Origin: Cladochytrium replicatum
Taxonomy: Eukaryota > Chytridiomycota > Chytridiomycetes > Cladochytriales > Cladochytriaceae
Reading direction: 5' to 3'
NCBI GenBank assembly: GCA_025526935.1
Contig: JAHLKD010000039.1
Location: 340,167 to 404,166 of the forward strand
DNA length: 64,000 bases
Below, in pieces: positions 1 to 64,000 of this stretch (position 1 is its first letter; each line of letters opens with the position of its first letter). The translations under genes were made by a program, and so were the position numbers. The notes beneath the pieces were generated by a model, which ran no database searches, was not told the DNA's origin, and saw only the letters and a program-made list of their open reading frames with translations.

Positions 1-1
1 G

Positions 2-214
2 ACGAATCCACAGTTGGGCGATACCGTTGCTTTTGACAGTGTGCAGTGTGGAGCTGTGATCCGCAATGCGTGGTTCAGTGGAAACAGTGGGACCACACCT
101 ACAGGGACTGGAACTTCTCCCACATCCACTAGCGATGCATCGCTGAGCGGCCAAAGTGCCGGACTGTCTCTGCTGTACTTGATTTTACTTGTGATTTGCG
201 TCAACAGGCTGTGA
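2..214 (+). CDS. C-terminal end of a GPI-anchored-type surface protein (partial)
   Basis: An open frame enters from the left edge and ends with TGA at 212-214, giving about 70 residues. The tail is Ser/Thr/Gly-rich (TPTGTGTSPTSTSDAS), followed by a short spacer and a terminal hydrophobic run (LSLLYLILLVICV). This is the usual layout of a GPI attachment signal on a fungal wall or plasma-membrane protein. The catalytic or binding part lies outside the window, so no function can be given. It could instead be a type I membrane protein with a very short tail. Confidence 0.5.
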   Translation, partial: TNPQLGDTVAFDSVQCGAVIRNAWFSGNSGTTPTGTGTSPTSTSDASLSGQSAGLSLLYLILLVICVNRL

Positions 215-325
215 TCTCGCACCAGCCACCCAAACACCAGCCACCAGCAGCCACCGTGGCTGTCCACATGTGCTTCCGTTTTCGGTCGCCTCGAACTGTT
301 TCCGTCCAACGAAACGAACAACGCG

Positions 326-3300
326 ATGGCCCACAAAGACAGCCCAACCCCTCGCACAGCTTCGGCAGCCCAGTCCGCATCTGGGAGATACTCAAACTCG
401 CACGCAAATCACTCTTCGTCTCACAACCAAAAGCGCTCCTCGCTCAATGATAAATCTCAAACCACTTCGGATTCGCCAGTGCTGGACGAAAGTTTCGTCA
501 GCCTGAAGGCTCGCTATGCGTCAGAACTGGCCGACCTGCGTCAGATCTTCTCAGACTGGTCGGACTCGGACCTTCTGACCACCTTGGACGAGGCTCATGG
601 CGATCTCGACTTGGCAATCGGTCGTATCAGCGAAGGTACTAGTGCCACTCTTTCTGCGATGTCTGGCGTGATGCGATGGTTATCTCCAATTTTTCTCCCG
701 TCTTTCCATTGGTTTTCGGTTAAATGCGACTCAGTGAGATAACACAATTTTGGCACATGGAATATGTTAATTGTCTGGAAGTGAGATTATGACGTCTAAT
801 CTCGTTTTTGAACAGGCCACGCTAGTGTCTGGGGAGAAGTCACAAAGGCGAAGAAGAAAGTGGAAAAGCCGAAAGCAAAAGATTCGCCAGCGGGTTCTCC
901 CGCCCTCGGAACAAGCGGAGTAGCCGCACAAGTATCAGATTTACGCGGACGTCAGGCTTACGGTGGTCGTAGCCGTGGCGGTATGTCCACAGTTTTCTCT
1001 GATTAGTCTAAGTTGACGTCGTGCATTTCAGGCGGCATTGCTGGTCGTGGCGGTCGTGGGGGGTTCAGTGGCCGTGGCCGTGGTGCTGCTAACGGAGGTT
1101 TGTGCAAAGAAATGAAAGGTTTGGGCTGGATCTCAAAAAAGATATAAAATTTCAGGTTACATCAAGACCTCCCGTTCGGGCAACGGCTCACACCAACAAT
1201 TTGCGGATGCTGAAGCCAAACAATCAGAAGATGCTATAAAGGTGTCAGATGATACGTTGGGTGCGGAAGAGTCTGTTGGCGAGACAGTCGCGGCTGCTGA
1301 GACAGTAGAGGAAAGCTGGGGTGAGGAGGCTTCTGCGCCAGTTACAGTAACCACACCTGCTCCAACGAAAGTGGAACCTGCCAAGGCGCCAGTTACATCG
1401 AAGGCGGTCCCCGCTGTGGCCCCCGGTGCCTCTAAGACCACTCCGCTCAATTCGAAAACTTCGTGGGCACAACTAGTCAAAGGGTTGGTGGAATTATTTG
1501 GTTGCCAAAAATTGATGTTTGATTTAACGCTCGGGAGATTAGACCGGAACCTGTGGTGCAGGCACCGTCGCAACCGACCATTGCAGAACACCCGCCGAAG
1601 CTGGCACCTAAAGGTGCGGCACCAAAGCAATCTTTTGCAGCGAAGGCTCAAGGGTCGCCAAAGCCAGTCGTTGCGGATCACCAACAGTTGAATGCTTCGC
1701 AGTACCATGCCGGTGTTCCGCCAGTTCGTGAACCCAGTCCAGTTCGAAGCAAGAGCCCGGTTCGACCTCAATCCCCTGGCAAGGATGTTGCTCAGTCTGG
1801 CACGGTCTCACCGGTCAGGGTTCAAGGATCGCCTCTTCAGCCGGTGGGATCACCTGGTGTAAAGAGTGCGACCGCTCCAGCCACTGCTGGATCCAGCGCT
1901 GTTCCCAGTAAACCTACCTCACGCCCATCCTCCCCTGTGCATTCTGCTCCCGCACAACGTTCACCCGCGCAAACTTCAGCTGAGCCATCTTCTCGACCGT
2001 CATCGTCTGCAGCCGTACATGCACCATCGCCGGCATCGTCGTTTGCATCTGCAGCAACACCAGGTGCGCCTCCTGGGCTCAAACCACGCACTACTGTTCA
2101 GCGCAAGCAGCTGAAGCAGGAAGCTGCTGTTGTGATGCCCTCGAACACCAACCTCTCTGCTGTCGGCGTGCAGTTTGGCTCATTGGGATTGGGTGGTGGA
2201 GCCGTTGATGATGAGGAGCCGTCGATTGTCCAGCAGCAGGCCACGCAGCAACTTACCCCAAATGAATTGCCTCAGCAGCTTCCCCAGCAGTCGATCACAC
2301 CTGCACAGGTTGGATCAGCACTTCCTGGCTCCTTAGGTACTCCGATTGCACCTCTTCAAAGCTTTGGCCAGCAAGCGTATGTATATTGAGATGATGGAAG
2401 CAAAATGTCTCACTAAATTACTCTCGGAATTATCAGCGTTCCTCAAGGTCAGATGGGAGTGGCACCAAGCTACTCAACTCCTACTCCTGGTACCGCCACA
2501 GCTGCCGCTGGTTTGCCTCAGATCCAGGGACAGCAGGGACTTGCCAACCAGGCCGGCGTGCAACCGGGGTTGGTCGGAAACCGCCCGATTGCGCCATCGT
2601 CTATGGTTGCTGGTATGAACCCCGTTGCAGCTTTCCAGGTAAGAAAAATGTGTAACTATTGGGAAAAACTTCTCTGAACTTCTCTGCCTTTCTTGAAGCT
2701 CGCCGCGGCTGGAGGATATGGAATGGGACAGATACCCGGCGCTGATTTCAGCGGTCTTTACCAAACCGATGCTCAGCGAGCTGTGATGGTAGGCTCTGTG
2801 TGCGGGCTAACAAATAGCGATATTGATTTATCCGCTTTTCCAGGGCATGCAAGGCTACTACGCCGACCCCACAACTTACTCGCAGAACGCCATGGCAAAG
2901 TATCCCGCCCAGGACGGCACTGGTGTCAACTCGAGCCAGGCATCGCCTCAGCAGGCCCCTCAGCAACAAGCCGGACTGGGTCAGCAGCAGGGACAACCAC
3001 AAATGCCCCAGGCGACCCAACAGCAGCAGCCACCGTATGCCATGCCCTATTACTATCCGTACTACCACCAGTTCCCCAACCAGTACGCATCTGCACCATA
3101 CCAGTCTTCGATGTACGGGCAGCCGTTTGTTAACAAGCAGCCGTACATGTACCCCAGTGGGCCTACCCAAGGATCTGGCGCACAGGGACCTACAGGCGCT
3201 CAAAAGCCCGGAACTCCCACGACGAACTTGTCCGCTGGATACTATTCGTCTTCCCAGCCACACATGTACCACCAGACGATGAGCTACGAGGATTTGAGCG

Positions 3301-4021
3301 GTGGTGGGGGTCTCGGTGGTCAACCTCCTCAGGATTACGGAAAGAGTGGAGCTGGGATGTACGGTATTCCCCAGCAGCAACAGCAGCAACAGCAAGGCTA
3401 TACTGGCTTTGGATTGGGAGGAGTGGCTCAAGGTGCGCAAGGAACGCAACAAGGTGCTGGCGGGCCTAAACCAGTGCAAGGTGCAAGTCCTCAACAGGGA
3501 GGCGTCGACTACAAGAGTCAGTTTGTGCCACAGAAGGTGATTATCAATAGTGTATCTCGTTTGGATATTATCTAACACTTGTGATTTGTTGCCAGTCTGC
3601 TGCACGTCCTCCGAGGCAAGGGTACGAACCTCACAAGTACCAAGGAGGATCAGCGGCTGGTCAGCAACAAACTTCTGGTGGTAACGGTGGCGGCCAAAAT
3701 GCCGGAGCAGGACAAGGTGCGGGACAGGGAACCGGACAACAAGGATCCGGTCAGAGCCAGCCCGCGCCGTCGCAGCAGCAGCAAGGGTCTGCTGGTGCAA
3801 GCGGGGCCATGCCGTACTATCAGCAGCAACAGCAGCACCAGTACGCGGGGCTTCACACGGGTCCGCCGCCGCCGGGAGCTGGAGGGATGGCGCCGCCGCC
3901 TGGACAGTATGGGTACCAGAACCTGGGGATGCAGCATGGATACGGGCAGGGTGGAGGAAACTTGTATGGACAAAGCGGAGGCCGGCAGGGGCAGGGGCAG
4001 TACTGGACGCAGCATAGCTAA
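326..4021 (+). CDS. DEF1: RNA polymerase II degradation factor DEF1 (CUE domain, Gln-rich)
   Basis: Nine exons: 326-635, 816-980, 1032-1097, 1156-1483, 1543-2376, 2437-2638, 2699-2788, 2844-3536, 3596-4021; predicted 1037 residues. The N-terminus has a ubiquitin-binding CUE domain (LRQIFSDWSDSDLLTTLDEA, then DLAIGRISEGHASVWGEV), the signature start of fungal Def1. An RG-rich patch, Ser/Pro-rich stretches (SPVRSKSPVRPQSPGK) and a long Gln/Gly/Tyr-rich tail follow. In yeast Def1 promotes ubiquitylation and degradation of stalled RNA polymerase II, and its Gln-rich tail holds it in the cytoplasm until processed. Every join keeps frame; the donor at 1484 (GTTGGT) is weak. An AATAAA overlaps the stop codon at 4021-4026. 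The disordered tail is poorly conserved, so the family call rests on the CUE region and overall layout. Confidence 0.85.
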
Positions 4022-4577
4022 ATAAAGCGGGAAATGGGAAGCGCAAATCGTGCCGATGTGTTGTTTGTTTTCCTCTTTTTCAGCGAGCGCGCTTGTGGTT
4101 TTCTTTAAGTTTTTATTTCAAGGACATTCGATGATGTTTTTTTTTGCGCCCTGCTCGAATCTGGGCTGGGGAATGATCTGATTTAGTTTAACACGATTTG
4201 TGTGATTTTAATTGCTTCATGTTCAGATATCTTCACACCAAACAGCCAAATGTGACATGCTTTAGCAACTCAACTGAAGTCTGGTGTAATGGCGTTCCAC
4301 CAACGATTAGAACTACCTGAAAAAAAGAAAATGAATTAGTTACCCTATGAGCTGTACCTGAATTGCCCATGAAGCTAAGGTTGAGGCTCCTTGAGATGCA
4401 AACAATTGCGCATCGCTGCAGAGTCTTCACGAAAAATACTGAAAATAATGAGCGGTTGAGGAGGAGGAAAAGATTCAGATCAGAGCAATCACTCCATACC
4501 CATATTGTATGTTGTTTCGGATTGTTTGGCTTGCTTAGTTTACTTCCACTTTGGGACATATTATCGAAGTCCCTAAA
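4022..4577. other. Intergenic stretch between DEF1 and RFA2
   Basis: This stretch of 556 bases is AT-rich with T-runs (for example 4135-4144). It should hold the DEF1 3' end and the RFA2 promoter. The short open frames on both strands look like chance; no TATA element or known site is recognised. Confidence 0.5.
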
Positions 4578-5961
4578 ATGATGGGTGGAGGTATCGAATC
4601 CCAACAAAGTCTTCGGTCTCGGGTGCGAATCTCACCGTTTAACTGAGTTTAGGATTCGGTGGATACGGCAACAACAGTCGTGGTGGTAGTGGTGGTGTTT
4701 TCGGTGGCTATGGGAACAGCGGAGGTGGCAACTACATCGGAGGAAGTGGAGGTTACAGTGGAGGCGGTAGAAGTGGTTATGGCGGTGCAGGGAGAAGTGA
4801 TGGGTATGGAGGCTTTGGTGGGAACTCTGGATACGGTGGAGGAGGTGGGTGAGGAGGAGGAGGAGGAGGAGTTGGAGGCGGAGCATACAACCAAGGTAAC
4901 TCTTATGATCCCAGCGGAGGAAACTTTGGGGGAGGAGGAGGCGGTGGAGGATTTATGGCTGACTCGCCAACAAACCCGTTTGGCTCACCAGGCGTTGGGG
5001 GCAGTCCTGGTGTCAAGAAGGCAAGCATGAACCAGAGCTTGAGGCCGGTCACGATAAAGCAAGTACTCGAGGCGAAGCAACCTGTAAATGATACTCCGTA
5101 CACGATCGACGGTGTAGATGTAACGATGGTGTCGATTGTTGGGAGGGTGATATCGGTAAGCCGGGCTTCCACGAATGTGTCGTACACGATCGATGATGGA
5201 ACAGGACAGATTGACGTGAAAGAGTTCATGGACAACTCTTCGAATGATGGTTCAACTGAAGAGGAGGGAAAAGCACCCATCGCGTACGCCCTAAGATTTC
5301 TTAAGAGTGATGATCTTGGTATTGAATCACTTCTCCAGGGAGGACCAGTACGTTAAGGTGGTAGCGCTTGTGAAGGTCTTGAACAAACGCATTATCACGG
5401 CCACGCGAACGCCTACTCTGCTTTCTTCACCAGACGAGATCACATACCACAACTTGCAAGCATTGTACGGTCACCTTTATGCGGTTCGGGGACCTGCAGT
5501 AGGTCCATTTGTACCTTCAGCTCTTCTTAACTGATCGAGTTTCTGATCCAGAATGCAAGCCGTGGCCCGCAATCGATGAGCATGAATGCCGGAGGAGGAG
5601 CGTATGGGGCATACAACGCCGGCGCAGGAAGTTACGGAGGTCCGGGAATGGGTCAAAATTACGGTGGAGCTGGGAACGGACATCAAGTCGAGAGTGAACT
5701 GTCAGCACTTCAAGACAAGATTGTGAAGATTCTGAGCGGCGCACGGTTTAATGAGGGAATGGAAATTGCTTCGATTGTTCAACAACTCCGGGCTACAGCT
5801 TCCGAAGCGGACATACGGTGAGCTTTGATATTGACAAAATCGTTTGTCAGGAGTTAATGATCTCCATCAACAGCAACGCTGCTGATTGTTTAGTAGGAGA
5901 AGGTCATGCATATTCCACGATTCACGAGGAGCACATACGGCTCACATCATTTGATAGTTAA
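4578..5961 (+). CDS. RFA2: Replication protein A 32 kDa subunit (RPA2/RFA2)
   Basis: Six exons: 4578-4590, 4653-4848, 4915-5283, 5339-5498, 5552-5817, 5874-5961; 363 residues. RPA binds single-stranded DNA in replication, repair and recombination; this is the middle subunit. The OB fold is clear: RPVTIKQVLEA, then TMVSIVGRVISV, TIDDGTGQIDVKEF, YVKVVALVKVLNKR and EITYHNLQALYGHL. The C-terminal winged helix, which binds repair factors, ends GEGHAYSTIHEEH as in other RPA2 proteins. The first exon encodes only MMGG plus one base and leads into an unusually long Gly-rich N-terminal region of about 100 residues, so the protein is longer than the usual ~270. An in-frame TGA at 4850-4852 is removed by a 66-nt GTGAGG...CCCAG intron that keeps frame. 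Confidence 0.93.
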
Positions 5962-7446
5962 GCAATGATATCTCTATAATATTACATCGTTATGTTTCTA
6001 TAAACGCTAAAAAAACTTCAAAAATGCGTGTCTTCGCACTGCTATCGTACCTCCTTCCACCTGGTTCATGAAACGACCCCGCTCTTGTTTGAGCCATCAC
6101 GACTTGCTGCGACCATACTCTGTACGGATAGGATCCTCAAACGTCGATAACGAATGCTATTTGAGGCGACTAACCGGTGATGATGAAGGCAATGCAGCGA
6201 AGAATCAGCTTGGACGGCGAAGCTAATGCATTGAGTTCCAAGGAATCGTTGAGTTTAACTTCAACCGGCCCGCTGCTAAGATCGCTTTAGGTCAAAAGGT
6301 CATGTCCCAGTTTCGATCCGCGTTGGCTGCTCTCAGCTTTGATTCGAAAGACAACCGAGCTAAACATTCGGCTTTGGTTTGAGACTGCTTCATTAGACAA
6401 GCGCGTGTCGTAGTGATTCGGAGTCTGGTTGACGAGGTGTTCTGGCCGATTTGAAGGTAGGGAAGTTCGATTTGAGGTTTTGCACGTCCTTACGCGAGGC
6501 GACGATGCGAAAGAGGTGGCGGAATTTGTTACGGTCGTCGAACGGCACTCGACATCCATCTCGAGGTTTTGATAAACAATCACATTTCTTACGCACTTTC
6601 CGTCCGTCCCCAATGCAGTTGCTGCCTATGCCAACAATTGCATTGATCGACGGGGCTGCATTGATCGACGGGGCTGCATTGATCGACGGGGCTGCATTGA
6701 TCGACGGGGCTGCACTCGGTGGTGGATTGAGGTGCATTTCTCATACGCTACAATTTACGGCGAAAGGGACACAACAGTTGCCAAGGCTAAATGGGTCAGC
6801 CAAAGCGAAAGAGCTTTTTTTTAGGGGAAAGCGTTGACTGCTTCGTAAGCGCTTTCATATGGTTAGGTTCCTTAACACAGCTGTCAGTCTCGCTCTCCGT
6901 TCACTTCTTATGCAGGAGTTGTTAACTACGCTGTTGAGGGCAGTACGTATGATCATGCCCTTTAGGTGGTGAGCGATGCTGCCACAGGGACCCGGTTGCG
7001 CTTCGGATGGCCAAACTGGCAATGGATTCGAGTTCTCAACTCGACGAGTAAGCATTTGGATTGTTTCTGAGGCACTAACACAACTCAAACGGTGTGTAGT
7101 ACGACTCTGAAATGGCTTTTGAACAGGCAATGCTACTCTCAGATCATTTTCACTGAAGGTGATGTATGTTCTGCACCCAGCTTCTTTGACCAACGCATTC
7201 ATAGGGCTACGGGCATCTACAGCCAGTATTCAAAGGGCTATAAAATACATCGACAACAATCTATTGGTTGACTTGCATTCAGTCGTTGAGGTCACTTCTG
7301 TGCCCTGGTCCAGGTCCGGTCATTCTTCTTCGTTGCTCTCTCGCCTGCGGCAGTGGCGCAAAACAATGCTGCGCTTCTTCTCTGAGCAGATCTTCAGGAC
7401 CGCAGCACCACATGCTGATCAGTGCCGTCGCATCTTTGGCAAATCT
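5962..7446. other. Intergenic region between RFA2 and PAN6
   Basis: This stretch of 1.5 kb has no recognisable gene. It contains the 18-bp tandem repeat at 6641-6712. Because that repeat is a multiple of three, it keeps frames open on both strands (ALIDGA on plus, SINAAP on minus); neither open frame shows a domain or splice context, so neither is called. Confidence 0.4.
6641..6712. repeat. Four perfect copies of an 18-bp tandem repeat
   Basis: The unit CATTGATCGACGGGGCTG is repeated head to tail four times (6641-6658, 6659-6676, 6677-6694, 6695-6712) without a mismatch. Perfect identity suggests recent expansion by slippage. Confidence 0.97.
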
Positions 7447-8726
7447 ATGTCATCGGAATCGCTGTCTTCAGGGGTGCGCAGAGGCGGAAGTACGTCGCCA
7501 TTCTTGTCATGCACACTTGATCCAACTCTGACGTCAAATTCCAGCTTGGACATTCGAGGGTGGGAAGCTGACTGTCGTGGAAACAATCGCTGCATACAGA
7601 GCACTAAGGAATAAATGGTATCGTGAGGGTAAATCGGTGGGTTTCGTACCGACAATGGTGAGTTTTGACCCGCATGATGTCGCAGAGAAGTTTATTCAGT
7701 CACGCTAGGGTGCTCTGCATGAAGGACACGTTTCTCTGGGTAACTGATCTTTTTGTTTCAATTGGCCCTCAATTTGACGCGCGGTCGGATGTATCTTAGT
7801 GAAGTTAGCCAAATCACAATGCGATGTGACAGTTAGCACGATCTTTGTGAACCCTGCCCAGTTTGCGCCGCATGAGGACCTTTCGAAATATCCGCGAACT
7901 TTAGAAGGTGACCTAATGCAGTTGGCTGAGGTCGGATGCAATATTGTCGTTGTTCCAAGTGTCGAAGAGATGTATCCGGCTGGAATCACCCTGAATGTGG
8001 CCGAGCAAACAGGAAGCTTTGTAGACGTGTTAGGATTATCACACCAAATGTGAATGCCGTCGGGATTGGCGTTGCCTCCAAACAACTGACATTCATCACA
8101 TTAGGGAAGGAAGCATCCGACCGCACTTTTTCCGCGGGGTCGCCACAATTGTCACCAAACTGTTCAATCTTATTGATCCAACTACTGCTTACTTCGGACA
8201 GAAGGACGCCCAGCAATGTGTCGTCATACGTGCTCTTGCTCGAGACCTTCTTTTTCCAGTAAACGTCCGCGTCGGAGCTACAGTACGCGAAGTGGATGGA
8301 CTCGCCATGAGCTCCCGAAATAGATACCTCGGACCAGTTCAACGATCTCGCATTGCGCCATCGCTGTACAAAGCTTTGTTGGCGGGGAAGGCGGTCTTTG
8401 ACAAGGAAGTTGCAAGTGGCCGTCCGGTTGCACGAGAATCGATTTTGGCTGCTGCGAAAAGTGTCGTTGATGACGTGAAGAAAGAAGTGGAGGCTCTTAG
8501 AAGGTCACCAGACGTATCAAAGGATGATCAGCTTGAGGGTGGTTTGGATGACCTGACGAAAGTCGAACTAGAATACCTCAGCATCGCCAGCCCTCACAAG
8601 TTGGTCGAATTAGAACGTTTGGGGACTGAGGAGAACAAAACGGCTATATTTTCAGGAGCGCTTCGAATTGGCAAAACGCGGATAATTGACAATATTTTGC
8701 TCGGAATGGAGGTTGATGAGTGGTGA
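7447..8726 (+). CDS. PAN6: Pantoate-beta-alanine ligase (pantothenate synthetase)
   Basis: Five exons: 7447-7489, 7545-7657, 7709-7739, 7800-8049, 8105-8726; 352 residues. It joins pantoate and beta-alanine with ATP to make pantothenate (vitamin B5). Family signatures are all present: the N-terminal VPTMGALHEGH with the HxGH nucleotide-binding motif (split by introns at 7658 and 7740), FVNPAQF, the pantoate-site [30 protein letters not shown], and the KMSKS-like SSRNRYL. All joins restore this reading frame exactly. The first exon gives only 14 residues before a GTACGT donor. A Lys/Glu-rich insert near the C-terminus ([19 protein letters not shown]) makes it slightly longer than bacterial PanC. 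All active-site motifs are intact, so it should be functional. Confidence 0.95.
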
Positions 8727-11700
8727 ACCTGTGCTGAACAGTGTAACGGACATTTCTTACGTCTAATGTGTTTTAATCAAACGATGCATTTCCAGATGCC
8801 GAAAAAAACGAGCTGACCACGCATTTACTGAAAGATTTAAGGCGATTGTATTTCGAAAGTTAAAATAATCATCAAGCAGAAAGGAAAGGGAGATTATCTC
8901 TACCTTTCCGACTATGTGTACGAGATGTTACTACATCAAGCTGCAACAATTTTAAAGAAGCATTTCCCGATCCAAGTGAGAGGCCAAAGCAACGACCAGG
9001 CTCTCTTCGCTGATCCTTCCGCTGGTATGCCATGGTTTTTTAATGCTTCGTGTTGCACCAATCCGGCCAGGCAACTTGCTTCTGCAGCGATCGCGTACAC
9101 TTCCAATGAACGCTTAGGTTCTGGCTGCGGGTGCTCTCCTTCTACGAGCCGCTGGTGAGATGCATGTTGCGCTTGAACAACTGGATGAGCGATTCCAGCC
9201 GAGATGGCGGGAACACCACGCGGGCATGTAGCATGCATAGCAGTTTGTTGACTGCATTCAGATCCAAGAACCAGATTGCTTGACTTCGGAGGATGTGATG
9301 AAGGCTCCCACGCGGACGATCTCACCGCAGGCCCTTTCCATCGATCCTTGGGTTGCATTGTAATGATCGCGATCGAAGGTGGTAAGCTGGATGTTATGGG
9401 AATCAGAGATTTATAAACTGAAATGAGCAAACTTACCATTCTTGGATCGAGTTCAGGACCACAAGGGGTCCACCGAACCATTGAGCTTGGATACTCTTTA
9501 TCAAGAGATACGTTGGAAACCAATAGGTACTGTTGTCCAGTGCTGATCTACCTTATCGAGATACTTTTCCCGATTAAGTTTCGACAGTCGCTTAGTCGCT
9601 CCGTGGCAGTTATGTTAGTGTGAATTGCAAATAGAAGGCACATATTTCTGATTACGTTTTTCGCTGTGTTTTAGGACATCCGCAGTCCTGGAAGCTTCCA
9701 TTGATGTGGATGGTTTGCATTATGTGGGTATCTTCATAGATCTTTAATGCATCGATTGTGCATAAGCTATGACCGCTTTCATCTTGTTTTGCTCCATGAT
9801 GCTTTGGAACTCTGGTGGGCAAATTCCAATCTTACTAGACGCAATGTTTACTGAGGTGAGGGTTTTGATAGCGTCCAATCAGAGGACGAGTACTGTTTAT
9901 GCTCTTCACTATTGTTTGTATATTGTTAATTGTCAGGTGTCAGTTTTGATCTTGACGTTTGATCCAGGTGAGGGAAAGCAAGCGGATCGCTGTTGGAGTA
10001 TTGCCCAGTGTGATGATGATTACTACTCTGGAGTTTGGAAACTTGGCGATAGTGGACAGTGTGCCTGTCCACTCCACCGCCGGAAGTCCAGAAGGTAATC
10101 AGAATTCCACATGTCATGATTTCCTCTGATTTGCAAAAAGTGGTGTTAGGCTTTCTCTTCTACACTTTGTGAGGTACTTCACCGAATTCCCATACGAAAC
10201 GAAGGTGGAATACCAACCAAGAAGCTTACCTCAATACCTGAAAATCATTTCCTTTGTCAGTATATGCCTCCTGCGAGACGAAAGTACGGACAACAAACGA
10301 ACCCCGAGTGCTGGTAAACATTTATTATTGTGGTCTATTTTGACTGATTTTGTGTCGATGTTTCATGGGGGAATCCACGTTTCGCCCACGTCCCAATATC
10401 TCTTGGAATATCTCTGTAGCCAAGTTAGTGAATGTCACGGATTACCAAGCTGCGTTCTGATTTTTCTCTGGCCAGTATGTTCCACTCCCGAAAAGGAAGC
10501 TGCAAGCACATACTAAACCCGATAGTGTGTGTGACCCAAGCGTTAGCAGATCACCTGGTGTTGATCTAATTTGATAGGTGCAGAAGTGACAGTTCATCAG
10601 AGGTTCACCACGAAATCTCCGCTGATGTGTTCAAACGAAAGATATTATTCCTCGAAGATTCGTTTGTCAAAGATTGAATATTTTAGTCCTTTCCTTTCCA
10701 GGATGTTGTAGGAGTGAAAATAAAACTGGACGCAAAGGAGGGTTGGTCTGGGTCTGTCGGACAACCACTGAAGCTGATTACTGCTTTACAGAGTCAAAAC
10801 GAATAATGCCACGAGAATCTCTAGAGTAGACAATGGCAACTCCGTCATTAGGTGACCATTTGAAATTTCAGTAATGCGTGATCTAATCTGTCTGCTTGTA
10901 GTTGTGAGCAAGGAGAACTATTGGCTTCTGTTTAAATCACGCACAACGAACCGTCGCCTACCTATGCCATCACGACGAGCGTGTCTACACATTTGTCGCT
11001 TGTCGATGAACACTTGCCGTCCCCGCACCTCAACACCGCGGCCGATGTGGCCCCACGATCTAACCAGAACAAAGCACGCTCAAGACACAATCAGGGCGAT
11101 GCCATGAAGATTTCGGATCATCAGCGCTCTTCATTCCACCGTGCCAAACGCGCCAAAATTTAGAGAGCTTTCGTCTTCGTTTTGATCGCTCACATGAGTT
11201 GTGATCATCATCGCTGAAATCTCTGTCGTTGACATATGTGAATATATTCTCATTGAACAGCACATTGAGAATCGATAATAGATCATGTTTAAGCACCAAA
11301 AATGTTACCCAGTGTCCAACAAGCCGACGGGCGGGCTACATCCAAAATCAACTCAATTCTCTTTTCTCGGCACAACACAGTCATTCTTGGTTCCTGTAAC
11401 GTGGTCAATTGGTCGCTTTAATTGTGCGGTCCAGTTCCTCCATTGTCTTTGGATGGATCAGGAGCAGTGCAATCCTCAGAACCACAAACAGGTACCTGGG
11501 ATACAACACTGATTTGAAAGCGGAAATGATAGTATGGTACTGGCTGCATTCGCCTTTATCGTTTCACCAAGGAGGACGAGGTTTTCTGTGCCGGAGTAGC
11601 GCACATATAGTGTTACGACATGACGGCGATGCTGTGAGCAAGCAGAACCAACAAAATTATGAAAGCTTTGACCACCAGCCGATTATGGGCTCCACAACAT

Positions 11701-13187
11701 TGGACATTTTCTAATTCAAGCTGATACAGTGTCTATGCAAAAACGCTGCGGCTTCACCTAGATTCCAAGCAAGGATACAAAAATTGAGAGCATATGCTGA
11801 TACAACCTGATCGGATGGACTTTCCAAAACCATTGTCAAATCAAGTACTAGCAGCTTTAGTCTGCAGATGATACCTCTCCTTCCTGTTCATCAAACTTCC
11901 CCGTACCTCAACGCAGCAGCTGCTGGTGCCGCCTTCGCCAAAACGGAGCATGTGCAAGAATGTAGTATATATTATCGCAGATTCCATTGGGATTTCGGAT
12001 CACAAGTGTGCCAGCTCCACCATGGCAAACGGGGAAACACCGGGTTCAATCTGACAAGCAAATCAGAATTTCGAAGTTTCTGAACAGGACTGACTAATCA
12101 GATATTCTCGAGCAGAATCACAATGGTAAAACCGAATTATTTTCTGATTTTCTTTCTCTGAGAGATACTTGCAATTTTGAAGATCCTTGACTAAAGCTAA
12201 CTCATCCTTGAATATCTATATGTCTACATTGCTGCCTAACCGATTCCGCAACCTCTGGAGAAGCGTCATCGAGAGGAGGTAGTGGGAATCGTGACTTTGG
12301 TTGTTCCATCAAGTTCAGATGGGAGACAGTGAGGAAACCTCCGAGTCAATTTCCGCCGAAGGAGACACAAATGCGCCTTGATCAATGCCGTCAACTTCCG
12401 AGACCTCCACTCGATCATTGTGAGTGCGATCATAATGTCGTCAAAAGGTGGCTACCTGCAGCCAGCGACCCTGGCACACCCGAGCAGTTGTGAGGCCACG
12501 CCAGCACATCCCCCGTCGCAACAGTTGCGCAAAGTTCGTAACATGTGAATTGCGAGAGATGTCGAAGATGATTTCTGCCTGGTACCGACGGTCCGTTTTG
12601 AGATTGGATTGCCCATTGCAAGAATATCAAAGTCAAAACATGACAAACTTACTCTCTCACTTTGCTGTAGAAGATAATCATCAGATATGCAGGATAGTTG
12701 TTAGAAATAGAAGTGGGTGTCCATTTTGTAGCAATGTAGACTTGGTCACAACAGCAGTGTACTGATGGGATTGCAATTAAGGTTCAGAAAAATGAATCCT
12801 AAATATCATTGATGTCCTACGACAACTGAAATCCTTCCAAACTTTACGCTTATTCTTTCCGGTTACATCGGACCTTTTCTTCACTTTTTTGAGTCTCTTT
12901 TTTGTCCTCGTGAAACTATTCTACATTGGCGGCTTTGCCGAGTTCATTTTCATTCGGAATGATTAGAATCCAGAAAATTGGATGTAAGGAAAGGTCAGAT
13001 ATTTGGGTTCAAAGAGAAAAAGAAGGGCAGCAGACACAATGCCAGAAATTAGGCGATTTATGTATTAAGCGACGGCATAACAATAAGCGTTAAAAGTAGC
13101 GCCCAAGTCATGAAACGGGAACCATGAATGAATGTCACGCAAGTGAATGCACATCAAAAAGCAATATTTTCCTTAACAATGTCCAAT
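8727..13187. other. Gene-poor 4.5 kb region with weak coding signals
   Basis: No confident gene is visible. A 195-codon minus-strand open frame (8936-9523) starts at a possible ATG but matches no family known to me and contains a donor-like GTAAGT on the minus strand. From 9423 on the plus strand there are short exon-like pieces (see separate entry). From about 10500 to 13187 open frames are short, with no recognisable domains or tRNA-like folds. The region may hold a decayed gene. Confidence 0.4.
9423..9966 (+). pseudogene. Possible remnant of a DEAH-helicase-like gene
   Basis: Spliceable pieces can be read: 9423-9526 (ATG start), 9675-9727, 9839-9855 and 9937-9966, all with GT-AG boundaries and kept phase. 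They give a segment ending LEASIDVDGLHYVD. This loosely resembles the motif V region of DEAH-box RNA helicases (AEASxTIDGIxYVVD), and a later open stretch near 10167-10250 (YFTEFPYETKVEY) loosely resembles the RLYTE segment after motif VI. The key QRxGRAGR motif is not found and the next join does not keep frame. The resemblance could be chance. Confidence 0.18.
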
Positions 13188-13267
13188 CTTAAAATTGTAC
13201 CGAAGGCAGTTCGCTGCAAACTTTCGAAGCTTAAAATATGCCGACGGCAGTTCGCTGCAAACTTTCG
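13188..13267. repeat. About 42-bp tandem duplication downstream of HAP2
   Basis: Two copies of a unit beginning CTTAAAAT and containing GGCAGTTCGCTGCAAACTTT lie at 13188-13228 and 13230-13267. They sit just past the HAP2 stop codon, in the likely 3' untranslated region on the minus strand. Confidence 0.85.
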
Positions 13268-13284
13268 TGTGCGAAAGAAAGTAA

Positions 13285-14114
13285 TTAAGTCGGGGACTGC
13301 ATGACGAGGCCACCGATGTGTGATACAGCCTGTGCGCGCCCAGGTTTACCCTCGACATGCGACTGAGGTAGTTGCTGAGGGTGCTGATATTGATGAGGTT
13401 GCTGTGGCTGTTGTTGCTGTTGCTGGGCAGCGAGAGCAGCCATTTCCGCGGCCGACAAGAAGCGTCCTCCAGGACCGCGCGGCCTACGCATTGCATGTTT
13501 ATGTCTCGATTCATGAATATAGCCTTGTTGCTGGTGAGATGTGTAAATACTGGAGATCACGTCGAGGGAGAATCAGCTCACCTTGTCTTTCTTAGCCGAC
13601 TTGTGGGCCGCTTCCCATCGGGCACGTGCTTCTCGTCTCTTTAATATCCGATGATACTGTTTTGCATTTACGTACAGTGGCTCATCTTGTTGACCAGAAC
13701 TAGTAACCGGAGCAGCCGCAGCAGCAGTAACAGCTGCGCCAGGGAAAGCGTGTGGTGAAGATGTAGATGGAGAGGTAGACGAAGCAGGAGACAGCGGCGT
13801 AATAATGGACGTCACGGCTGAAATTGATTGTGATACCGGCGCGGGGCCAGGAGCGTTCCCTGATGATTGCGGCTGTTCGCTAAAGTGCGAGATGTTAGGT
13901 GGCAGATGCTGAAGTTGAGATTGGCCGTCCGATGGTGGTCCGACTGAGATATGTGCTGGGGGTGCAAGAAAGATGTGCGAAAGCTGTTGGGGATAAGCTT
14001 GGTGTTGTGGAGCTGGCAGGACCGTCGGCTGGGCAGGCTTGAAAGACGAGCAATCAGATATGGCGATGGGCACACAGCCAAGCAGACACATACCCAGTGC
14101 GGTTGGTGATCCAT
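13285..14114 (-). CDS. HAP2: CCAAT-binding factor subunit HAP2 / NF-YA
   Basis: Exons on the minus strand: 14114-14094 (21 nt, MDHQPHW), 14037-13582, 13530-13285; 240 residues. It is the sequence-specific subunit of the CCAAT-box factor. The conserved core is complete. The subunit-association helix (YVNAKQYHRILKRREARAR) binds the HAP3/HAP5 dimer, and the DNA-binding segment (YIHESRHKHAMRRPRGPGGR) contacts CCAAT. The core is split by an intron right after KSAKKDK; the chosen acceptor adds QQG, leaving the linker about two residues longer than in the human protein. The flanks are Ser/Pro/Ala- and Gln-rich, as in activation domains. The main open frame extends upstream without an ATG; the 21-nt first exon with a GTATGT donor supplies one in frame. 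Three CCAAT motifs lie just upstream. Confidence 0.94.
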
Positions 14115-14131
14115 TTGGGCTAGCGCTTTCT

Positions 14132-14212
14132 ATTGGGTGGAGGCAGATGTTGGTAGTGGTTGGGGGAAGGCCAATCAAATTTGAGCAAAGCCACGATGTG
14201 CATGATCCAATC
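14132..14212. promoter_or_regulatory. Cluster of CCAAT boxes upstream of HAP2
   Basis: CCAAT pentamers occur at 14171-14175 and 14207-14211 on plus and at 14136-14132 on minus, 18 to 97 bases upstream of the proposed HAP2 start. These are the binding sites of the factor that HAP2 belongs to, so autoregulation is possible but not shown. Confidence 0.35.
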
Positions 14213-16236
14213 GAGTTTTAATGTTTCAAGAAAACGATACATGAAAACGGAGTCACCACTGGCATCAAAAATGTTGAAAACTCTCATTTTCCTCTCAATT
14301 TATGTTGTGCGGCGGATTTTTCGGCTTTCCGAATTGTTTCTTGTCGGGCATAGTGAACGTCCCCGAAGCTCTGCACGACAACATTCTATTCGAGAGTATG
14401 GCTCATCTCCTAATTAGAAAGCATACAAATATAAGCATACACCTTTTAAGGTGGGGATTTGACGTTCATCGGCAGGTCATGATTTAACCAATAGAAAGTC
14501 AGAGGAACGAATTGAGCAGCAATGTGAGTGAGGATCACAAAACAGCAGATGAAGATTGGCACGTTGGGGAACCAAAAGAGTTCTTGCGCATAACACAGAA
14601 ATTGGAAACCTTTGGGCGAATTGATTTGACTCTATGCCGAACAAGCTGTTTGAAGTGCGATTGAGTAAGAACTATACTTTAAGGATGAAGTGAACATTTG
14701 CACTACCAAAACAAAAGAAATTGGATAGAGTCCGAATAAGGTGGTTGGAAGTGTGCAAGGGGAACCGTTGACCCGCCACCGGTTGACGGAAGAAGTACTA
14801 CCACATATCTTCCCAACTGGTCAGGACCGGTCAAAACACTTCCAGTCGTGAAAGTAGAGAAAAATTGCGGTAGGATTTAGGAACAAAACAGAATTAGCAA
14901 ATAAACTACTGCGCTTGATCTCAACCATTCAGGAACATCCAAAGCGATCGTGAAAGTCGAGTTCAAAGTGCGGTAGTATATTTTATCAACTAAGAAGGGG
15001 GAGATTATGCGCATCTACCGCTCCAAATCCCGACCTGTCAGGAACAACTTCAGTTCGTGACAGTCGAGTTAAAAGTGCGGTAGATGGTGCCCGGAAAATG
15101 GACCAGATCATGGAGAATAAAAGGCGAGCCTAAACTTACTCGTTCCCCTGAAGACGGCTTTAGGCCATTTTCAAAAATTGACGACGATCAGCAGAGGAGA
15201 CACGTAAGTTTGGGGTCGCCCGCCCACGTCGGCACAAAAGTGAAGCAAAGAAAAGGAACAATTGTTCGAGGCTGAACTTACTCGTTCCCCTGAAGAAGGT
15301 CGATCACACATTCCAAATCTGATCCGATTGTGGCAAGCGTCGGCAGAGATAACGAGAAAGCTCAGCGTCGAGAGCAGATGTGCCCAAGAAGATAAAGAAG
15401 GAAGGAGAAGAACTGGGCTAAATACCTGTTGTAGTTCGAACATGGTGTTCACGATCACGATCTGCGATGAATGGTGTCAGAAGTTGAAGTGTCGAGTAGG
15501 AGCTGTTGCAGGTGGGCTGATTGAATTGAGGGGAAAGGGTTTCTATTTAACTGTTGGCGGAGGTTGGCGGGGATTTCTCTGGAACGCGTTTGGACCAGGG
15601 CGGAGGGTGCGCAGAAGCGGGACGCACCTCGCGTCGGAGGTCCCATATTCACCAGAAATCTGGATCACGCTGATCGACCGTTCGGAGCTGAGGGGGCACA
15701 ACTGAGCACAGCTACACAAAGTATTGTTAGTGATTTAATGTCCCTAACGTGTGACCTTTTTTCCTATCGTGTATGAAACATACATTTCCTACGTTATTAA
15801 ACTATGTTGACCGTCTAGACCACGTAAGCCACATCAACTTAAAAGATTGCAATACACGTACATATCTATTAACTTTGAAAAATGGGATAAGAAATTTTCG
15901 ATAGTAGTGGAATTTAGAACTTCTCGCAGAGCCCGCACCTGTTCAGCATGTGAGTCAACCGAATCGATGTTTCCACCGAATTCTTTGTGGTTTACCAAAC
16001 GCTGTTGCCACCAAAGTTTTTAATCAACTGTAGTCTTATTGTTTTCGGCCGGTCACGCAATTGACTTACATATACTCACAATGTACTGTGCGAAAAAAAA
16101 GCACTGTTCAATTTGGACTAGCAGCTCTCTTGAGAAAATTTTTCTCAACTACCCAGTGTTTCCTGCAACTTTTTTGCTTTTGACCCCAGTTTGCACTAGT
16201 GCGGCTACACTTGTCCATTGGTGCCCCGCCAATTAC
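14213..16236. other. Intergenic region with repeats, no supported gene
   Basis: This 2 kb holds three imperfect palindromic repeats (14798-15083) and a 22-bp direct repeat (15133-15154 and 15275-15296, AACTTACTCGTTCCCCTGAA). Read on the minus strand, the 22-bp repeat places a GTAAGTT donor-like sequence after identical exon-like ends. Open frames such as 15262-15705 (+) show no domain. No confident gene. Confidence 0.4.
14798..15083. repeat. Three tandem imperfect palindromes (about 108-bp spacing)
   Basis: Units at 14798-14873, 14906-14976 and 15015-15083 each begin CTAC(C/T)(G/A)C and end GCGGTAG, its reverse complement. Internally they share CAG-GA...TCGTGA(A/C)AGT(C/A)GAG...TGCGGTAG. Unit 2 pairs best: ACTACTGCGCTT against AAAGTGCGGTAGT. 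Each unit could fold as a hairpin or be a small MITE-like element. Confidence 0.7.
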
Positions 16237-16425
16237 TTAGGTCGCTTCCATCTGAGAACTCTTCTTTAACGCCGCCTCCATCCTTTGCTTCATGTTTACT
16301 ATGTTTTTCAAGGAAAGCCGTTCCAGGAGAGACATCTTTTGAGAGAGCTCCGTCATCTTCGTTGAAACTGTTGATCTCACACCGAGTTGTGTTTCTCCAG
16401 ACTTGTCTTGTTCTTGGAGATGCAT
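16237..16425 (-). CDS. Small putative coiled-coil protein
   Basis: A 62-codon open frame with an ATG (16425) lies just downstream of the kinase-RhoGEF gene on the same strand. The sequence is amphipathic with heptad-like spacing (MTELSQKMSLLERLSLKN, then MKQRMEAALKKSSQMEA), as expected for a short coiled coil. A splice-acceptor-like CCCAG lies directly before the ATG, so it may be the last exon of a longer gene. The family is not recognised, and the frame may be fortuitous. Confidence 0.3.
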   Translation of the reverse strand: MHLQEQDKSGETQLGVRSTVSTKMTELSQKMSLLERLSLKNIVNMKQRMEAALKKSSQMEAT

Positions 16426-16756
16426 TTTAGCTGGGAATCAATGAGTCAGTGATGAACTAAGCAAAGAGCAAAGACTACGCTCAGATCGCCGCTTGGAAAC
16501 AAATGATTTGACCTCCGAGGATTGATTGCTGGTGAACAAACAAGCAAACGACGGGTTTTCGAGGGGAGTATTGCGGAAAGCAGAAGCCCATTTCATGGAG
16601 CGTGGGGTTGATTCGAAACTTCGTGTAAAGTGCGGAAAGGGTTGTCTTAATGTTTTGCATACACAACCGGCGAAAAAAGAAGAAACGAACAATACTGGGC
16701 GAACATGGATTGTTACAAAGTGAACCAGGTAAATGAAAACAATGCGAAAACACTCA

Positions 16757-19700
16757 TCAAAGCAGATCTTCATCACGTAATACAATCGGCTCTAAAACAT
16801 CGAGAGGAATCTGCACCCACAGTTCTTCGTTTCCTCCTTCGGCGGGGGAACCTATCGTCTGTCCAGTTATAGCAGCTTGCACGACAGGCGCTCGGCGCAC
16901 ACGTCCAATAACTTTATCGAATCCTCTCACCATCTCAACGTCAATCCAATCGCCTACTCGCAACAACACAGGACGTGCACCAGGGCTTCTGCTGAAGCCA
17001 GCTTCTGGCCGTACAACTGTGCCCGGTACAGGCTCAACCACTTGAAGTAAGCCTTTCATGTTCCCACCAACGACAGAGATCCAACCCTCCTCATTCGTTC
17101 GCAGCGACCGACCAAAGACATAAAGGTGGTTCTCGAGTTGGTGCTTAATAATTCTGACTGGCTCCTCTTCCGCTCGGATGATAAGGTGCAATGGGTGTGG
17201 CGGAGTTGCCTTTGACTTTGAACTTTTCGACTGAGGTTGGCTCGTTGGCTTCTCTGTGCGGAAGAACCTATAAATCCCAGGTCGCATCACTGGTGTGGTT
17301 GATTGGATGTTGGGAATGAAGAATGCGGACGATCGAGTTGTTGCACGGTCGGTGAAAACGCAAAGAGGGAATACACCCTTCCGCTTGCCGGTGTGGTTCT
17401 GCCCCTGTGCCCATCCAGTGTCACCGTATCTAATTTGATCAAGTTGTGGAGACTGACGTGCCCAGTTCGTAATGGGTACCTTGTCAATATATTGCACGAA
17501 TCGCCCGCCTTCAAAGTTACTTCTTGCATCAATCGGGCTTTAAATTCTCTTTTCACCACGTAAGCTTGCTTCTCCATGAACTGCGAAGAGATTTCAACCG
17601 GCGTCCTCCACAGATTAAGCTGGTTTCGGGCGTGCAGGTATGCCCGGCATAAATCAGTGCCGGCTTGTTTCGTCAATGTCACGCGGAAGACCGACTGTCC
17701 ACTCGACGAAGTGCTGCTCGTTGCAGTGAGACGGCGAACAAGCTCCGGTGGATTGTGCAGCGAAGCTGTAACTAAGGAAGGTATATCGAACTCCAAGATC
17801 ATGTTTTCGTCTTTCTCTACCGGTGATGGGGAAAGTAAATACACAAACTGGTGACCATCAACGAGGCCATACCTTCCGATCCCACATAATCAGCACAGTC
17901 TGATCCAATTACTTTAAGAGAAGAAGAGGGAAGCTTATGACTTCATTTTGCCTACCCCTTAAAATTGTTCGCTCCATCTCCAACATAGCGCGGTACTCTA
18001 GGGCATCAAATACCTTTTCATCATCTTCATTGCGCTCATTTTCCCCTTCCGTCCCAGACTTGTCTGCTGCCTTTTCGGGAGGATTAGCTGTCACCTTCTG
18101 TTGAAGCAACAAGACCACATCCGAGAACACGATAATCATGCCGGTGCGGTTGGTATCTTGATATGTCTGAACAGGCACCTCGGCAATGAGGAAGCGGTTG
18201 TAGGGCCTTAGAATTTGCTGTTTCGTAATTCTAGTGAACAAAAAGGAAGAAAAACAATGTGCACTCAATACTCACAGGTAACTTTGAGATATGGGCTTGC
18301 ATCATGAACATTCGCTGGAAAAGAGACACCTGTCGCTGAATCTCATCCATAGTCCCAGCGAAAGCTCCAACAACCTTACGAATGCCATCCATTTCCGCCC
18401 GAATGGTATGATCTTCTGGTATGCAAGTCAATATTGCTACAACAAAAGCAGTTTAGGCAAATGTCGAAATTTAATTAACTTTTTCTCACATCCGAATGTT
18501 AGGCTGTAGCGAGTCACATGTTGAATGGGCAGGTGAACAAGTCCATCGACAGACATCCTCTGTAACTGCGACCGTTTGGAGTTCAGTAGCCTATTGAATG
18601 AATCTGATCGGATCAGCCGATCTTTGAGTTGAACGCGCCGTTGATGCGATCCCATGTAAGAAATATAGATTTCAAACTTTGAAGCCTGAGAAACATCAGA
18701 ATCTGTCAGGAAATCGGAATTTCTTGACACATTACATGTTCTGAAAAGGTCTCAATGATCTGGCGCAGACCATCAACTAAGCTCTCGGATTGGTACATCC
18801 GCTTGGGACTTTCTCTGTTTGCACCTACAGCCATCTTCGCGATCGCAATGTCGAACCCGTTCATCAAAGATTTCGAAAGTGCAACCATATCCGGAAACCC
18901 AAAGAAGAGCACGTCGACGCTCGTGGGGTCAATAACGCCAGTACCAGCACCTGATGCCACCCAACTCAGCAGCTCAGGCTTGAGGTATTGCAAAAATGCG
19001 GATATCTTGGACTGATATCCCGCTTCCAGTTCTCTCATCTCATTCACGATATGCCAAGGCTTATCAGTGTTGATCGGCGGATCAACTTTGTTCGTTTTGC
19101 GAAGTGACGCAGTTCGGGACGGAAGTCCAGCTCCCGGTGGTGACGGTGGAGAACCTGGTGAGACTGGTGACCCGGGCCCATCTGTTCGCGGAGTTACCTC
19201 CATTTTCAAAATATCAGAATCACAAAGGTCGGTGGGAAGAAAAAGAATCACCTACAGGTAAGGATCCCCCCGGAGATAGAGGTTTCTTTGGAGAGTCCTG
19301 CAGATGCGGGGGAAGACTCGAGATCGCCTGGACCCCGGGAGGGACATATGAGCGTGGGGGTGCACCATTCGCTCGGGGTGGAGGGGTAAACTTTTGTTGC
19401 GGTGAAGATGGAGCGGAATTGGATGGCGTCCCTTCGCTGGAAGAAGCAGCAGAGCTTCCCCCCACCGCAGCCTTCTCTTCGTATTCCTGTCGGATGCGTT
19501 GCATCTCCTCTGCAAAGTTCGCAGGTAAAAGCGTGGACTGACCGACCACATTTTCCGAAATTTCGATCAATCGACCAGCCAAGCGGTGCAAAGTTTCTGT
19601 GCGGTTACCCTCGTCCTAAAGAAAATAAAATGAGGATGTTCTTTTGATTTTGGATCTGGCATTTTCTACCTTTAATTCTGCTGTTCTAAATATGTTCGCA

Positions 19701-22190
19701 TAGCTTGCACTGATTTCGTCGCCAAACTGCATATCAATAGATATACGTTGGCCTTTGCCACCGCTAGAGCTGGAGTTTCCAAATGAAATAGGTGATTCTA
19801 TCGAAGAACTGTTCGCGCTATTCGCGACTGATGTCGAAGCGATCTCGATCTGATTCGTTGCTGACGTTTCGCTTGCTGGTGTCGGTGCAACAGGGGTTTC
19901 TACCACAGCAGCTTGCTCCACAACCGGTGCCACCTCAACCACCTCCCTATCAGCGATGTATGCTTTCAATACCGCGGGCTCAATCTCCGTAATGATAGCA
20001 ACCACCAAGCTATCCATATCATTTGTATTCTTACAAAGTTCGATGAACGCCTCAAGCATTGCGAGTCTCCTGTTCGTGTCGTACGACGGCTTGCTGCTGG
20101 CTACCGATTCCACCAATCCACGAACACGTCGCCGTTCAATAACTGCACCTGGGACCATCAAATCACTCCGCTTTTTGACCTCATTGTGAAGCGCAATTCC
20201 GAGGGCCGCCATATCTTGCGTTACAACCGCTGTTGAATTGCTAAGTGACCTCTGTCCAGGATCCTCCATAGTGGGAAAAGTGTTGATCCAAAACGCTGCC
20301 GCTTCTGGATTAGTTTCTTCCAGTTCAGCGATCATTATTATGTGCGGCGGACGGGTGGGCTCCTAAAAATGCGGCATAAGAGCTCCAACCGGACTTTCAA
20401 ACTCTGGAACTTACAGTGAGCATGTCCTCAAAAGCTTCGATGAGCTGTTTATTGCTGACCAATACACGGAATAGAACTAAAGTCATCTGCTCTCCTCCGT
20501 CTCCGCTCGTGTCTCCCATTTCCTCCCGCACTTTCTGCCGATCAAGGATAAAGTCGTGGCTACCCAAAAATTCTCGATCCAATGCATCAAAGAACTTGCC
20601 CAAATCAACTTCGAGGGCGTTCGGACCGAAATGGTCAGACCAAAACTTTGCCGCTTCGGGATTGGACTCCTTGAGCATATCGAACGCATTATTAGCCATT
20701 GGAGTGGAAGGTGAGTTGTTCACGATAATTGGAGGCGTCATGTTTATTTGACTGCGTTGATCCGGGAGAGACTGTTGATGCGGAATCGGTACGGCAGGCG
20801 AGGGAGCAAAGGTGTCCATGTACAACCCGGAAGGAGGCACAGGTGGTTGAGGGAACGACGACGGGAGGGGGGAGTGACCCCCTCCACCCCTTCCTTTGAA
20901 CGTTTGATACCGAGGTTTCTTTTGCTGTGCTGGTCGCATCTGAGGTGTGCCAACAATTGCGGCACGCAAACTGGCCAGATAGGACGCAGCATGGGGCATA
21001 TCGGGCCTCTGAAGCGGTTCATGCGCCCAACAATTTTCGATCAAGTTCCACAGTTCAGGCGTGCAGACTTCGCCAGCATCGCGCGGAAGAATGGGCCTCC
21101 TCTTTTCGATCACAACATGCCCAAAGAGCTGAGTTACCTGCTGGATATCCGAGGGGAACGGTGCTCTCCCTTTGTTGATAATTTCAAAGCATGTCATTCC
21201 AAACGCATACACGTCCACTTGGGCAGTCAGGGCACCTCCCGAGAGACGCTCCGGTGCCATAAAGTAGTAAGTTCCACCACCAATTCCTGCTACGCTTGCG
21301 TTAACGCTGCCACCATTGGCATCGCTAATCACGCGCGAAAACCCGAAATCAGCAATTTTGACCTGCCCCATTCTGTCGAGTAGAACATTCGAGGACTTGA
21401 TGTCTCCATGTAATACAGGCTTTGCTCTCGTGTGAAGAAAGCTAATACCAGTCGCAATTTCGTAACAATATGTAAGTACATCCATCAGATTGAGCGGAGG
21501 TCCTGATCTCAATCGCTAGAACGCGAAGCTGATTACAGAAGGTCGTCCATGGCAAAGATTGTGCCTACCTGAGACAAATTGCATTCCATCGCTTCCATAA
21601 CAATGAGTGGATAATCGTGGTTGCTGCTATTACATGCGCCGTACAGCTGTAGAATATTTGGGTGTCGAAGAGGGTACCAAATTTTAATTTCCTGCAAGAA
21701 AGCCTGAATCTGCTGTCTTGTGCAGCTGTGAGACGCCGGAACTTTTATAGCAACCTGATGGCCTTGCCAGAACTAGTATAGGATCAGATTTCGGGAAAGA
21801 AGAGTCTTTGACCAATAATCTTACTCCGAGCAAGACTTTCCCAAAACTTCCACTACCCAAAACTTGTGCATCGTGCGCAATTGAAATTTCCATTTCATTG
21901 AGCTCCCAAGGTTCCCTCTCTTGCTGAGGAGTTTGGTGAATGTGCCGCGGCATTGGAGGTAATGGTGGGGGGTGAGCGGGATTTCCCATTGTTCCCGAGT
22001 ACATTGCTGCAGTGGAAGGATTCGTATCTCGCACCATCCTAGAGTACGAACGTGGTGGAGGTGGTCCATCGTAACGGGACACAGACATCATGTGTTGTTG
22101 CTGCTGCTGTTGTCCAGGTGGTTGAAGCGAATGTGAAGGTTGCATTGCAGCCTCTTTCCGAGGTGCACCTCCCATGAATGGCATGTGCAT
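16757..22190 (-). CDS. TKL-type protein kinase fused to a RhoGEF (DH-PH)
   Basis: Eleven minus-strand exons: 22190-21825, 21772-21569, 21515-20415, 20362-19670, 19615-19256, 19197-18736, 18685-18490, 18436-18276, 18217-17913, 17872-17521, 17479-16757; 1640 residues. A Pro/Gln-rich start precedes a kinase domain (about 95-365): LGSGSFGKVLLG glycine loop, VAIKVP lysine, HGDIKSSN catalytic loop, DFG, APER. The HGD instead of HRD makes it a non-RD kinase. Two diverged copies of an unassigned module follow (SNPEAAKFWSDHF near 475; TNPEAAAFWINTF near 574). A DH domain (about 955-1180) ends LPIQHVTRYSLTFGSILTCI, then a PH-like region (RFLIAEVPVQTY...MIIVFSDVVLLLQQK) and an unassigned C-terminus. It should activate a Rho-type GTPase under kinase control; the target is unknown. 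Introns at 17912 and 17520 are very short (40 and 41 nt) but are the simplest GT-AG options that keep frame. The open frame extends upstream of 22190 without an ATG, so an earlier exon is possible. Confidence 0.88.
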
Positions 22191-23111
22191 GCACGAGCGT
22201 CTGGTGAATGTGCAGCGGTCAATGCACAGTTTCTGTGTATGCTTTGGCAAAGACCACACCACACGATAGTTTTGCAGAACGCAAGCCTACGATGTTAGTG
22301 TGGAGACACCTTGTTGACGCGCCACATGCCAAATCCTTAGATCAAAGGAACGCGGAGAAACATTATTGCATAACCTTTGCCATGTCTCCCCGGATCGAGC
22401 TCTTTAGACAAGATCAATCCGCTGATGTCGGAAGGAGAATCATAAGATGTCCTGCGTGGGTCAAACGTTTTGCTGCCACTACGTCCCTATTCATGCGGTG
22501 ACCTCAATTCTTTTGCTACCTGGGTTGATGAGAGGACTTTGGGACCTGGACGCATCGTCTCGTCGAACAAAAGTGCCGAAATCTAGTCGCCAATTCCAAA
22601 AGTTTCGGAGCCGGCCAGCTCGCATTGTAATTATCTCGCAGGGTACCTCCCAAAAGTCACCGACCCTAGCGGTACAAATCTGCTCTTTCTTCATTTAACA
22701 TGAATGAACCATTCCACTTTCAGTGGCTTCCGCCTTCTCCTGAACGCACAACAGACCGCTCCAATTTCACATTGTTGATGGCGGACTCTTTTGGACACAC
22801 TAGAAACAACCTTCAATCGTTCGTGGCTTCAGTAATCGTGGTGTCATTTGTGATTCTGTGGATCTTGTCGTTCCTTAAAGGTTGGCATGTTTGGTTCGCG
22901 TCCCGGCAACGATCAGAGCTGGCAGGGGATCGCCCCACATATTGTAGCAAACAGGCCGGAATGTCTTGCATGGAATGAATTGTGATTGTGATGTTCAAAT
23001 TCCAACTGGTACAAACAATGAACGGTTCACATCCCCCCGTGTGACTTGGTCATGGTAGCTCTGTGCCACAGCCGACCCTCCCACAGCCACTTGCCCACCT
23101 CAAACCCCGCA
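22191..23111. other. Divergent intergenic region before SKP1
   Basis: About 0.9 kb between the minus-strand fusion gene and plus-strand SKP1 should hold both promoters. It includes one small membrane-protein-like open frame (separate entry). Nothing else is recognised. Confidence 0.4.
22700..22978 (+). CDS. Small putative single-pass membrane protein
   Basis: A 92-codon open frame starts with ATG. It has one strong hydrophobic segment (FVASVIVVSFVILWILSFL, residues about 42-60) followed by basic residues, the pattern of a short tail-in membrane protein. No family is recognised and codon evidence is thin. It lies in the SKP1 promoter region and could be chance. Confidence 0.22.
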   Translation: MNEPFHFQWLPPSPERTTDRSNFTLLMADSFGHTRNNLQSFVASVIVVSFVILWILSFLKGWHVWFASRQRSELAGDRPTYCSKQAGMSCME

Positions 23112-23846
23112 ATGTCAAAGACTGTTCGCCTCACCTCCTCAGATGGTCAGGACTTCAACGTCGTTAGCGAAATCGCTAACCAGTCCGTGCTCATCAAGAA
23201 CATGTTGGAGGACATCGGCGACAACGCTGACGACAACCCAATTCCCCTACCGAATGTCTCCGCTTCTATCCTCCAGAAAGGTAGCGATGATCGGTCATTC
23301 CATAATTTTCTGTTTTATTCCAATCTGACTTATCGTTGGTAGTGATCGACTATGCCACCTACCACAAGGACGACCCTCCGATGCCCGCAGATGAGGACTC
23401 CAAACCAAAGAGCTCGGACGACATTGAGGATTGGGATAGGGAATTTATGAATGTGGACCAGGGTACCCTTTTCGAGCTGATCTTGGCTGCGAACTACCTT
23501 GACATGAAGGCTTTGCTTGACTTGGGTATGCATTTGGAATCGATTTGAGAGTGATTTTTGGGCTGTGTGAGGAATGTCTGTGCCGTGGAGAACCCAGTCA
23601 TCGAAGGTTTTCATTGTTCTCTGGCTAAACTATCGTTTCAAGGCTGCAAGACTGTCGCTAACATGATCAAGGGCAAAACTGTGGAGGAAATTCGCAAGAT
23701 TTTCAACATTGTCAACGATTTCACACCTGAGGAGGAGGAGCAGGTTAGAGGTTCCTTACTTATTTGCCTTATGGTTGGCCAACAAATGGCTTTCTCTCTC
23801 CTCTCTCCAGATCCGCAAGGAGAACGAGTGGTGCGAGGATCGCTAA
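23112..23846 (+). CDS. SKP1: SKP1, adaptor subunit of SCF ubiquitin ligases
   Basis: Four exons: 23112-23280, 23343-23525, 23643-23743, 23811-23846; 162 residues, the usual SKP1 length. SKP1 links F-box proteins to cullin-1 in SCF E3 ligases. The BTB-like N-terminal half ([37 protein letters not shown]) binds cullin. The C-terminal F-box-binding part ([19 protein letters not shown], then [36 protein letters not shown]) is complete and ends WCEDR. Splice phases are 1, 1 and 0; the second intron (117 nt) is longer than its neighbours. The gene is convergent with NCA2. It appears fully functional. Confidence 0.97.
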
Positions 23847-24056
23847 TTGTTTGTGCTGCAAGGAAGTGGTGCGGAATCATGGATGCTCGACGGGAAATCA
23901 TGTCTCCATGTATATCGAGCGGATACCCGCGGATCTTGCAATTGCAATACATATCTCTCCCCCATCTTAACGCCGCACGAAACAGATGGTTGTTTACGAC
24001 GGTTTTCAAACATTGCGATTCACGAAAGTCATGTTACAGAAAGCCTTTGTTTTTAA

Positions 24057-26167
24057 TCATCTGGCAAGAGAGTGCCACAACATCCCGTAGCTGTTCCACA
24101 TTCTTCTCACAACACCAACTTTGTAAACATAACCTTCAAGCTCCTTCCGTGCTTCAAAAACGTGCTCCAACTCTCTGATGTCATCGGCAAACATCCGCTC
24201 GCTCTCCAGCCTGTCTGCTAGCGAATAACCCCCCTGTCTACGGAAAGCTGCACGGGCATGAATTCTCAGAGTGTTCGTCTCAGCGAGGAGAAGGCCGGTG
24301 GTGACTGAGGTTGGCCAGGTATGGTAAATTTGTGCGTTATTGAGCAACCTGTCCACTTCTCTGAAAGCGAGCAAATTAAACAAATCCAAACTATGCAGAA
24401 GTTTATCACTGAATACCTCAAGCTGCGCCGAAGTACTTCCACTTCGCCCGCAACTACCAATCCCCATCGCCGAGCGAACGCGCTCTTCCACGCTGTGTAC
24501 GTGCCCCACAAGAGAAAGCTGGCAGGAAGCAGCGCCAACATACCGAAGTTGAGTTCGTTTGCCCGCAAGAGACGGTCCAACGCCGACATGGCCAGCTCCC
24601 CATCCAGTTTTGCCTTTTGGACTTGAATAAGAAGGGAGCGGAGCAAGTCACCTTTTGCAAGAGATGTCAACGGCTTTCGCAAGTGTGATTCATACGCGGA
24701 AAGAACAACGCTGATATCTCCTTTGGATGCCATGTCCTGTATCTTGTCTAGTTCAGTTGGTGATGAGACTCCAGCGTCGCGGGCAAAGGAGACCACCATC
24801 CTCTCGAGTGACTTACAAAGCGATAGCGTATCAATTCAATATACAATCTGCACAAATAACACATACCTCCAAATCTGATTTCACACTTTCCGCACCCAAG
24901 AGAGCCAACTTTGTTTCGCGATGACGCACTGTCTCCCACATAGAGCTCAGGGGCTCCACGACCCAGTCTCTTGCAAAATTGATCAATGTTTGCTGGGCTT
25001 CGTCCAGCCATATTTGGATCGAGTTTGCTCTGTGCTTCACCATCAAGCCAGTTTTGTACATAAAAAGTCCAGCAAGAAGCGCCGTCACGCCGTGCGTAGC
25101 TAGAAACGATGTCGGGAGCAAATACGCTTTCACGGTATCTCGCAGCTCGCCGGGTAGTGCCACAATCCGTTCTTGAACAGCAATCAATCTTTCGCGCAGC
25201 TCGGAATATGTCGCAAAGGGAGATTTCTCGCTTTCCAATGCTAAGGGAACAAAAGAGTAAGAAGGAGGCTTTCATGTACACTGCTTTGCTTACAAATGGA
25301 AAACGTCTCAATGCCGGTCATCAGGGCTACACTTTCCAGGCGATGAGATCGACATGCCGCAAGAAATTCGGAAACCCTCTCGACAATCAACTCAAGCTTC
25401 CTAAGTTCGCCTTCCAAGTACTCCGGACCAATCTCCCTCCAGCTTTCACAAATATCGTCCGATTTCCAGCACTCCTGAACGAGCATGCCGAGACACCCAG
25501 CTTCAAAGGCTCTGACATTTTCAAGCATGGTCTTCTTCAGCTGCAGCCCGTGCCGAAGCGACTCGTAAACTGTAGTTGGTGGAGACAGAATGACAGAGGT
25601 TGAGCGCATGAGTAGTAGTGGAGTTGTTCCAAGCGATTTAAGTTTGAAAGAGTTCAGAACACCAGGTAGGGCAGCCCAGGCTCTCTGTGCGGCACGCAGT
25701 AGGCGAGCTGACAGATTCGAATTTTCTTCCGTCACTGTTACTTCTCCGCCTTTTTGGAGAAGGTCAGAGAGAATACTATAAAGTCGAATTGGAATCGAAT
25801 TGATAGCATAGTAAATGGTGCTCCCAAGATCCGATTCGGTTTGTGCTAATCGAACAATGTCCTTTGGAAGATCAGCTGAATGTACCAACAGGATGTTCGC
25901 CAAGTGCATGCTTAGGGCAATAGTGGCTCGGGATAACAGCAGGAATTCAACTTCATCGCAATTGTCCGTCTTTGAGTCTCGAAAGGATGCGTCGGTTAAG
26001 ACTCGGTGGATTTCTGCATGCGATGGCAGCTTATCTTCGGTACTGCTCCTTTGCTCGCGTGAATGGATGGATGCAAGAGAGCGCCGTGTACTCTTCAGCT
26101 TGTGTGAAGTGACTCCCAGTTCCACATTAACTGTGAGCTGTGCAAACCGATCAGCTACAAAACCCAT
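24057..26167 (-). CDS. NCA2: NCA2-like mitochondrial membrane protein
   Basis: Four minus-strand exons: 26167-25294, 25240-24867, 24811-24417, 24360-24057; about 648 residues. NCA2 family proteins are mitochondrial membrane proteins; yeast Nca2 influences expression of the ATP synthase subunit 6/8 transcripts. The family signature is clear in the C-terminal half: [68 protein letters not shown], then a hydrophobic stretch. A second membrane segment lies near [18 protein letters not shown]. The open frame continues upstream of ATG 26167 into a TTTTTTTCCAG acceptor-like sequence (about 26187), so a 5' exon is possible. The N-terminal third is diverged. Confidence 0.85.
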
Positions 26168-26291
26168 TTGGAACGAAGCCACTGGAAAAAAAGTAGCCGC
26201 TATGGACCGATTGACTGATCAGCTCACTATTGTTATTTACTCTCGGTCTTTCATGGCTTGTTAATAAATATTCTGGTTTATTGGTATCAAT

Positions 26292-29200
26292 TCAAAACAT
26301 TGATTTTTCCCTGAAAAGCAACCTGCGCGGGTTCTTTTCGTTCCCCAATGTAACAAACTCGTCTGCAACAAATTGTTTGACTGTTTGTCGACCGACCTTC
26401 GCAGTCAATTCCAACTCGTCCCCACCTTCAGAGCATAAACTCATTCTTCGACTGCTTCCACGTGCTTTTCGAGTCGAGAGAGGAGATGCTAACACAGATG
26501 GCTGAAGAGTCTGATCAAGCATTGCTGCACCAAGGTCCCCCCAATCAATCTTACGAAATGCTCCGCCGGACCGCTGTCCACTATCAGTTCCCGCCTTGGT
26601 TACGCGCCATAGTCCGCCCGGACTTCGGTGGAACTCTGCGCCATCCGTGAATTTGTCTACTCTCGGTCTTTGCGAACTTTCTCCTCTTCTTCGAATCGAC
26701 TCCCTCAGTTGAAATTTGCGCGAAGAGCACTGAGGCGTGCGACTTTGTTCTCTAGTCCATCTTTTTGGTGTAACACAATTGTTGGGAGATCGATCCCCAA
26801 GGTTGGCCTCAAAGTCTGGAGGGCCCTCTCGTGGGGTTCCGAGTGGCTGTCTTTCGATATTCCTGTGAACGTAGTAGGCTCTTCTGGGTGTTGCCGTGAC
26901 GTTTGTCGATAACAACTCAACAATATTTTCTTTAACCTGCTGCACTTGATTTCTTCGAGCCTGTCGAGGAGAAACATAGTTGGAACCAAAGGTGGGCTTC
27001 TGCTGCAAAAAAGTATTTGATCTTGGATGATTCGCTCTGTTGGTGAGGTTTTGTGAAGAGGTTCGAATTTTGCTTTTTGGACTTCTGGTAGCCACAACAA
27101 CATCCGAAACCGTTCGTTTGAATCCCCGGGAAGCAGGGTTGGCCAAATCCTTCAAATTTTGCTTTTGGTCAGTGCCCCTTTTCAGATCCGCTTTGATAGA
27201 GCTGAAACTTGATCCTTTCTGAGCCAACATTTTTCCTTCATTCCTGACAGTCCATCCGTGCAGAGTCTTCATCCTTTTCAATTGATCTGCAAGTCGAGAT
27301 TGCATAGATCTTTTGGTGATATTTTGCTGGGTATCGCAGTGTGTATCACTGCTTGTCTTTATATCGATTTGAGCAGTGTCGTCATGAATCTCGGTCCTCT
27401 GTTCTGACTCAACGCGAAGTCGTTTCCTCTCTCTGATGTCGTTCTCAAGTTCGGGTTTTGAAGAGCGACCTTTCACATTCATCATCTTCTTTGACAATTG
27501 TGGCATAGGTTGTGAGACTTCTCTGAATGAACCCAAGGTAGCTCTGGGGCTACCAATTGTAGTGTTCTTGTGCATATCAAAACCACCTTTGGCCAGCAGT
27601 GTAGGAACGAAGTTTGATAATGGTGATCCAAAACTGTTGATCATATTAGCTCGGTTCACCGAACGAAAACGTAAGCGACTTACAATGGCACAACGACAAG
27701 CTCCGCAAACTGGGCAAATGAATTTCCATCGGCGCTAATTGACATCTTGTCTATCTCCGGATTTTTTTGGTCCAACAATTGCACTGAACTGAGGGACTCC
27801 AGTAGACACATCGACTCTACAATCTCTGCACATCGGTCTTCCAAAAACCGAATCGGATCATGGGTTTTGTGTCCAAAACCAATCTTTTCGTTGTCATCTG
27901 TGACACATTTTCTTTTTCTCGATCGTCCAAGCAGATCTGCGAAACTCTTCCCAGACTTCCCCAACGCATTCAGTCGTTTTTTTGACGCTTCCGTTGTCGC
28001 ATGCTCGGCAATTGTTCGTCGAGTAAGCGTTTCAGGAATTGGAGGAACTTTGGCACGCTCAACAACATGCAGGCGTAGGCATTCCAGCGTGATAACGAGC
28101 TGTAACCTCAGCCTATCAAAATGCGTCGTCAGTGAACATCAACGCCTTCGTCATGTGGTATTACTCTGTGATTTTCAACTTATTCACAGCGTTTGTGATT
28201 CCATCATTCGTGGTGATATCCATCCAGTGCTGCTCGCGCCATCCGCATATTAGTTCCAAATCTTGAGATTCCATCTGTTGAGCCGGTTCCACTTGGCTGA
28301 CTAATGGATCTTCAGCAGCTTGCGCACACATTGTCTTCAACATTATGCTAAAATTTCGATACTTCTGATCGAGCCTGACGAGCGGAACCATCAAATGATG
28401 AACGATAAAGTCGATTGCCTGGGAGCGCAACATCCAATATGAGTGCAAGCAAATAGGACGCGAAGATTATCGTACCTCGCTATTTCGAGAGTTGTTTATG
28501 TCTGGATCAGAGTTGAGGTGTCCTGCGGAAGCAGAACGGAGATTCATGTAAAGATCTGGGAATGCTTCACTAATAAGTTCGGTCAACGTCTTAAAAGCAG
28601 CGAGGGGATAAGAAATTGAAACCACGTTGCGTTGCAGTACTTGTAAATACCTTATCACTAAAGACTACTTCCCGGCACTGCAAGCGGAACTCTTCAAGCA
28701 CTTCGTAAGCGCTGCGTACAAGATGAACTTTCGGATTAGGGCGAAAATTCTCAACATTCACATCCCCAGAAACTGTGTCTTTCATTTCTTGAAGCTTTTG
28801 CGAGCCCGTATGCTTCTCATCGAAAGTTGAGCGATGTTGCACCGTATGCGCTTCCCATTCAAAGTCAAATACACCCAAGGTGTATGTGAACAGGTCTTTC
28901 GTGTTTATTTGCGAGGACGAGAAATCCGACTTCCGTTCATAGGCATCGAAAAACTCGGTAATCGACTCAGGAAGGTCGTTATTATTCCAAGACGCTTTTG
29001 AATCAGCGAAATGGTCTGCACCGGGCTCTCCAATGAGCGAAATTACGGCTTGTTCTGCATCGCTTTTAACACAGATAACATAAGCCGATCTAAATCCCGT
29101 GTGGTAGAGTAATGCAAGCACGGAGTTGTTGTTGCTGGTTTCCGAATTGTATCCAACACGAGCCAGCAACGCATTCTTTCCTCCTTCAAGTTGTTCTAGA

Positions 29201-30928
29201 AGCCTCCCGAATTGTCCCACACTGATCTCGTCCGATACAGGGAAGCACAGGAAATTCTGCCGCAAGAATGTCGCAGAAGTGTCACCATCATTTAAATCGT
29301 TCGATTCGTCATCTCCTTCAGCCATGTGATTAGAGCACAATGAATTTCGATCGATTATCATGTCCCTTGAGATGTGATCATCCACCAAGGAACCAAGAAT
29401 TGTAATGATCAGAGGCATGGACTTCTCTTTCAATGGCATCTCGGACTCTCTTTCGAAGCTCGAAGTGGCTATGGGCACCTCCCTTCGCACACGGTCCCAA
29501 TTACCAAGATTCAGTTATGTTTCAATCTAAAGACCGCCTTTCTTACTTACAGTCGCAAAGGCTTCAAAAAGACTTCGACTTGCACGAGAATGAATTTTAA
29601 AACATGCTGGTCGCTATTCTACAAAACATACCGCGTTCCGATGTCTCGAAGACGATTTCGGCATTGGCAAGAGAATTCTTCGAATCACTTCTCCGAAAGT
29701 CCGTGTGAAAGGTGGTCATTGACCAAACTGTTTCATTCCCTGCAGAGTTCTCTGGAGAAATTCTGAGTAGATCCTTGCAATCTTTGGGATCCGCAAACTG
29801 AAATCGAAGGGGTGCTAAACTGATCTTCAGTGGAATGATTGCTCCATTCAAGTTATTCACAAAGGATTGGGGAAGAAATGTTCCAGCGTAAACTTTGAGG
29901 ATGCAGAAGAGCCAATGATGTATCGTTGCTGATTCGAAACTGAAAGCAGGACCCTGTTCAGAGATAAGTTGAATATCAAGATAAATGAGACGTTAGAACC
30001 TTATCTGAAACAGCGAACCAGCTTAACGACGTCCGAGTGTCAAGAAACCCATCTAGCAAGCCCCGCCCCAGCAGTCGGTCCCGCAAGCGAAGTAGGAGCA
30101 CGCTGTGTTTCTGTGGATTTGCATCGAATGCTGATGAAACTAATTGAGCACCATCAAATCGAGCAAGGTCGTGAAATGAGCCAGGTGCCCGGCCGAAGAG
30201 GAATACATGGTTCCTAATTCTCACAGGATAGCGGTGCCGAGTTCTTATATCATCCCTGGGTCTACTTGCCGTCATCCCTGCACCAAACGAAGAGTTTACG
30301 GCGCGCATTCGCTGGCGACCAGGGGAACTTCTGCGGGCTCTGGGAACTTCCAAGAGCCATTTGAAATCAGCAAGTGACTTTCTCAGCACCATGGCATATG
30401 CGTCGAGAGGACTGGGTGCGGAAGATGAGTTGATGTTAGGATCTTTAGGGGCCAAACCAGATAGCGATTCGACTGCCGAAAGTGAAGCATGCTGGACTAA
30501 TGAGAAGAAGTCACTGTAAGACGAGGAAGAAAACTCCTTTCCGTGGCAGGAATGAAGAGGCAAACTTGTTTCTGTTACAGTTGTGCGGTTGAAAATCTGG
30601 TAGGTAATTGATGAGATAATGGTTAAGGAAATTCCGAGAAAGAAAGTTGAGCAGCAGTAATGAGTAACTAATAAGGATATCTCCATGTTACTCTGCTGTC
30701 CACGAACAAATAGAAGTAGAGGATCGTTCGTAGCGCACACGTTGTGGTCGTATCAACAAAACGTGATGCATGGTCCACTGCATCGTCGTTGGTTAATACC
30801 GCAAGTGTTGGAATGGCATCGGCGATGTCGATTAGAAATATTACATTTGGAGGAGGCCGCGTTGCCGTTGCTGGGGAACTGAGCAAGGATTTGGCTGGGT
30901 GTTGGTAATTGAAGTTGTCCTTCGCCAT
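26292..30928 (-). CDS. Treslin/TICRR-Sld3-like replication initiation protein
   Basis: Nine minus-strand exons: 30928-30681, 30603-30000, 29953-29632, 29578-29551 (28-nt microexon), 29482-28651, 28589-28476, 28418-28165, 28112-27684, 27633-26292; 1390 residues. The N-terminus has a vWA-like start (NVIFLIDIADA) and VTWSYQIFN, aligning with the Treslin start pattern (VHWAFKFFD), then HVFLFGRAPGSFHDLARF and TSLSWFAVSDK. A helical middle (TLTELISEAFPDLY, AIDFIVHHLMVPLV, LRLQLVITLECLRL) resembles the Cdc45-binding Sld3-Treslin domain. The basic, disordered C-terminus has several CDK-type S/T-P-x-K/R motifs (RSPKSK, SPRQAR, TPRR, TPKR), as in proteins that bind TopBP1/Dpb11 when phosphorylated. Sequence similarity is low, so the family call is an inference from layout. 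Eight joins keep frame; the first intron is AT-AC. Confidence 0.5.
30604..30680 (-). other. U12-type (minor spliceosome) AT-AC intron
   Basis: This is the first intron of the Treslin-like gene, 77 nt, phase 2. On the minus strand it begins ATATCCTTAT (30680 down), matching the U12 5' splice site, and contains TTCCTTAAC (30630-30622), an exact U12 branch site about 19 nt before the terminal AC at 30604. No GT-AG intron restores a sensible join here: the only one in phase drops the conserved VTW residues. Splicing AT-AC gives VTW-SYQIFN, which fits the family. Confidence 0.8.
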
Positions 30929-31434
30929 ATTATGCCCAAAAAAGGAAAGTTTCCGTAAGGTCACCAAATGGACTGACCGTATTTCAGAACTATTTCCGAT
31001 TCTTGATTTAAGAGCTGGTATCTCACCAGTGTTCGTCAGTTGAAACAGATAGAAAGTTTGCAGAATAGTTTATTCTATGCTTTATGTAACAACAATAATA
31101 CGTCACTGCCACTCCGCTCACGTGACAAATTCGCCGGCCCAACAAACGAAACCAACCAAACAGCTCGCAAAACGTTTTGAGGTCGGCTCAACTGTGTAGG
31201 CACACCTGGCCCTGCATCTCGCTCGCAATCGAAACCTCGATTGGTTTGCGCTGAAGAAGGACTAGCTGCTGTTGCCTCGCTCGATCAAACTGGTGGGTTA
31301 ATTGGTAGAGCAAGCAAATAGCAAAAAGGAGCTCGTTCTTATATGTGCATGTTTTTGTCCATGTCGTAGGTTGAAGGACAGTTCTTGCCTCAATTCCTCT
31401 TCGGTCTTCATTTCCGCACACTGTCTCAGTGGAA
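30929..31434. promoter_or_regulatory. Divergent promoter region between Treslin-like and cyclin genes
   Basis: About 0.5 kb separates the two start codons. It should hold both promoters. No defined element is recognised. Confidence 0.4.
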
Positions 31435-33842
31435 ATGAGCTCAACAGATTACATCGACCATGCTGGTTTTGCTCCTTCTGAAGGCACAGAGCAGATGAAG
31501 GACGTAAGGAACAGTCCGGCTACAGCAGCGTTAGAATCTTCTCATCCGGATTTGGGTCAGAAGCATCCATTGGTACCCATCAATGACAAACCAAACATTA
31601 TAAAGAAGGACTCTCCGACTTCCATGAAAGTTCCACAAAAAATCATCCTACCGTCTCCTTCTCAGTCTCGAAAGCGTCCGCGCTCTGAAACTCCATCCGA
31701 AATCATGCAATCATTGGAGCAACGCTTGAAAAAGTTCAAGACGTTATCCTCCTCCGATGCTGACCAATGGATTTTTTCGACCGAGGAACTTTTATTCACT
31801 CCATCGTTTGTTCATCTGGGCAAGAAGTATTATGATGAAGTGTTTGAACGTGCACGTGGATGCGATTTTATGAGGAAGTGTGCTAGAGATCTCGGCCTGT
31901 AAGTGAACTGATATAGCTAAAGTTATTTCAAGTTCTTACCAAATCCCTATCTCTCATACAACAGCCCAACTGAGACCTTGTGCATGGCAAAAATGTTGTT
32001 CCATCGTTTCTATATGCGAAAGCCGATGACTCAGACAAAAGATTATATTTATTGGCATATTGCGGCGACATCGTTATTCATTGCCGTTAAAAGTAACGAT
32101 ACCTACCGCAAGCTGGATGCAATTATCCCTGTGGTTATTAAGTACTCCTCCAAGAAGGAAAATGTCACGCCGAGGGATAAGGTGGACAAAAGTCTCTCCA
32201 ACTGATTGTGCAATCTAACATTGGTCTTTCTCAGGAGTGGATAGTGTGGAAGGACATTATTCTCTCAACGGAAGATGTTATTTTGATGAGTGTATGTTTT
32301 GATCTGACAATGGAGTTTCCACACGCGTATGCAGTGGATCTTGTTTGGCAATACTCGGAGATAGTTCCTGCATCTGGTATTGTCTGACTCACTTCCTTTA
32401 TTCTGCTGGTTCTCACCGAACACGGCTGTGCATCGGTAGTGCTAGACAAACTCGCAATTCAAGCGTATCATTACTCGACTGACTGGTTTGTATCAACCTT
32501 TCCTTTGCATATCGGCTGCCTGATAATCTCCAAATACACAGCTTGAACTCGATGCTTTGTCTTAAGCTCCCACCACACCTTCTGGCATACGTGGCGGTAT
32601 TCATGGCTTGCCAATCAGTTGGAACCCAGCTCGTTGACCCTATCAATAACCAACCATTTTGGACTGTTGCAAATTTCAGGGAGAGATTTCTCAAGGGTAA
32701 TCAATCGAAACAATGTCTATTGAGATCAAGGTTAATGGATGAATGTAACAGATTCGGAGAAACATGTGACAGCTCTTTCAAAAATATCCGCCGTTAGCTC
32801 GCTTCTCCGAAAGTCCCTTGAGCACCGCCTTTGCGAGCCATTCGACGACCCTACCGCGATTAATCAGGTGAGATATCGATTTTCTTAGTAAACGTTTCTG
32901 ATGGATGCCTTGTTCCAGCCATATCAACGAAGGATCTTCGTTCAATCTACCGAGAAGGCTGCTACTCACAGTGTTCAGCCCATTTTCCAGCACCGTGCTA
33001 GCCTACTAAACACACCATCACCAACCAGCCCCGCGAAGTCGCCAGGGAAACAGCACTCTCCTGCGCGGACCAGCGAAGATATGTCTTCAGCCACTCCAAT
33101 TTCCCAAGCCAGTCCACAATCAGTTGTCACAACAACCTCTTCACGCGAGAGTTCTAAGCCGCAACCGGCTTCTAATGAAGGAACCATTTTGGAACCGGGC
33201 CCCGGTGACTCAATCTCACGCCCTCCACAGTCAGAATCAAACGGAGATGCCCGGAAAGCGAGAAACACAGATAGAAATGTTGCACAGGAGTCGCAGAAGG
33301 CCGTTCCATGGAAACGGTCTGGTCACGCAAACTCTAATCACAGAGATCGGCCAAAGAGCAATGGACCTTCTCACTCCGCTGGGCAGATATCCGCTTTTGG
33401 ATCCGTTCATCCATCTGGCGATGCACCTCGACATACTAATCACCAAAATAATCCGATATGCGCACCAATGATTGGTCGTATGCAACGCCCAACTTTTGTA
33501 CCGGCGCCGAACGTTCAGTTTCAAGCTTCCCATTCATATGCAAACATGATGCCTCTGCTTCCACATCACGATATGCACGGAATGGGATTTTACCCCCACT
33601 CTTCACACATGCCTCCTCAGCACATGCCATACTCCGCCCATCCCCCACCGCCACCCCCTGGACCTCCTCCTCCGATGCCCCCACCACCACCGCTGACAGA
33701 CGATGAAGCAGACATAAATGTATATTGGCATCAACAGGGTGAGGCTCAATTTTTTGATGGCACAATACCGACTCAAAATCATCAGCAAGTGCTTCCTGGT
33801 TCAATTGGAATGTGGAGTGGTGGTCCAGGGTGGAAAGTGTGA
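31435..33842 (+). CDS. Cyclin K/T-like transcriptional cyclin
   Basis: Seven exons: 31435-31898, 31965-32181, 32235-32376, 32440-32485, 32542-32696, 32752-32867, 32919-33842; 687 residues. These cyclins pair with CDK9/CDK12-type kinases to phosphorylate the RNA polymerase II C-terminal domain. The first cyclin box starts WIFSTEELLFTPSFVHLGKK and includes MAKMLFHRFYMRKPM, YIYWHIAATSLFIAVKSND and ILSTEDVILMSVCFDLTMEF, matching cyclin K in order and spacing. The second box contains LPPHLLAYVAVFMACQSVG. A basic stretch (SRKRPRSETPS) precedes the fold, and the tail is disordered and Pro-rich (PPPPPPGPPPPMPPPPP), also typical of cyclin K. It could be the BUR2/CTK2-type subunit; K versus T cannot be settled by eye. 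All joins keep frame. Confidence 0.85.
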
Positions 33843-33981
33843 CAGGTCTCAACCGTGAATTCATTATTGATCATCAAGTGGTTTTTGTGGGATGTGTAGT
33901 GTTGGATCCTACAATTTAGTTGTGAATTCTCTAAATGTACTTCACTAATAAATTCTGTGCAGCCAACTTTTATTGCCATTT

Positions 33982-35650
33982 ATGGACTTCGTTGGTGCAA
34001 CCGCACCGTTTCCTTCCGTTGAATTACAAGCTGCCTTGGTACTTCCATATTCAACAGCACTATCATCACTAATGTTCGGTTAACAGGCAGTTGTTCTGAA
34101 TTCTCAGAAACCGTCGGGGATTAGCACAATCGGCAAGTTGACTCCCTTTGTGTCACGTCCCAGCTTCAGACCAATAGATATTATCACATGTGAAACAGAT
34201 TATGCCATCCATCTCTGCAAGGTTCTCGGCAGTCAAACATCTGTGACGGAAACAGGTGACGTCCAGTCGAGATCCGCAATTGGAAACCAAACCGTTGCGG
34301 CGAGGCAGATCGGTGGTCAAATCGATCAATCGCTTTCTCAGCCATCGATATGCACAAGGGTAGCTCCAGATGAGCTCCAAAAATTCAACATTCCACAAGA
34401 GTCAAGGAAACGAATCATTAGTATGTACTTCAGAACTATACGTTTCCTTCCCTGTACTATACTGATCTTCCGCCAAATAGCTTTTGATAACCAGGAATTA
34501 TTTGATCGTCAACCTCTCCGCGCTGCCAGATTGTTCCGGCATGTTTCCATTCTCTTCGCTCCAGCTACCAACGGATTGGAACCACATGTTCTACCTGGTA
34601 TTCATGAGTAAATAATTATATGTGTGCGACTTATGTTGGTTCAGGCGTCACATTGTTGGAGCGAGCCGAGAGATTTCTTAACTATTCTGTTGATCGCATT
34701 CGTTGCCTTACCAGCGAAAGTGGGTGGTTCTGTGATTGCGCGGCAGTGCATCATGGAGAGTGCCACATTCTTGAAGCCTCTGAGTTCGCCAAGATCGCGA
34801 TGTTTCTAGCCGATCGACTGAATGGTAATTGTGATGCTGTTTCACTTCGTTTGCTTGACTCCACAAATTCCCTGATATATTCAAAGATGCTCTTGAACAT
34901 ATGTCAGCAGAGGATGACCGAAAGTGTCTCGTCATGTTTGTGGATCTTATTTTTGCCATAGTCGATGCAGTAATTTCAGGAGAAGTTTATTCAGCGAGCC
35001 GAACAGACCATGGATGCGTCGCTAAATATGAAATCGGAGCAAGTTCTGCATGTGCACCAAACTGTCCCCAGGAGGTTCGACTCAAAGTCCTGGCAATTGC
35101 ACTCACAATAGGAAAGAATCCGTTATGTGTTGGTGTTGCTCTGATTGTGCTGACGGCGTGCCTATGCAAATGGCTTGACGAGCATGTGGAACACTTGTGT
35201 GTAATGGAAAATATAAACACAAATGGTAAGCAAAGATAAAGAGTTGAAAATCACACTCATTTCTACTGAAAAATACATAGAGTTTGAGAGTTGTCACGTT
35301 TTCCACCTTTTAATTGGGTCAGTAACACAACTGCTTGACAATTCAACAGCAACATATATAAGCAAAGACATAAAAGGTAAATAGTGACTGTTGTTGAGAT
35401 AAACTTCACTTATGATCTTCTTTGATCAGAAATGGTCCAGGAATTATGTAATGCATTGGTATCAGCATCATACATTCTTGGAGGGAATTTCTCGCAGTTA
35501 ATTTTAGGAGTGGCAGTAAAGCTAGACAGATGGTTTCAGTCTTTGAGTAGAGAGCCCTCTGGAAACACAAATCTGAACAGCATTATTTGTGGTCGTTTGA
35601 GCTATCGATTGGAATCAAAGTCAAAACACGTATCTGAAAGGAATTTATAA
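33982..35650 (+). CDS. Unrecognised helical protein, seven exons
   Basis: Exons 33982-34038, 34087-34420, 34481-34597, 34645-34824, 34887-35225, 35281-35376, 35430-35650; 447 residues. All six introns have GT-AG ends and keep frame, which is strong evidence for a real gene. I recognise no domain. It is rich in predicted helices with a Cys-containing middle (CDCAAVHHGECH and SACAPNCPQEV) and hydrophobic stretches (LCVGVALIVLTACLC) that may be buried helices rather than membrane segments. A HEAT-like or all-helical scaffold is possible. Start ATG 33982 is the first in frame. Confidence 0.65.
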
Positions 35651-36479
35651 CCTAAGATTTTCAAAATAAATCAAAAATTGATTGAACAGGATGTTGTTGA
35701 CGTGGATGGAGGATAGACAAAATAGTAATATGCTGCCCCTAATACTTACGAAGGTCGTGTGGTCGTGACACCTAACCTAAATCTCCTCTTTCTCTGACCA
35801 TAAGACTCATGGAGGCCTTTGATACAGAGTTTTACGGATTTACAGAACAGATCCACAACAATTGCACATTTCCTGTGTTCGATTATGTGAATACCAGAAA
35901 GCCATGCAAGCACATTAGGGTAATCACTGAAGCGCAACTTAGTCCAAGCATCAACGTAATATGTATGCAGCCACATTACCGACCCACTTTTCATTTCTGA
36001 TAATCCAGAGACATCTGGACTGTGTCATTGCGGGAGCAAGGGACCTGTCAGAAATGGTTAAGGAGATAGACTAACTATCAGCCTGTTTTCAGGTTATCCG
36101 AGTCGAGTTCAGGGCCATTGACAAAATTGAAGCTGATCAGATAGGCGGGTTTTCAGGAAAATTTTCTGATTGGATCCAGGGTGGGTACCGGGTCAAGATG
36201 CAAAACCCTTATCGGGTCAAGCTTGAGACCCTAGTAGAACCTGATGTCAAGAGATAAAAGGGAGCCATTGAATTTTCTGTCCACATGGACTCTTTCCAAG
36301 AAGACACAATAGAACGTTTATCTAGAACAGACTTCAAGAGCTGTATTATTCACCTTCTTATGGTTCGAGCGACACCATAACAAAAAATGGATGCCTCCTT
36401 TGTAAAACCAAAGTGAAAGGAAGCCTCCGACGCAAGCGAAAGACTTGTGGACAGCCGGTAGCTTGAAACACGGAGGCAC
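35651..36479. other. Intergenic stretch at the host/mobile-DNA boundary
   Basis: This 0.8 kb has no supported gene. Small open frames near 35746-36000 overlap on both strands and show no domain. Base composition is AT-rich. Confidence 0.4.
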
Positions 36480-36723
36480 AGTCTGCTGGTCCCCTGATTC
36501 TGATGGTTGGAAGCCATGAAGGTGTCACCATAGCTTGTCAATACGAAAGTTTTCAGCCGGGGTTGATTTGGTACCTGCAACTCGCAAACGCCTTGCTCCA
36601 AGAACAATAAATGCGTTGATGTGCCATCATGACTGGTTGCATCTATTGAGTGCTGAAGAACTGTTCAAAAATGATTCCCTAGATTCAAACAGTGATGTTA
36701 GTGAATTTTGCAAAGGTGCATAA
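36480..36723 (+). pseudogene. hAT-family transposase relic (C-terminal part)
   Basis: Two pieces of a decayed transposase. Bases 36483-36545 match the hAT piece at 45279-45343 (shared TTGGAA-GCATGAAGG-(T/C)-TCACCATAGCT) but are broken by stops. Bases 36550-36723 read FSAGVDLVPATRKRLAPRTI then ALMCHHDWL, the typical hAT C-terminal dimerisation end. The middle is missing. Confidence 0.6.
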
Positions 36724-36836
36724 TTTTGGCAAGGATTTTGATGTCGTCTTAGAATTGGAAGCAACTGATGATAACCCAATCTTTTAAATATAAATTGTTG
36801 TTTAGACTGTTCATCTGTTGAGGTACTGTCCAGGAG

Positions 36837-37240
36837 TTGAGAAAGTGTCCGTGTGGACAGAATCCTATTGCGAGTAGTATTTGTAGAGAGGTTTATTGTA
36901 CTTGATAGAGATCACTGAAGCTTGGTCAATGATTTGAGAAAGTGTCCTGGTTGACAGAATTGTATTGCTAGTAACATTGATAGAAGGTTAATTGTATTTG
37001 GTAGGAGATCACTGAAGTACTGTCAATGAGTTGAGAAAGTGTCCGGGTGGACAGAATCGTATTGCTAGTAACATTGATAGAGAGATTAGTGCTATTGGGT
37101 AGAGATAACTGTACTATCAATGAGTTGAGCAAATGTCCTGGTGGACAGAATCCTATTGCAGTAGTATTTGTAGAGAGGTTAGCTGTACCTGATAGAGATT
37201 ACTGAAGTACCGTTAAAACGTTGAGAAAGTGTTCGGGTGG
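36837..37240. repeat. Minisatellite, about 96-bp unit, four copies plus part
   Basis: Copies begin TTGAGAAAGTGTCC at 36837, 36933, 37031, 37125 and 37221 (partial). They share GTGGACAGAATC, TATTG, GTA-TATTTGTAGAGAGGTT and GATAGAGATCACTGAAG. Units differ by point changes, so the array is not new. Confidence 0.92.
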
Positions 37241-37921
37241 GAATCTGGGAGACTCAGTGTCACTGTGTCTGGGTAGACAGTTTCTTCCCTAGCTTATTTT
37301 TATTTTCAGATTGAGTAGAATACTATAGGTATAGTGTCAGGGAAGTATTGTAGCACTCATTCCTTTAACATTCTGGCTAAGACGCCGGGCCAGTATCTTC
37401 CCACGATATACATTACCAACACCATGCCTCGAACTACAAAGAAGCAAGCTTTAAAACAATCCAAACCATCATCTGAAAGAGAATCAAGTGCAGAACTGGT
37501 GACTGCACCTGAAACATCTCTGGGATCAGGTGAAGTGGAAGAAGCAGAAGTTGGCCTTGATGTCAAATCGACATATGTCAATGAGAGGACTGCTCGTTGG
37601 GCCTGGACACTGAAGATCTGATGGCACCACTTGCCCTATGGAGTACACATGGAACACCCATTTGGGATGTTCCAGGATCTTGTACACTGAAGCTGCGAAA
37701 AAAAGAGCGCAAATAACCAAAAAAGATGATTCGCATTTTAAAAAGGGTGTCGTAAACCTACCAACATTCATCCTTGTCATCATCTCACCAAGGAAATCCC
37801 CTGATTTTACAAATAGGGAGTTTTTCCTCTGAGAGGGGAACAAAGCTGGTGACACATTTCCTGGGCAGGGTGTTTGAATGTGCAGTCATGCATTTGCCAA
37901 AATGCGCTGTGCAAAGGAAAC
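37241..37921. other. Unassigned sequence left of the LTR element
   Basis: It contains one ATG-started open frame (37424-37621, MPRTTKKQALKQSKPSSERE), basic and Ser-rich like the N-terminus of a mobile-element or DNA-binding protein, but it stops after 65 codons with no recognisable domain. It may belong to a decayed element into which the LTR element inserted. Confidence 0.3.
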
Positions 37922-38398
37922 TGTTAAAAACTAGCATATCAGACTGTTTGCTATATGGGTTATCCTTTGGGTTGTCTTTTTTCTCTTTGACCTGAGAGTT
38001 TTTTTGTCAATCCCTCTTCATTCTTATTTATGGACTTGTATTTCATGTATTTATATCCATGTTTGGCAGGTCCTGTGTGGAGTGATCTTGGCATTTAGTG
38101 GGGAATGTGGTGTGGCTTGGTCCTTTGAGTTGATGTGACCAATGTCTTTGACCACAGGTATGCCCACACGCACTGTTCACTTGAATATAGGAGTTGATGT
38201 GACCAATGTCTTTGACCACAGCATTCCCTGGTTGCCTGACCAGCTTGGGTGTAGTGTACAGCCTGTCGGAGTATTAGGCATATACACACCTGGGAGAACA
38301 GGTACTGGGCCAAGAGACGGAACCTGGAGCTGTTGTGCTAGCTACAGTACAGCTAAAGACGCCCTACCGCTGCCAGGAGAAGCCCTTGGTTTTTAACA
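37922..38398 (+). repeat. Left LTR of the non-autonomous element
   Basis: 477 bp, TG...CA. It contains a 31-bp internal direct repeat (starting GAGTTGATGTGACCAATGTC) near 38127-38158 and 38191-38221, also present in the right LTR. Confidence 0.93.
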
Positions 38399-39806
38399 GG
38401 TGGTGGTTTCATCCAGGAACTATTACCTTCTTGTCTCAGTCGGTGTGGACCGACACATGGAACTACAGATACGGAGGATTCTCAGGATCGATTCTCACCT
38501 CCTACGCGAACGGGTTTTGCTCCTTATGTATCTCGAGCATCCCTGGTGGTTTCAACCTTCTTTTTGCTCTGGGGACTCTGGCACACTTTTTTGAGAGGAA
38601 TTCCGACAGACCATCGCTTTCCTCGCTTTCTGATGTTGCTATCTTTGCTCCTGAGCCTTTTGACCAACTTCACTACCTTTGGTCTGCTCCAGAGGTCTTC
38701 GATTTTTGATTTCGCCAATTCTTGTCTGATCGTCGCGAACAGTACCTCAGAAGAACCGTCTCATCAAGCCAGATTGATTGGTGCCCAGCTCGCGTCATTT
38801 GGCGGAGGATTCATGGAGCTACAGCATTTCGAAGCTTTCAGCTTTGATCCGTCAGTTCTCGCTGGACCACGGCAAGTGCCTATCAAAACCATCGCCTACG
38901 CATTGCGAATCGATTCGTGTATTGCTCGCTTGGTTTCGTTGGCTGCCTGCAGAGTTATGGTGACATGTCTGTATGCATGCATCATGAACTTTTTTTCCTT
39001 CAACAACTCCATTGTTTCTTGAGATGGCACCTCCATTGCCATTGCCTGTGGATGCATCGCGCGCAACGCGGATACATGAAGTTTGCTGGACTTTTCTGGC
39101 CTTGGAGATTGGGGTCTACTTCACGTTGACGAGTTTCCACCAAATTCGGGCATGTGGCGCAGCACGTGACGCGTTTTGTTTCCCACGGTTGTCTTCACAT
39201 AGACATCACCTTGGTTTCTGGACACAGCATACCATGAAGAGGTTTCCTTTCGATCTGTTACAGACCAACATGTGTCAACGGCTTTTGAAGAAACCACCTG
39301 CGCCAGTTGAATCTGGATTTTTTGTGTTATATACCCCTATCGTAGCTGGTGTTGCTAGTGCACAAGCTTCCACTCTTTTGTCTTTGGGTTTTGTCATGGA
39401 GGATCCCTGATTTTTGCATTCATCAGCTTGCACTCTCAGTTCCTTGACACTTACCATTAGAACGTTGCTAGTTAGTCTCGTTCACCGCTTCTGCACTTGC
39501 ATTGTTGTTTAGCTTTGCACCGGCGCTTTTGCTTGCGATTCCACCACACTGGGGTTTCGTATGTTATGGGCCCATTGTGGTCTACCTTGATCTTTGATCT
39601 AGAATGCCTGAAATGGTACGAGCAGAGTACTCTATCCCTTTGGTCCTTTCTAAATTTCGAAGTCAGTCATATTGGATTGGGGGTTGTGTAAGTTTAGTTG
39701 TGAACTCCACACACATTCCTTCTGTTTCTCTATCGTATGTTTTCTTTTTTGTCTTTTTTGACGAGCGATACACGGTGACCCAGTGTATCGTCTTCGAGGC
39801 GGCATC
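38399..39806. other. Internal region of the LTR element, unidentified
   Basis: 1.4 kb with no retroviral-type domain. Open frames exist on both strands (38546-39022 plus, hydrophobic; 39275-39457 minus, KNPDSTGAGGFF) but none is recognised. By analogy with the CEP19-like piece it may be captured host DNA. Confidence 0.4.
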
Positions 39807-39875
39807 TGTTAAAAACTAGCATATCAGACTGTTTGCTATATGGGTTATCCTTTGGGTTGTCTTTTTTCTCTTTGA
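39807..39875 (+). repeat. Extra 69-bp copy of the LTR 5' end inside the element
   Basis: Identical to the first 69 bases of the flanking LTRs (TGTTAAAAACTAGCATATCA...CTCTTTGA), then diverges. It borders the CEP19-like fragment. Confidence 0.95.
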
Positions 39876-40239
39876 TCTTAATGAGGGGAACACTCAGAAC
39901 AGGATAGTCCAGTTTAGGAGTGGGAGTTGGATCTGGTGCTGTTGTGCCCGATGCGTTCGCATTCGCCCGAGCGAGATCTACAAACCTTTTCAACTGGGTC
40001 TCTGAAATGGGTCTCAGCCATCTCTCGTGCCTCTTCAAAAGATCTTCAATGATGGTCGATGAAGGAGGAATTGGCTTTGACGTGCTAAAAACGTTCTTGA
40101 GAGTTCTAATTGGCATTTTTCGTCTTCTGGCTCTCCCTGATCCGATGTCCCTGTACTCCAGAATCAGTGCTGGTGGTTTGTATGCTACCCCCAGGCGCAC
40201 CGGTGTGATCCCCGTCCCCGATGCCCCCAATTCCCCCAT
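39876..40239 (-). pseudogene. CEP19-like gene fragment carried antisense in the LTR element
   Basis: The minus-strand open frame from ATG 40239 reads about 120 codons. YKPPALILEYRD then RRRKMPIRTLKN matches the conserved CEP19 start (PPAIILIYE...KIRQRIMPVRNF), and LLKRHERWLRPISETQLKRF matches the next helix region. CEP19 is a centriole/ciliary-base protein. The frame continues without a stop into the 69-bp LTR piece and ends at 39730. It lies inside a retroelement with no promoter of its own, so it is called a captured fragment; an expressed chimera cannot be excluded. Confidence 0.55.
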
Positions 40240-40253
40240 CGTATTTCGACCTC

Positions 40254-40730
40254 TGTTAAAAACTAGCATATCAGACTGTTTGCTATATGGGTTATCCTTT
40301 GGGTTGTCTTTTTTCTCTTTGACCTGAGAGTTTTTTTGTCAATCCCTCTTCATTCTTATTTATGGACTTGTATTTCATGTATTTATATCCATGTTTGGCA
40401 GGTCCTGTGTGGAGTGATCTTGGCATTTAGTGGGGAATGTGGTGTGGCTTGGTCCTTTGAGTTGATGTGACCAATGTCTTTGACCACAGGTATGCCCACA
40501 CGCACTGTTCACTTGAATATAGGAGTTGATGTGACCAATGTCTTTGACCACAGCATTCCCTGGTTGCCTGACCAGCTTGGGTGTAGTGTACAGCCTGTCG
40601 GAGTATTAGGCATATACACACCTGGGAGAACAGGTACTGGGCCAAGAGACGGAACCTGGAGCTGTTGTGCTAGCTACAGTACAGCTAAAGACGCCCTACC
40701 GCTGCCAGGAGAAGCCCTTGGTTTTTAACA
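40254..40730 (+). repeat. Right LTR of the non-autonomous element
   Basis: 477 bp, matching 37922-38398 along its whole length by eye, followed by the GAAAC target duplication. Confidence 0.93.
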
Positions 40731-40854
40731 GAAACCTCAGGACTCTGAAGCCATGTAGTGGTGGAAGTATACCAATCTGTACTGCTAGCAAGTTGCACTC
40801 TCTCTTGAGGAAAGCTGCAAAGGCTGGACTGCTGCACATCCAATGGGAATGAGC

Positions 40855-41444
40855 TGTTGAACAAAGCTGTGGTCTGGATCCTCAGTTTGTGTGTGTCGAT
40901 TCAAGGGTTAATGATAATAAGAGATGAATAAAGAAGATTGCGAGTCACAAGTGCTAGTGCAAGAGAATGCTCCTTGTGTGTATTGCCACAGGCTCCTTAA
41001 ATAAGTGTACTGTCGTTTTGGCTTTTCGGAAGATATGGATTGCAGCGATAAGGTTTGACTCTTCTTCTCACAGGCATAGCGAAGCATAATCATGCTAAGC
41101 TGTGTGTGAGATCTAGCTCTCCTCAACAGGATTGTTGTCGCACATGATTCCCACAAACGCGTTAATCATATGTAAACCTTTGCTGTGATCTGATCCGGGC
41201 TTCACTTCTACAAGTGGATGATAGAAAAGTAATGACAGTTTACTATACCTATGGCCGGAACAAATATAACCCATGAAGAAATAACCGGGGGTGTCCAAAC
41301 TCGTAATAGATCATCATCTATATGCTTTAGTTCAATAGTTAGAAATGTTGCTCGGTGAAGAGTGACATTTCTGTATATCAGGCATTTGTGTTTTGTACTA
41401 TCAATGACTGGATTGGCCAAGTCCATCAATCGAAATACTTAGCA
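40855..41444 (-). repeat. LTR of copia family 1 (3' LTR of minus-strand element)
   Basis: About 590 bp. On plus it runs TGTTGAACAAAG...CGAAATACTTAGCA. A pyrimidine run ACACCCCCTC at its right edge is the polypurine tract of the minus-oriented element at 41638-44621. Related copies are at 44622, 56869 and 60096. Confidence 0.88.
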
Positions 41445-41637
41445 CACCCCCTCAGTCATTAGATAGGTACAACCGAGAGTATCACTCAACCGATCATATC
41501 TTTCTGTAAATGCTGAAGTTGATATTCCATTGAAATAGAGGTGAGTTGTATGGACATCGCCAGTCAGTCGTTCAAGATAGTATATTAAGTGAAGACTGAC
41601 TGACTAGCCCCAACGAGCCCCTGTGTTTAAGGTACAA

Positions 41638-44621
41638 TTAACTTCCAAGAGGTTTAGTTAAGATGTCCGCGATCATATCAGAAGTATCCATATGGTGTAA
41701 CTCCTGATGTTTCTGTTCAACTTGGAGATTCACAAATCTCTCGCGAACGTCCATGTGTTTAGTCCGTTTGTTGTTGAACAGATTGTTTGCGATAGACTCG
41801 GTGGATTGATTGTCTTGCCATAAACGGAGCGGATTGAACGACGTAATTCCGATACCCGTCATAAGATTTTTCATCCACTTCATCTCACGCGATAGTTCGT
41901 TCAGCGCATACAGTTCGGCTTCCGACGACGAGGCTGCAATAGTCTGTTGTCGAATCGACTGCCAACTGATTGCCGCATTAGCGAACATTACCACGTAACC
42001 GGTTCGTGAGTATCTATCTGCATCGCCCACCCAGTCTGCATCGGCATAACCTTGTGGGTTGTTAGCCGAATCAAACATGTAGAGACCGTCGGGTCTTAGC
42101 ATCGGAGACATGATACCAGTCTGTGTATAGTGTAAACCGTAATCCCAAGTACCGAGTAAATATCGTTGTAATCGATAGAGAGCCTTTGATTCTGACTGTC
42201 GAGGATCAATCTGATGTTGTGCCAAAATATTGACTGCGTATGAAATATCCGGTCGTGTCTTAGTCGCCACGTACGATATCTTCATTAACATTGATCGAAA
42301 TTGTGTTGCCTCGGCATCGGACAGTGTTGGTGTGGTCTCATCAAAGATATATGATTTTGACATCGGTGTTTTGGTCGGTTTGATGTTGGTACCCCATAAA
42401 TTCGCTTCTTCGAGAATCTTCTTTACGTACAATGCATTGCTAAGGAAATATCCTTCCGTTGTCTGCAATAACTCCATTTTCAGAATCCATTTCGCCTTCG
42501 AAGTACTGCTACTGTGGACGAAGTTTCCAAATCGGTCTGAAACCGATGATATGCGTTTGGATCTGTGGAAAAATGTAGTATATCATCGACATGAACGGTA
42601 GTGTGTTTGCGGGTATTATTTGTTGGATTGTATCGCCAGAAATGACAGATGTCTGCAATATTCCTCACGAAACCAACACTGAGATATTGTTTCCAAAGAG
42701 TTTTGTACCATTCTCGAGCTGCCTGGTGTAGACCGTACAGACTTTTGATAAGTCTGCAGACGATGGGTCAATTCCGGAAATCTACTCGTCTGAAACCATG
42801 AGGGAGTTCGACGTAGTTCTCTTCTTCCAGTATCGCATTGAGATATGCACCCTTGATATCAAACTGGAATATTATCATGCCGACTAATGCTGCTAATGCA
42901 ATCAGAAAACGGATCGTGGACGTTTTTGTAACTGGAGAATAGGTTTCATCGAAATCCAATCCTTCAATCTGTGAAAATCCTCGTACGACCCAACGTGCTT
43001 TGAATCGAGTAACATTGCCATGTTCGTCAAGCTTATATGTGAAAACCCATTTGCCCGATAATAAATTCCGTCCATCAGGTAAAAACGTTTCGGCCCAAGT
43101 ATTGTTGCCGACTAGTTGTGTGACTTCCTCCTTCATCGCCGCTAACCAGAATGGAGCCTCATCGGATCGTGATAAAGCCTCACGAAGAGTCTTTGGTGCA
43201 GTCCGTAAATTTCCATTCGCAATTGGTTGTGTTGGATATGAGGAATCGGCCTTCAGGGTCCAATCGATATTAGGAACGGATCGGGTAAACAAGGAATTTT
43301 GTTTCTTTTGGCGTTCGACAAATTTGCACTTGCTTGACGTTTTCGTTTTCTTGCTGCATACGCTTCGTCGACATCTTCTCCAATGAATTGAAGATCACTT
43401 TCGAGTTGTGCATCATATTCCTCTACAGGAGATACGGAAGACAAATTCGGAGATTTTTCAGTAATGGATTGTGGAGTCGATAAATCAGCATTTGGATCGT
43501 AATCAGCATCGTCTGGGTCATCATCGTCTAGTCCATGTAAATGTTCAACAACATGCATGTCACCGGCTTCTTCTAAGCGGTAATATATGGGGTCGTCGTT
43601 CGTATCCTCATCGATTTCTTCGTCTGCAACGGTAGAAATCGGGAAATTGTCTGAGACAAACTCAACAGTCGTCTCTTGCACCCCCTGATCCCCGGTTGGT
43701 ATTTGATCAACATTGAAATATGTCCCGGCCTTCAGTGGATATTGTACCGTAAGATCGTCGAGTAACTGTCGGGTAGGATTATAACCAACAAAAACTCCCT
43801 CGTGGAACGTAACATGGAAGTATTCGCCTATTGTGTTTGTCCGAAAATTGAGTGCTATGACGATCTTCAGGTCTTCACCCTTGTATCCGAGAAACAGACC
43901 TAGTTCAGACTTGTCTCGGATTCTGCGCGCCAACCTTTGTTCGTGTGAGATCCACAAACTAACGAGTGTTCCAAAGGCGTGGATAGTTGCCAAATCTATC
44001 CGCTTGTCAAGGTAAGCACAGTACGGAATCGCATTCACAGCTGAATGGAAAGTAGCGTTCTTGACGACCGCAGCGTATAGGATGGAGAGTTGCACGAATT
44101 GAAGTGTTCGTGGTAGTCCAGCTTGTAGCAGCATCGCGTCCGACATATACTTGATCGATTGTATATTCCGCTCTGATAGACCATCGAGTTCCTTTACTGA
44201 CGGAGGAGCTGGGTGGATGTGGATGCGAGGAATCTTGGTATTGCACCATTGGATCAACCGTTTCGTAATCAATTCTCCTGAATCGGAACGTAGTTCAGCA
44301 ACGTGTAATGGGTGATTGCGATTTTCCACATCAGCGATATGTCGAATCATACTATCCACCGCATCACTCTTTCGATTCAGGAAGTAGATTGTGATGAAAC
44401 GAGGTTGTTCGTCGACAATGATCTGCCAATATCTCTTCTTCTGTCCGTCGTAGATTAAACGTACGACATCGGAAAACAGACGGAAAAGTTTCCTCGGAGC
44501 TCGACTTATTGTAGAATAAATCGGCTTCTGCTTCAGCTTCGTGCGACTACAGACCAAACAATTCTGCATAATTGATTTGTTGACAAGATTGAATGCATCC
44601 GGTTCAACCTTGGGCATTTTG
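41638..44621 (-). pseudogene. Copia family 1 pol, broken (integrase to RNase H)
   Basis: Minus-strand remains run from mid-integrase (SIMQNCLVCSRTKLKQKP, from about 44617) through reverse transcriptase (KARWVVRGFSQIEGLDFDET, FDIKGAYLNA) to RNase H (YADADWVGDADRYSRTGYVV, DMIADILTKPLG). Compared with the copy at 60822-64000 it has frameshifts near 42500 and 43290, a stop near 42766 and a terminal stop at 41638. The gag, protease and N-terminal integrase parts are deleted: the frame runs straight into the LTR at 44622. Not functional. Confidence 0.85.
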
Positions 44622-45220
44622 TGTTGAACAAAGCTGTGGTCTGGATCCTCAGGTTGTGTGTGTTGCTAATTCACGGGTTAATGTTTCTAAGAGATGAATA
44701 AAGAAGATTGCGAGTCACAAGTACTAGCGCAAGAGAATGCTCCTTGTGTGTATCGCCACAGGCTCCTTAAATAAGTGTACTGTCGTTTTGGCTTTTCCTT
44801 CCGGAAGATCTGGATCGAAGCGATAAGGTTTGACTCTTCTTCTCACAGGCGTAGCGAAGCATAATCATGCTAAGCTGTGCGTGAGATCTAGCTCTCCTCA
44901 ACAGGATTGTTCTCACACATGATTCCCACGAACGCGTTAATCATATGCAAACCTTTGCTGTGATCTGATCCGGGCTTCACTTCTACAAGTGGATGATAGA
45001 AAAGTAATGACAGTTTACTATACCTATGGCCGCAATAAATATAACCCATGAAGAAATAACCGGAGGTATCCAAACTCGTAATAGATCATCATCTATATGC
45101 TTTAGTTCAATAGTTAGAAATGTTGCTCAGTGAAGAGTGACATTTCTGTATATCGGGCGTTTGTGTTTTTGTACTATCAATGACTGGATTGGCCAAGTCC
45201 ATCAATCGAAATACTTAACA
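44622..45220 (-). repeat. LTR of copia family 1 (second copy)
   Basis: About 599 bp, TGTTGAACAAAG...CGAAATACTTAACA. Its left edge joins integrase coding sequence directly, and its right edge joins a hAT fragment; no target duplication matches the LTR at 40855. Confidence 0.88.
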
Positions 45221-45551
45221 TTCTTTTCTTGGAATTCCTGCCCACTCCATCACGAAAGAATGGGAGCCACAGGACTTGCTGCTGCAGATGATTCCGATCG
45301 TTGGAAAGCATGAAGGCATCACCATAGCTAATCAGCTTGTCAAGTGTCTGGATGAATTTGGCATGCTATCGGGAGAATGCTTATTGTGCATTACAACCGA
45401 CAACAGTTCAAACAACTTCACCATGAGTACTAAGCTGGAGACTCTGTTGGAAGATAGGGATATTGCGTGGTCTGCAGAAACTCAACACATTGTTGATGCA
45501 TGCAAATATATGGAACTAGCTACTCCAGTCTTCATCCGCTACCGACACTGA
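45221..45551 (+). pseudogene. hAT-family transposase fragment
   Basis: The open frame 45276-45551 reads IVGKHEGITIANQLVKCLDE then CITTDNSSNNFTM, the hAT catalytic-core pattern (TGENIA...I.TDNASNN.TM) with the aspartate of TDN present. The start and the C-terminal half are absent. A related piece is at 36483-36545, and an inverted copy of its end at about 59030-59083. Confidence 0.7.
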
Positions 45552-45597
45552 GGGGAAATAGCCTTAACAGAGACGTCTGGGACAAGTTCATGCGTAA

Positions 45598-46160
45598 TCA
45601 TACATTACATGAAAGAACTGGCATTTCTAACTATTGGTCATGAAGACATCCTCCTTTACTCATTGGAATCTAGTAGAGTTCTGCGAGTGATCACGCGTTT
45701 GAGAAAGAATGTGATGCTTATCAGTTTGCTGCCGTGAGTTATATCATACTCGAGTACATCTCGTATGATATTAATGCAAGGTACTACATACTTATTTCTC
45801 AGAGTACATCTCGTATGATATTAATGCAAGGTACTACATACTTGTTTCTCATAGAGAACATGTCATTGTAGACAAGATTATAGCTAATCTTCATGTTCTG
45901 CTCACAATGGTTATTGTGAACAATCACTTGGATCTATATCTCTCTATTCGAGAGAATAATGTTTATATTAGATATTTCCATATATCTATAGCCACAGGTT
46001 AATTACAAAAGCCGAAACGACAGTATATTTGAATTGTTTGCACAATTCAAAGAGCCTGTGGCGATATGAGATTTCGGGTGGCTGTGGCGCAAGAGCGTGA
46101 TTGGAGAAACACGAAACTCTGCACATACACAGATCAACCTGAGGACTATCTCTAGCGCAA
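45598..46160 (+). repeat. Diverged LTR-like sequence upstream of gag remnant
   Basis: In inverse orientation it shares landmarks with the family 1 LTRs (GCCACAGGCTC, ACTGTCGTTT-GGCTTTT, ATAGTTAGAAATG), and it sits before a plus-strand gag, so it may be the 5' LTR of a related subfamily. It contains a roughly 50-bp tandem duplication (45752-45850). Boundaries are uncertain. Confidence 0.4.
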
Positions 46161-46288
46161 GTCCCAGATCAGCAGCACTAAAACTGATCAAATCACATCG
46201 CCCTCAAACCAAACTTGGACACAATAGTATTGCTACAAGGCGCTTCCCCCGATCAACACCAGATCTCCAACGCTTACAGTATGCCTAA

Positions 46289-47965
46289 GAACAACACCCG
46301 CGACGGAAAACCAAGGCTGTTCGCTGGGCAAACGCTTGGGAGTTCGATAAATACATGAAGATCGTTCAGAATTATGCGAACTCGAAAGGAGAACCTGGAA
46401 CTTTGCTCACAAAGTCGCCTTACCCAAAGCCAGAAGACTTTGTGAAAGAAGAGGAGCCTGAACGGCCTGAACGACCATCTGCACTCAAAGAATACGACAC
46501 AACAAATGACTTTGATTATGCCGTTAAAGAGTACGACTTGGCGTTGAAAGAGTACAAACGCAATTGTGAATGACAATCATCGACAATTGCAATCATATCG
46601 CGCTGAATTACAGATGTACGAACGATCTCAAGGACACAACAACATTGCAAACAGTTGTCTTGCCGGTTGTTTTCCGGAGGTCGACATCAATTAAGTGCAA
46701 AAACATCAGAATGCCGTTGATCGAGTTGCTGCTTTACGCGGAATTTACGCAGCTAAACGGCAGAAGACTTTTGAGAGCCGCCATTGGGAAGACCGTTTCA
46801 ATGCTCTAGCTTGCTCCAACGGTGAAGATGCACTTGAAGTCAAATCATTCATTGCTGAGCTGATTCAACTCACCGAGGAAAAGCTTTCAACCCAACCGGC
46901 TGAAGCTGTTATTCACGAACTTCTCACTCGAGTTTGCTCAAAGATCGGTGAACCTGATATCAATCTACAATCCTTTTCGATTTTACTCAGAGACATCTCA
47001 ATGGACACTTTCACAAAGTATGAACCTGATCTACTTGATGATGAGGATGATTCTGGTCAGAAGATACAATCAGAACACCATTACCTGAGAACAATGCAGA
47101 ACTTACTTGCTGAGATGAGAGAAATCATTCAAATGGATGTAACTCGCGATTACACTCCTTCAGATTCACCTCAAATCAAAGGCAAAGCCATGCGAGCAAA
47201 GACCAAAAGACTACCGAAAGCTCATGCTGCTCATGAGGTTTGTGTTTTACATCCCAACTCTTCTCATTCTACTGCAGAGTGTAAACAACTCAAATATTTG
47301 ATTGAGAAACATGCTTCCTCACATAAAGGAAATGCCAACAGTAAGACTGCAAACAATCGTGCCGCATCAATATCAAAGGATGCGAAGAACGACAAATTCT
47401 CTTGCGATTTCTGTGGCAAATCTGGCCACACGCAGAATTTCTGCAGGAAACGCAAACTAGCCAAAAGTTTGAATGATGCGGAATGGAAACAGATAAAAGC
47501 ATCTCGTGCTTCCTCCTCAACATCCCAGAACATGGATATCAATTCTCAGGAATCAGAACCTTCCAGCAAGGTACAATCCATCAAATCCTTCTCTTCAATA
47601 TTCAAAGCTAATAATATTGTGGATTTTACACATCCCTCTATTATCACAGCATTGAAGAGTACCAACTGCAATCTACATGTAAATGCCAAACCTCTCGGTT
47701 TGATTGACTCTGGTGCTACTGCTTGGATGACTCCAGACAGACATGCATTCAAGAATTTATTTTAGGTTAATGATGCAGGATATGTTTACTTGGCAGACAA
47801 TCATCCCATTCCTATTAAAGGCTATGGAGATATTGCACTTGTTTTGTCAAATGGTTCAATAAAACACATTCAAAATGCACTTTTTGTTCCCGATTTGGAG
47901 GATACACTTATATCTGTCTATAGCATCATCGGGGATGAAGGTGATATAGTCAGTTTTACCAAAGA
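46289..47965 (+). pseudogene. Copia gag-protease remnant, subfamily A
   Basis: Starts MPKNNTRDGKPRLF. The body reads as Gag with a CCHC knuckle (CDFCGKSGHTQNFC) followed by the protease motif LIDSGATAWMT. It is broken by a frameshift near 46320, another near 46566, an in-frame TAA at 46692-46694 and a TAG at 47763-47765 (a sister copy near 59990 has TAC here). It ends abruptly at about 47965, where a second gag begins. Confidence 0.82.
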
Positions 47966-50214
47966 CAAAGTCCGATCGAATCGTCTATGTGGGAGCAACG
48001 GCTGGTAGATCTGAAATGTACGAACGGTCAGTCGGCAGAAAGCGTTCAGCAGTTTGTGACCGACCTCACTGAGTTGTTTGAACTGAAACTGAACTCTTTA
48101 CCAGACGAACTCGTAATCAAGGATCTACTAAACCGGTTAGTTGCAAAAATCACGATGCAGACAATTGAACTACGGACCCTCGTACCTTTTCTCGGAAAAA
48201 TGATCACTTCTGCGTATGCCGAATGGGAACCGGCGTTAATACAAGATCCAATTGATGCTGCAAATCCAAATGCTCCGCGACCATTCCACCAAAAGCCAAC
48301 GCATTACTTCGAAACAGTGTCAAATATCTTGACCGACCTCAACCAATTGGTCCAACTCAACGTCACCATGGATGCCGGTGGGCCTAATGGGACAAAGAAG
48401 GCCATGCAGGCAAAGGCGAAGAAAGCGAAGGCGAAAGCGAAGCCAAGGTTGCGAAGTCGGAGGATATTTGTACCTTGCATCCGAACTCGTCTCACACCAA
48501 TGCTCAATGCCGTAAGCAGGGTGCCTCGGGTGGCTCAGGCAGTAGCGGTGGGAGTAGCAGTTCCACTCGGACCAGGCAGTCGCAGGACTCCAGGTCGTCC
48601 ACATCTTCTTCTGCAGAGAAGACAGATCTCACATGCAACTTCTGTGGCAAACGAGGACACAAGCAGTCGGCGTGTAAAGGCTATCTCACTGCAAAGAGTC
48701 TTTGTTTAGACACGGATTTTTGTGCATTCATTGCCAGCCGTGGCGATGCAGGTGATGATTCGTCGGAGGACGAGTCTACCGCCAAACCTGTGTTGACCAA
48801 GAAGGAAATCTTTGGCCTTACCCAACCTACTTCTGTTGATAAAGATGCTGACACATACATCGGAAATATGTTTTCGATAGTGAACGCACACTCGGCACAG
48901 AAGGTTGTCCGTGTACATGTTCAAGCAAAGGATCGTGTGGGTTTGCTTGATACAGGCGCAACTGTTTGGATGACACCTAATCGTCATGCCTTTAGTTCGC
49001 TGACGTATACGAATGACGAGGACGTGGTGGAACTAGCGGATAGTCATACAATTCCAGTTTGTGGTTTTGGAGATGTATCTGTAGTTTTACCCAATGGGTG
49101 AATTAAGATAATACACAACGCACTTTATGTTCCTGATCTCGAAGACACACTTGCATCGGTGTGTAGTATCATTGGAGACTCCGGGGACATTGTGAGTTTC
49201 ACCAAAGACAAGGTTATCCTCACGCATGGTGATACGGATGAACACGTTATTATTGGGCGACGGGAAAGAGATTTGTACTATCTCTATGCTGATGTTAGTA
49301 CCGTTGGAACTCACCAACCGCAGCATGTGATTGCTCAACGAGCTAAAGCAGTAGCGGTATCCGCAGAAGGTCTTGATCAGTCGATGGACTTTACGTCCGG
49401 TGTACGATCTTCTCACGCGATGGGTCTCGATGTAATGTCAGACAACAGCATTCGTCAAACGAACGATGATGAATGTCAACGAGCATCTCAAGATACAGTT
49501 GGAGTGAGCACCAACTTATTGCCAGTGACAGTACACGAACTTGCAAAGTTACACCAGCAGTTTGGTCACATCCACTTACGGACGATCTTTCGAACGGCAG
49601 AGAAGCTCAACATCAAAATGCCCAAGGTTGAACCGGATGCATTCAATCTTGTCAACAAATCAATTATGCAGAAATGTTTGGTCTGTAGTCGCACGAAGCT
49701 GAAGCAGAAGCCGATTTATTCTACAATAAGTCGAGCTCCGAGGAAACTTTTCTGTCTGTTTTCCGATGTCATACGTTTAATCTACGACGGACAGAAGAAG
49801 AGATATTGGCAGATCATTGTCGACGAACAACCTCGTTTCATCACAATCTACTTCCTGAATCGAAAGAGTGATGCAGTGGATAGTATGATTCGACATATCG
49901 CTGATGTGGAAAATCGAAATCACCCATTACACGTTGCTGAACTACATTCTGATTCAGGAGAATTGATTACGAAACGGTTGATCCAATGGTGCAATACCAA
50001 GATTCCTCGCATCCACATCCACCCAGCTCCTCCGTCAGTAAAGGAACTCGATGGTCTATCAGAGCGGAATATACAATCGATCAAGTATATGTCGGACGCG
50101 ATGCTGCTACAAGCTGGACTACCACGAACACTTCAATTCGTGCAACTCTCCATCCTATACGCTGCGGTCGTCAAGAACGCTACTTTCCATTCAGCTGTGA
50201 ATGCGATTCCGTAC
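47966..50214 (+). pseudogene. Copia gag-protease-integrase remnant, subfamily B (first half)
   Basis: A second, different Gag (MWEQRLVDLKCTNGQSAESV) with knuckle CNFCGKRGHKQSAC, protease LLDTGATVWMT, and the integrase zinc-binding region (HELAKLHQQFGHIHLRTIF, CLVCSRTKLKQKP) and core (HSDSGELITKRLIQWC). A frameshift near 48445 and TGA at 49099-49101 break it. The reading is cut at 50214 by the insertion of another copia element and resumes at 55481. Confidence 0.85.
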
Positions 50215-50652
50215 GTAGAATTTCGTCGTAGGCAGGTAAGATCAGATAAGAGGTACTTGTTCAATATATTGGAAGCTTAAGACTCACACCTTTTATAGGT
50301 TCTCCCATTCCCAACAAAGCCTCCCTTAATTTGTCCTTGCCACGTCAGCAGCGGCGCTCTCCTTCCTCCTTTGGTAAGTCCCCTTCAAGTTTGCTGGTGA
50401 TCCGGAATTTTCTGGAACGCTGGCTTTTGAAGTTTTCGTCGAAGAACATGAAGCCGAAATAGAAACAGAAATAAAACTTTTGGAAAACAACAAAGCTAGC
50501 GTCGTGGGTTAAATCACAAGCCATTCAACATCATGTTGCAAGTTCGATTCTGAGGATCAACAATAATCCTGTTATTATCCTCAGCCGAACTTTTTCTTTT
50601 TGAAAGTAAAAACAAAGAAGGAAAACTTTTATGAACGAAACAACACTCAACA
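50215..50652 (-). repeat. 3' LTR of family 2 copia element
   Basis: 438 bp, on plus GTAGAATTTCGTCG...ACACTCAACA. The base expected to complete the TG...CA end is absent or changed at its left edge (ACGTAGAA here, ATGTAGAA at the partner LTR). Confidence 0.93.
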
Positions 50653-50775
50653 CTCCCCCGTTTCTGAACAAAAGTTCTTCCTTTGAAAGTTGAAAAGAAA
50701 TAACAATTAAAAAAAACAAACATAGAAGCCAGAAGGAATGCAAACATAATTGGTGTGTCCTTCAAGAAACAAAAC

Positions 50776-53700
50776 CTAATTTTCTCTCATCTCTTTCATT
50801 GCATCTACCATCCCAAGTAGACCCATCAGTTTCTCATGTTGACGTCGTGCGAGACCCTTGGTGAAGATGTCTGCCACCTGATCCTCTGTGGGGATATACT
50901 GCACGTCAATGTCCCCAGATCGAATGCGGCCACGCACGATGTGATATCGCAAAGCGATATGCCGGGACTTGAATCCGGGATTGCGGGCACCAGCAATTGC
51001 AGCGGTATTGTCGCAGTGGACTACAGGCGGAGCAGCAAAGGAATATCCAAGTTCTTCAAGCATGTGCTTTACCCAAACGAGTTCGTCGCTAGCTGTGGAT
51101 AGTGCAACGTACTCCGCTTCTGCTGTCGAACTCGCCGCTGATGTTTGAAGCTTGCTCCCCCAGGCAACAGCTCCCCCATTGATCAAGATAGCATATCCAG
51201 TAGTCGACTTTTTGTTGTCAGGATCTCCGGCGTGATCCGCGTCCGCATAGCATACAATCTCAAGGCGATCTCGTCGTCCATAGCGGATTCCAATTGAGGG
51301 AGTGTGCAGCAGGTAGGCGAGCACCCGTTCCGCCGCGCACCAATGAGTGTACTGAGGTGCGTTTTGATAACGCGCAACGGTGCCAGTGGCAAACGAGATA
51401 TCGGGTCGTGTGCTCGTCGCGGCGTATAGGAGCTGACCGACGATTGTGCGATAGCTAATCTCATTTCGCTCGACCTCGATCTCCTCTCCCATATCCTTGA
51501 AGATTGTAACGCCAGCTTCAACTGGTGTTTTCCGCTCGAATCTGATCTTACATTTCTTCGCCGACATTCTGATGTACTGCGCTTGAGAGATGGTGAGCTT
51601 GCCGCCGTCCTTATCGTAGTCAATTTCCCAGCCGAGATAATACTTCGGGGATCCTGCCTCGCTGACCTCAAATCGTCGCTTCATCAACTCCTCGATTCGA
51701 TTCACCTCGTCCTCATCGGTTGACGCCACCAGAATATCGTCCACGTAGATGACGACAAGCGTGAGCGACGATCCCTCTCGACGGTAGTAGAGGCAGACAT
51801 CGCTATCGGAACGTTTCAGCTTGATGACGGTCACTAGGAAATCGTCGAAGAGACTATTCCACTCGCGAGGCGGCTGCTTGAGGCCATAAAGCGCACGAAT
51901 AGCTAAGCAGACCCAATCTTCCTTGCCCGGTTCAATGAATCCCTCTGGCTGCTCGTAGTAGAGTTCGCGGTCGATGATGCGCGCATTCAGGAACGCTGTT
52001 TTGATGTCGTACTGGCGCATCACCATCCGTTCCTGCACCACGAGCGCCAACACAACTCGAACAGTTTGTTTTCGAGCCACCGGAGAAAACGTCTCATCAA
52101 AGTCCTCTCCCTCGCGTTGCGAATATCCTTTCGCAATGAACCGCGCCTTGTGCCGAACCATCTTCCCCTCGGCGTTTGTCTTGTAGCGATATACCCAGCC
52201 TGACTTGATGATGTTTCGCCCTGCAGGCCTCGGTACAAGTCGCCACGTTGAGTTCTCGCGATGCGCAAGGATCTCCTCTTGCATGGCAGCCGTCCAGTCG
52301 TCCTTCTCCAGGCTCGCCATGGCTTCCTCATACGTCCTTGGTTCCGTGTGCAAGATCACCTTCATTTTCGAGGCTACTCGTGCCGATCCGACTTGTTTCA
52401 CCTTCTCAAAGCCATACCGTTCGACTGGCCTTTTCTCTCGGCTTCCTCGGCGCACAGGAATCTTACTAGTGCTGGGTTTCTGCTTCAATAGCCCAGGATC
52501 TTGCACCTCTACTTTGTCGTCCTCCGATTCCGTGTCCTTGTCCCTTGAATTGGTCTCGACCTCCCCCTCACTGTCGTCGCTGTCGCTATCTCTATAGCTG
52601 CTGTCATCGCTGTCGCTGTTGTTGCTGGCCAAGTCGGTGTGTTTGAGCGGTTTTGCCGAGTCTCTGTGTTGGGGGAGGTTTTCGAAAGAGACCAGTTCAA
52701 GGGCATCAGTAAGGGCTCGCTCATTCCAGGTATGCTTCTCATCAAACACCACCGACTTGCTTCTCATCATTACTTTCCTTTTCGGGTCCCAGACACGAAA
52801 TCCGAATGCTTCGTATCCAACGAAGATTCCTGGGATCGCTCGATCCGCTAGCTTGCCCGATGGGAGGGGATCGTGCACGTATGCCACGCATCCCCAGGTC
52901 CGCAGTTTGCTGACGTTTGGTTTTCTGCCTGTCGCGGCCTCCAATGGCGTAATACTCGTCTTGCCGATCTTGCGCGGGAGCCGGTTGTTTAGGTAACATG
53001 CTGTTACCATCGCCTCGCCCCATAGCTTGCTGTTTGCCCCTGCCTCATTTAACATAGCTCGTGTAAGATTTTGGAGGGTCCGATTTGCTCGCTCAACAGG
53101 TCCATTCTGCATCGGGGTGTACGGCATGGTAGTGTGATGTTGAATGCCGCGCTTCCGTGCCCATGCCTCGTACTTTTGTGAAATCAACTCTTTTGCGTTG
53201 TCGGTGACAACTACTTGGACCTCCTTGCCAGTAAGGAGTCCTATCTCTCGCACGGCATCTTGACTGAACTCGAATGCCAGATCCTTGGTTTTCAGGGGGC
53301 GTACAACCAGGACTCCAGAGTTCCTGTGTGCTGCGACCGCGGCATAGATTGCACCTCCGTAGGTGGGCGGCTTTATTGGTCCTTGGAGATCGATGTAGAG
53401 GGTGCTATGGGAATTAACGTCAACGTCCTTGATCCGTGGAAAGCTAGTTCTGGTCAACTTAGCTTTCACACAGGTCGGACAAGGGTCCAACCTCTCAGTT
53501 CCATCGATCTCCATTCCTTCAACTAGCTTCTGGGCCTCCTCGATCCGATTGAATCCAGCATGTCCGAACCTTCTATGCCAAGTGATGAGATCCGCTGTTG
53601 CGTCGTTACGTCGTGCCACCCTGGCGATCGATCGGGACAGATCAAGTGCAAACAAGTTGCAAGTCTTATCTTGTGTGAACTCCATGACTATCTCATTGTT

Positions 53701-55038
53701 GCGACCGATCTGGATCTTCTTGCCAGCACCGTAGAGCTTGAGACGGTGTTCTATGAGTCGATTCCATGATACCAAGTTGTCAGACAGGTTCGGAGCGAAG
53801 TACACTTCACTAAGGATCACCTCCCTCTCCCGCCCTCCAACTGATACCAGCAATCGAACTCTTCCAATCCCGACAACCTTGAGTCCTGATCCAGCATTTG
53901 CGGTGTCGATCTCAATCGGAGTAATCTTCCGCAACTCGATGAACGCCCTTTGATCGTTGCACAGGTGGTGCGAAGCCCCAGTGTCGAAGAACCACTTAGA
54001 AGATCGATCAGAGAATCTCTCCGAAGCCATGAACGCAATCGCAGGTAGCGTTACTTCGTTTGCGTGCCCACCGCTTCTTCCGCCACCGCGGTTGGATCCT
54101 CCATTTCCTCGACCGCGTCCTCTACCGCCGCTCCCTCGACCTCGACCGCCTCTTCCAGTACCTCGTCCGCCACCTCGACCTCCTCGACCTCCGCTACCAC
54201 CTCGTCCGTTTCCAGAGCCTTGATTTGAACCACCCAAACTCGAGGTCTGGTTAGGACAGTTGGCAGCGAAGTGGCCTGGCTGGCTACAGTTCCAGCAAAG
54301 TCGTTGGTTGCCGCCGGAGGTCTGATAAGCTTGATCTCGACTGTTACCTTCCTCGTTTTCGCGACTTCGTCGTTTGCTTTCGTCGTCGAGAAGTCGGCCG
54401 ACAACATATTGGTAATCCTTTCGGCGGGTGTCATCCTCAACGTCAATTGTGGCAATCACAGTATCGAATTCCGGAGGGAGGGAGCTGAGCAGGTAGATGA
54501 TGTGCTGGTCTGGGGAAATGGAATCACCAATAGCGGTCAGTCTCTGGACAATCATGGCAAGTTCCGAGATGTGGGTCTTAAGATCAGACCCGGTACTCAT
54601 CTTTTTCCCCATTAGCTCGCGTCGGAGTGTGATCCTGTTGACGTTGGCCTGGCGCTGGTACATCTGATCGAGGGCTACGAGCATCGCCTTTGCGGTGTTC
54701 GCGCTGGTGACAAGCGAAAGTACGACGTTGCTGAGCTTCCCGATGATCTTGGATCGGGCCTTGCGATCATCCAGAACACTTTCTTCATGGGCGGCAATTT
54801 CGGCCTTGCCAGCATTGCTAGTCTCGTCAAAACCAGTTCGCAGTCGTGGGTCAGGATTTGGTCCCTTGTCGACAACTGTCCAGAGCTCCTTGCCCTCGAG
54901 ATAGGCCACCATGCGGAGTCGCCAGGTATGATAATTCTCTCCGTCAAAGACAAAGAGATTGTCATCCTGAGCTTTGCGGGTCATGAGCGCCGTTGGTTTC
55001 GGTTGTTGTTGGGAAGAGCGAGAATCCATTGCTACCAT
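50776..55038 (-). CDS. Gag-Pol polyprotein of family 2 copia element
   Basis: 1420 residues in one frame, copia order. Gag (FVFDGENYHTWRLRMVAYLE) and CCHC knuckle (CWNCSQPGHFAANC, about 250), followed by a Gly/Arg-rich stretch; protease (WFFDTGASHHLC, about 350); integrase HHCC (HRRFGHAGFNRIEEAQKL, then CPTCVKAKL) and DDE core (DLQGPIKPP, VTDNAKELI, NGPVERANRT); reverse transcriptase (HKARFIAKGYSQREGEDFDE, QYDIKTAFLNA, VIYVDDILVAS); RNase H (YADADHAGDPDNKKSTTGYA, STAEAEYVAL, EDQVADIFTKGL). All catalytic residues are present. The first ATG abuts the LTR and overlaps the likely primer-binding site; a second ATG lies three codons on. Gag and Pol are not separated by a frameshift or stop. Confidence 0.96.
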   Translation of the reverse strand: MVAMDSRSSQQQPKPTALMTRKAQDDNLFVFDGENYHTWRLRMVAYLEGKELWTVVDKGPNPDPRLRTGFDETSNAGKAEIAAHEESVLDDRKARSKIIGKLSNVVLSLVTSANTAKAMLVALDQMYQRQANVNRITLRRELMGKKMSTGSDLKTHISELAMIVQRLTAIGDSISPDQHIIYLLSSLPPEFDTVIATIDVEDDTRRKDYQYVVGRLLDDESKRRSRENEEGNSRDQAYQTSGGNQRLCWNCSQPGHFAANCPNQTSSLGGSNQGSGNGRGGSGGRGGRGGGRGTGRGGRGRGSGGRGRGRGNGGSNRGGGRSGGHANEVTLPAIAFMASERFSDRSSKWFFDTGASHHLCNDQRAFIELRKITPIEIDTANAGSGLKVVGIGRVRLLVSVGGREREVILSEVYFAPNLSDNLVSWNRLIEHRLKLYGAGKKIQIGRNNEIVMEFTQDKTCNLFALDLSRSIARVARRNDATADLITWHRRFGHAGFNRIEEAQKLVEGMEIDGTERLDPCPTCVKAKLTRTSFPRIKDVDVNSHSTLYIDLQGPIKPPTYGGAIYAAVAAHRNSGVLVVRPLKTKDLAFEFSQDAVREIGLLTGKEVQVVVTDNAKELISQKYEAWARKRGIQHHTTMPYTPMQNGPVERANRTLQNLTRAMLNEAGANSKLWGEAMVTACYLNNRLPRKIGKTSITPLEAATGRKPNVSKLRTWGCVAYVHDPLPSGKLADRAIPGIFVGYEAFGFRVWDPKRKVMMRSKSVVFDEKHTWNERALTDALELVSFENLPQHRDSAKPLKHTDLASNNSDSDDSSYRDSDSDDSEGEVETNSRDKDTESEDDKVEVQDPGLLKQKPSTSKIPVRRGSREKRPVERYGFEKVKQVGSARVASKMKVILHTEPRTYEEAMASLEKDDWTAAMQEEILAHRENSTWRLVPRPAGRNIIKSGWVYRYKTNAEGKMVRHKARFIAKGYSQREGEDFDETFSPVARKQTVRVVLALVVQERMVMRQYDIKTAFLNARIIDRELYYEQPEGFIEPGKEDWVCLAIRALYGLKQPPREWNSLFDDFLVTVIKLKRSDSDVCLYYRREGSSLTLVVIYVDDILVASTDEDEVNRIEELMKRRFEVSEAGSPKYYLGWEIDYDKDGGKLTISQAQYIRMSAKKCKIRFERKTPVEAGVTIFKDMGEEIEVERNEISYRTIVGQLLYAATSTRPDISFATGTVARYQNAPQYTHWCAAERVLAYLLHTPSIGIRYGRRDRLEIVCYADADHAGDPDNKKSTTGYAILINGGAVAWGSKLQTSAASSTAEAEYVALSTASDELVWVKHMLEELGYSFAAPPVVHCDNTAAIAGARNPGFKSRHIALRYHIVRGRIRSGDIDVQYIPTEDQVADIFTKGLARRQHEKLMGLLGMVDAMKEMREN

Positions 55039-55476
55039 GTAGAATTTCGTCGTAGGCAGGTAAGATCAGATAAGAGGTACTTGTTCAATATATTGGAAGC
55101 TTAAGACTCACACCTTTTATAGGTTCTCCCATTCCCAACAAAGCCTCCCTTAATTTGTCCTTGCCACGTCAGCAGCGGCGCTCTCCTTCCTCCTTTGGTA
55201 AGTCCCCTTCAAGTTTGCTGGTGATCCGGAATTTTCTGGAACGCTGGCTTTTGAAGTTTTCGTCGAAGAACATGAAGCCGAAATAGAAACAGAAATAAAA
55301 CTTTTGGAAAACAACAAAGCTAGCGTCGTGGGTTAAATCACAAGCCATTCAACATCATGTTGCAAGTTCGATTCTGAGGATCAACAATAATCCTGTTATT
55401 ATCCTCAGCCGAACTTTTTCTTTTTGAAAGTAAAAACAAAGAAGGAAAACTTTTATGAACGAAACAACACTCAACA
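55039..55476 (-). repeat. 5' LTR of family 2 copia element
   Basis: 438 bp, matching 50215-50652 throughout by eye. It is followed on the right by GTAC, then the resumed subfamily B pol. Confidence 0.93.
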
Positions 55477-55480
55477 GTAC

Positions 55481-56868
55481 TGTGCTTACCTTGACAAGCG
55501 GATAGATTTGGCAACTATCCACGCCTTTGGAACACTCGTTAGTTTGTGGATCTCACACGAACAAAGGTTGGCGCGCAGAATCCGAGACAAGTCTGAACTA
55601 GGTCTGTTTCTCGGATACAAGGGTGAAGACCTGAAGATCGTCATAGCACTCAATTTTCGGACAAACACAATAGGCTAATACTTCCATGTTACGTTCCACG
55701 AGGGAGTTTTTGTTGGTTATAATCCTACCCGACAGTTACCCGACGATCTTACGGTACAATATCCACTGAAGGCCGGGACATATTTCGATGTTGATCAAAT
55801 ACCAACCGGGGATCAGGGGGTGCAAGAGACGACTGTTGAGTTTGTCTCAGACAATTTCCCGATTTCTACCATTGCGGACGAAGAAATCGATGAGGATATG
55901 AACGACGACCCCATATATTACCGCTTAGAAGAAGCCGGTGACATGCATGTTGTTGAACATTTACATGGACTAGACGATGATGACCCAGACGTCTGGATGC
56001 TGATTACAATCCAAATGCTGATTTACCGACTCCACAATCCATTACTGAAGAATCTCCGAATTTGTCTTCCATATCTCCTGTAAAGGAATATGATGCACAA
56101 CTCGAAAGTGATCTTCAATTCATTGGAGAAGATGTCGACGAAGCGTATGCAGCAAGAAAACGAAAACGTCAAGCAAGTGCAAATTTGTCGAACGCCAAAA
56201 GGAAACAAAATTCCTTGTTTACCCGATCGGTTCCTAATATCGATTGGACCCTGAAGGCCGATTCCTCATATCCAACACAACCAATTGCGAATGGAAATAT
56301 ACGGACTGCACCAAAGACTCTTTGTGAGGCTTTATCACGATCCGATGAGGCTCCATTCTGGTTAGCGGCGATGAAGGAGGAAGTCACACAACAAGTCGGC
56401 AACAATACTTGGGCCGAAACGTTTTTACCTGATGGACGGAATTTATTATCGGGCAAATGGGTTTTCACATATAAGCTTGACGAACATGGCAATATTACTA
56501 GATTCAAAGCACGTTGGGTCGTACGAGGATTTTCACAGATTGAAGGATTGGATTTCGATGAAACCTATTCTCCAGTTACGAAAACGTCCACGATCCGTTT
56601 TCTGATTGCATTAGCAGCATTAGTCGGCATGATCATATTCCAGTTTGATATCAAGGGGGCATATCTCAATGCGACACTGGAAGAAGAGAACTACGTCGAA
56701 CTCCCTCATGGTTTCGGACAAGTAGATTTCCGGAATCCACCCATCGTCTGCAGACTTATCAAAAGTCTGTACGGTCTACACCAGGCAGCTCGAGAATGGT
56801 ACAAAACTCTTTGGAAACAATATCTCAGTGTTGGTTTCGTGAGGAATATTGCAGACATCTGTCATTTC
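55481..56868 (+). pseudogene. Copia subfamily B pol remnant (second half, to mid-RT)
   Basis: Continues the integrase cut at 50214 (AYLDKRIDLATIHAFGTLVS) and runs into reverse transcriptase (KARWVVRGFSQIEGLDFDET, FDIKGAYLNATLEEENYVEL). A TAA at about 55676 and a frameshift near 55990-56060 break it. It stops at 56868, where a family 1 LTR begins in the opposite orientation; the C-terminal RT and RNase H lie inverted beyond it. Confidence 0.85.
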
Positions 56869-57466
56869 TGTTGAACAAAGCTGTGGTCTGGATCCTCAGG
56901 TTGTGTGTGTTGCTAATTCACGGGTTAATGTTTCTAAGAGATGAATAAAGAAGATTGCGAGTCACAAGTACTAGCGCAAGAGAATGCTCCTTGTGTGTAT
57001 CGCCACAGGCTCCTTAAATAAGTGTACTGTCGTTTTGGCTTTTCCTTCCGGAAGATCTGGATCGCAGCGATAAGGTTTGACTCTTCTTCTCACAGGCGTA
57101 GCGAAGCATAATCATGCTAAGCTGTGCGTGAGATCTAGCTCTCTTCAACAGGATTGTTCTCACACATGATTCCCACGAACGCGTTAATCATATGCAAACC
57201 TTTGCTCTGATCTGATCCGGGCTTCACTTCTACAAGTGGATGATAGAAAAGTAATGACAGTTTACTATACCTATGGCCGCAATAAATATAACCCATGAAG
57301 AAATAACCGGAGGTATCCAAACTCGTAATAGATCATCATCTATATGCTTTAGTTCAATAGTTAGAAATGTTGCTCGGTGAAGAGTGACATTTCTGTATAT
57401 CAGGCGTTTGTGTTTTGTACTATCAATGACTGGATTGGCCAAGTCCATCAATCGAAATACTTAGCA
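56869..57466 (-). repeat. LTR of copia family 1 (third copy)
   Basis: About 598 bp, TGTTGAACAAAG...CGAAATACTTAGCA, with the polypurine tract (as ACACCCCCTC on plus) at its right edge, so it is the 3' LTR of the minus-strand segment at 57594-58557. Confidence 0.88.
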
Positions 57467-57593
57467 CACCCCCTCAGTCATTAGATAGGTACAACCGAGA
57501 GTATCACTCAACCGATCATAACTTTCTGTAAATGCTGAAGTTGATATTCTATTGAAATAAAGGTGAGTTGTATGGACATCGCCAGCCGGTCGT

Positions 57594-58557
57594 TCAAGAT
57601 AGTATATTAAGTGAAGACTGACTGACTAGCCCCAACGAGCCCCTGTGTTTAAGGTATAATTTACTTCCAAGAGGTTTAGTTAAGATGTCCGCGATCATAT
57701 CAGAAGTATCCATATGGTGTAACTCCTGATGTTTCTGTTCAACTTGGAGATTCACAAATCTCTCGCGAACGTCCATGTTTTTAGTCCGTTTGTTGTTGAA
57801 CAGATTGTTTGCGATAGACTCGGTGGATTGATTGTCTTGCCATAAACGGAGCGGATTGAACGACGTAATTCCGATACCCGTCATAAGATTTTTCATCCAC
57901 TTCATCTCACGCGATAGTTCGTTCAGCGCATACAGTTCGGCTTCCGACGACGAGGCTGCAATAGTCTGTTGTCGAATCGACTGCCAACTGATTGCCGCAT
58001 TAGCGAACATTACCACGTAACCGGTTCGTGAGTATCTATCTGCATCGCCCGCCCAGTCTGCATCGGCATAACCTTGTGGGTTGTTAGCCGAATCAAACAT
58101 GTAGAGACCGTCGGGTCTTAGCATCGGAGACGTGATACCAGTCCGTGTATAGTGTAAACCGTAATCCCAAGTACTGAGTAAATATCGTTTTAATCGATAG
58201 AGAGCCTTTGATTCTGACTGTCGAGGATCAATCTGATGTTGTGCCAAAATATTGACTGCGTATGAAATATCCGGTCGTGTCTTAGTCGCCACGTACGATA
58301 TCTTCATTAACATTGATCGAAATTGTGTTGCCTCGGCATCGGACAGTGTTGGTGTGGTCTCATCAAAGATATATGATTTTGACATCGGTGTTTTGGTCGG
58401 TTTGATGTTGGTACCCCATAAATTCACTTCTTCGAGAATCTTCTTTACGTACAATGCATTGCTAAGGAAATATCCTTCCGTTGTATATCATCGACATGAA
58501 CGGTAGTGTGTTCGCGGGTATTATTTGTTGGATTGTATCGCCAGAAATGACAGATGT
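57594..58557 (-). pseudogene. Copia family 1 RT end and RNase H, inverted segment
   Basis: The minus-strand frame 57594-58454 reads from RPDISYAVNILAQHQIDPRQ through YADADWAGDADRYSRTGYVV to DMIADILTKPLGSKLYL and its natural stop. Near 58484 an internal deletion of more than 300 bases joins to upstream RT sequence. The segment ends at 58557 with the reverse complement of the sequence at which the plus-strand pol stops (56868), suggesting inversion. Confidence 0.82.
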
Positions 58558-59083
58558 CGCCACAGGCTCTTTGAATTGTGCAAACAATTCAAATATACTG
58601 TCGTTTCGGCTTTTATAATTAACCTGTGGCTAAAGATATATGGAAATATCTAATATAAACATTATTCTCTCGAATAGAGAGATATAGATCCCAGTGATCG
58701 TTCACAATAACCATTGTGAGCAGAACATGAAGATTAGCTATAATCTTGTCTACAATGACATGTTCTCTATGAGAAATAAGTGTGTAGTACCTTGCATTAG
58801 TATCATACGAGATGTACTCGAGTATGATATAACTGTCAGCAGCAAACTGATTAGCATCACATTCTTTCTCAAACGCGTGATCACTCTCAGAACTCTACTA
58901 GATTCCAATGAGTAAAGGAGGATGTCTTCATGACCAATAGTTAGAAATGCCAGTTCTTTCATGTAATGTATGATTACGCATGAACTTGTCCCAGACGTCT
59001 CTGGTAAGGCTATTTCCCCTCAGTGTCGGTAGCGGATGAAGACTGGAGTAGCTAGTTCCATAAATGTGCATGCATCAACACCG
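58557..59083 (-). repeat. Inverted copy of 45491-46066 (LTR-like plus hAT end)
   Basis: The reverse complement of this stretch matches 45491-46066, from the LTR-like GCCACAGGCTC end to the hAT TGTTGATGCATG. The arm at 45491 is about 50 bp longer because of its tandem duplication. At 59083 it joins plus-strand gag. Confidence 0.82.
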
Positions 59084-60095
59084 AGGAAAAGCTTTCAACC
59101 CAACCGGCTGAAGCTGTTATTCACGAACTTCTCACTCGAGTTTGCTCAAAGATCGGTGAACCTGATATCAATCTACAATCCTTTTCGATTTTACTCAGAG
59201 ACATCTCAATGGACACTTTCACAAAGTATGAACCTGATCTACTTGATGATGAGGATGATTCTGGTCAGAAGATACAATCAGAACACCATTACCTGAGAAC
59301 AATGCAGAACTTACTTGCTGAGATGAGAGAAATCATTCAAATGGATGTAACTCGCGATTACACTCCTTCAGATTCACCTCAAATCAAAGGCAAAGCCGTG
59401 CGAGCAAAGACCAAAAGACTACCGAAAGCTCGTGCTGCTCATGAGGTTTGTGTTTTACATCCCAACTCTTCTCATTCTTCTGCAGAGTGTAAACAACTCA
59501 AATATTTGATTGAGAAACATGCTTCCTCACATAAAGGAAATGCCAACAGTAAGACTGCAAACAATCGTGCCGCATCAAAATCAAAGGATGCGAAGAACAA
59601 CAAATTCTCTTGCGATTTCTGTGGCAAATCTGGCCACACGCAGAATTTCTGCAGGAAACGCAAACTAGCCAAAAGTTTGAATGATGAGGAATGGAAACAG
59701 ATAAAAGCATCTCGTGCTTCCTCCTCAACATCCCAGAACATGGATATCGATTCTCAGGAATCAGAACCTTCCAGCAAGGTACAATCCATCAAATCCTTCT
59801 CTTCAATATTCAAAGCTAATAATATTGTGGATTTTACACATCCCTCTATTATCACAGCATTGAAGAGTACCAACTGCAATCTACACGTAAATGCCAAACC
59901 TCTCGGTTTGATTGACTCTGGTGCTACTGCTTGGATGACTCCAGACAGACATGCATTCAAGAATTTATTTTACGTTAATGATGCAGGAGATGTTTACTTG
60001 GCAGACAATCATCCCATTCCTATTAAAGGCTATGGAGATATTGCACTTGTTTTGTCAAATGGTTCAATAAAACACATTCAAAATGCACATTTTGT
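59084..60095 (+). pseudogene. Copia gag-protease remnant, subfamily A (second copy)
   Basis: Nearly identical to 46875-47885: knuckle CDFCGKSGHTQNFC and protease LIDSGATAWMT, here without the TAG. It begins inside Gag (TEEKLSTQPAEAVIHEL) and is cut at 60095 by the LTR at 60096. Truncated at both ends. Confidence 0.85.
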
Positions 60096-60694
60096 TGTTG
60101 AACAAAGCTGTGGTCTGGATCCTCAGGTTGTGTGTGTTGCTAATTCACGGATTAATGTTTCTAAGAGATGAATAAAGAAGATTGCGAGTCACAAGTACTA
60201 GCGCAAGAGAATGCTCCTTGTGTGTATCGCCACAGGCTCCTTAAATAAGTGTACTGTCGTTTTGGCTTTTCCTTCCGGAAGATCTGGATCGAAGCGATAA
60301 GGTTTGACTCTTCTTCTCACAGGCGTAGCGAAGCATAATCATGCTAAGCTGTGCGTGAGATCTAGCTCTCCTCAACAGGATTGTTCTCACACATGATTCC
60401 CACGAACGCGTTAATCATATGTAAACCTTTGCTGTGATCTGATCCGGGCTTCACTTCTACAAGTGGATGATAGAAAAGTAATGACAGTTTACTATACCTA
60501 TGGCTGCAATAAATATAACCCATGAAGAAATAACCGGAGGTATCCAAACTCGTAATAGATCATCATCTATATGCTTTAGTTCAATAGTTAGAAATGTTGC
60601 TCAGTGAAGAGTGACATTTCTGTATATCGGGCGTTTGTGTTTTTGTACTATCAATGACTGGATTGGCCAAGTCCATCAATCGAAATACTTAACA
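60096..60694 (-). repeat. LTR of copia family 1 (fourth copy)
   Basis: About 599 bp, TGTTGAACAAAG...CGAAATACTTAACA, followed by the pyrimidine run of the polypurine tract. It is the 3' LTR of the minus-strand element running to the right edge. Confidence 0.9.
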
Positions 60695-60821
60695 CACCCC
60701 CTCAGTCATTAGATAGGTACAACCGAGAGTATCACTCAACCGATCATAACTTTCTGTAAATGCTGAAGTTGATATTCTATTGAAATAAAGGTGAGTTGTA
60801 TGGACATCGCCAGCCGGTCGT

Positions 60822-63800
60822 TCAAGATAGTATATTAAGTGAAGACTGACTGACTAGCCCCAACGAGCCCCTGTGTTTAAGGTATAATTTACTTCCAAGA
60901 GGTTTAGTTAAGATGTCCGCGATCATATCAGAAGTATCCATATGGTGTAACTCCTGATGTTTCTGTTCAACTTGGAGATTCACAAATCTCTCGCGAACGT
61001 CCATGTGTTTAGTCCGTTTGTTGTTGAACAGATTGCTTGCGATAGACTTGGTGGATTGATTGTCTTGCCATAAACGGAGCGGATTGAACGACGTAATTCC
61101 GATACCCGTCATAAGATTTTTCATCCACTTCATCTCACGCGATAGTTCGTTCAGCGCATACAGTTCGGCTTCCGACGACGAGGCTGCAATAGTCTGTTGT
61201 CGAATCGACTGCCAACTGATTGCCGCATTAGCGAACATTACCACGTAACCGGTTCGTGAGTATCTATCTGCATCGCCCGCCCAGTCTGCATCGGCATAAC
61301 CTTGTGGGTTGTTAGCCGAATCAAACATGTAGAGACCGTCGGGTCTTAGCATCGGAGACGTGATACCAGTCCGTGTATAGTGTAAACCGTAATCCCAAGT
61401 ACCGAGTAAATATCGTTTTAATCGATAGAGAGCCTTTGATTCTGACTGTCGAGGATCAATCTGATGTTGTGCCAAAATATTGACTGCGTATGAAATATCC
61501 GGTCGTGTCTTAGTCGCCACGTACGATATCTTCATTAACATTGATCGAAATTGTGTTGCCTCGGCATTGGACAGTGTTGGTGTGGTCTCATCAAAGATAT
61601 ATGATTTCGACATCGGTGTTTTGGTCGGTTTGATGTTGGTACCCCATAAATTCGCTTCTTCGAGAATCTTCTTTACGAACAATGCATTACTAAGGAAATA
61701 TCCTTCCGTTGTCTGCAATAACTCCATTTTCAGAATCCATTTCGCCTTCGAAGTACTGCCTACTGTGAACGAAGTTTCCAAATCGGTCTGAAACCGATGA
61801 TATGCGTTTGGATCTGTGGAAAAATGTAGTATATCATCGACATGAACGGTAGTGTGTTCGCGGGTATTATTTGTTGGATTGTATCGCCAGAAATGACAGA
61901 TGTCTGCAATATTCCGCACGAAACCAACACTGAGATATTGTTTCCAAAGAGTTTTGTACCATTCTCGAGCTGCCTGGTGTAGACCGTACAGACTTTTGAT
62001 AAGTCTGCAGACGATGGGTCGATTTTGGAAATCTACTCGTCCGAAACCATGAGGGAGTTCGACGTAGTTCTCTTCTTCCAGTATCGCATTGAGATATGCA
62101 CCCTTGATATCAAACTGGAATATGATCATGCCGACTAATGCTGCTAATGCAATCAGAAAACGGATCGTGGACGTTTTCGTAACTGGAGAATAGGTTTCAT
62201 CGAAATCCAATCCTTCAATTTGTGAAAATCCTCGTACGACCCAACGTGCTTTGAATCGAGTAATATTGCCATGTTCGTCAAGCTTATATGTGAAAACCCA
62301 TTTGCCCGATAATAAATTCCGTCCATCAGGTAAAAACGTTTCGGCCCAAGTATTGTTGCCGACTAGTTGTGTGACTTCCTCCTTCATCGCCGCTAACCAG
62401 AATGGAGCCTCATCGGATCGTGATAAAGCCTCACGAAGAGTCTTTGGTGCAGTCCGTATATTTCCATTCGCAATTGGTTGTGTTGGATATGAGGAATCGG
62501 CCTTCAGGGTCCAATCGATATTAGGAACGGACCGGGTAAACAAGGAATTTTGTTTCCTTTTGGCGTTCGACAAATTTGCACTTGCTTGACGTTTTCGTTT
62601 TCTTGCTGCATACGCTTCGTCGACATCTTCTCCAATGAATTGAAGATCACTTTCGAGTTGTGCATCATATTCCTCTACAGGAGATACGGAAGACAAATTC
62701 GGAGATTCTTCAGTAATGGATTGTTGAGTCGATAAATCAGCATTTGGATCATAATCAGCATCGTCTGGGTCATCATCGTCTAGTCCATGTAAATGTTCAA
62801 CAACATGCATGTCACCGGCTTCTTCTAAGCGGTAATATATGGGGTCGTCGTTTATATCCTCATCGATTTCTTCGTCTGCAACGGTAGAAATCGGGAAATT
62901 GTCTGAGACAAACTCAACAGTCGTCTCTTGCACCCCCTGATCCCCGGTTGGTATTTGATCAACATCGAAATATGTCCCGGCCTTCAGTGGATATTGTACC
63001 GTAAGATCGTCGAGTAACTGTCGGGTAGGATTATAACCAACAAAAACTCCCTCGTGGAACGTAACATGGAAGTATTCGCCTATTGTGTTTGTCCGAAAAT
63101 TGAGTGCTATGACGATCTTCAGGTCTTCACCCTTGTATCCGAGAAACAGACCTAGTTCAGACTTGTCTCGGATTCTGCGCGCCAACCTTTGTTCGTGTGA
63201 GATCCACAAACTAACGAGTGTTCCAAAGGCGTGGATAGTTGCCAAATCTATCCGCTTGTCAAGGTAAGCACAGTACGGAATCGCATTCACAGCTGAATGG
63301 AAAGTAGCGTTCTTGACGACCGCAGCGTATAGGATGGAGAGTTGCACGAATTGAAGTGTTCGTGGTAGTCCAGCTTGTAGCAGCATCGCGTCCGACATAT
63401 ACTTGATCGATTGTATATTCCGCTCTGATAGACCATCGAGTTCCTTTACTGACGGAGGAGCTGGGTGGACGCGGATGCGAGGAATCTTGGTATTGCACCA
63501 TTGGATCAACCGTTTCGTAATCAATTCTCCTGAATCGGAACGTAGTTCAGCAACGTGTAATGGGTGATTGCGATTTTCCACATCAGCGATATGTCGAATC
63601 ATACTATCCACCGCATCACTCTTTCGATTCAGGAAGTAGATTGTGATGAAACGAGGTTGTTCGTCGACAATGATCTGCCAATATCTCTTCTTCTGTCCGT
63701 CGTAGATTAAACGTACGACATCGGAAAACAGACGGAAAGTTTCCTCGGAGCTCGACTTATTGTAGAATAAATCGGCTTCTGCTTCAGCTTCGTGCGACTA

Positions 63801-64000
63801 CAGACCAAACAATTCTGCATAATTGATTTGTTGACAAGATTGAATGCATCCGGTTCAATCTTGGGCATTTTGATGTTGAGCTTCTCTGCCGTTCGAAAGA
63901 TCGTCCGTAAGTGGATGTGACCAACTGCTGGTGTAACTTTGCAAGTTCGTGTACTGTCACTGGCGATAAGTTGGTGCTCACTCCAACTGTATCTTGAGAT
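60822..64000 (-). pseudogene. Copia family 1 pol, longest copy, partial at window edge
   Basis: A 929-codon minus-strand frame (63611-60822) covers late integrase (LRSDSGELITKRLIQWCNTK), the linker, reverse transcriptase (VVRGFSQIEGLDFDETYSPV, TVHVDDILHFST) and RNase H, ending naturally at KHRGSLGLVSQSSLNILS. Upstream, one-base deletions near 63738 and 63927, relative to the plus-strand copy at 49550-49760, shift the integrase frame, so this copy also seems inactive. The 5' part lies beyond the window. Confidence 0.88.

What the first reader, a model, noticed from the sequence alone, without database searches (positions are those of the whole stretch)
30604..30680. A U12-type AT-AC intron in a fungal gene
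The intron starts ATATCCTT and has TTCCTTAAC about 19 nt before a terminal AC, both matching the minor-spliceosome consensus. Using AT-AC joins TGG-AG to C-TAC in phase and recovers VTWSYQIFN, which aligns to the Treslin start. Most fungi have lost U12 introns, while some Mucoromycota and chytrids keep them, so this bears on the host's position and spliceosome.
Basis: partly seen in the sequence, partly recalled or inferred. Interest (0 to 1): 0.85.

Follow-up and report, generated by a model that had tools for sequence, protein, structure and literature searches.

The report
Rare-type intron in a chytrid gene
A likely DNA-replication gene of the chytrid fungus Cladochytrium replicatum carries a rare kind of intron that is cut out by the second, minor splicing machinery, and the genome holds more introns of this kind and candidate RNAs to remove them, so the finding is real and adds one more fungus to those known to keep this system.

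Summary
Confirmed. Minus strand 30680-30604 is a 77-nt AT-AC intron with U12-type signals: ATATCCTT donor, TTCCTTAAC branch site, branch A 19 nt before the last base. Open frame alone does not select it: 36 GT-AG and 39 GC-AG joins are also open. A deposited Cladochytrium replicatum protein (BJ742DRAFT_813373) does: it equals this splice over 943 aa, with VTWSYQIFN at the junction.

Five more AT-AC U12-type introns lie in CSTF2-, POLD1-, IPMK-, RXT2- and SETD3-like genes; two are confirmed by deposited proteins, three by homology. The genome has U6atac above the Rfam cut-off, and U4atac, U11 and U12 candidates below it, a U4atac/U6atac stem II helix, TATAAA near -31 in three of the four, and a 65K/RBM41-type RRM. 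U12 is the weakest.

Minor introns are known from another chytrid and other early fungi, so this is a new member of a known kind. Unusual: 6 of 6 verified introns are AT-AC.

The parts
30604..30680 (-). U12-type AT-AC intron, 77 nt, between exons 1 and 2 of a Treslin/TICRR-like gene, phase 2
   Evidence: sequence; deposited protein P0001 has this splice
30673..30680 (-). 5' splice site ATATCCTT; can pair with the U6atac candidate (AGGGA) and the U11 candidate (AAGGG); duplex energies had no shuffle control
30622..30630 (-). branch site TTCCTTAAC, branch A at 30623; can pair with the U12 candidate (GUAAGGA)
30604..30605 (-). 3' splice site AC
30681..30928 (-). exon 1, coding part, from ATG at 30928
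   Evidence: identical to P0001
30000..30603 (-). exon 2
   Evidence: identical to P0001
26292..29999 (-). rest of the gene: exons 29953-29632, 29578-29551, 29482-28651, 28589-28476, 28418-28165 and from 28112, with GT-AG introns; last exon probably ends near 26292 (later exon ends not modelled by me)
   Evidence: P0001 ends ...FREKSMF like the ORF that ends at 26292
30597..30691 (-). rival GT-AG intron GTAACATGG...CTACCAG: in frame, but would delete VTWSYQ; not the one in the deposited protein

Best explanation
The stretch is a spliceosomal intron of the minor (U12-type) class, AT-AC subtype, in a Treslin/TICRR-like gene of the chytrid Cladochytrium replicatum. [quoted passage not shown] Shown here: the sequence signals, the exact junction in a deposited protein, five sibling introns, candidates for the four minor snRNAs, and one 65K/RBM41-type RRM gene. 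Inferred: that these RNAs are transcribed, assemble and splice this intron.
For: Signals and spacing. Deposited C. replicatum protein identical over the first 943 aa of my 944-aa model (the last residue lies at the unfinished edge of the model), with VTWSYQIFN. CSTF2-like: deposited protein has AVRNLNNYDVEGRPLRV, same length and nearly the same residues in three other chytrids. RXT2-like: deposited protein 100% over 224 aa with NRGNKLKRRA; Pfam RXT2_N, 35.6 bits, spans the join. POLD1-like: 48 residues align to Pol delta without a gap, E 3.6e-19. SETD3-like: 41 residues without a gap across the join, E 3.4e-8. IPMK-like: PDB kinases align across the join, 4frf E 2.7e-8. U6atac 34.4 bits, cut-off 33, genome E 1.7e-5. 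U4atac 42.8 bits, genome E 1.1e-4, cut-off 53. U11 36.0 bits in its locus. U4atac/U6atac stem II -33.6 kcal/mol, reached by 0 of 1000 shuffles. TATAAA at -31, -33, -31 of U6atac, U12, U11. 65K/RBM41-type RRM.
Against: No RNA reads seen; no call says how the deposited models were made. U12 is weak: nothing at E 0.001, 19.7 bits and genome E 2.42 when E up to 10 was allowed, a setting at which 7 of 14 control genomes also rang; its fold is not remarkable (z -0.65 body, -1.94 3' stem-loop). U11 in the genome search had only 28.5 bits, E 0.067, and 3 of 14 controls rang at that setting. U4atac/U6atac stem I alone is no better than shuffles (156 of 1000) and is missing from the predicted joint fold. 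U4atac has no TATAAA. CENATAC and ZCRB1 not found. Branch-to-end distances of 23 and 26 nt in two siblings exceed the usual 10-20 (recalled). Other open joins exist.
Confidence: 0.96

Rival explanations
1. The true intron is an ordinary GT-AG intron, for example 30691-30597 (GTAACATGG...CTACCAG), and the U12-like signals are chance.
For: That join is in frame and stop-free, one of 36 such GT-AG joins.
Against: The deposited protein contains VTWSYQ, which this join deletes. Human Treslin as recalled has VHWAFKFF at the aligned place. Five other genes have the same signals at supported junctions.
Confidence: 0.02
2. An AT-AC intron spliced by the major (U2) spliceosome.
For: U2-type AT-AC introns, mostly with ATAAGT-like donors, are known (recalled).
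Against: Donor ATATCCTT and branch site TTCCTTAAC are the minor consensus, and minor snRNA candidates are in the genome.
Confidence: 0.015
3. The minor system is present but decaying: the snRNA loci are partly relics and the few introns left are spliced poorly.
For: Only 6 of 18 pattern places are verified introns. U11, U12 and U4atac fall below Rfam cut-offs. A second U11-like copy, L020, has 21.2 bits and a changed Sm site. Two minor proteins were not found.
Against: The long U4atac/U6atac stem II is intact, TATAAA boxes are in position in three of four, and the three deposited proteins that I looked up have the AT-AC junctions.
Confidence: 0.05

Closest known systems
Minor introns of other early-diverging fungi (Spizellomyces punctatus, Neocallimastigomycetes, Rhizophagus irregularis, Basidiobolus meristosporus, Phycomyces blakesleeanus, Rhizopus oryzae)
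   Same: same class of intron; minor snRNAs reported in these groups (PMC10639083 and PMC2846911, passages seen)
   Different: another order, Cladochytriales; the six verified here are all AT-AC, while Phycomyces is listed with about equal numbers of both subtypes
Blastocystis minor introns
   Same: rich in AT-AC (196 of 253) per PMC10639083 (passage)
   Different: a stramenopile with 49% phase 0 and a mean length under 42 bp; here 5 of 6 are phase 1, one phase 2, lengths 67-89 nt
U12-type AT-AC introns in general (Rfam snRNA consensus used for comparison)
   Same: donor ATATCCTT and branch site TTCCTTAAC
   Different: the U6atac candidate has AGGGACGG where the Rfam consensus has AAGGAuGG, and the U4atac candidate CGUUCCUC where it has CCuuCCUU

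Membership tests
U12-type (minor) spliceosomal intron, AT-AC subtype | 5' splice site ATATCCTT | tested here: met
   exact, 30680-30673
U12-type (minor) spliceosomal intron, AT-AC subtype | branch site TCCTTAAC close to the 3' splice site | tested here: met
   TTCCTTAAC, branch A 19 nt before the last base
U12-type (minor) spliceosomal intron, AT-AC subtype | terminal AC, spliced protein restored | tested here: met
   deposited protein P0001 has the junction
U12-type (minor) spliceosomal intron, AT-AC subtype | junction seen in RNA reads | not testable with these tools
   no reads available
Minor spliceosome | U6atac | tested here: met
   34.4 bits, cut-off 33, full length, genome E 1.7e-5; 0 of 14 control genomes rang
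Minor spliceosome | U4atac able to pair with U6atac | tested here: met
   42.8 bits, full length, genome E 1.1e-4, 0 of 14 controls rang, but under the cut-off of 53; stem II beyond shuffles, stem I not and absent from the joint fold
Minor spliceosome | U11 | tested here: inconclusive
   28.5 bits, E 0.067 in the genome search, 3 of 14 controls rang at that loose setting; 36.0 bits, E 7.3e-4 when its locus was scanned, cut-off 39; AUCAAGA loop, CAUAAUUUUUG Sm site, TATAAA at -31. Likely real
Minor spliceosome | U12 | tested here: inconclusive
   no match at E 0.001; 19.7 bits, E 2.42 at the loose setting, 7 of 14 controls rang; AUGAGUAAGGA core, AUAUUUUUGG followed by a stem-loop, TATAAA at -33. 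Probable
Minor spliceosome | U11/U12-65K (or its paralogue RBM41) | tested here: met
   L033 (C22:261640): best PDB sequence matches 2cpx 2.7e-12 (FLJ11016; that this is RBM41 is recalled), 9xu3 RBM41 4.1e-12, RBM40 1.7e-11; next, another RRM protein, 5.3e-9. Two introns were removed by eye; the paralogues were not separated
Minor spliceosome | 31K (ZCRB1), CENATAC | tested here: inconclusive
   7 RRM matches at 25-34% identity, none reaching the zinc knuckle; no Pfam CCDC84 match, but 0 of 14 controls rang either
Treslin/TICRR (Sld3) family | N-terminal and STD similarity | tested here: inconclusive
   22% over about 254 aa to a recalled human sequence, pairwise E 9e-6; Sld3_STD 14.9 bits, cut-off 24.9; no other homologue found

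The most novel reading that the evidence does not exclude
Cladochytrium keeps a small minor-intron set made only, or nearly only, of AT-AC introns, together with changed U6atac/U4atac recognition sequences that favour or tolerate this subtype: a lineage in which the GT-AG half of the minor class was lost or converted.
Probability: 0.25. Interest if true: 0.55.

Novelty: new member of a known kind. Interest (0 to 1): 0.38.

Why it matters
Most fungi have lost the minor spliceosome. A chytrid with verified AT-AC introns in replication and RNA-processing genes and with candidates for all four minor snRNAs adds a retention point in Chytridiomycota and another fungus in which to test what minor introns do. 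If GT-AG minor introns prove to be missing, the changed U6atac and U4atac sequences would make a direct test of how snRNA sequence shapes which minor introns survive.

Tried and rejected
Frame as proof: rejected, because 36 GT-AG, 39 GC-AG and 89 AT-AC joins are open in the range scanned.

U12 by its 5' core (20 bases, 3 mismatches): 4 hits against 2 in the reversed control; Rfam saw no U12 at any of the four loci. The later candidate differs from that pattern at 4 places by hand count.

GT-AG minor introns: three GTATCC places, L003, L031 and L038; none gave a supported join.

The 12 unverified places of 18, judged by eye: L023, L026, L029, L032 seem to read through as coding; L024, L030, L031 seem coding, perhaps on the other strand; L004 seems to lie inside a GTATGT...AG intron; L003, L025, L038 have no supported join; L037 has an open AT-AC join but no homologue.

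Covariation of U4atac and U6atac: my first reading was too strong. The stem II helix (U6atac 41-48 with U4atac 2-9) lies one base out of the register of the Rfam alignments, so its changes cannot be called compensatory pair by pair.

Pfam: nothing for the first pieces of the Treslin-like protein or for the SETD3-like piece. The IPK match begins just after the join, so it does not test the join itself. CENATAC and ZCRB1 not found. L034 and L035 (C16, C129) in the 65K search look like U1A/U2B''-type proteins by eye. The paper on RBM41 holds no word on fungi. Cladochytrium with spliceosome words: one paper, by title unrelated, listing only.

Full report
WHAT IS THERE. The stretch 30604-30680 lies in a gene on the minus strand: ATATCCTTATT...GGAATTTCCTTAACCATTATCTCATCAATTAC, 77 nt, branch A 19 nt before the last base. 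Exon 1 (ATG at 30928) and the frame downstream are not in phase; the AT-AC join makes VDSRVTWSYQIFN. Frame alone is weak evidence: among introns of 30-249 nt in the stretch scanned, 36 GT-AG, 39 GC-AG and 89 AT-AC joins are stop-free, one of them a GT-AG intron 30691-30597.

THE ORGANISM AND THE DEPOSITED PROTEIN. I built a model with this intron and six GT-AG introns and searched public proteins. One came back (only the 7997 candidates sharing most words were scored): BJ742DRAFT_813373 of Cladochytrium replicatum, 1390 aa. It equals my model over its first 943 of 944 residues; the last residue is at the unfinished edge of the model. VTWSYQIFN is in place. The contig length given for it, 404166, is that of contig C39. 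The bases at the junction do not allow it to slide, so this protein implies 30680/30604. I did not see how the depositors derived it. C. replicatum is a chytrid of the order Cladochytriales.

THE GENE. VTWSYQIF lies under VHWAFKFF. Pfam gives only a sub-threshold Sld3_STD match (14.9 bits, cut-off 24.9), and the PDB no relative. The name is likely, not proven.

SIBLING INTRONS. Three pattern searches of the 50.5-Mb genome gave 4 against 1, 16 against 6 and 10 against 3 hits, pattern against reversed control: 18 distinct places. Six are introns by protein evidence. (1) The Treslin-like gene. (2) CSTF2-like: the deposited protein has AVRNLNNYDVEGRPLRV; three other chytrid proteins have the same length and nearly the same residues there. 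(3) POLD1-like: 48 residues align to Pol delta without a gap, E 3.6e-19. (4) IPMK-like: PDB kinases align across the join (4frf, E 2.7e-8), but the join lies in a variable stretch and the strong Pfam IPK match (144.4 bits) starts after it, so frame and length fit while the exact ends are less sure. (5) RXT2-like, donor ATATCCTC: deposited protein 100% over 224 aa with NRGNKLKRRA, RXT2_N 35.6 bits across the join. (6) SETD3-like: 41 residues without a gap across the join, E 3.4e-8; Pfam found nothing in the piece. In the CSTF2-, POLD1- and SETD3-like cases the boundary could slide by a base or two; AT-AC is the canonical choice. Lengths are 67-89 nt, branch-to-end distances 13-26 nt; five are phase 1, one phase 2. 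The CCTTAAC branch site in all is partly a product of the search pattern. The patterns allowed GT as well as AT at the start; none of the three GT places was verified. The other 12 places are coding, inside an ordinary intron, or unsupported, by eye.

THE MACHINERY. U6atac: C48, 34.4 bits, cut-off 33, genome E 1.7e-5. U4atac: C34, 42.8 bits, genome E 1.1e-4, cut-off 53. Control genomes were silent for both. Their stem II helix (U6atac GAGGGACG with U4atac CGUUCCUC, eight pairs with one G-U) is part of a longer duplex of -33.6 kcal/mol that 0 of 1000 shuffles reached. It lies one base out of the Rfam alignment register, so I do not call its changes compensatory. Stem I (GUUGGC with GCCAAC) has one two-sided change from the Rfam consensus (A-U to G-C), but alone it is no better than shuffles (156 of 1000) and the joint fold of the two RNAs lacks it. 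U11: C24, 28.5 bits and E 0.067 in the genome search, 36.0 bits in its locus (cut-off 39) with the AUCAAGA loop and the CAUAAUUUUUG Sm site, and a body about twice the model's length. U12: C13, no match at E 0.001, 19.7 bits and E 2.42 at the loose setting, but with UGCC...AAUGAGUAAGGA near the 5' end and AUAUUUUUGG followed by a stem-loop. At the loose setting 7 of 14 control genomes rang for U12 and 3 of 14 for U11. TATAAA stands at -31, -33 and -31 of U6atac, U12 and U11, against 1.4e-4 per base in the loci fetched; U4atac has none. The U12 candidate can pair with the branch site, and U11 and U6atac with the donor (no shuffle control). A gene on C22 encodes an RRM whose best PDB sequence matches are 2cpx (2.7e-12), RBM41 (9xu3, 4.1e-12) and RBM40 (5obn, 1.7e-11; that RBM40 is 65K is recalled), ahead of the next RRM at 5.3e-9. 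RBM41 and 65K bind stem-loops of U12 and U6atac (PMC11039992, abstract start in the listing). ZCRB1 and CENATAC were not found, which says little for genes split by introns.

WHAT IS KNOWN. PMC10639083 (passages) reports minor introns in Spizellomyces punctatus, Neocallimastigomycetes, Rhizophagus irregularis (205) and Basidiobolus meristosporus (249), and cites about 4 in Rhizopus oryzae and about 20 in Phycomyces. PMC2846911 (passages) lists both subtypes in Phycomyces. Cladochytrium is not named in the main text of PMC10639083; its supplement could not be read and may list this genome. Searches for Cladochytrium with spliceosome words and for minor introns in chytrids turned up no report on this species in the listings; only open-licence papers were searched.

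VERDICT. The kind is known; the lineage is a new point as far as I could see. The open oddity is that 6 of 6 verified introns are AT-AC. If about 26% were AT-AC, as PMC10639083 gives for human, six of six would have a chance of about 3e-4; if half, about 1 in 64. The strict donor pattern may favour AT-AC introns, so a full census is needed.

Noticed in passing
L019:1360-1617 (C24) and L020:1501-1679 minus strand (C25): Two U11-like loci. The first is about twice the Rfam model length; the second has 21.2 bits, a changed Sm site (AAUUAUUUAUUUUUGG) and no TATAAA that I can see upstream, perhaps a pseudogene.
   Followed up: partly
L005:1501-1623 minus strand and L006:1501-1642: The U6atac and U4atac candidates differ from the Rfam consensus in the stretch where they pair with each other and where U6atac meets the 5' splice site, yet still pair well.
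   Followed up: partly
L022, intron at C3:576621-576697 minus strand: A minor intron with donor ATATCCTC, a departure at position 8, in an RXT2-like gene whose deposited protein has the AT-AC junction.
   Followed up: yes
L037 (C1:259504-259555 minus strand): A possible further AT-AC intron (phase 0) that joins two short open frames; no homologue found.
   Followed up: partly
window 31434-33842, plus strand: Divergent from the Treslin-like gene, a gene with several exons that looks by eye like a cyclin K/T-type protein.
   Followed up: no
L034 and L035 (C16, C129): Two very similar U1A/U2B''-like RRM genes.
   Followed up: no
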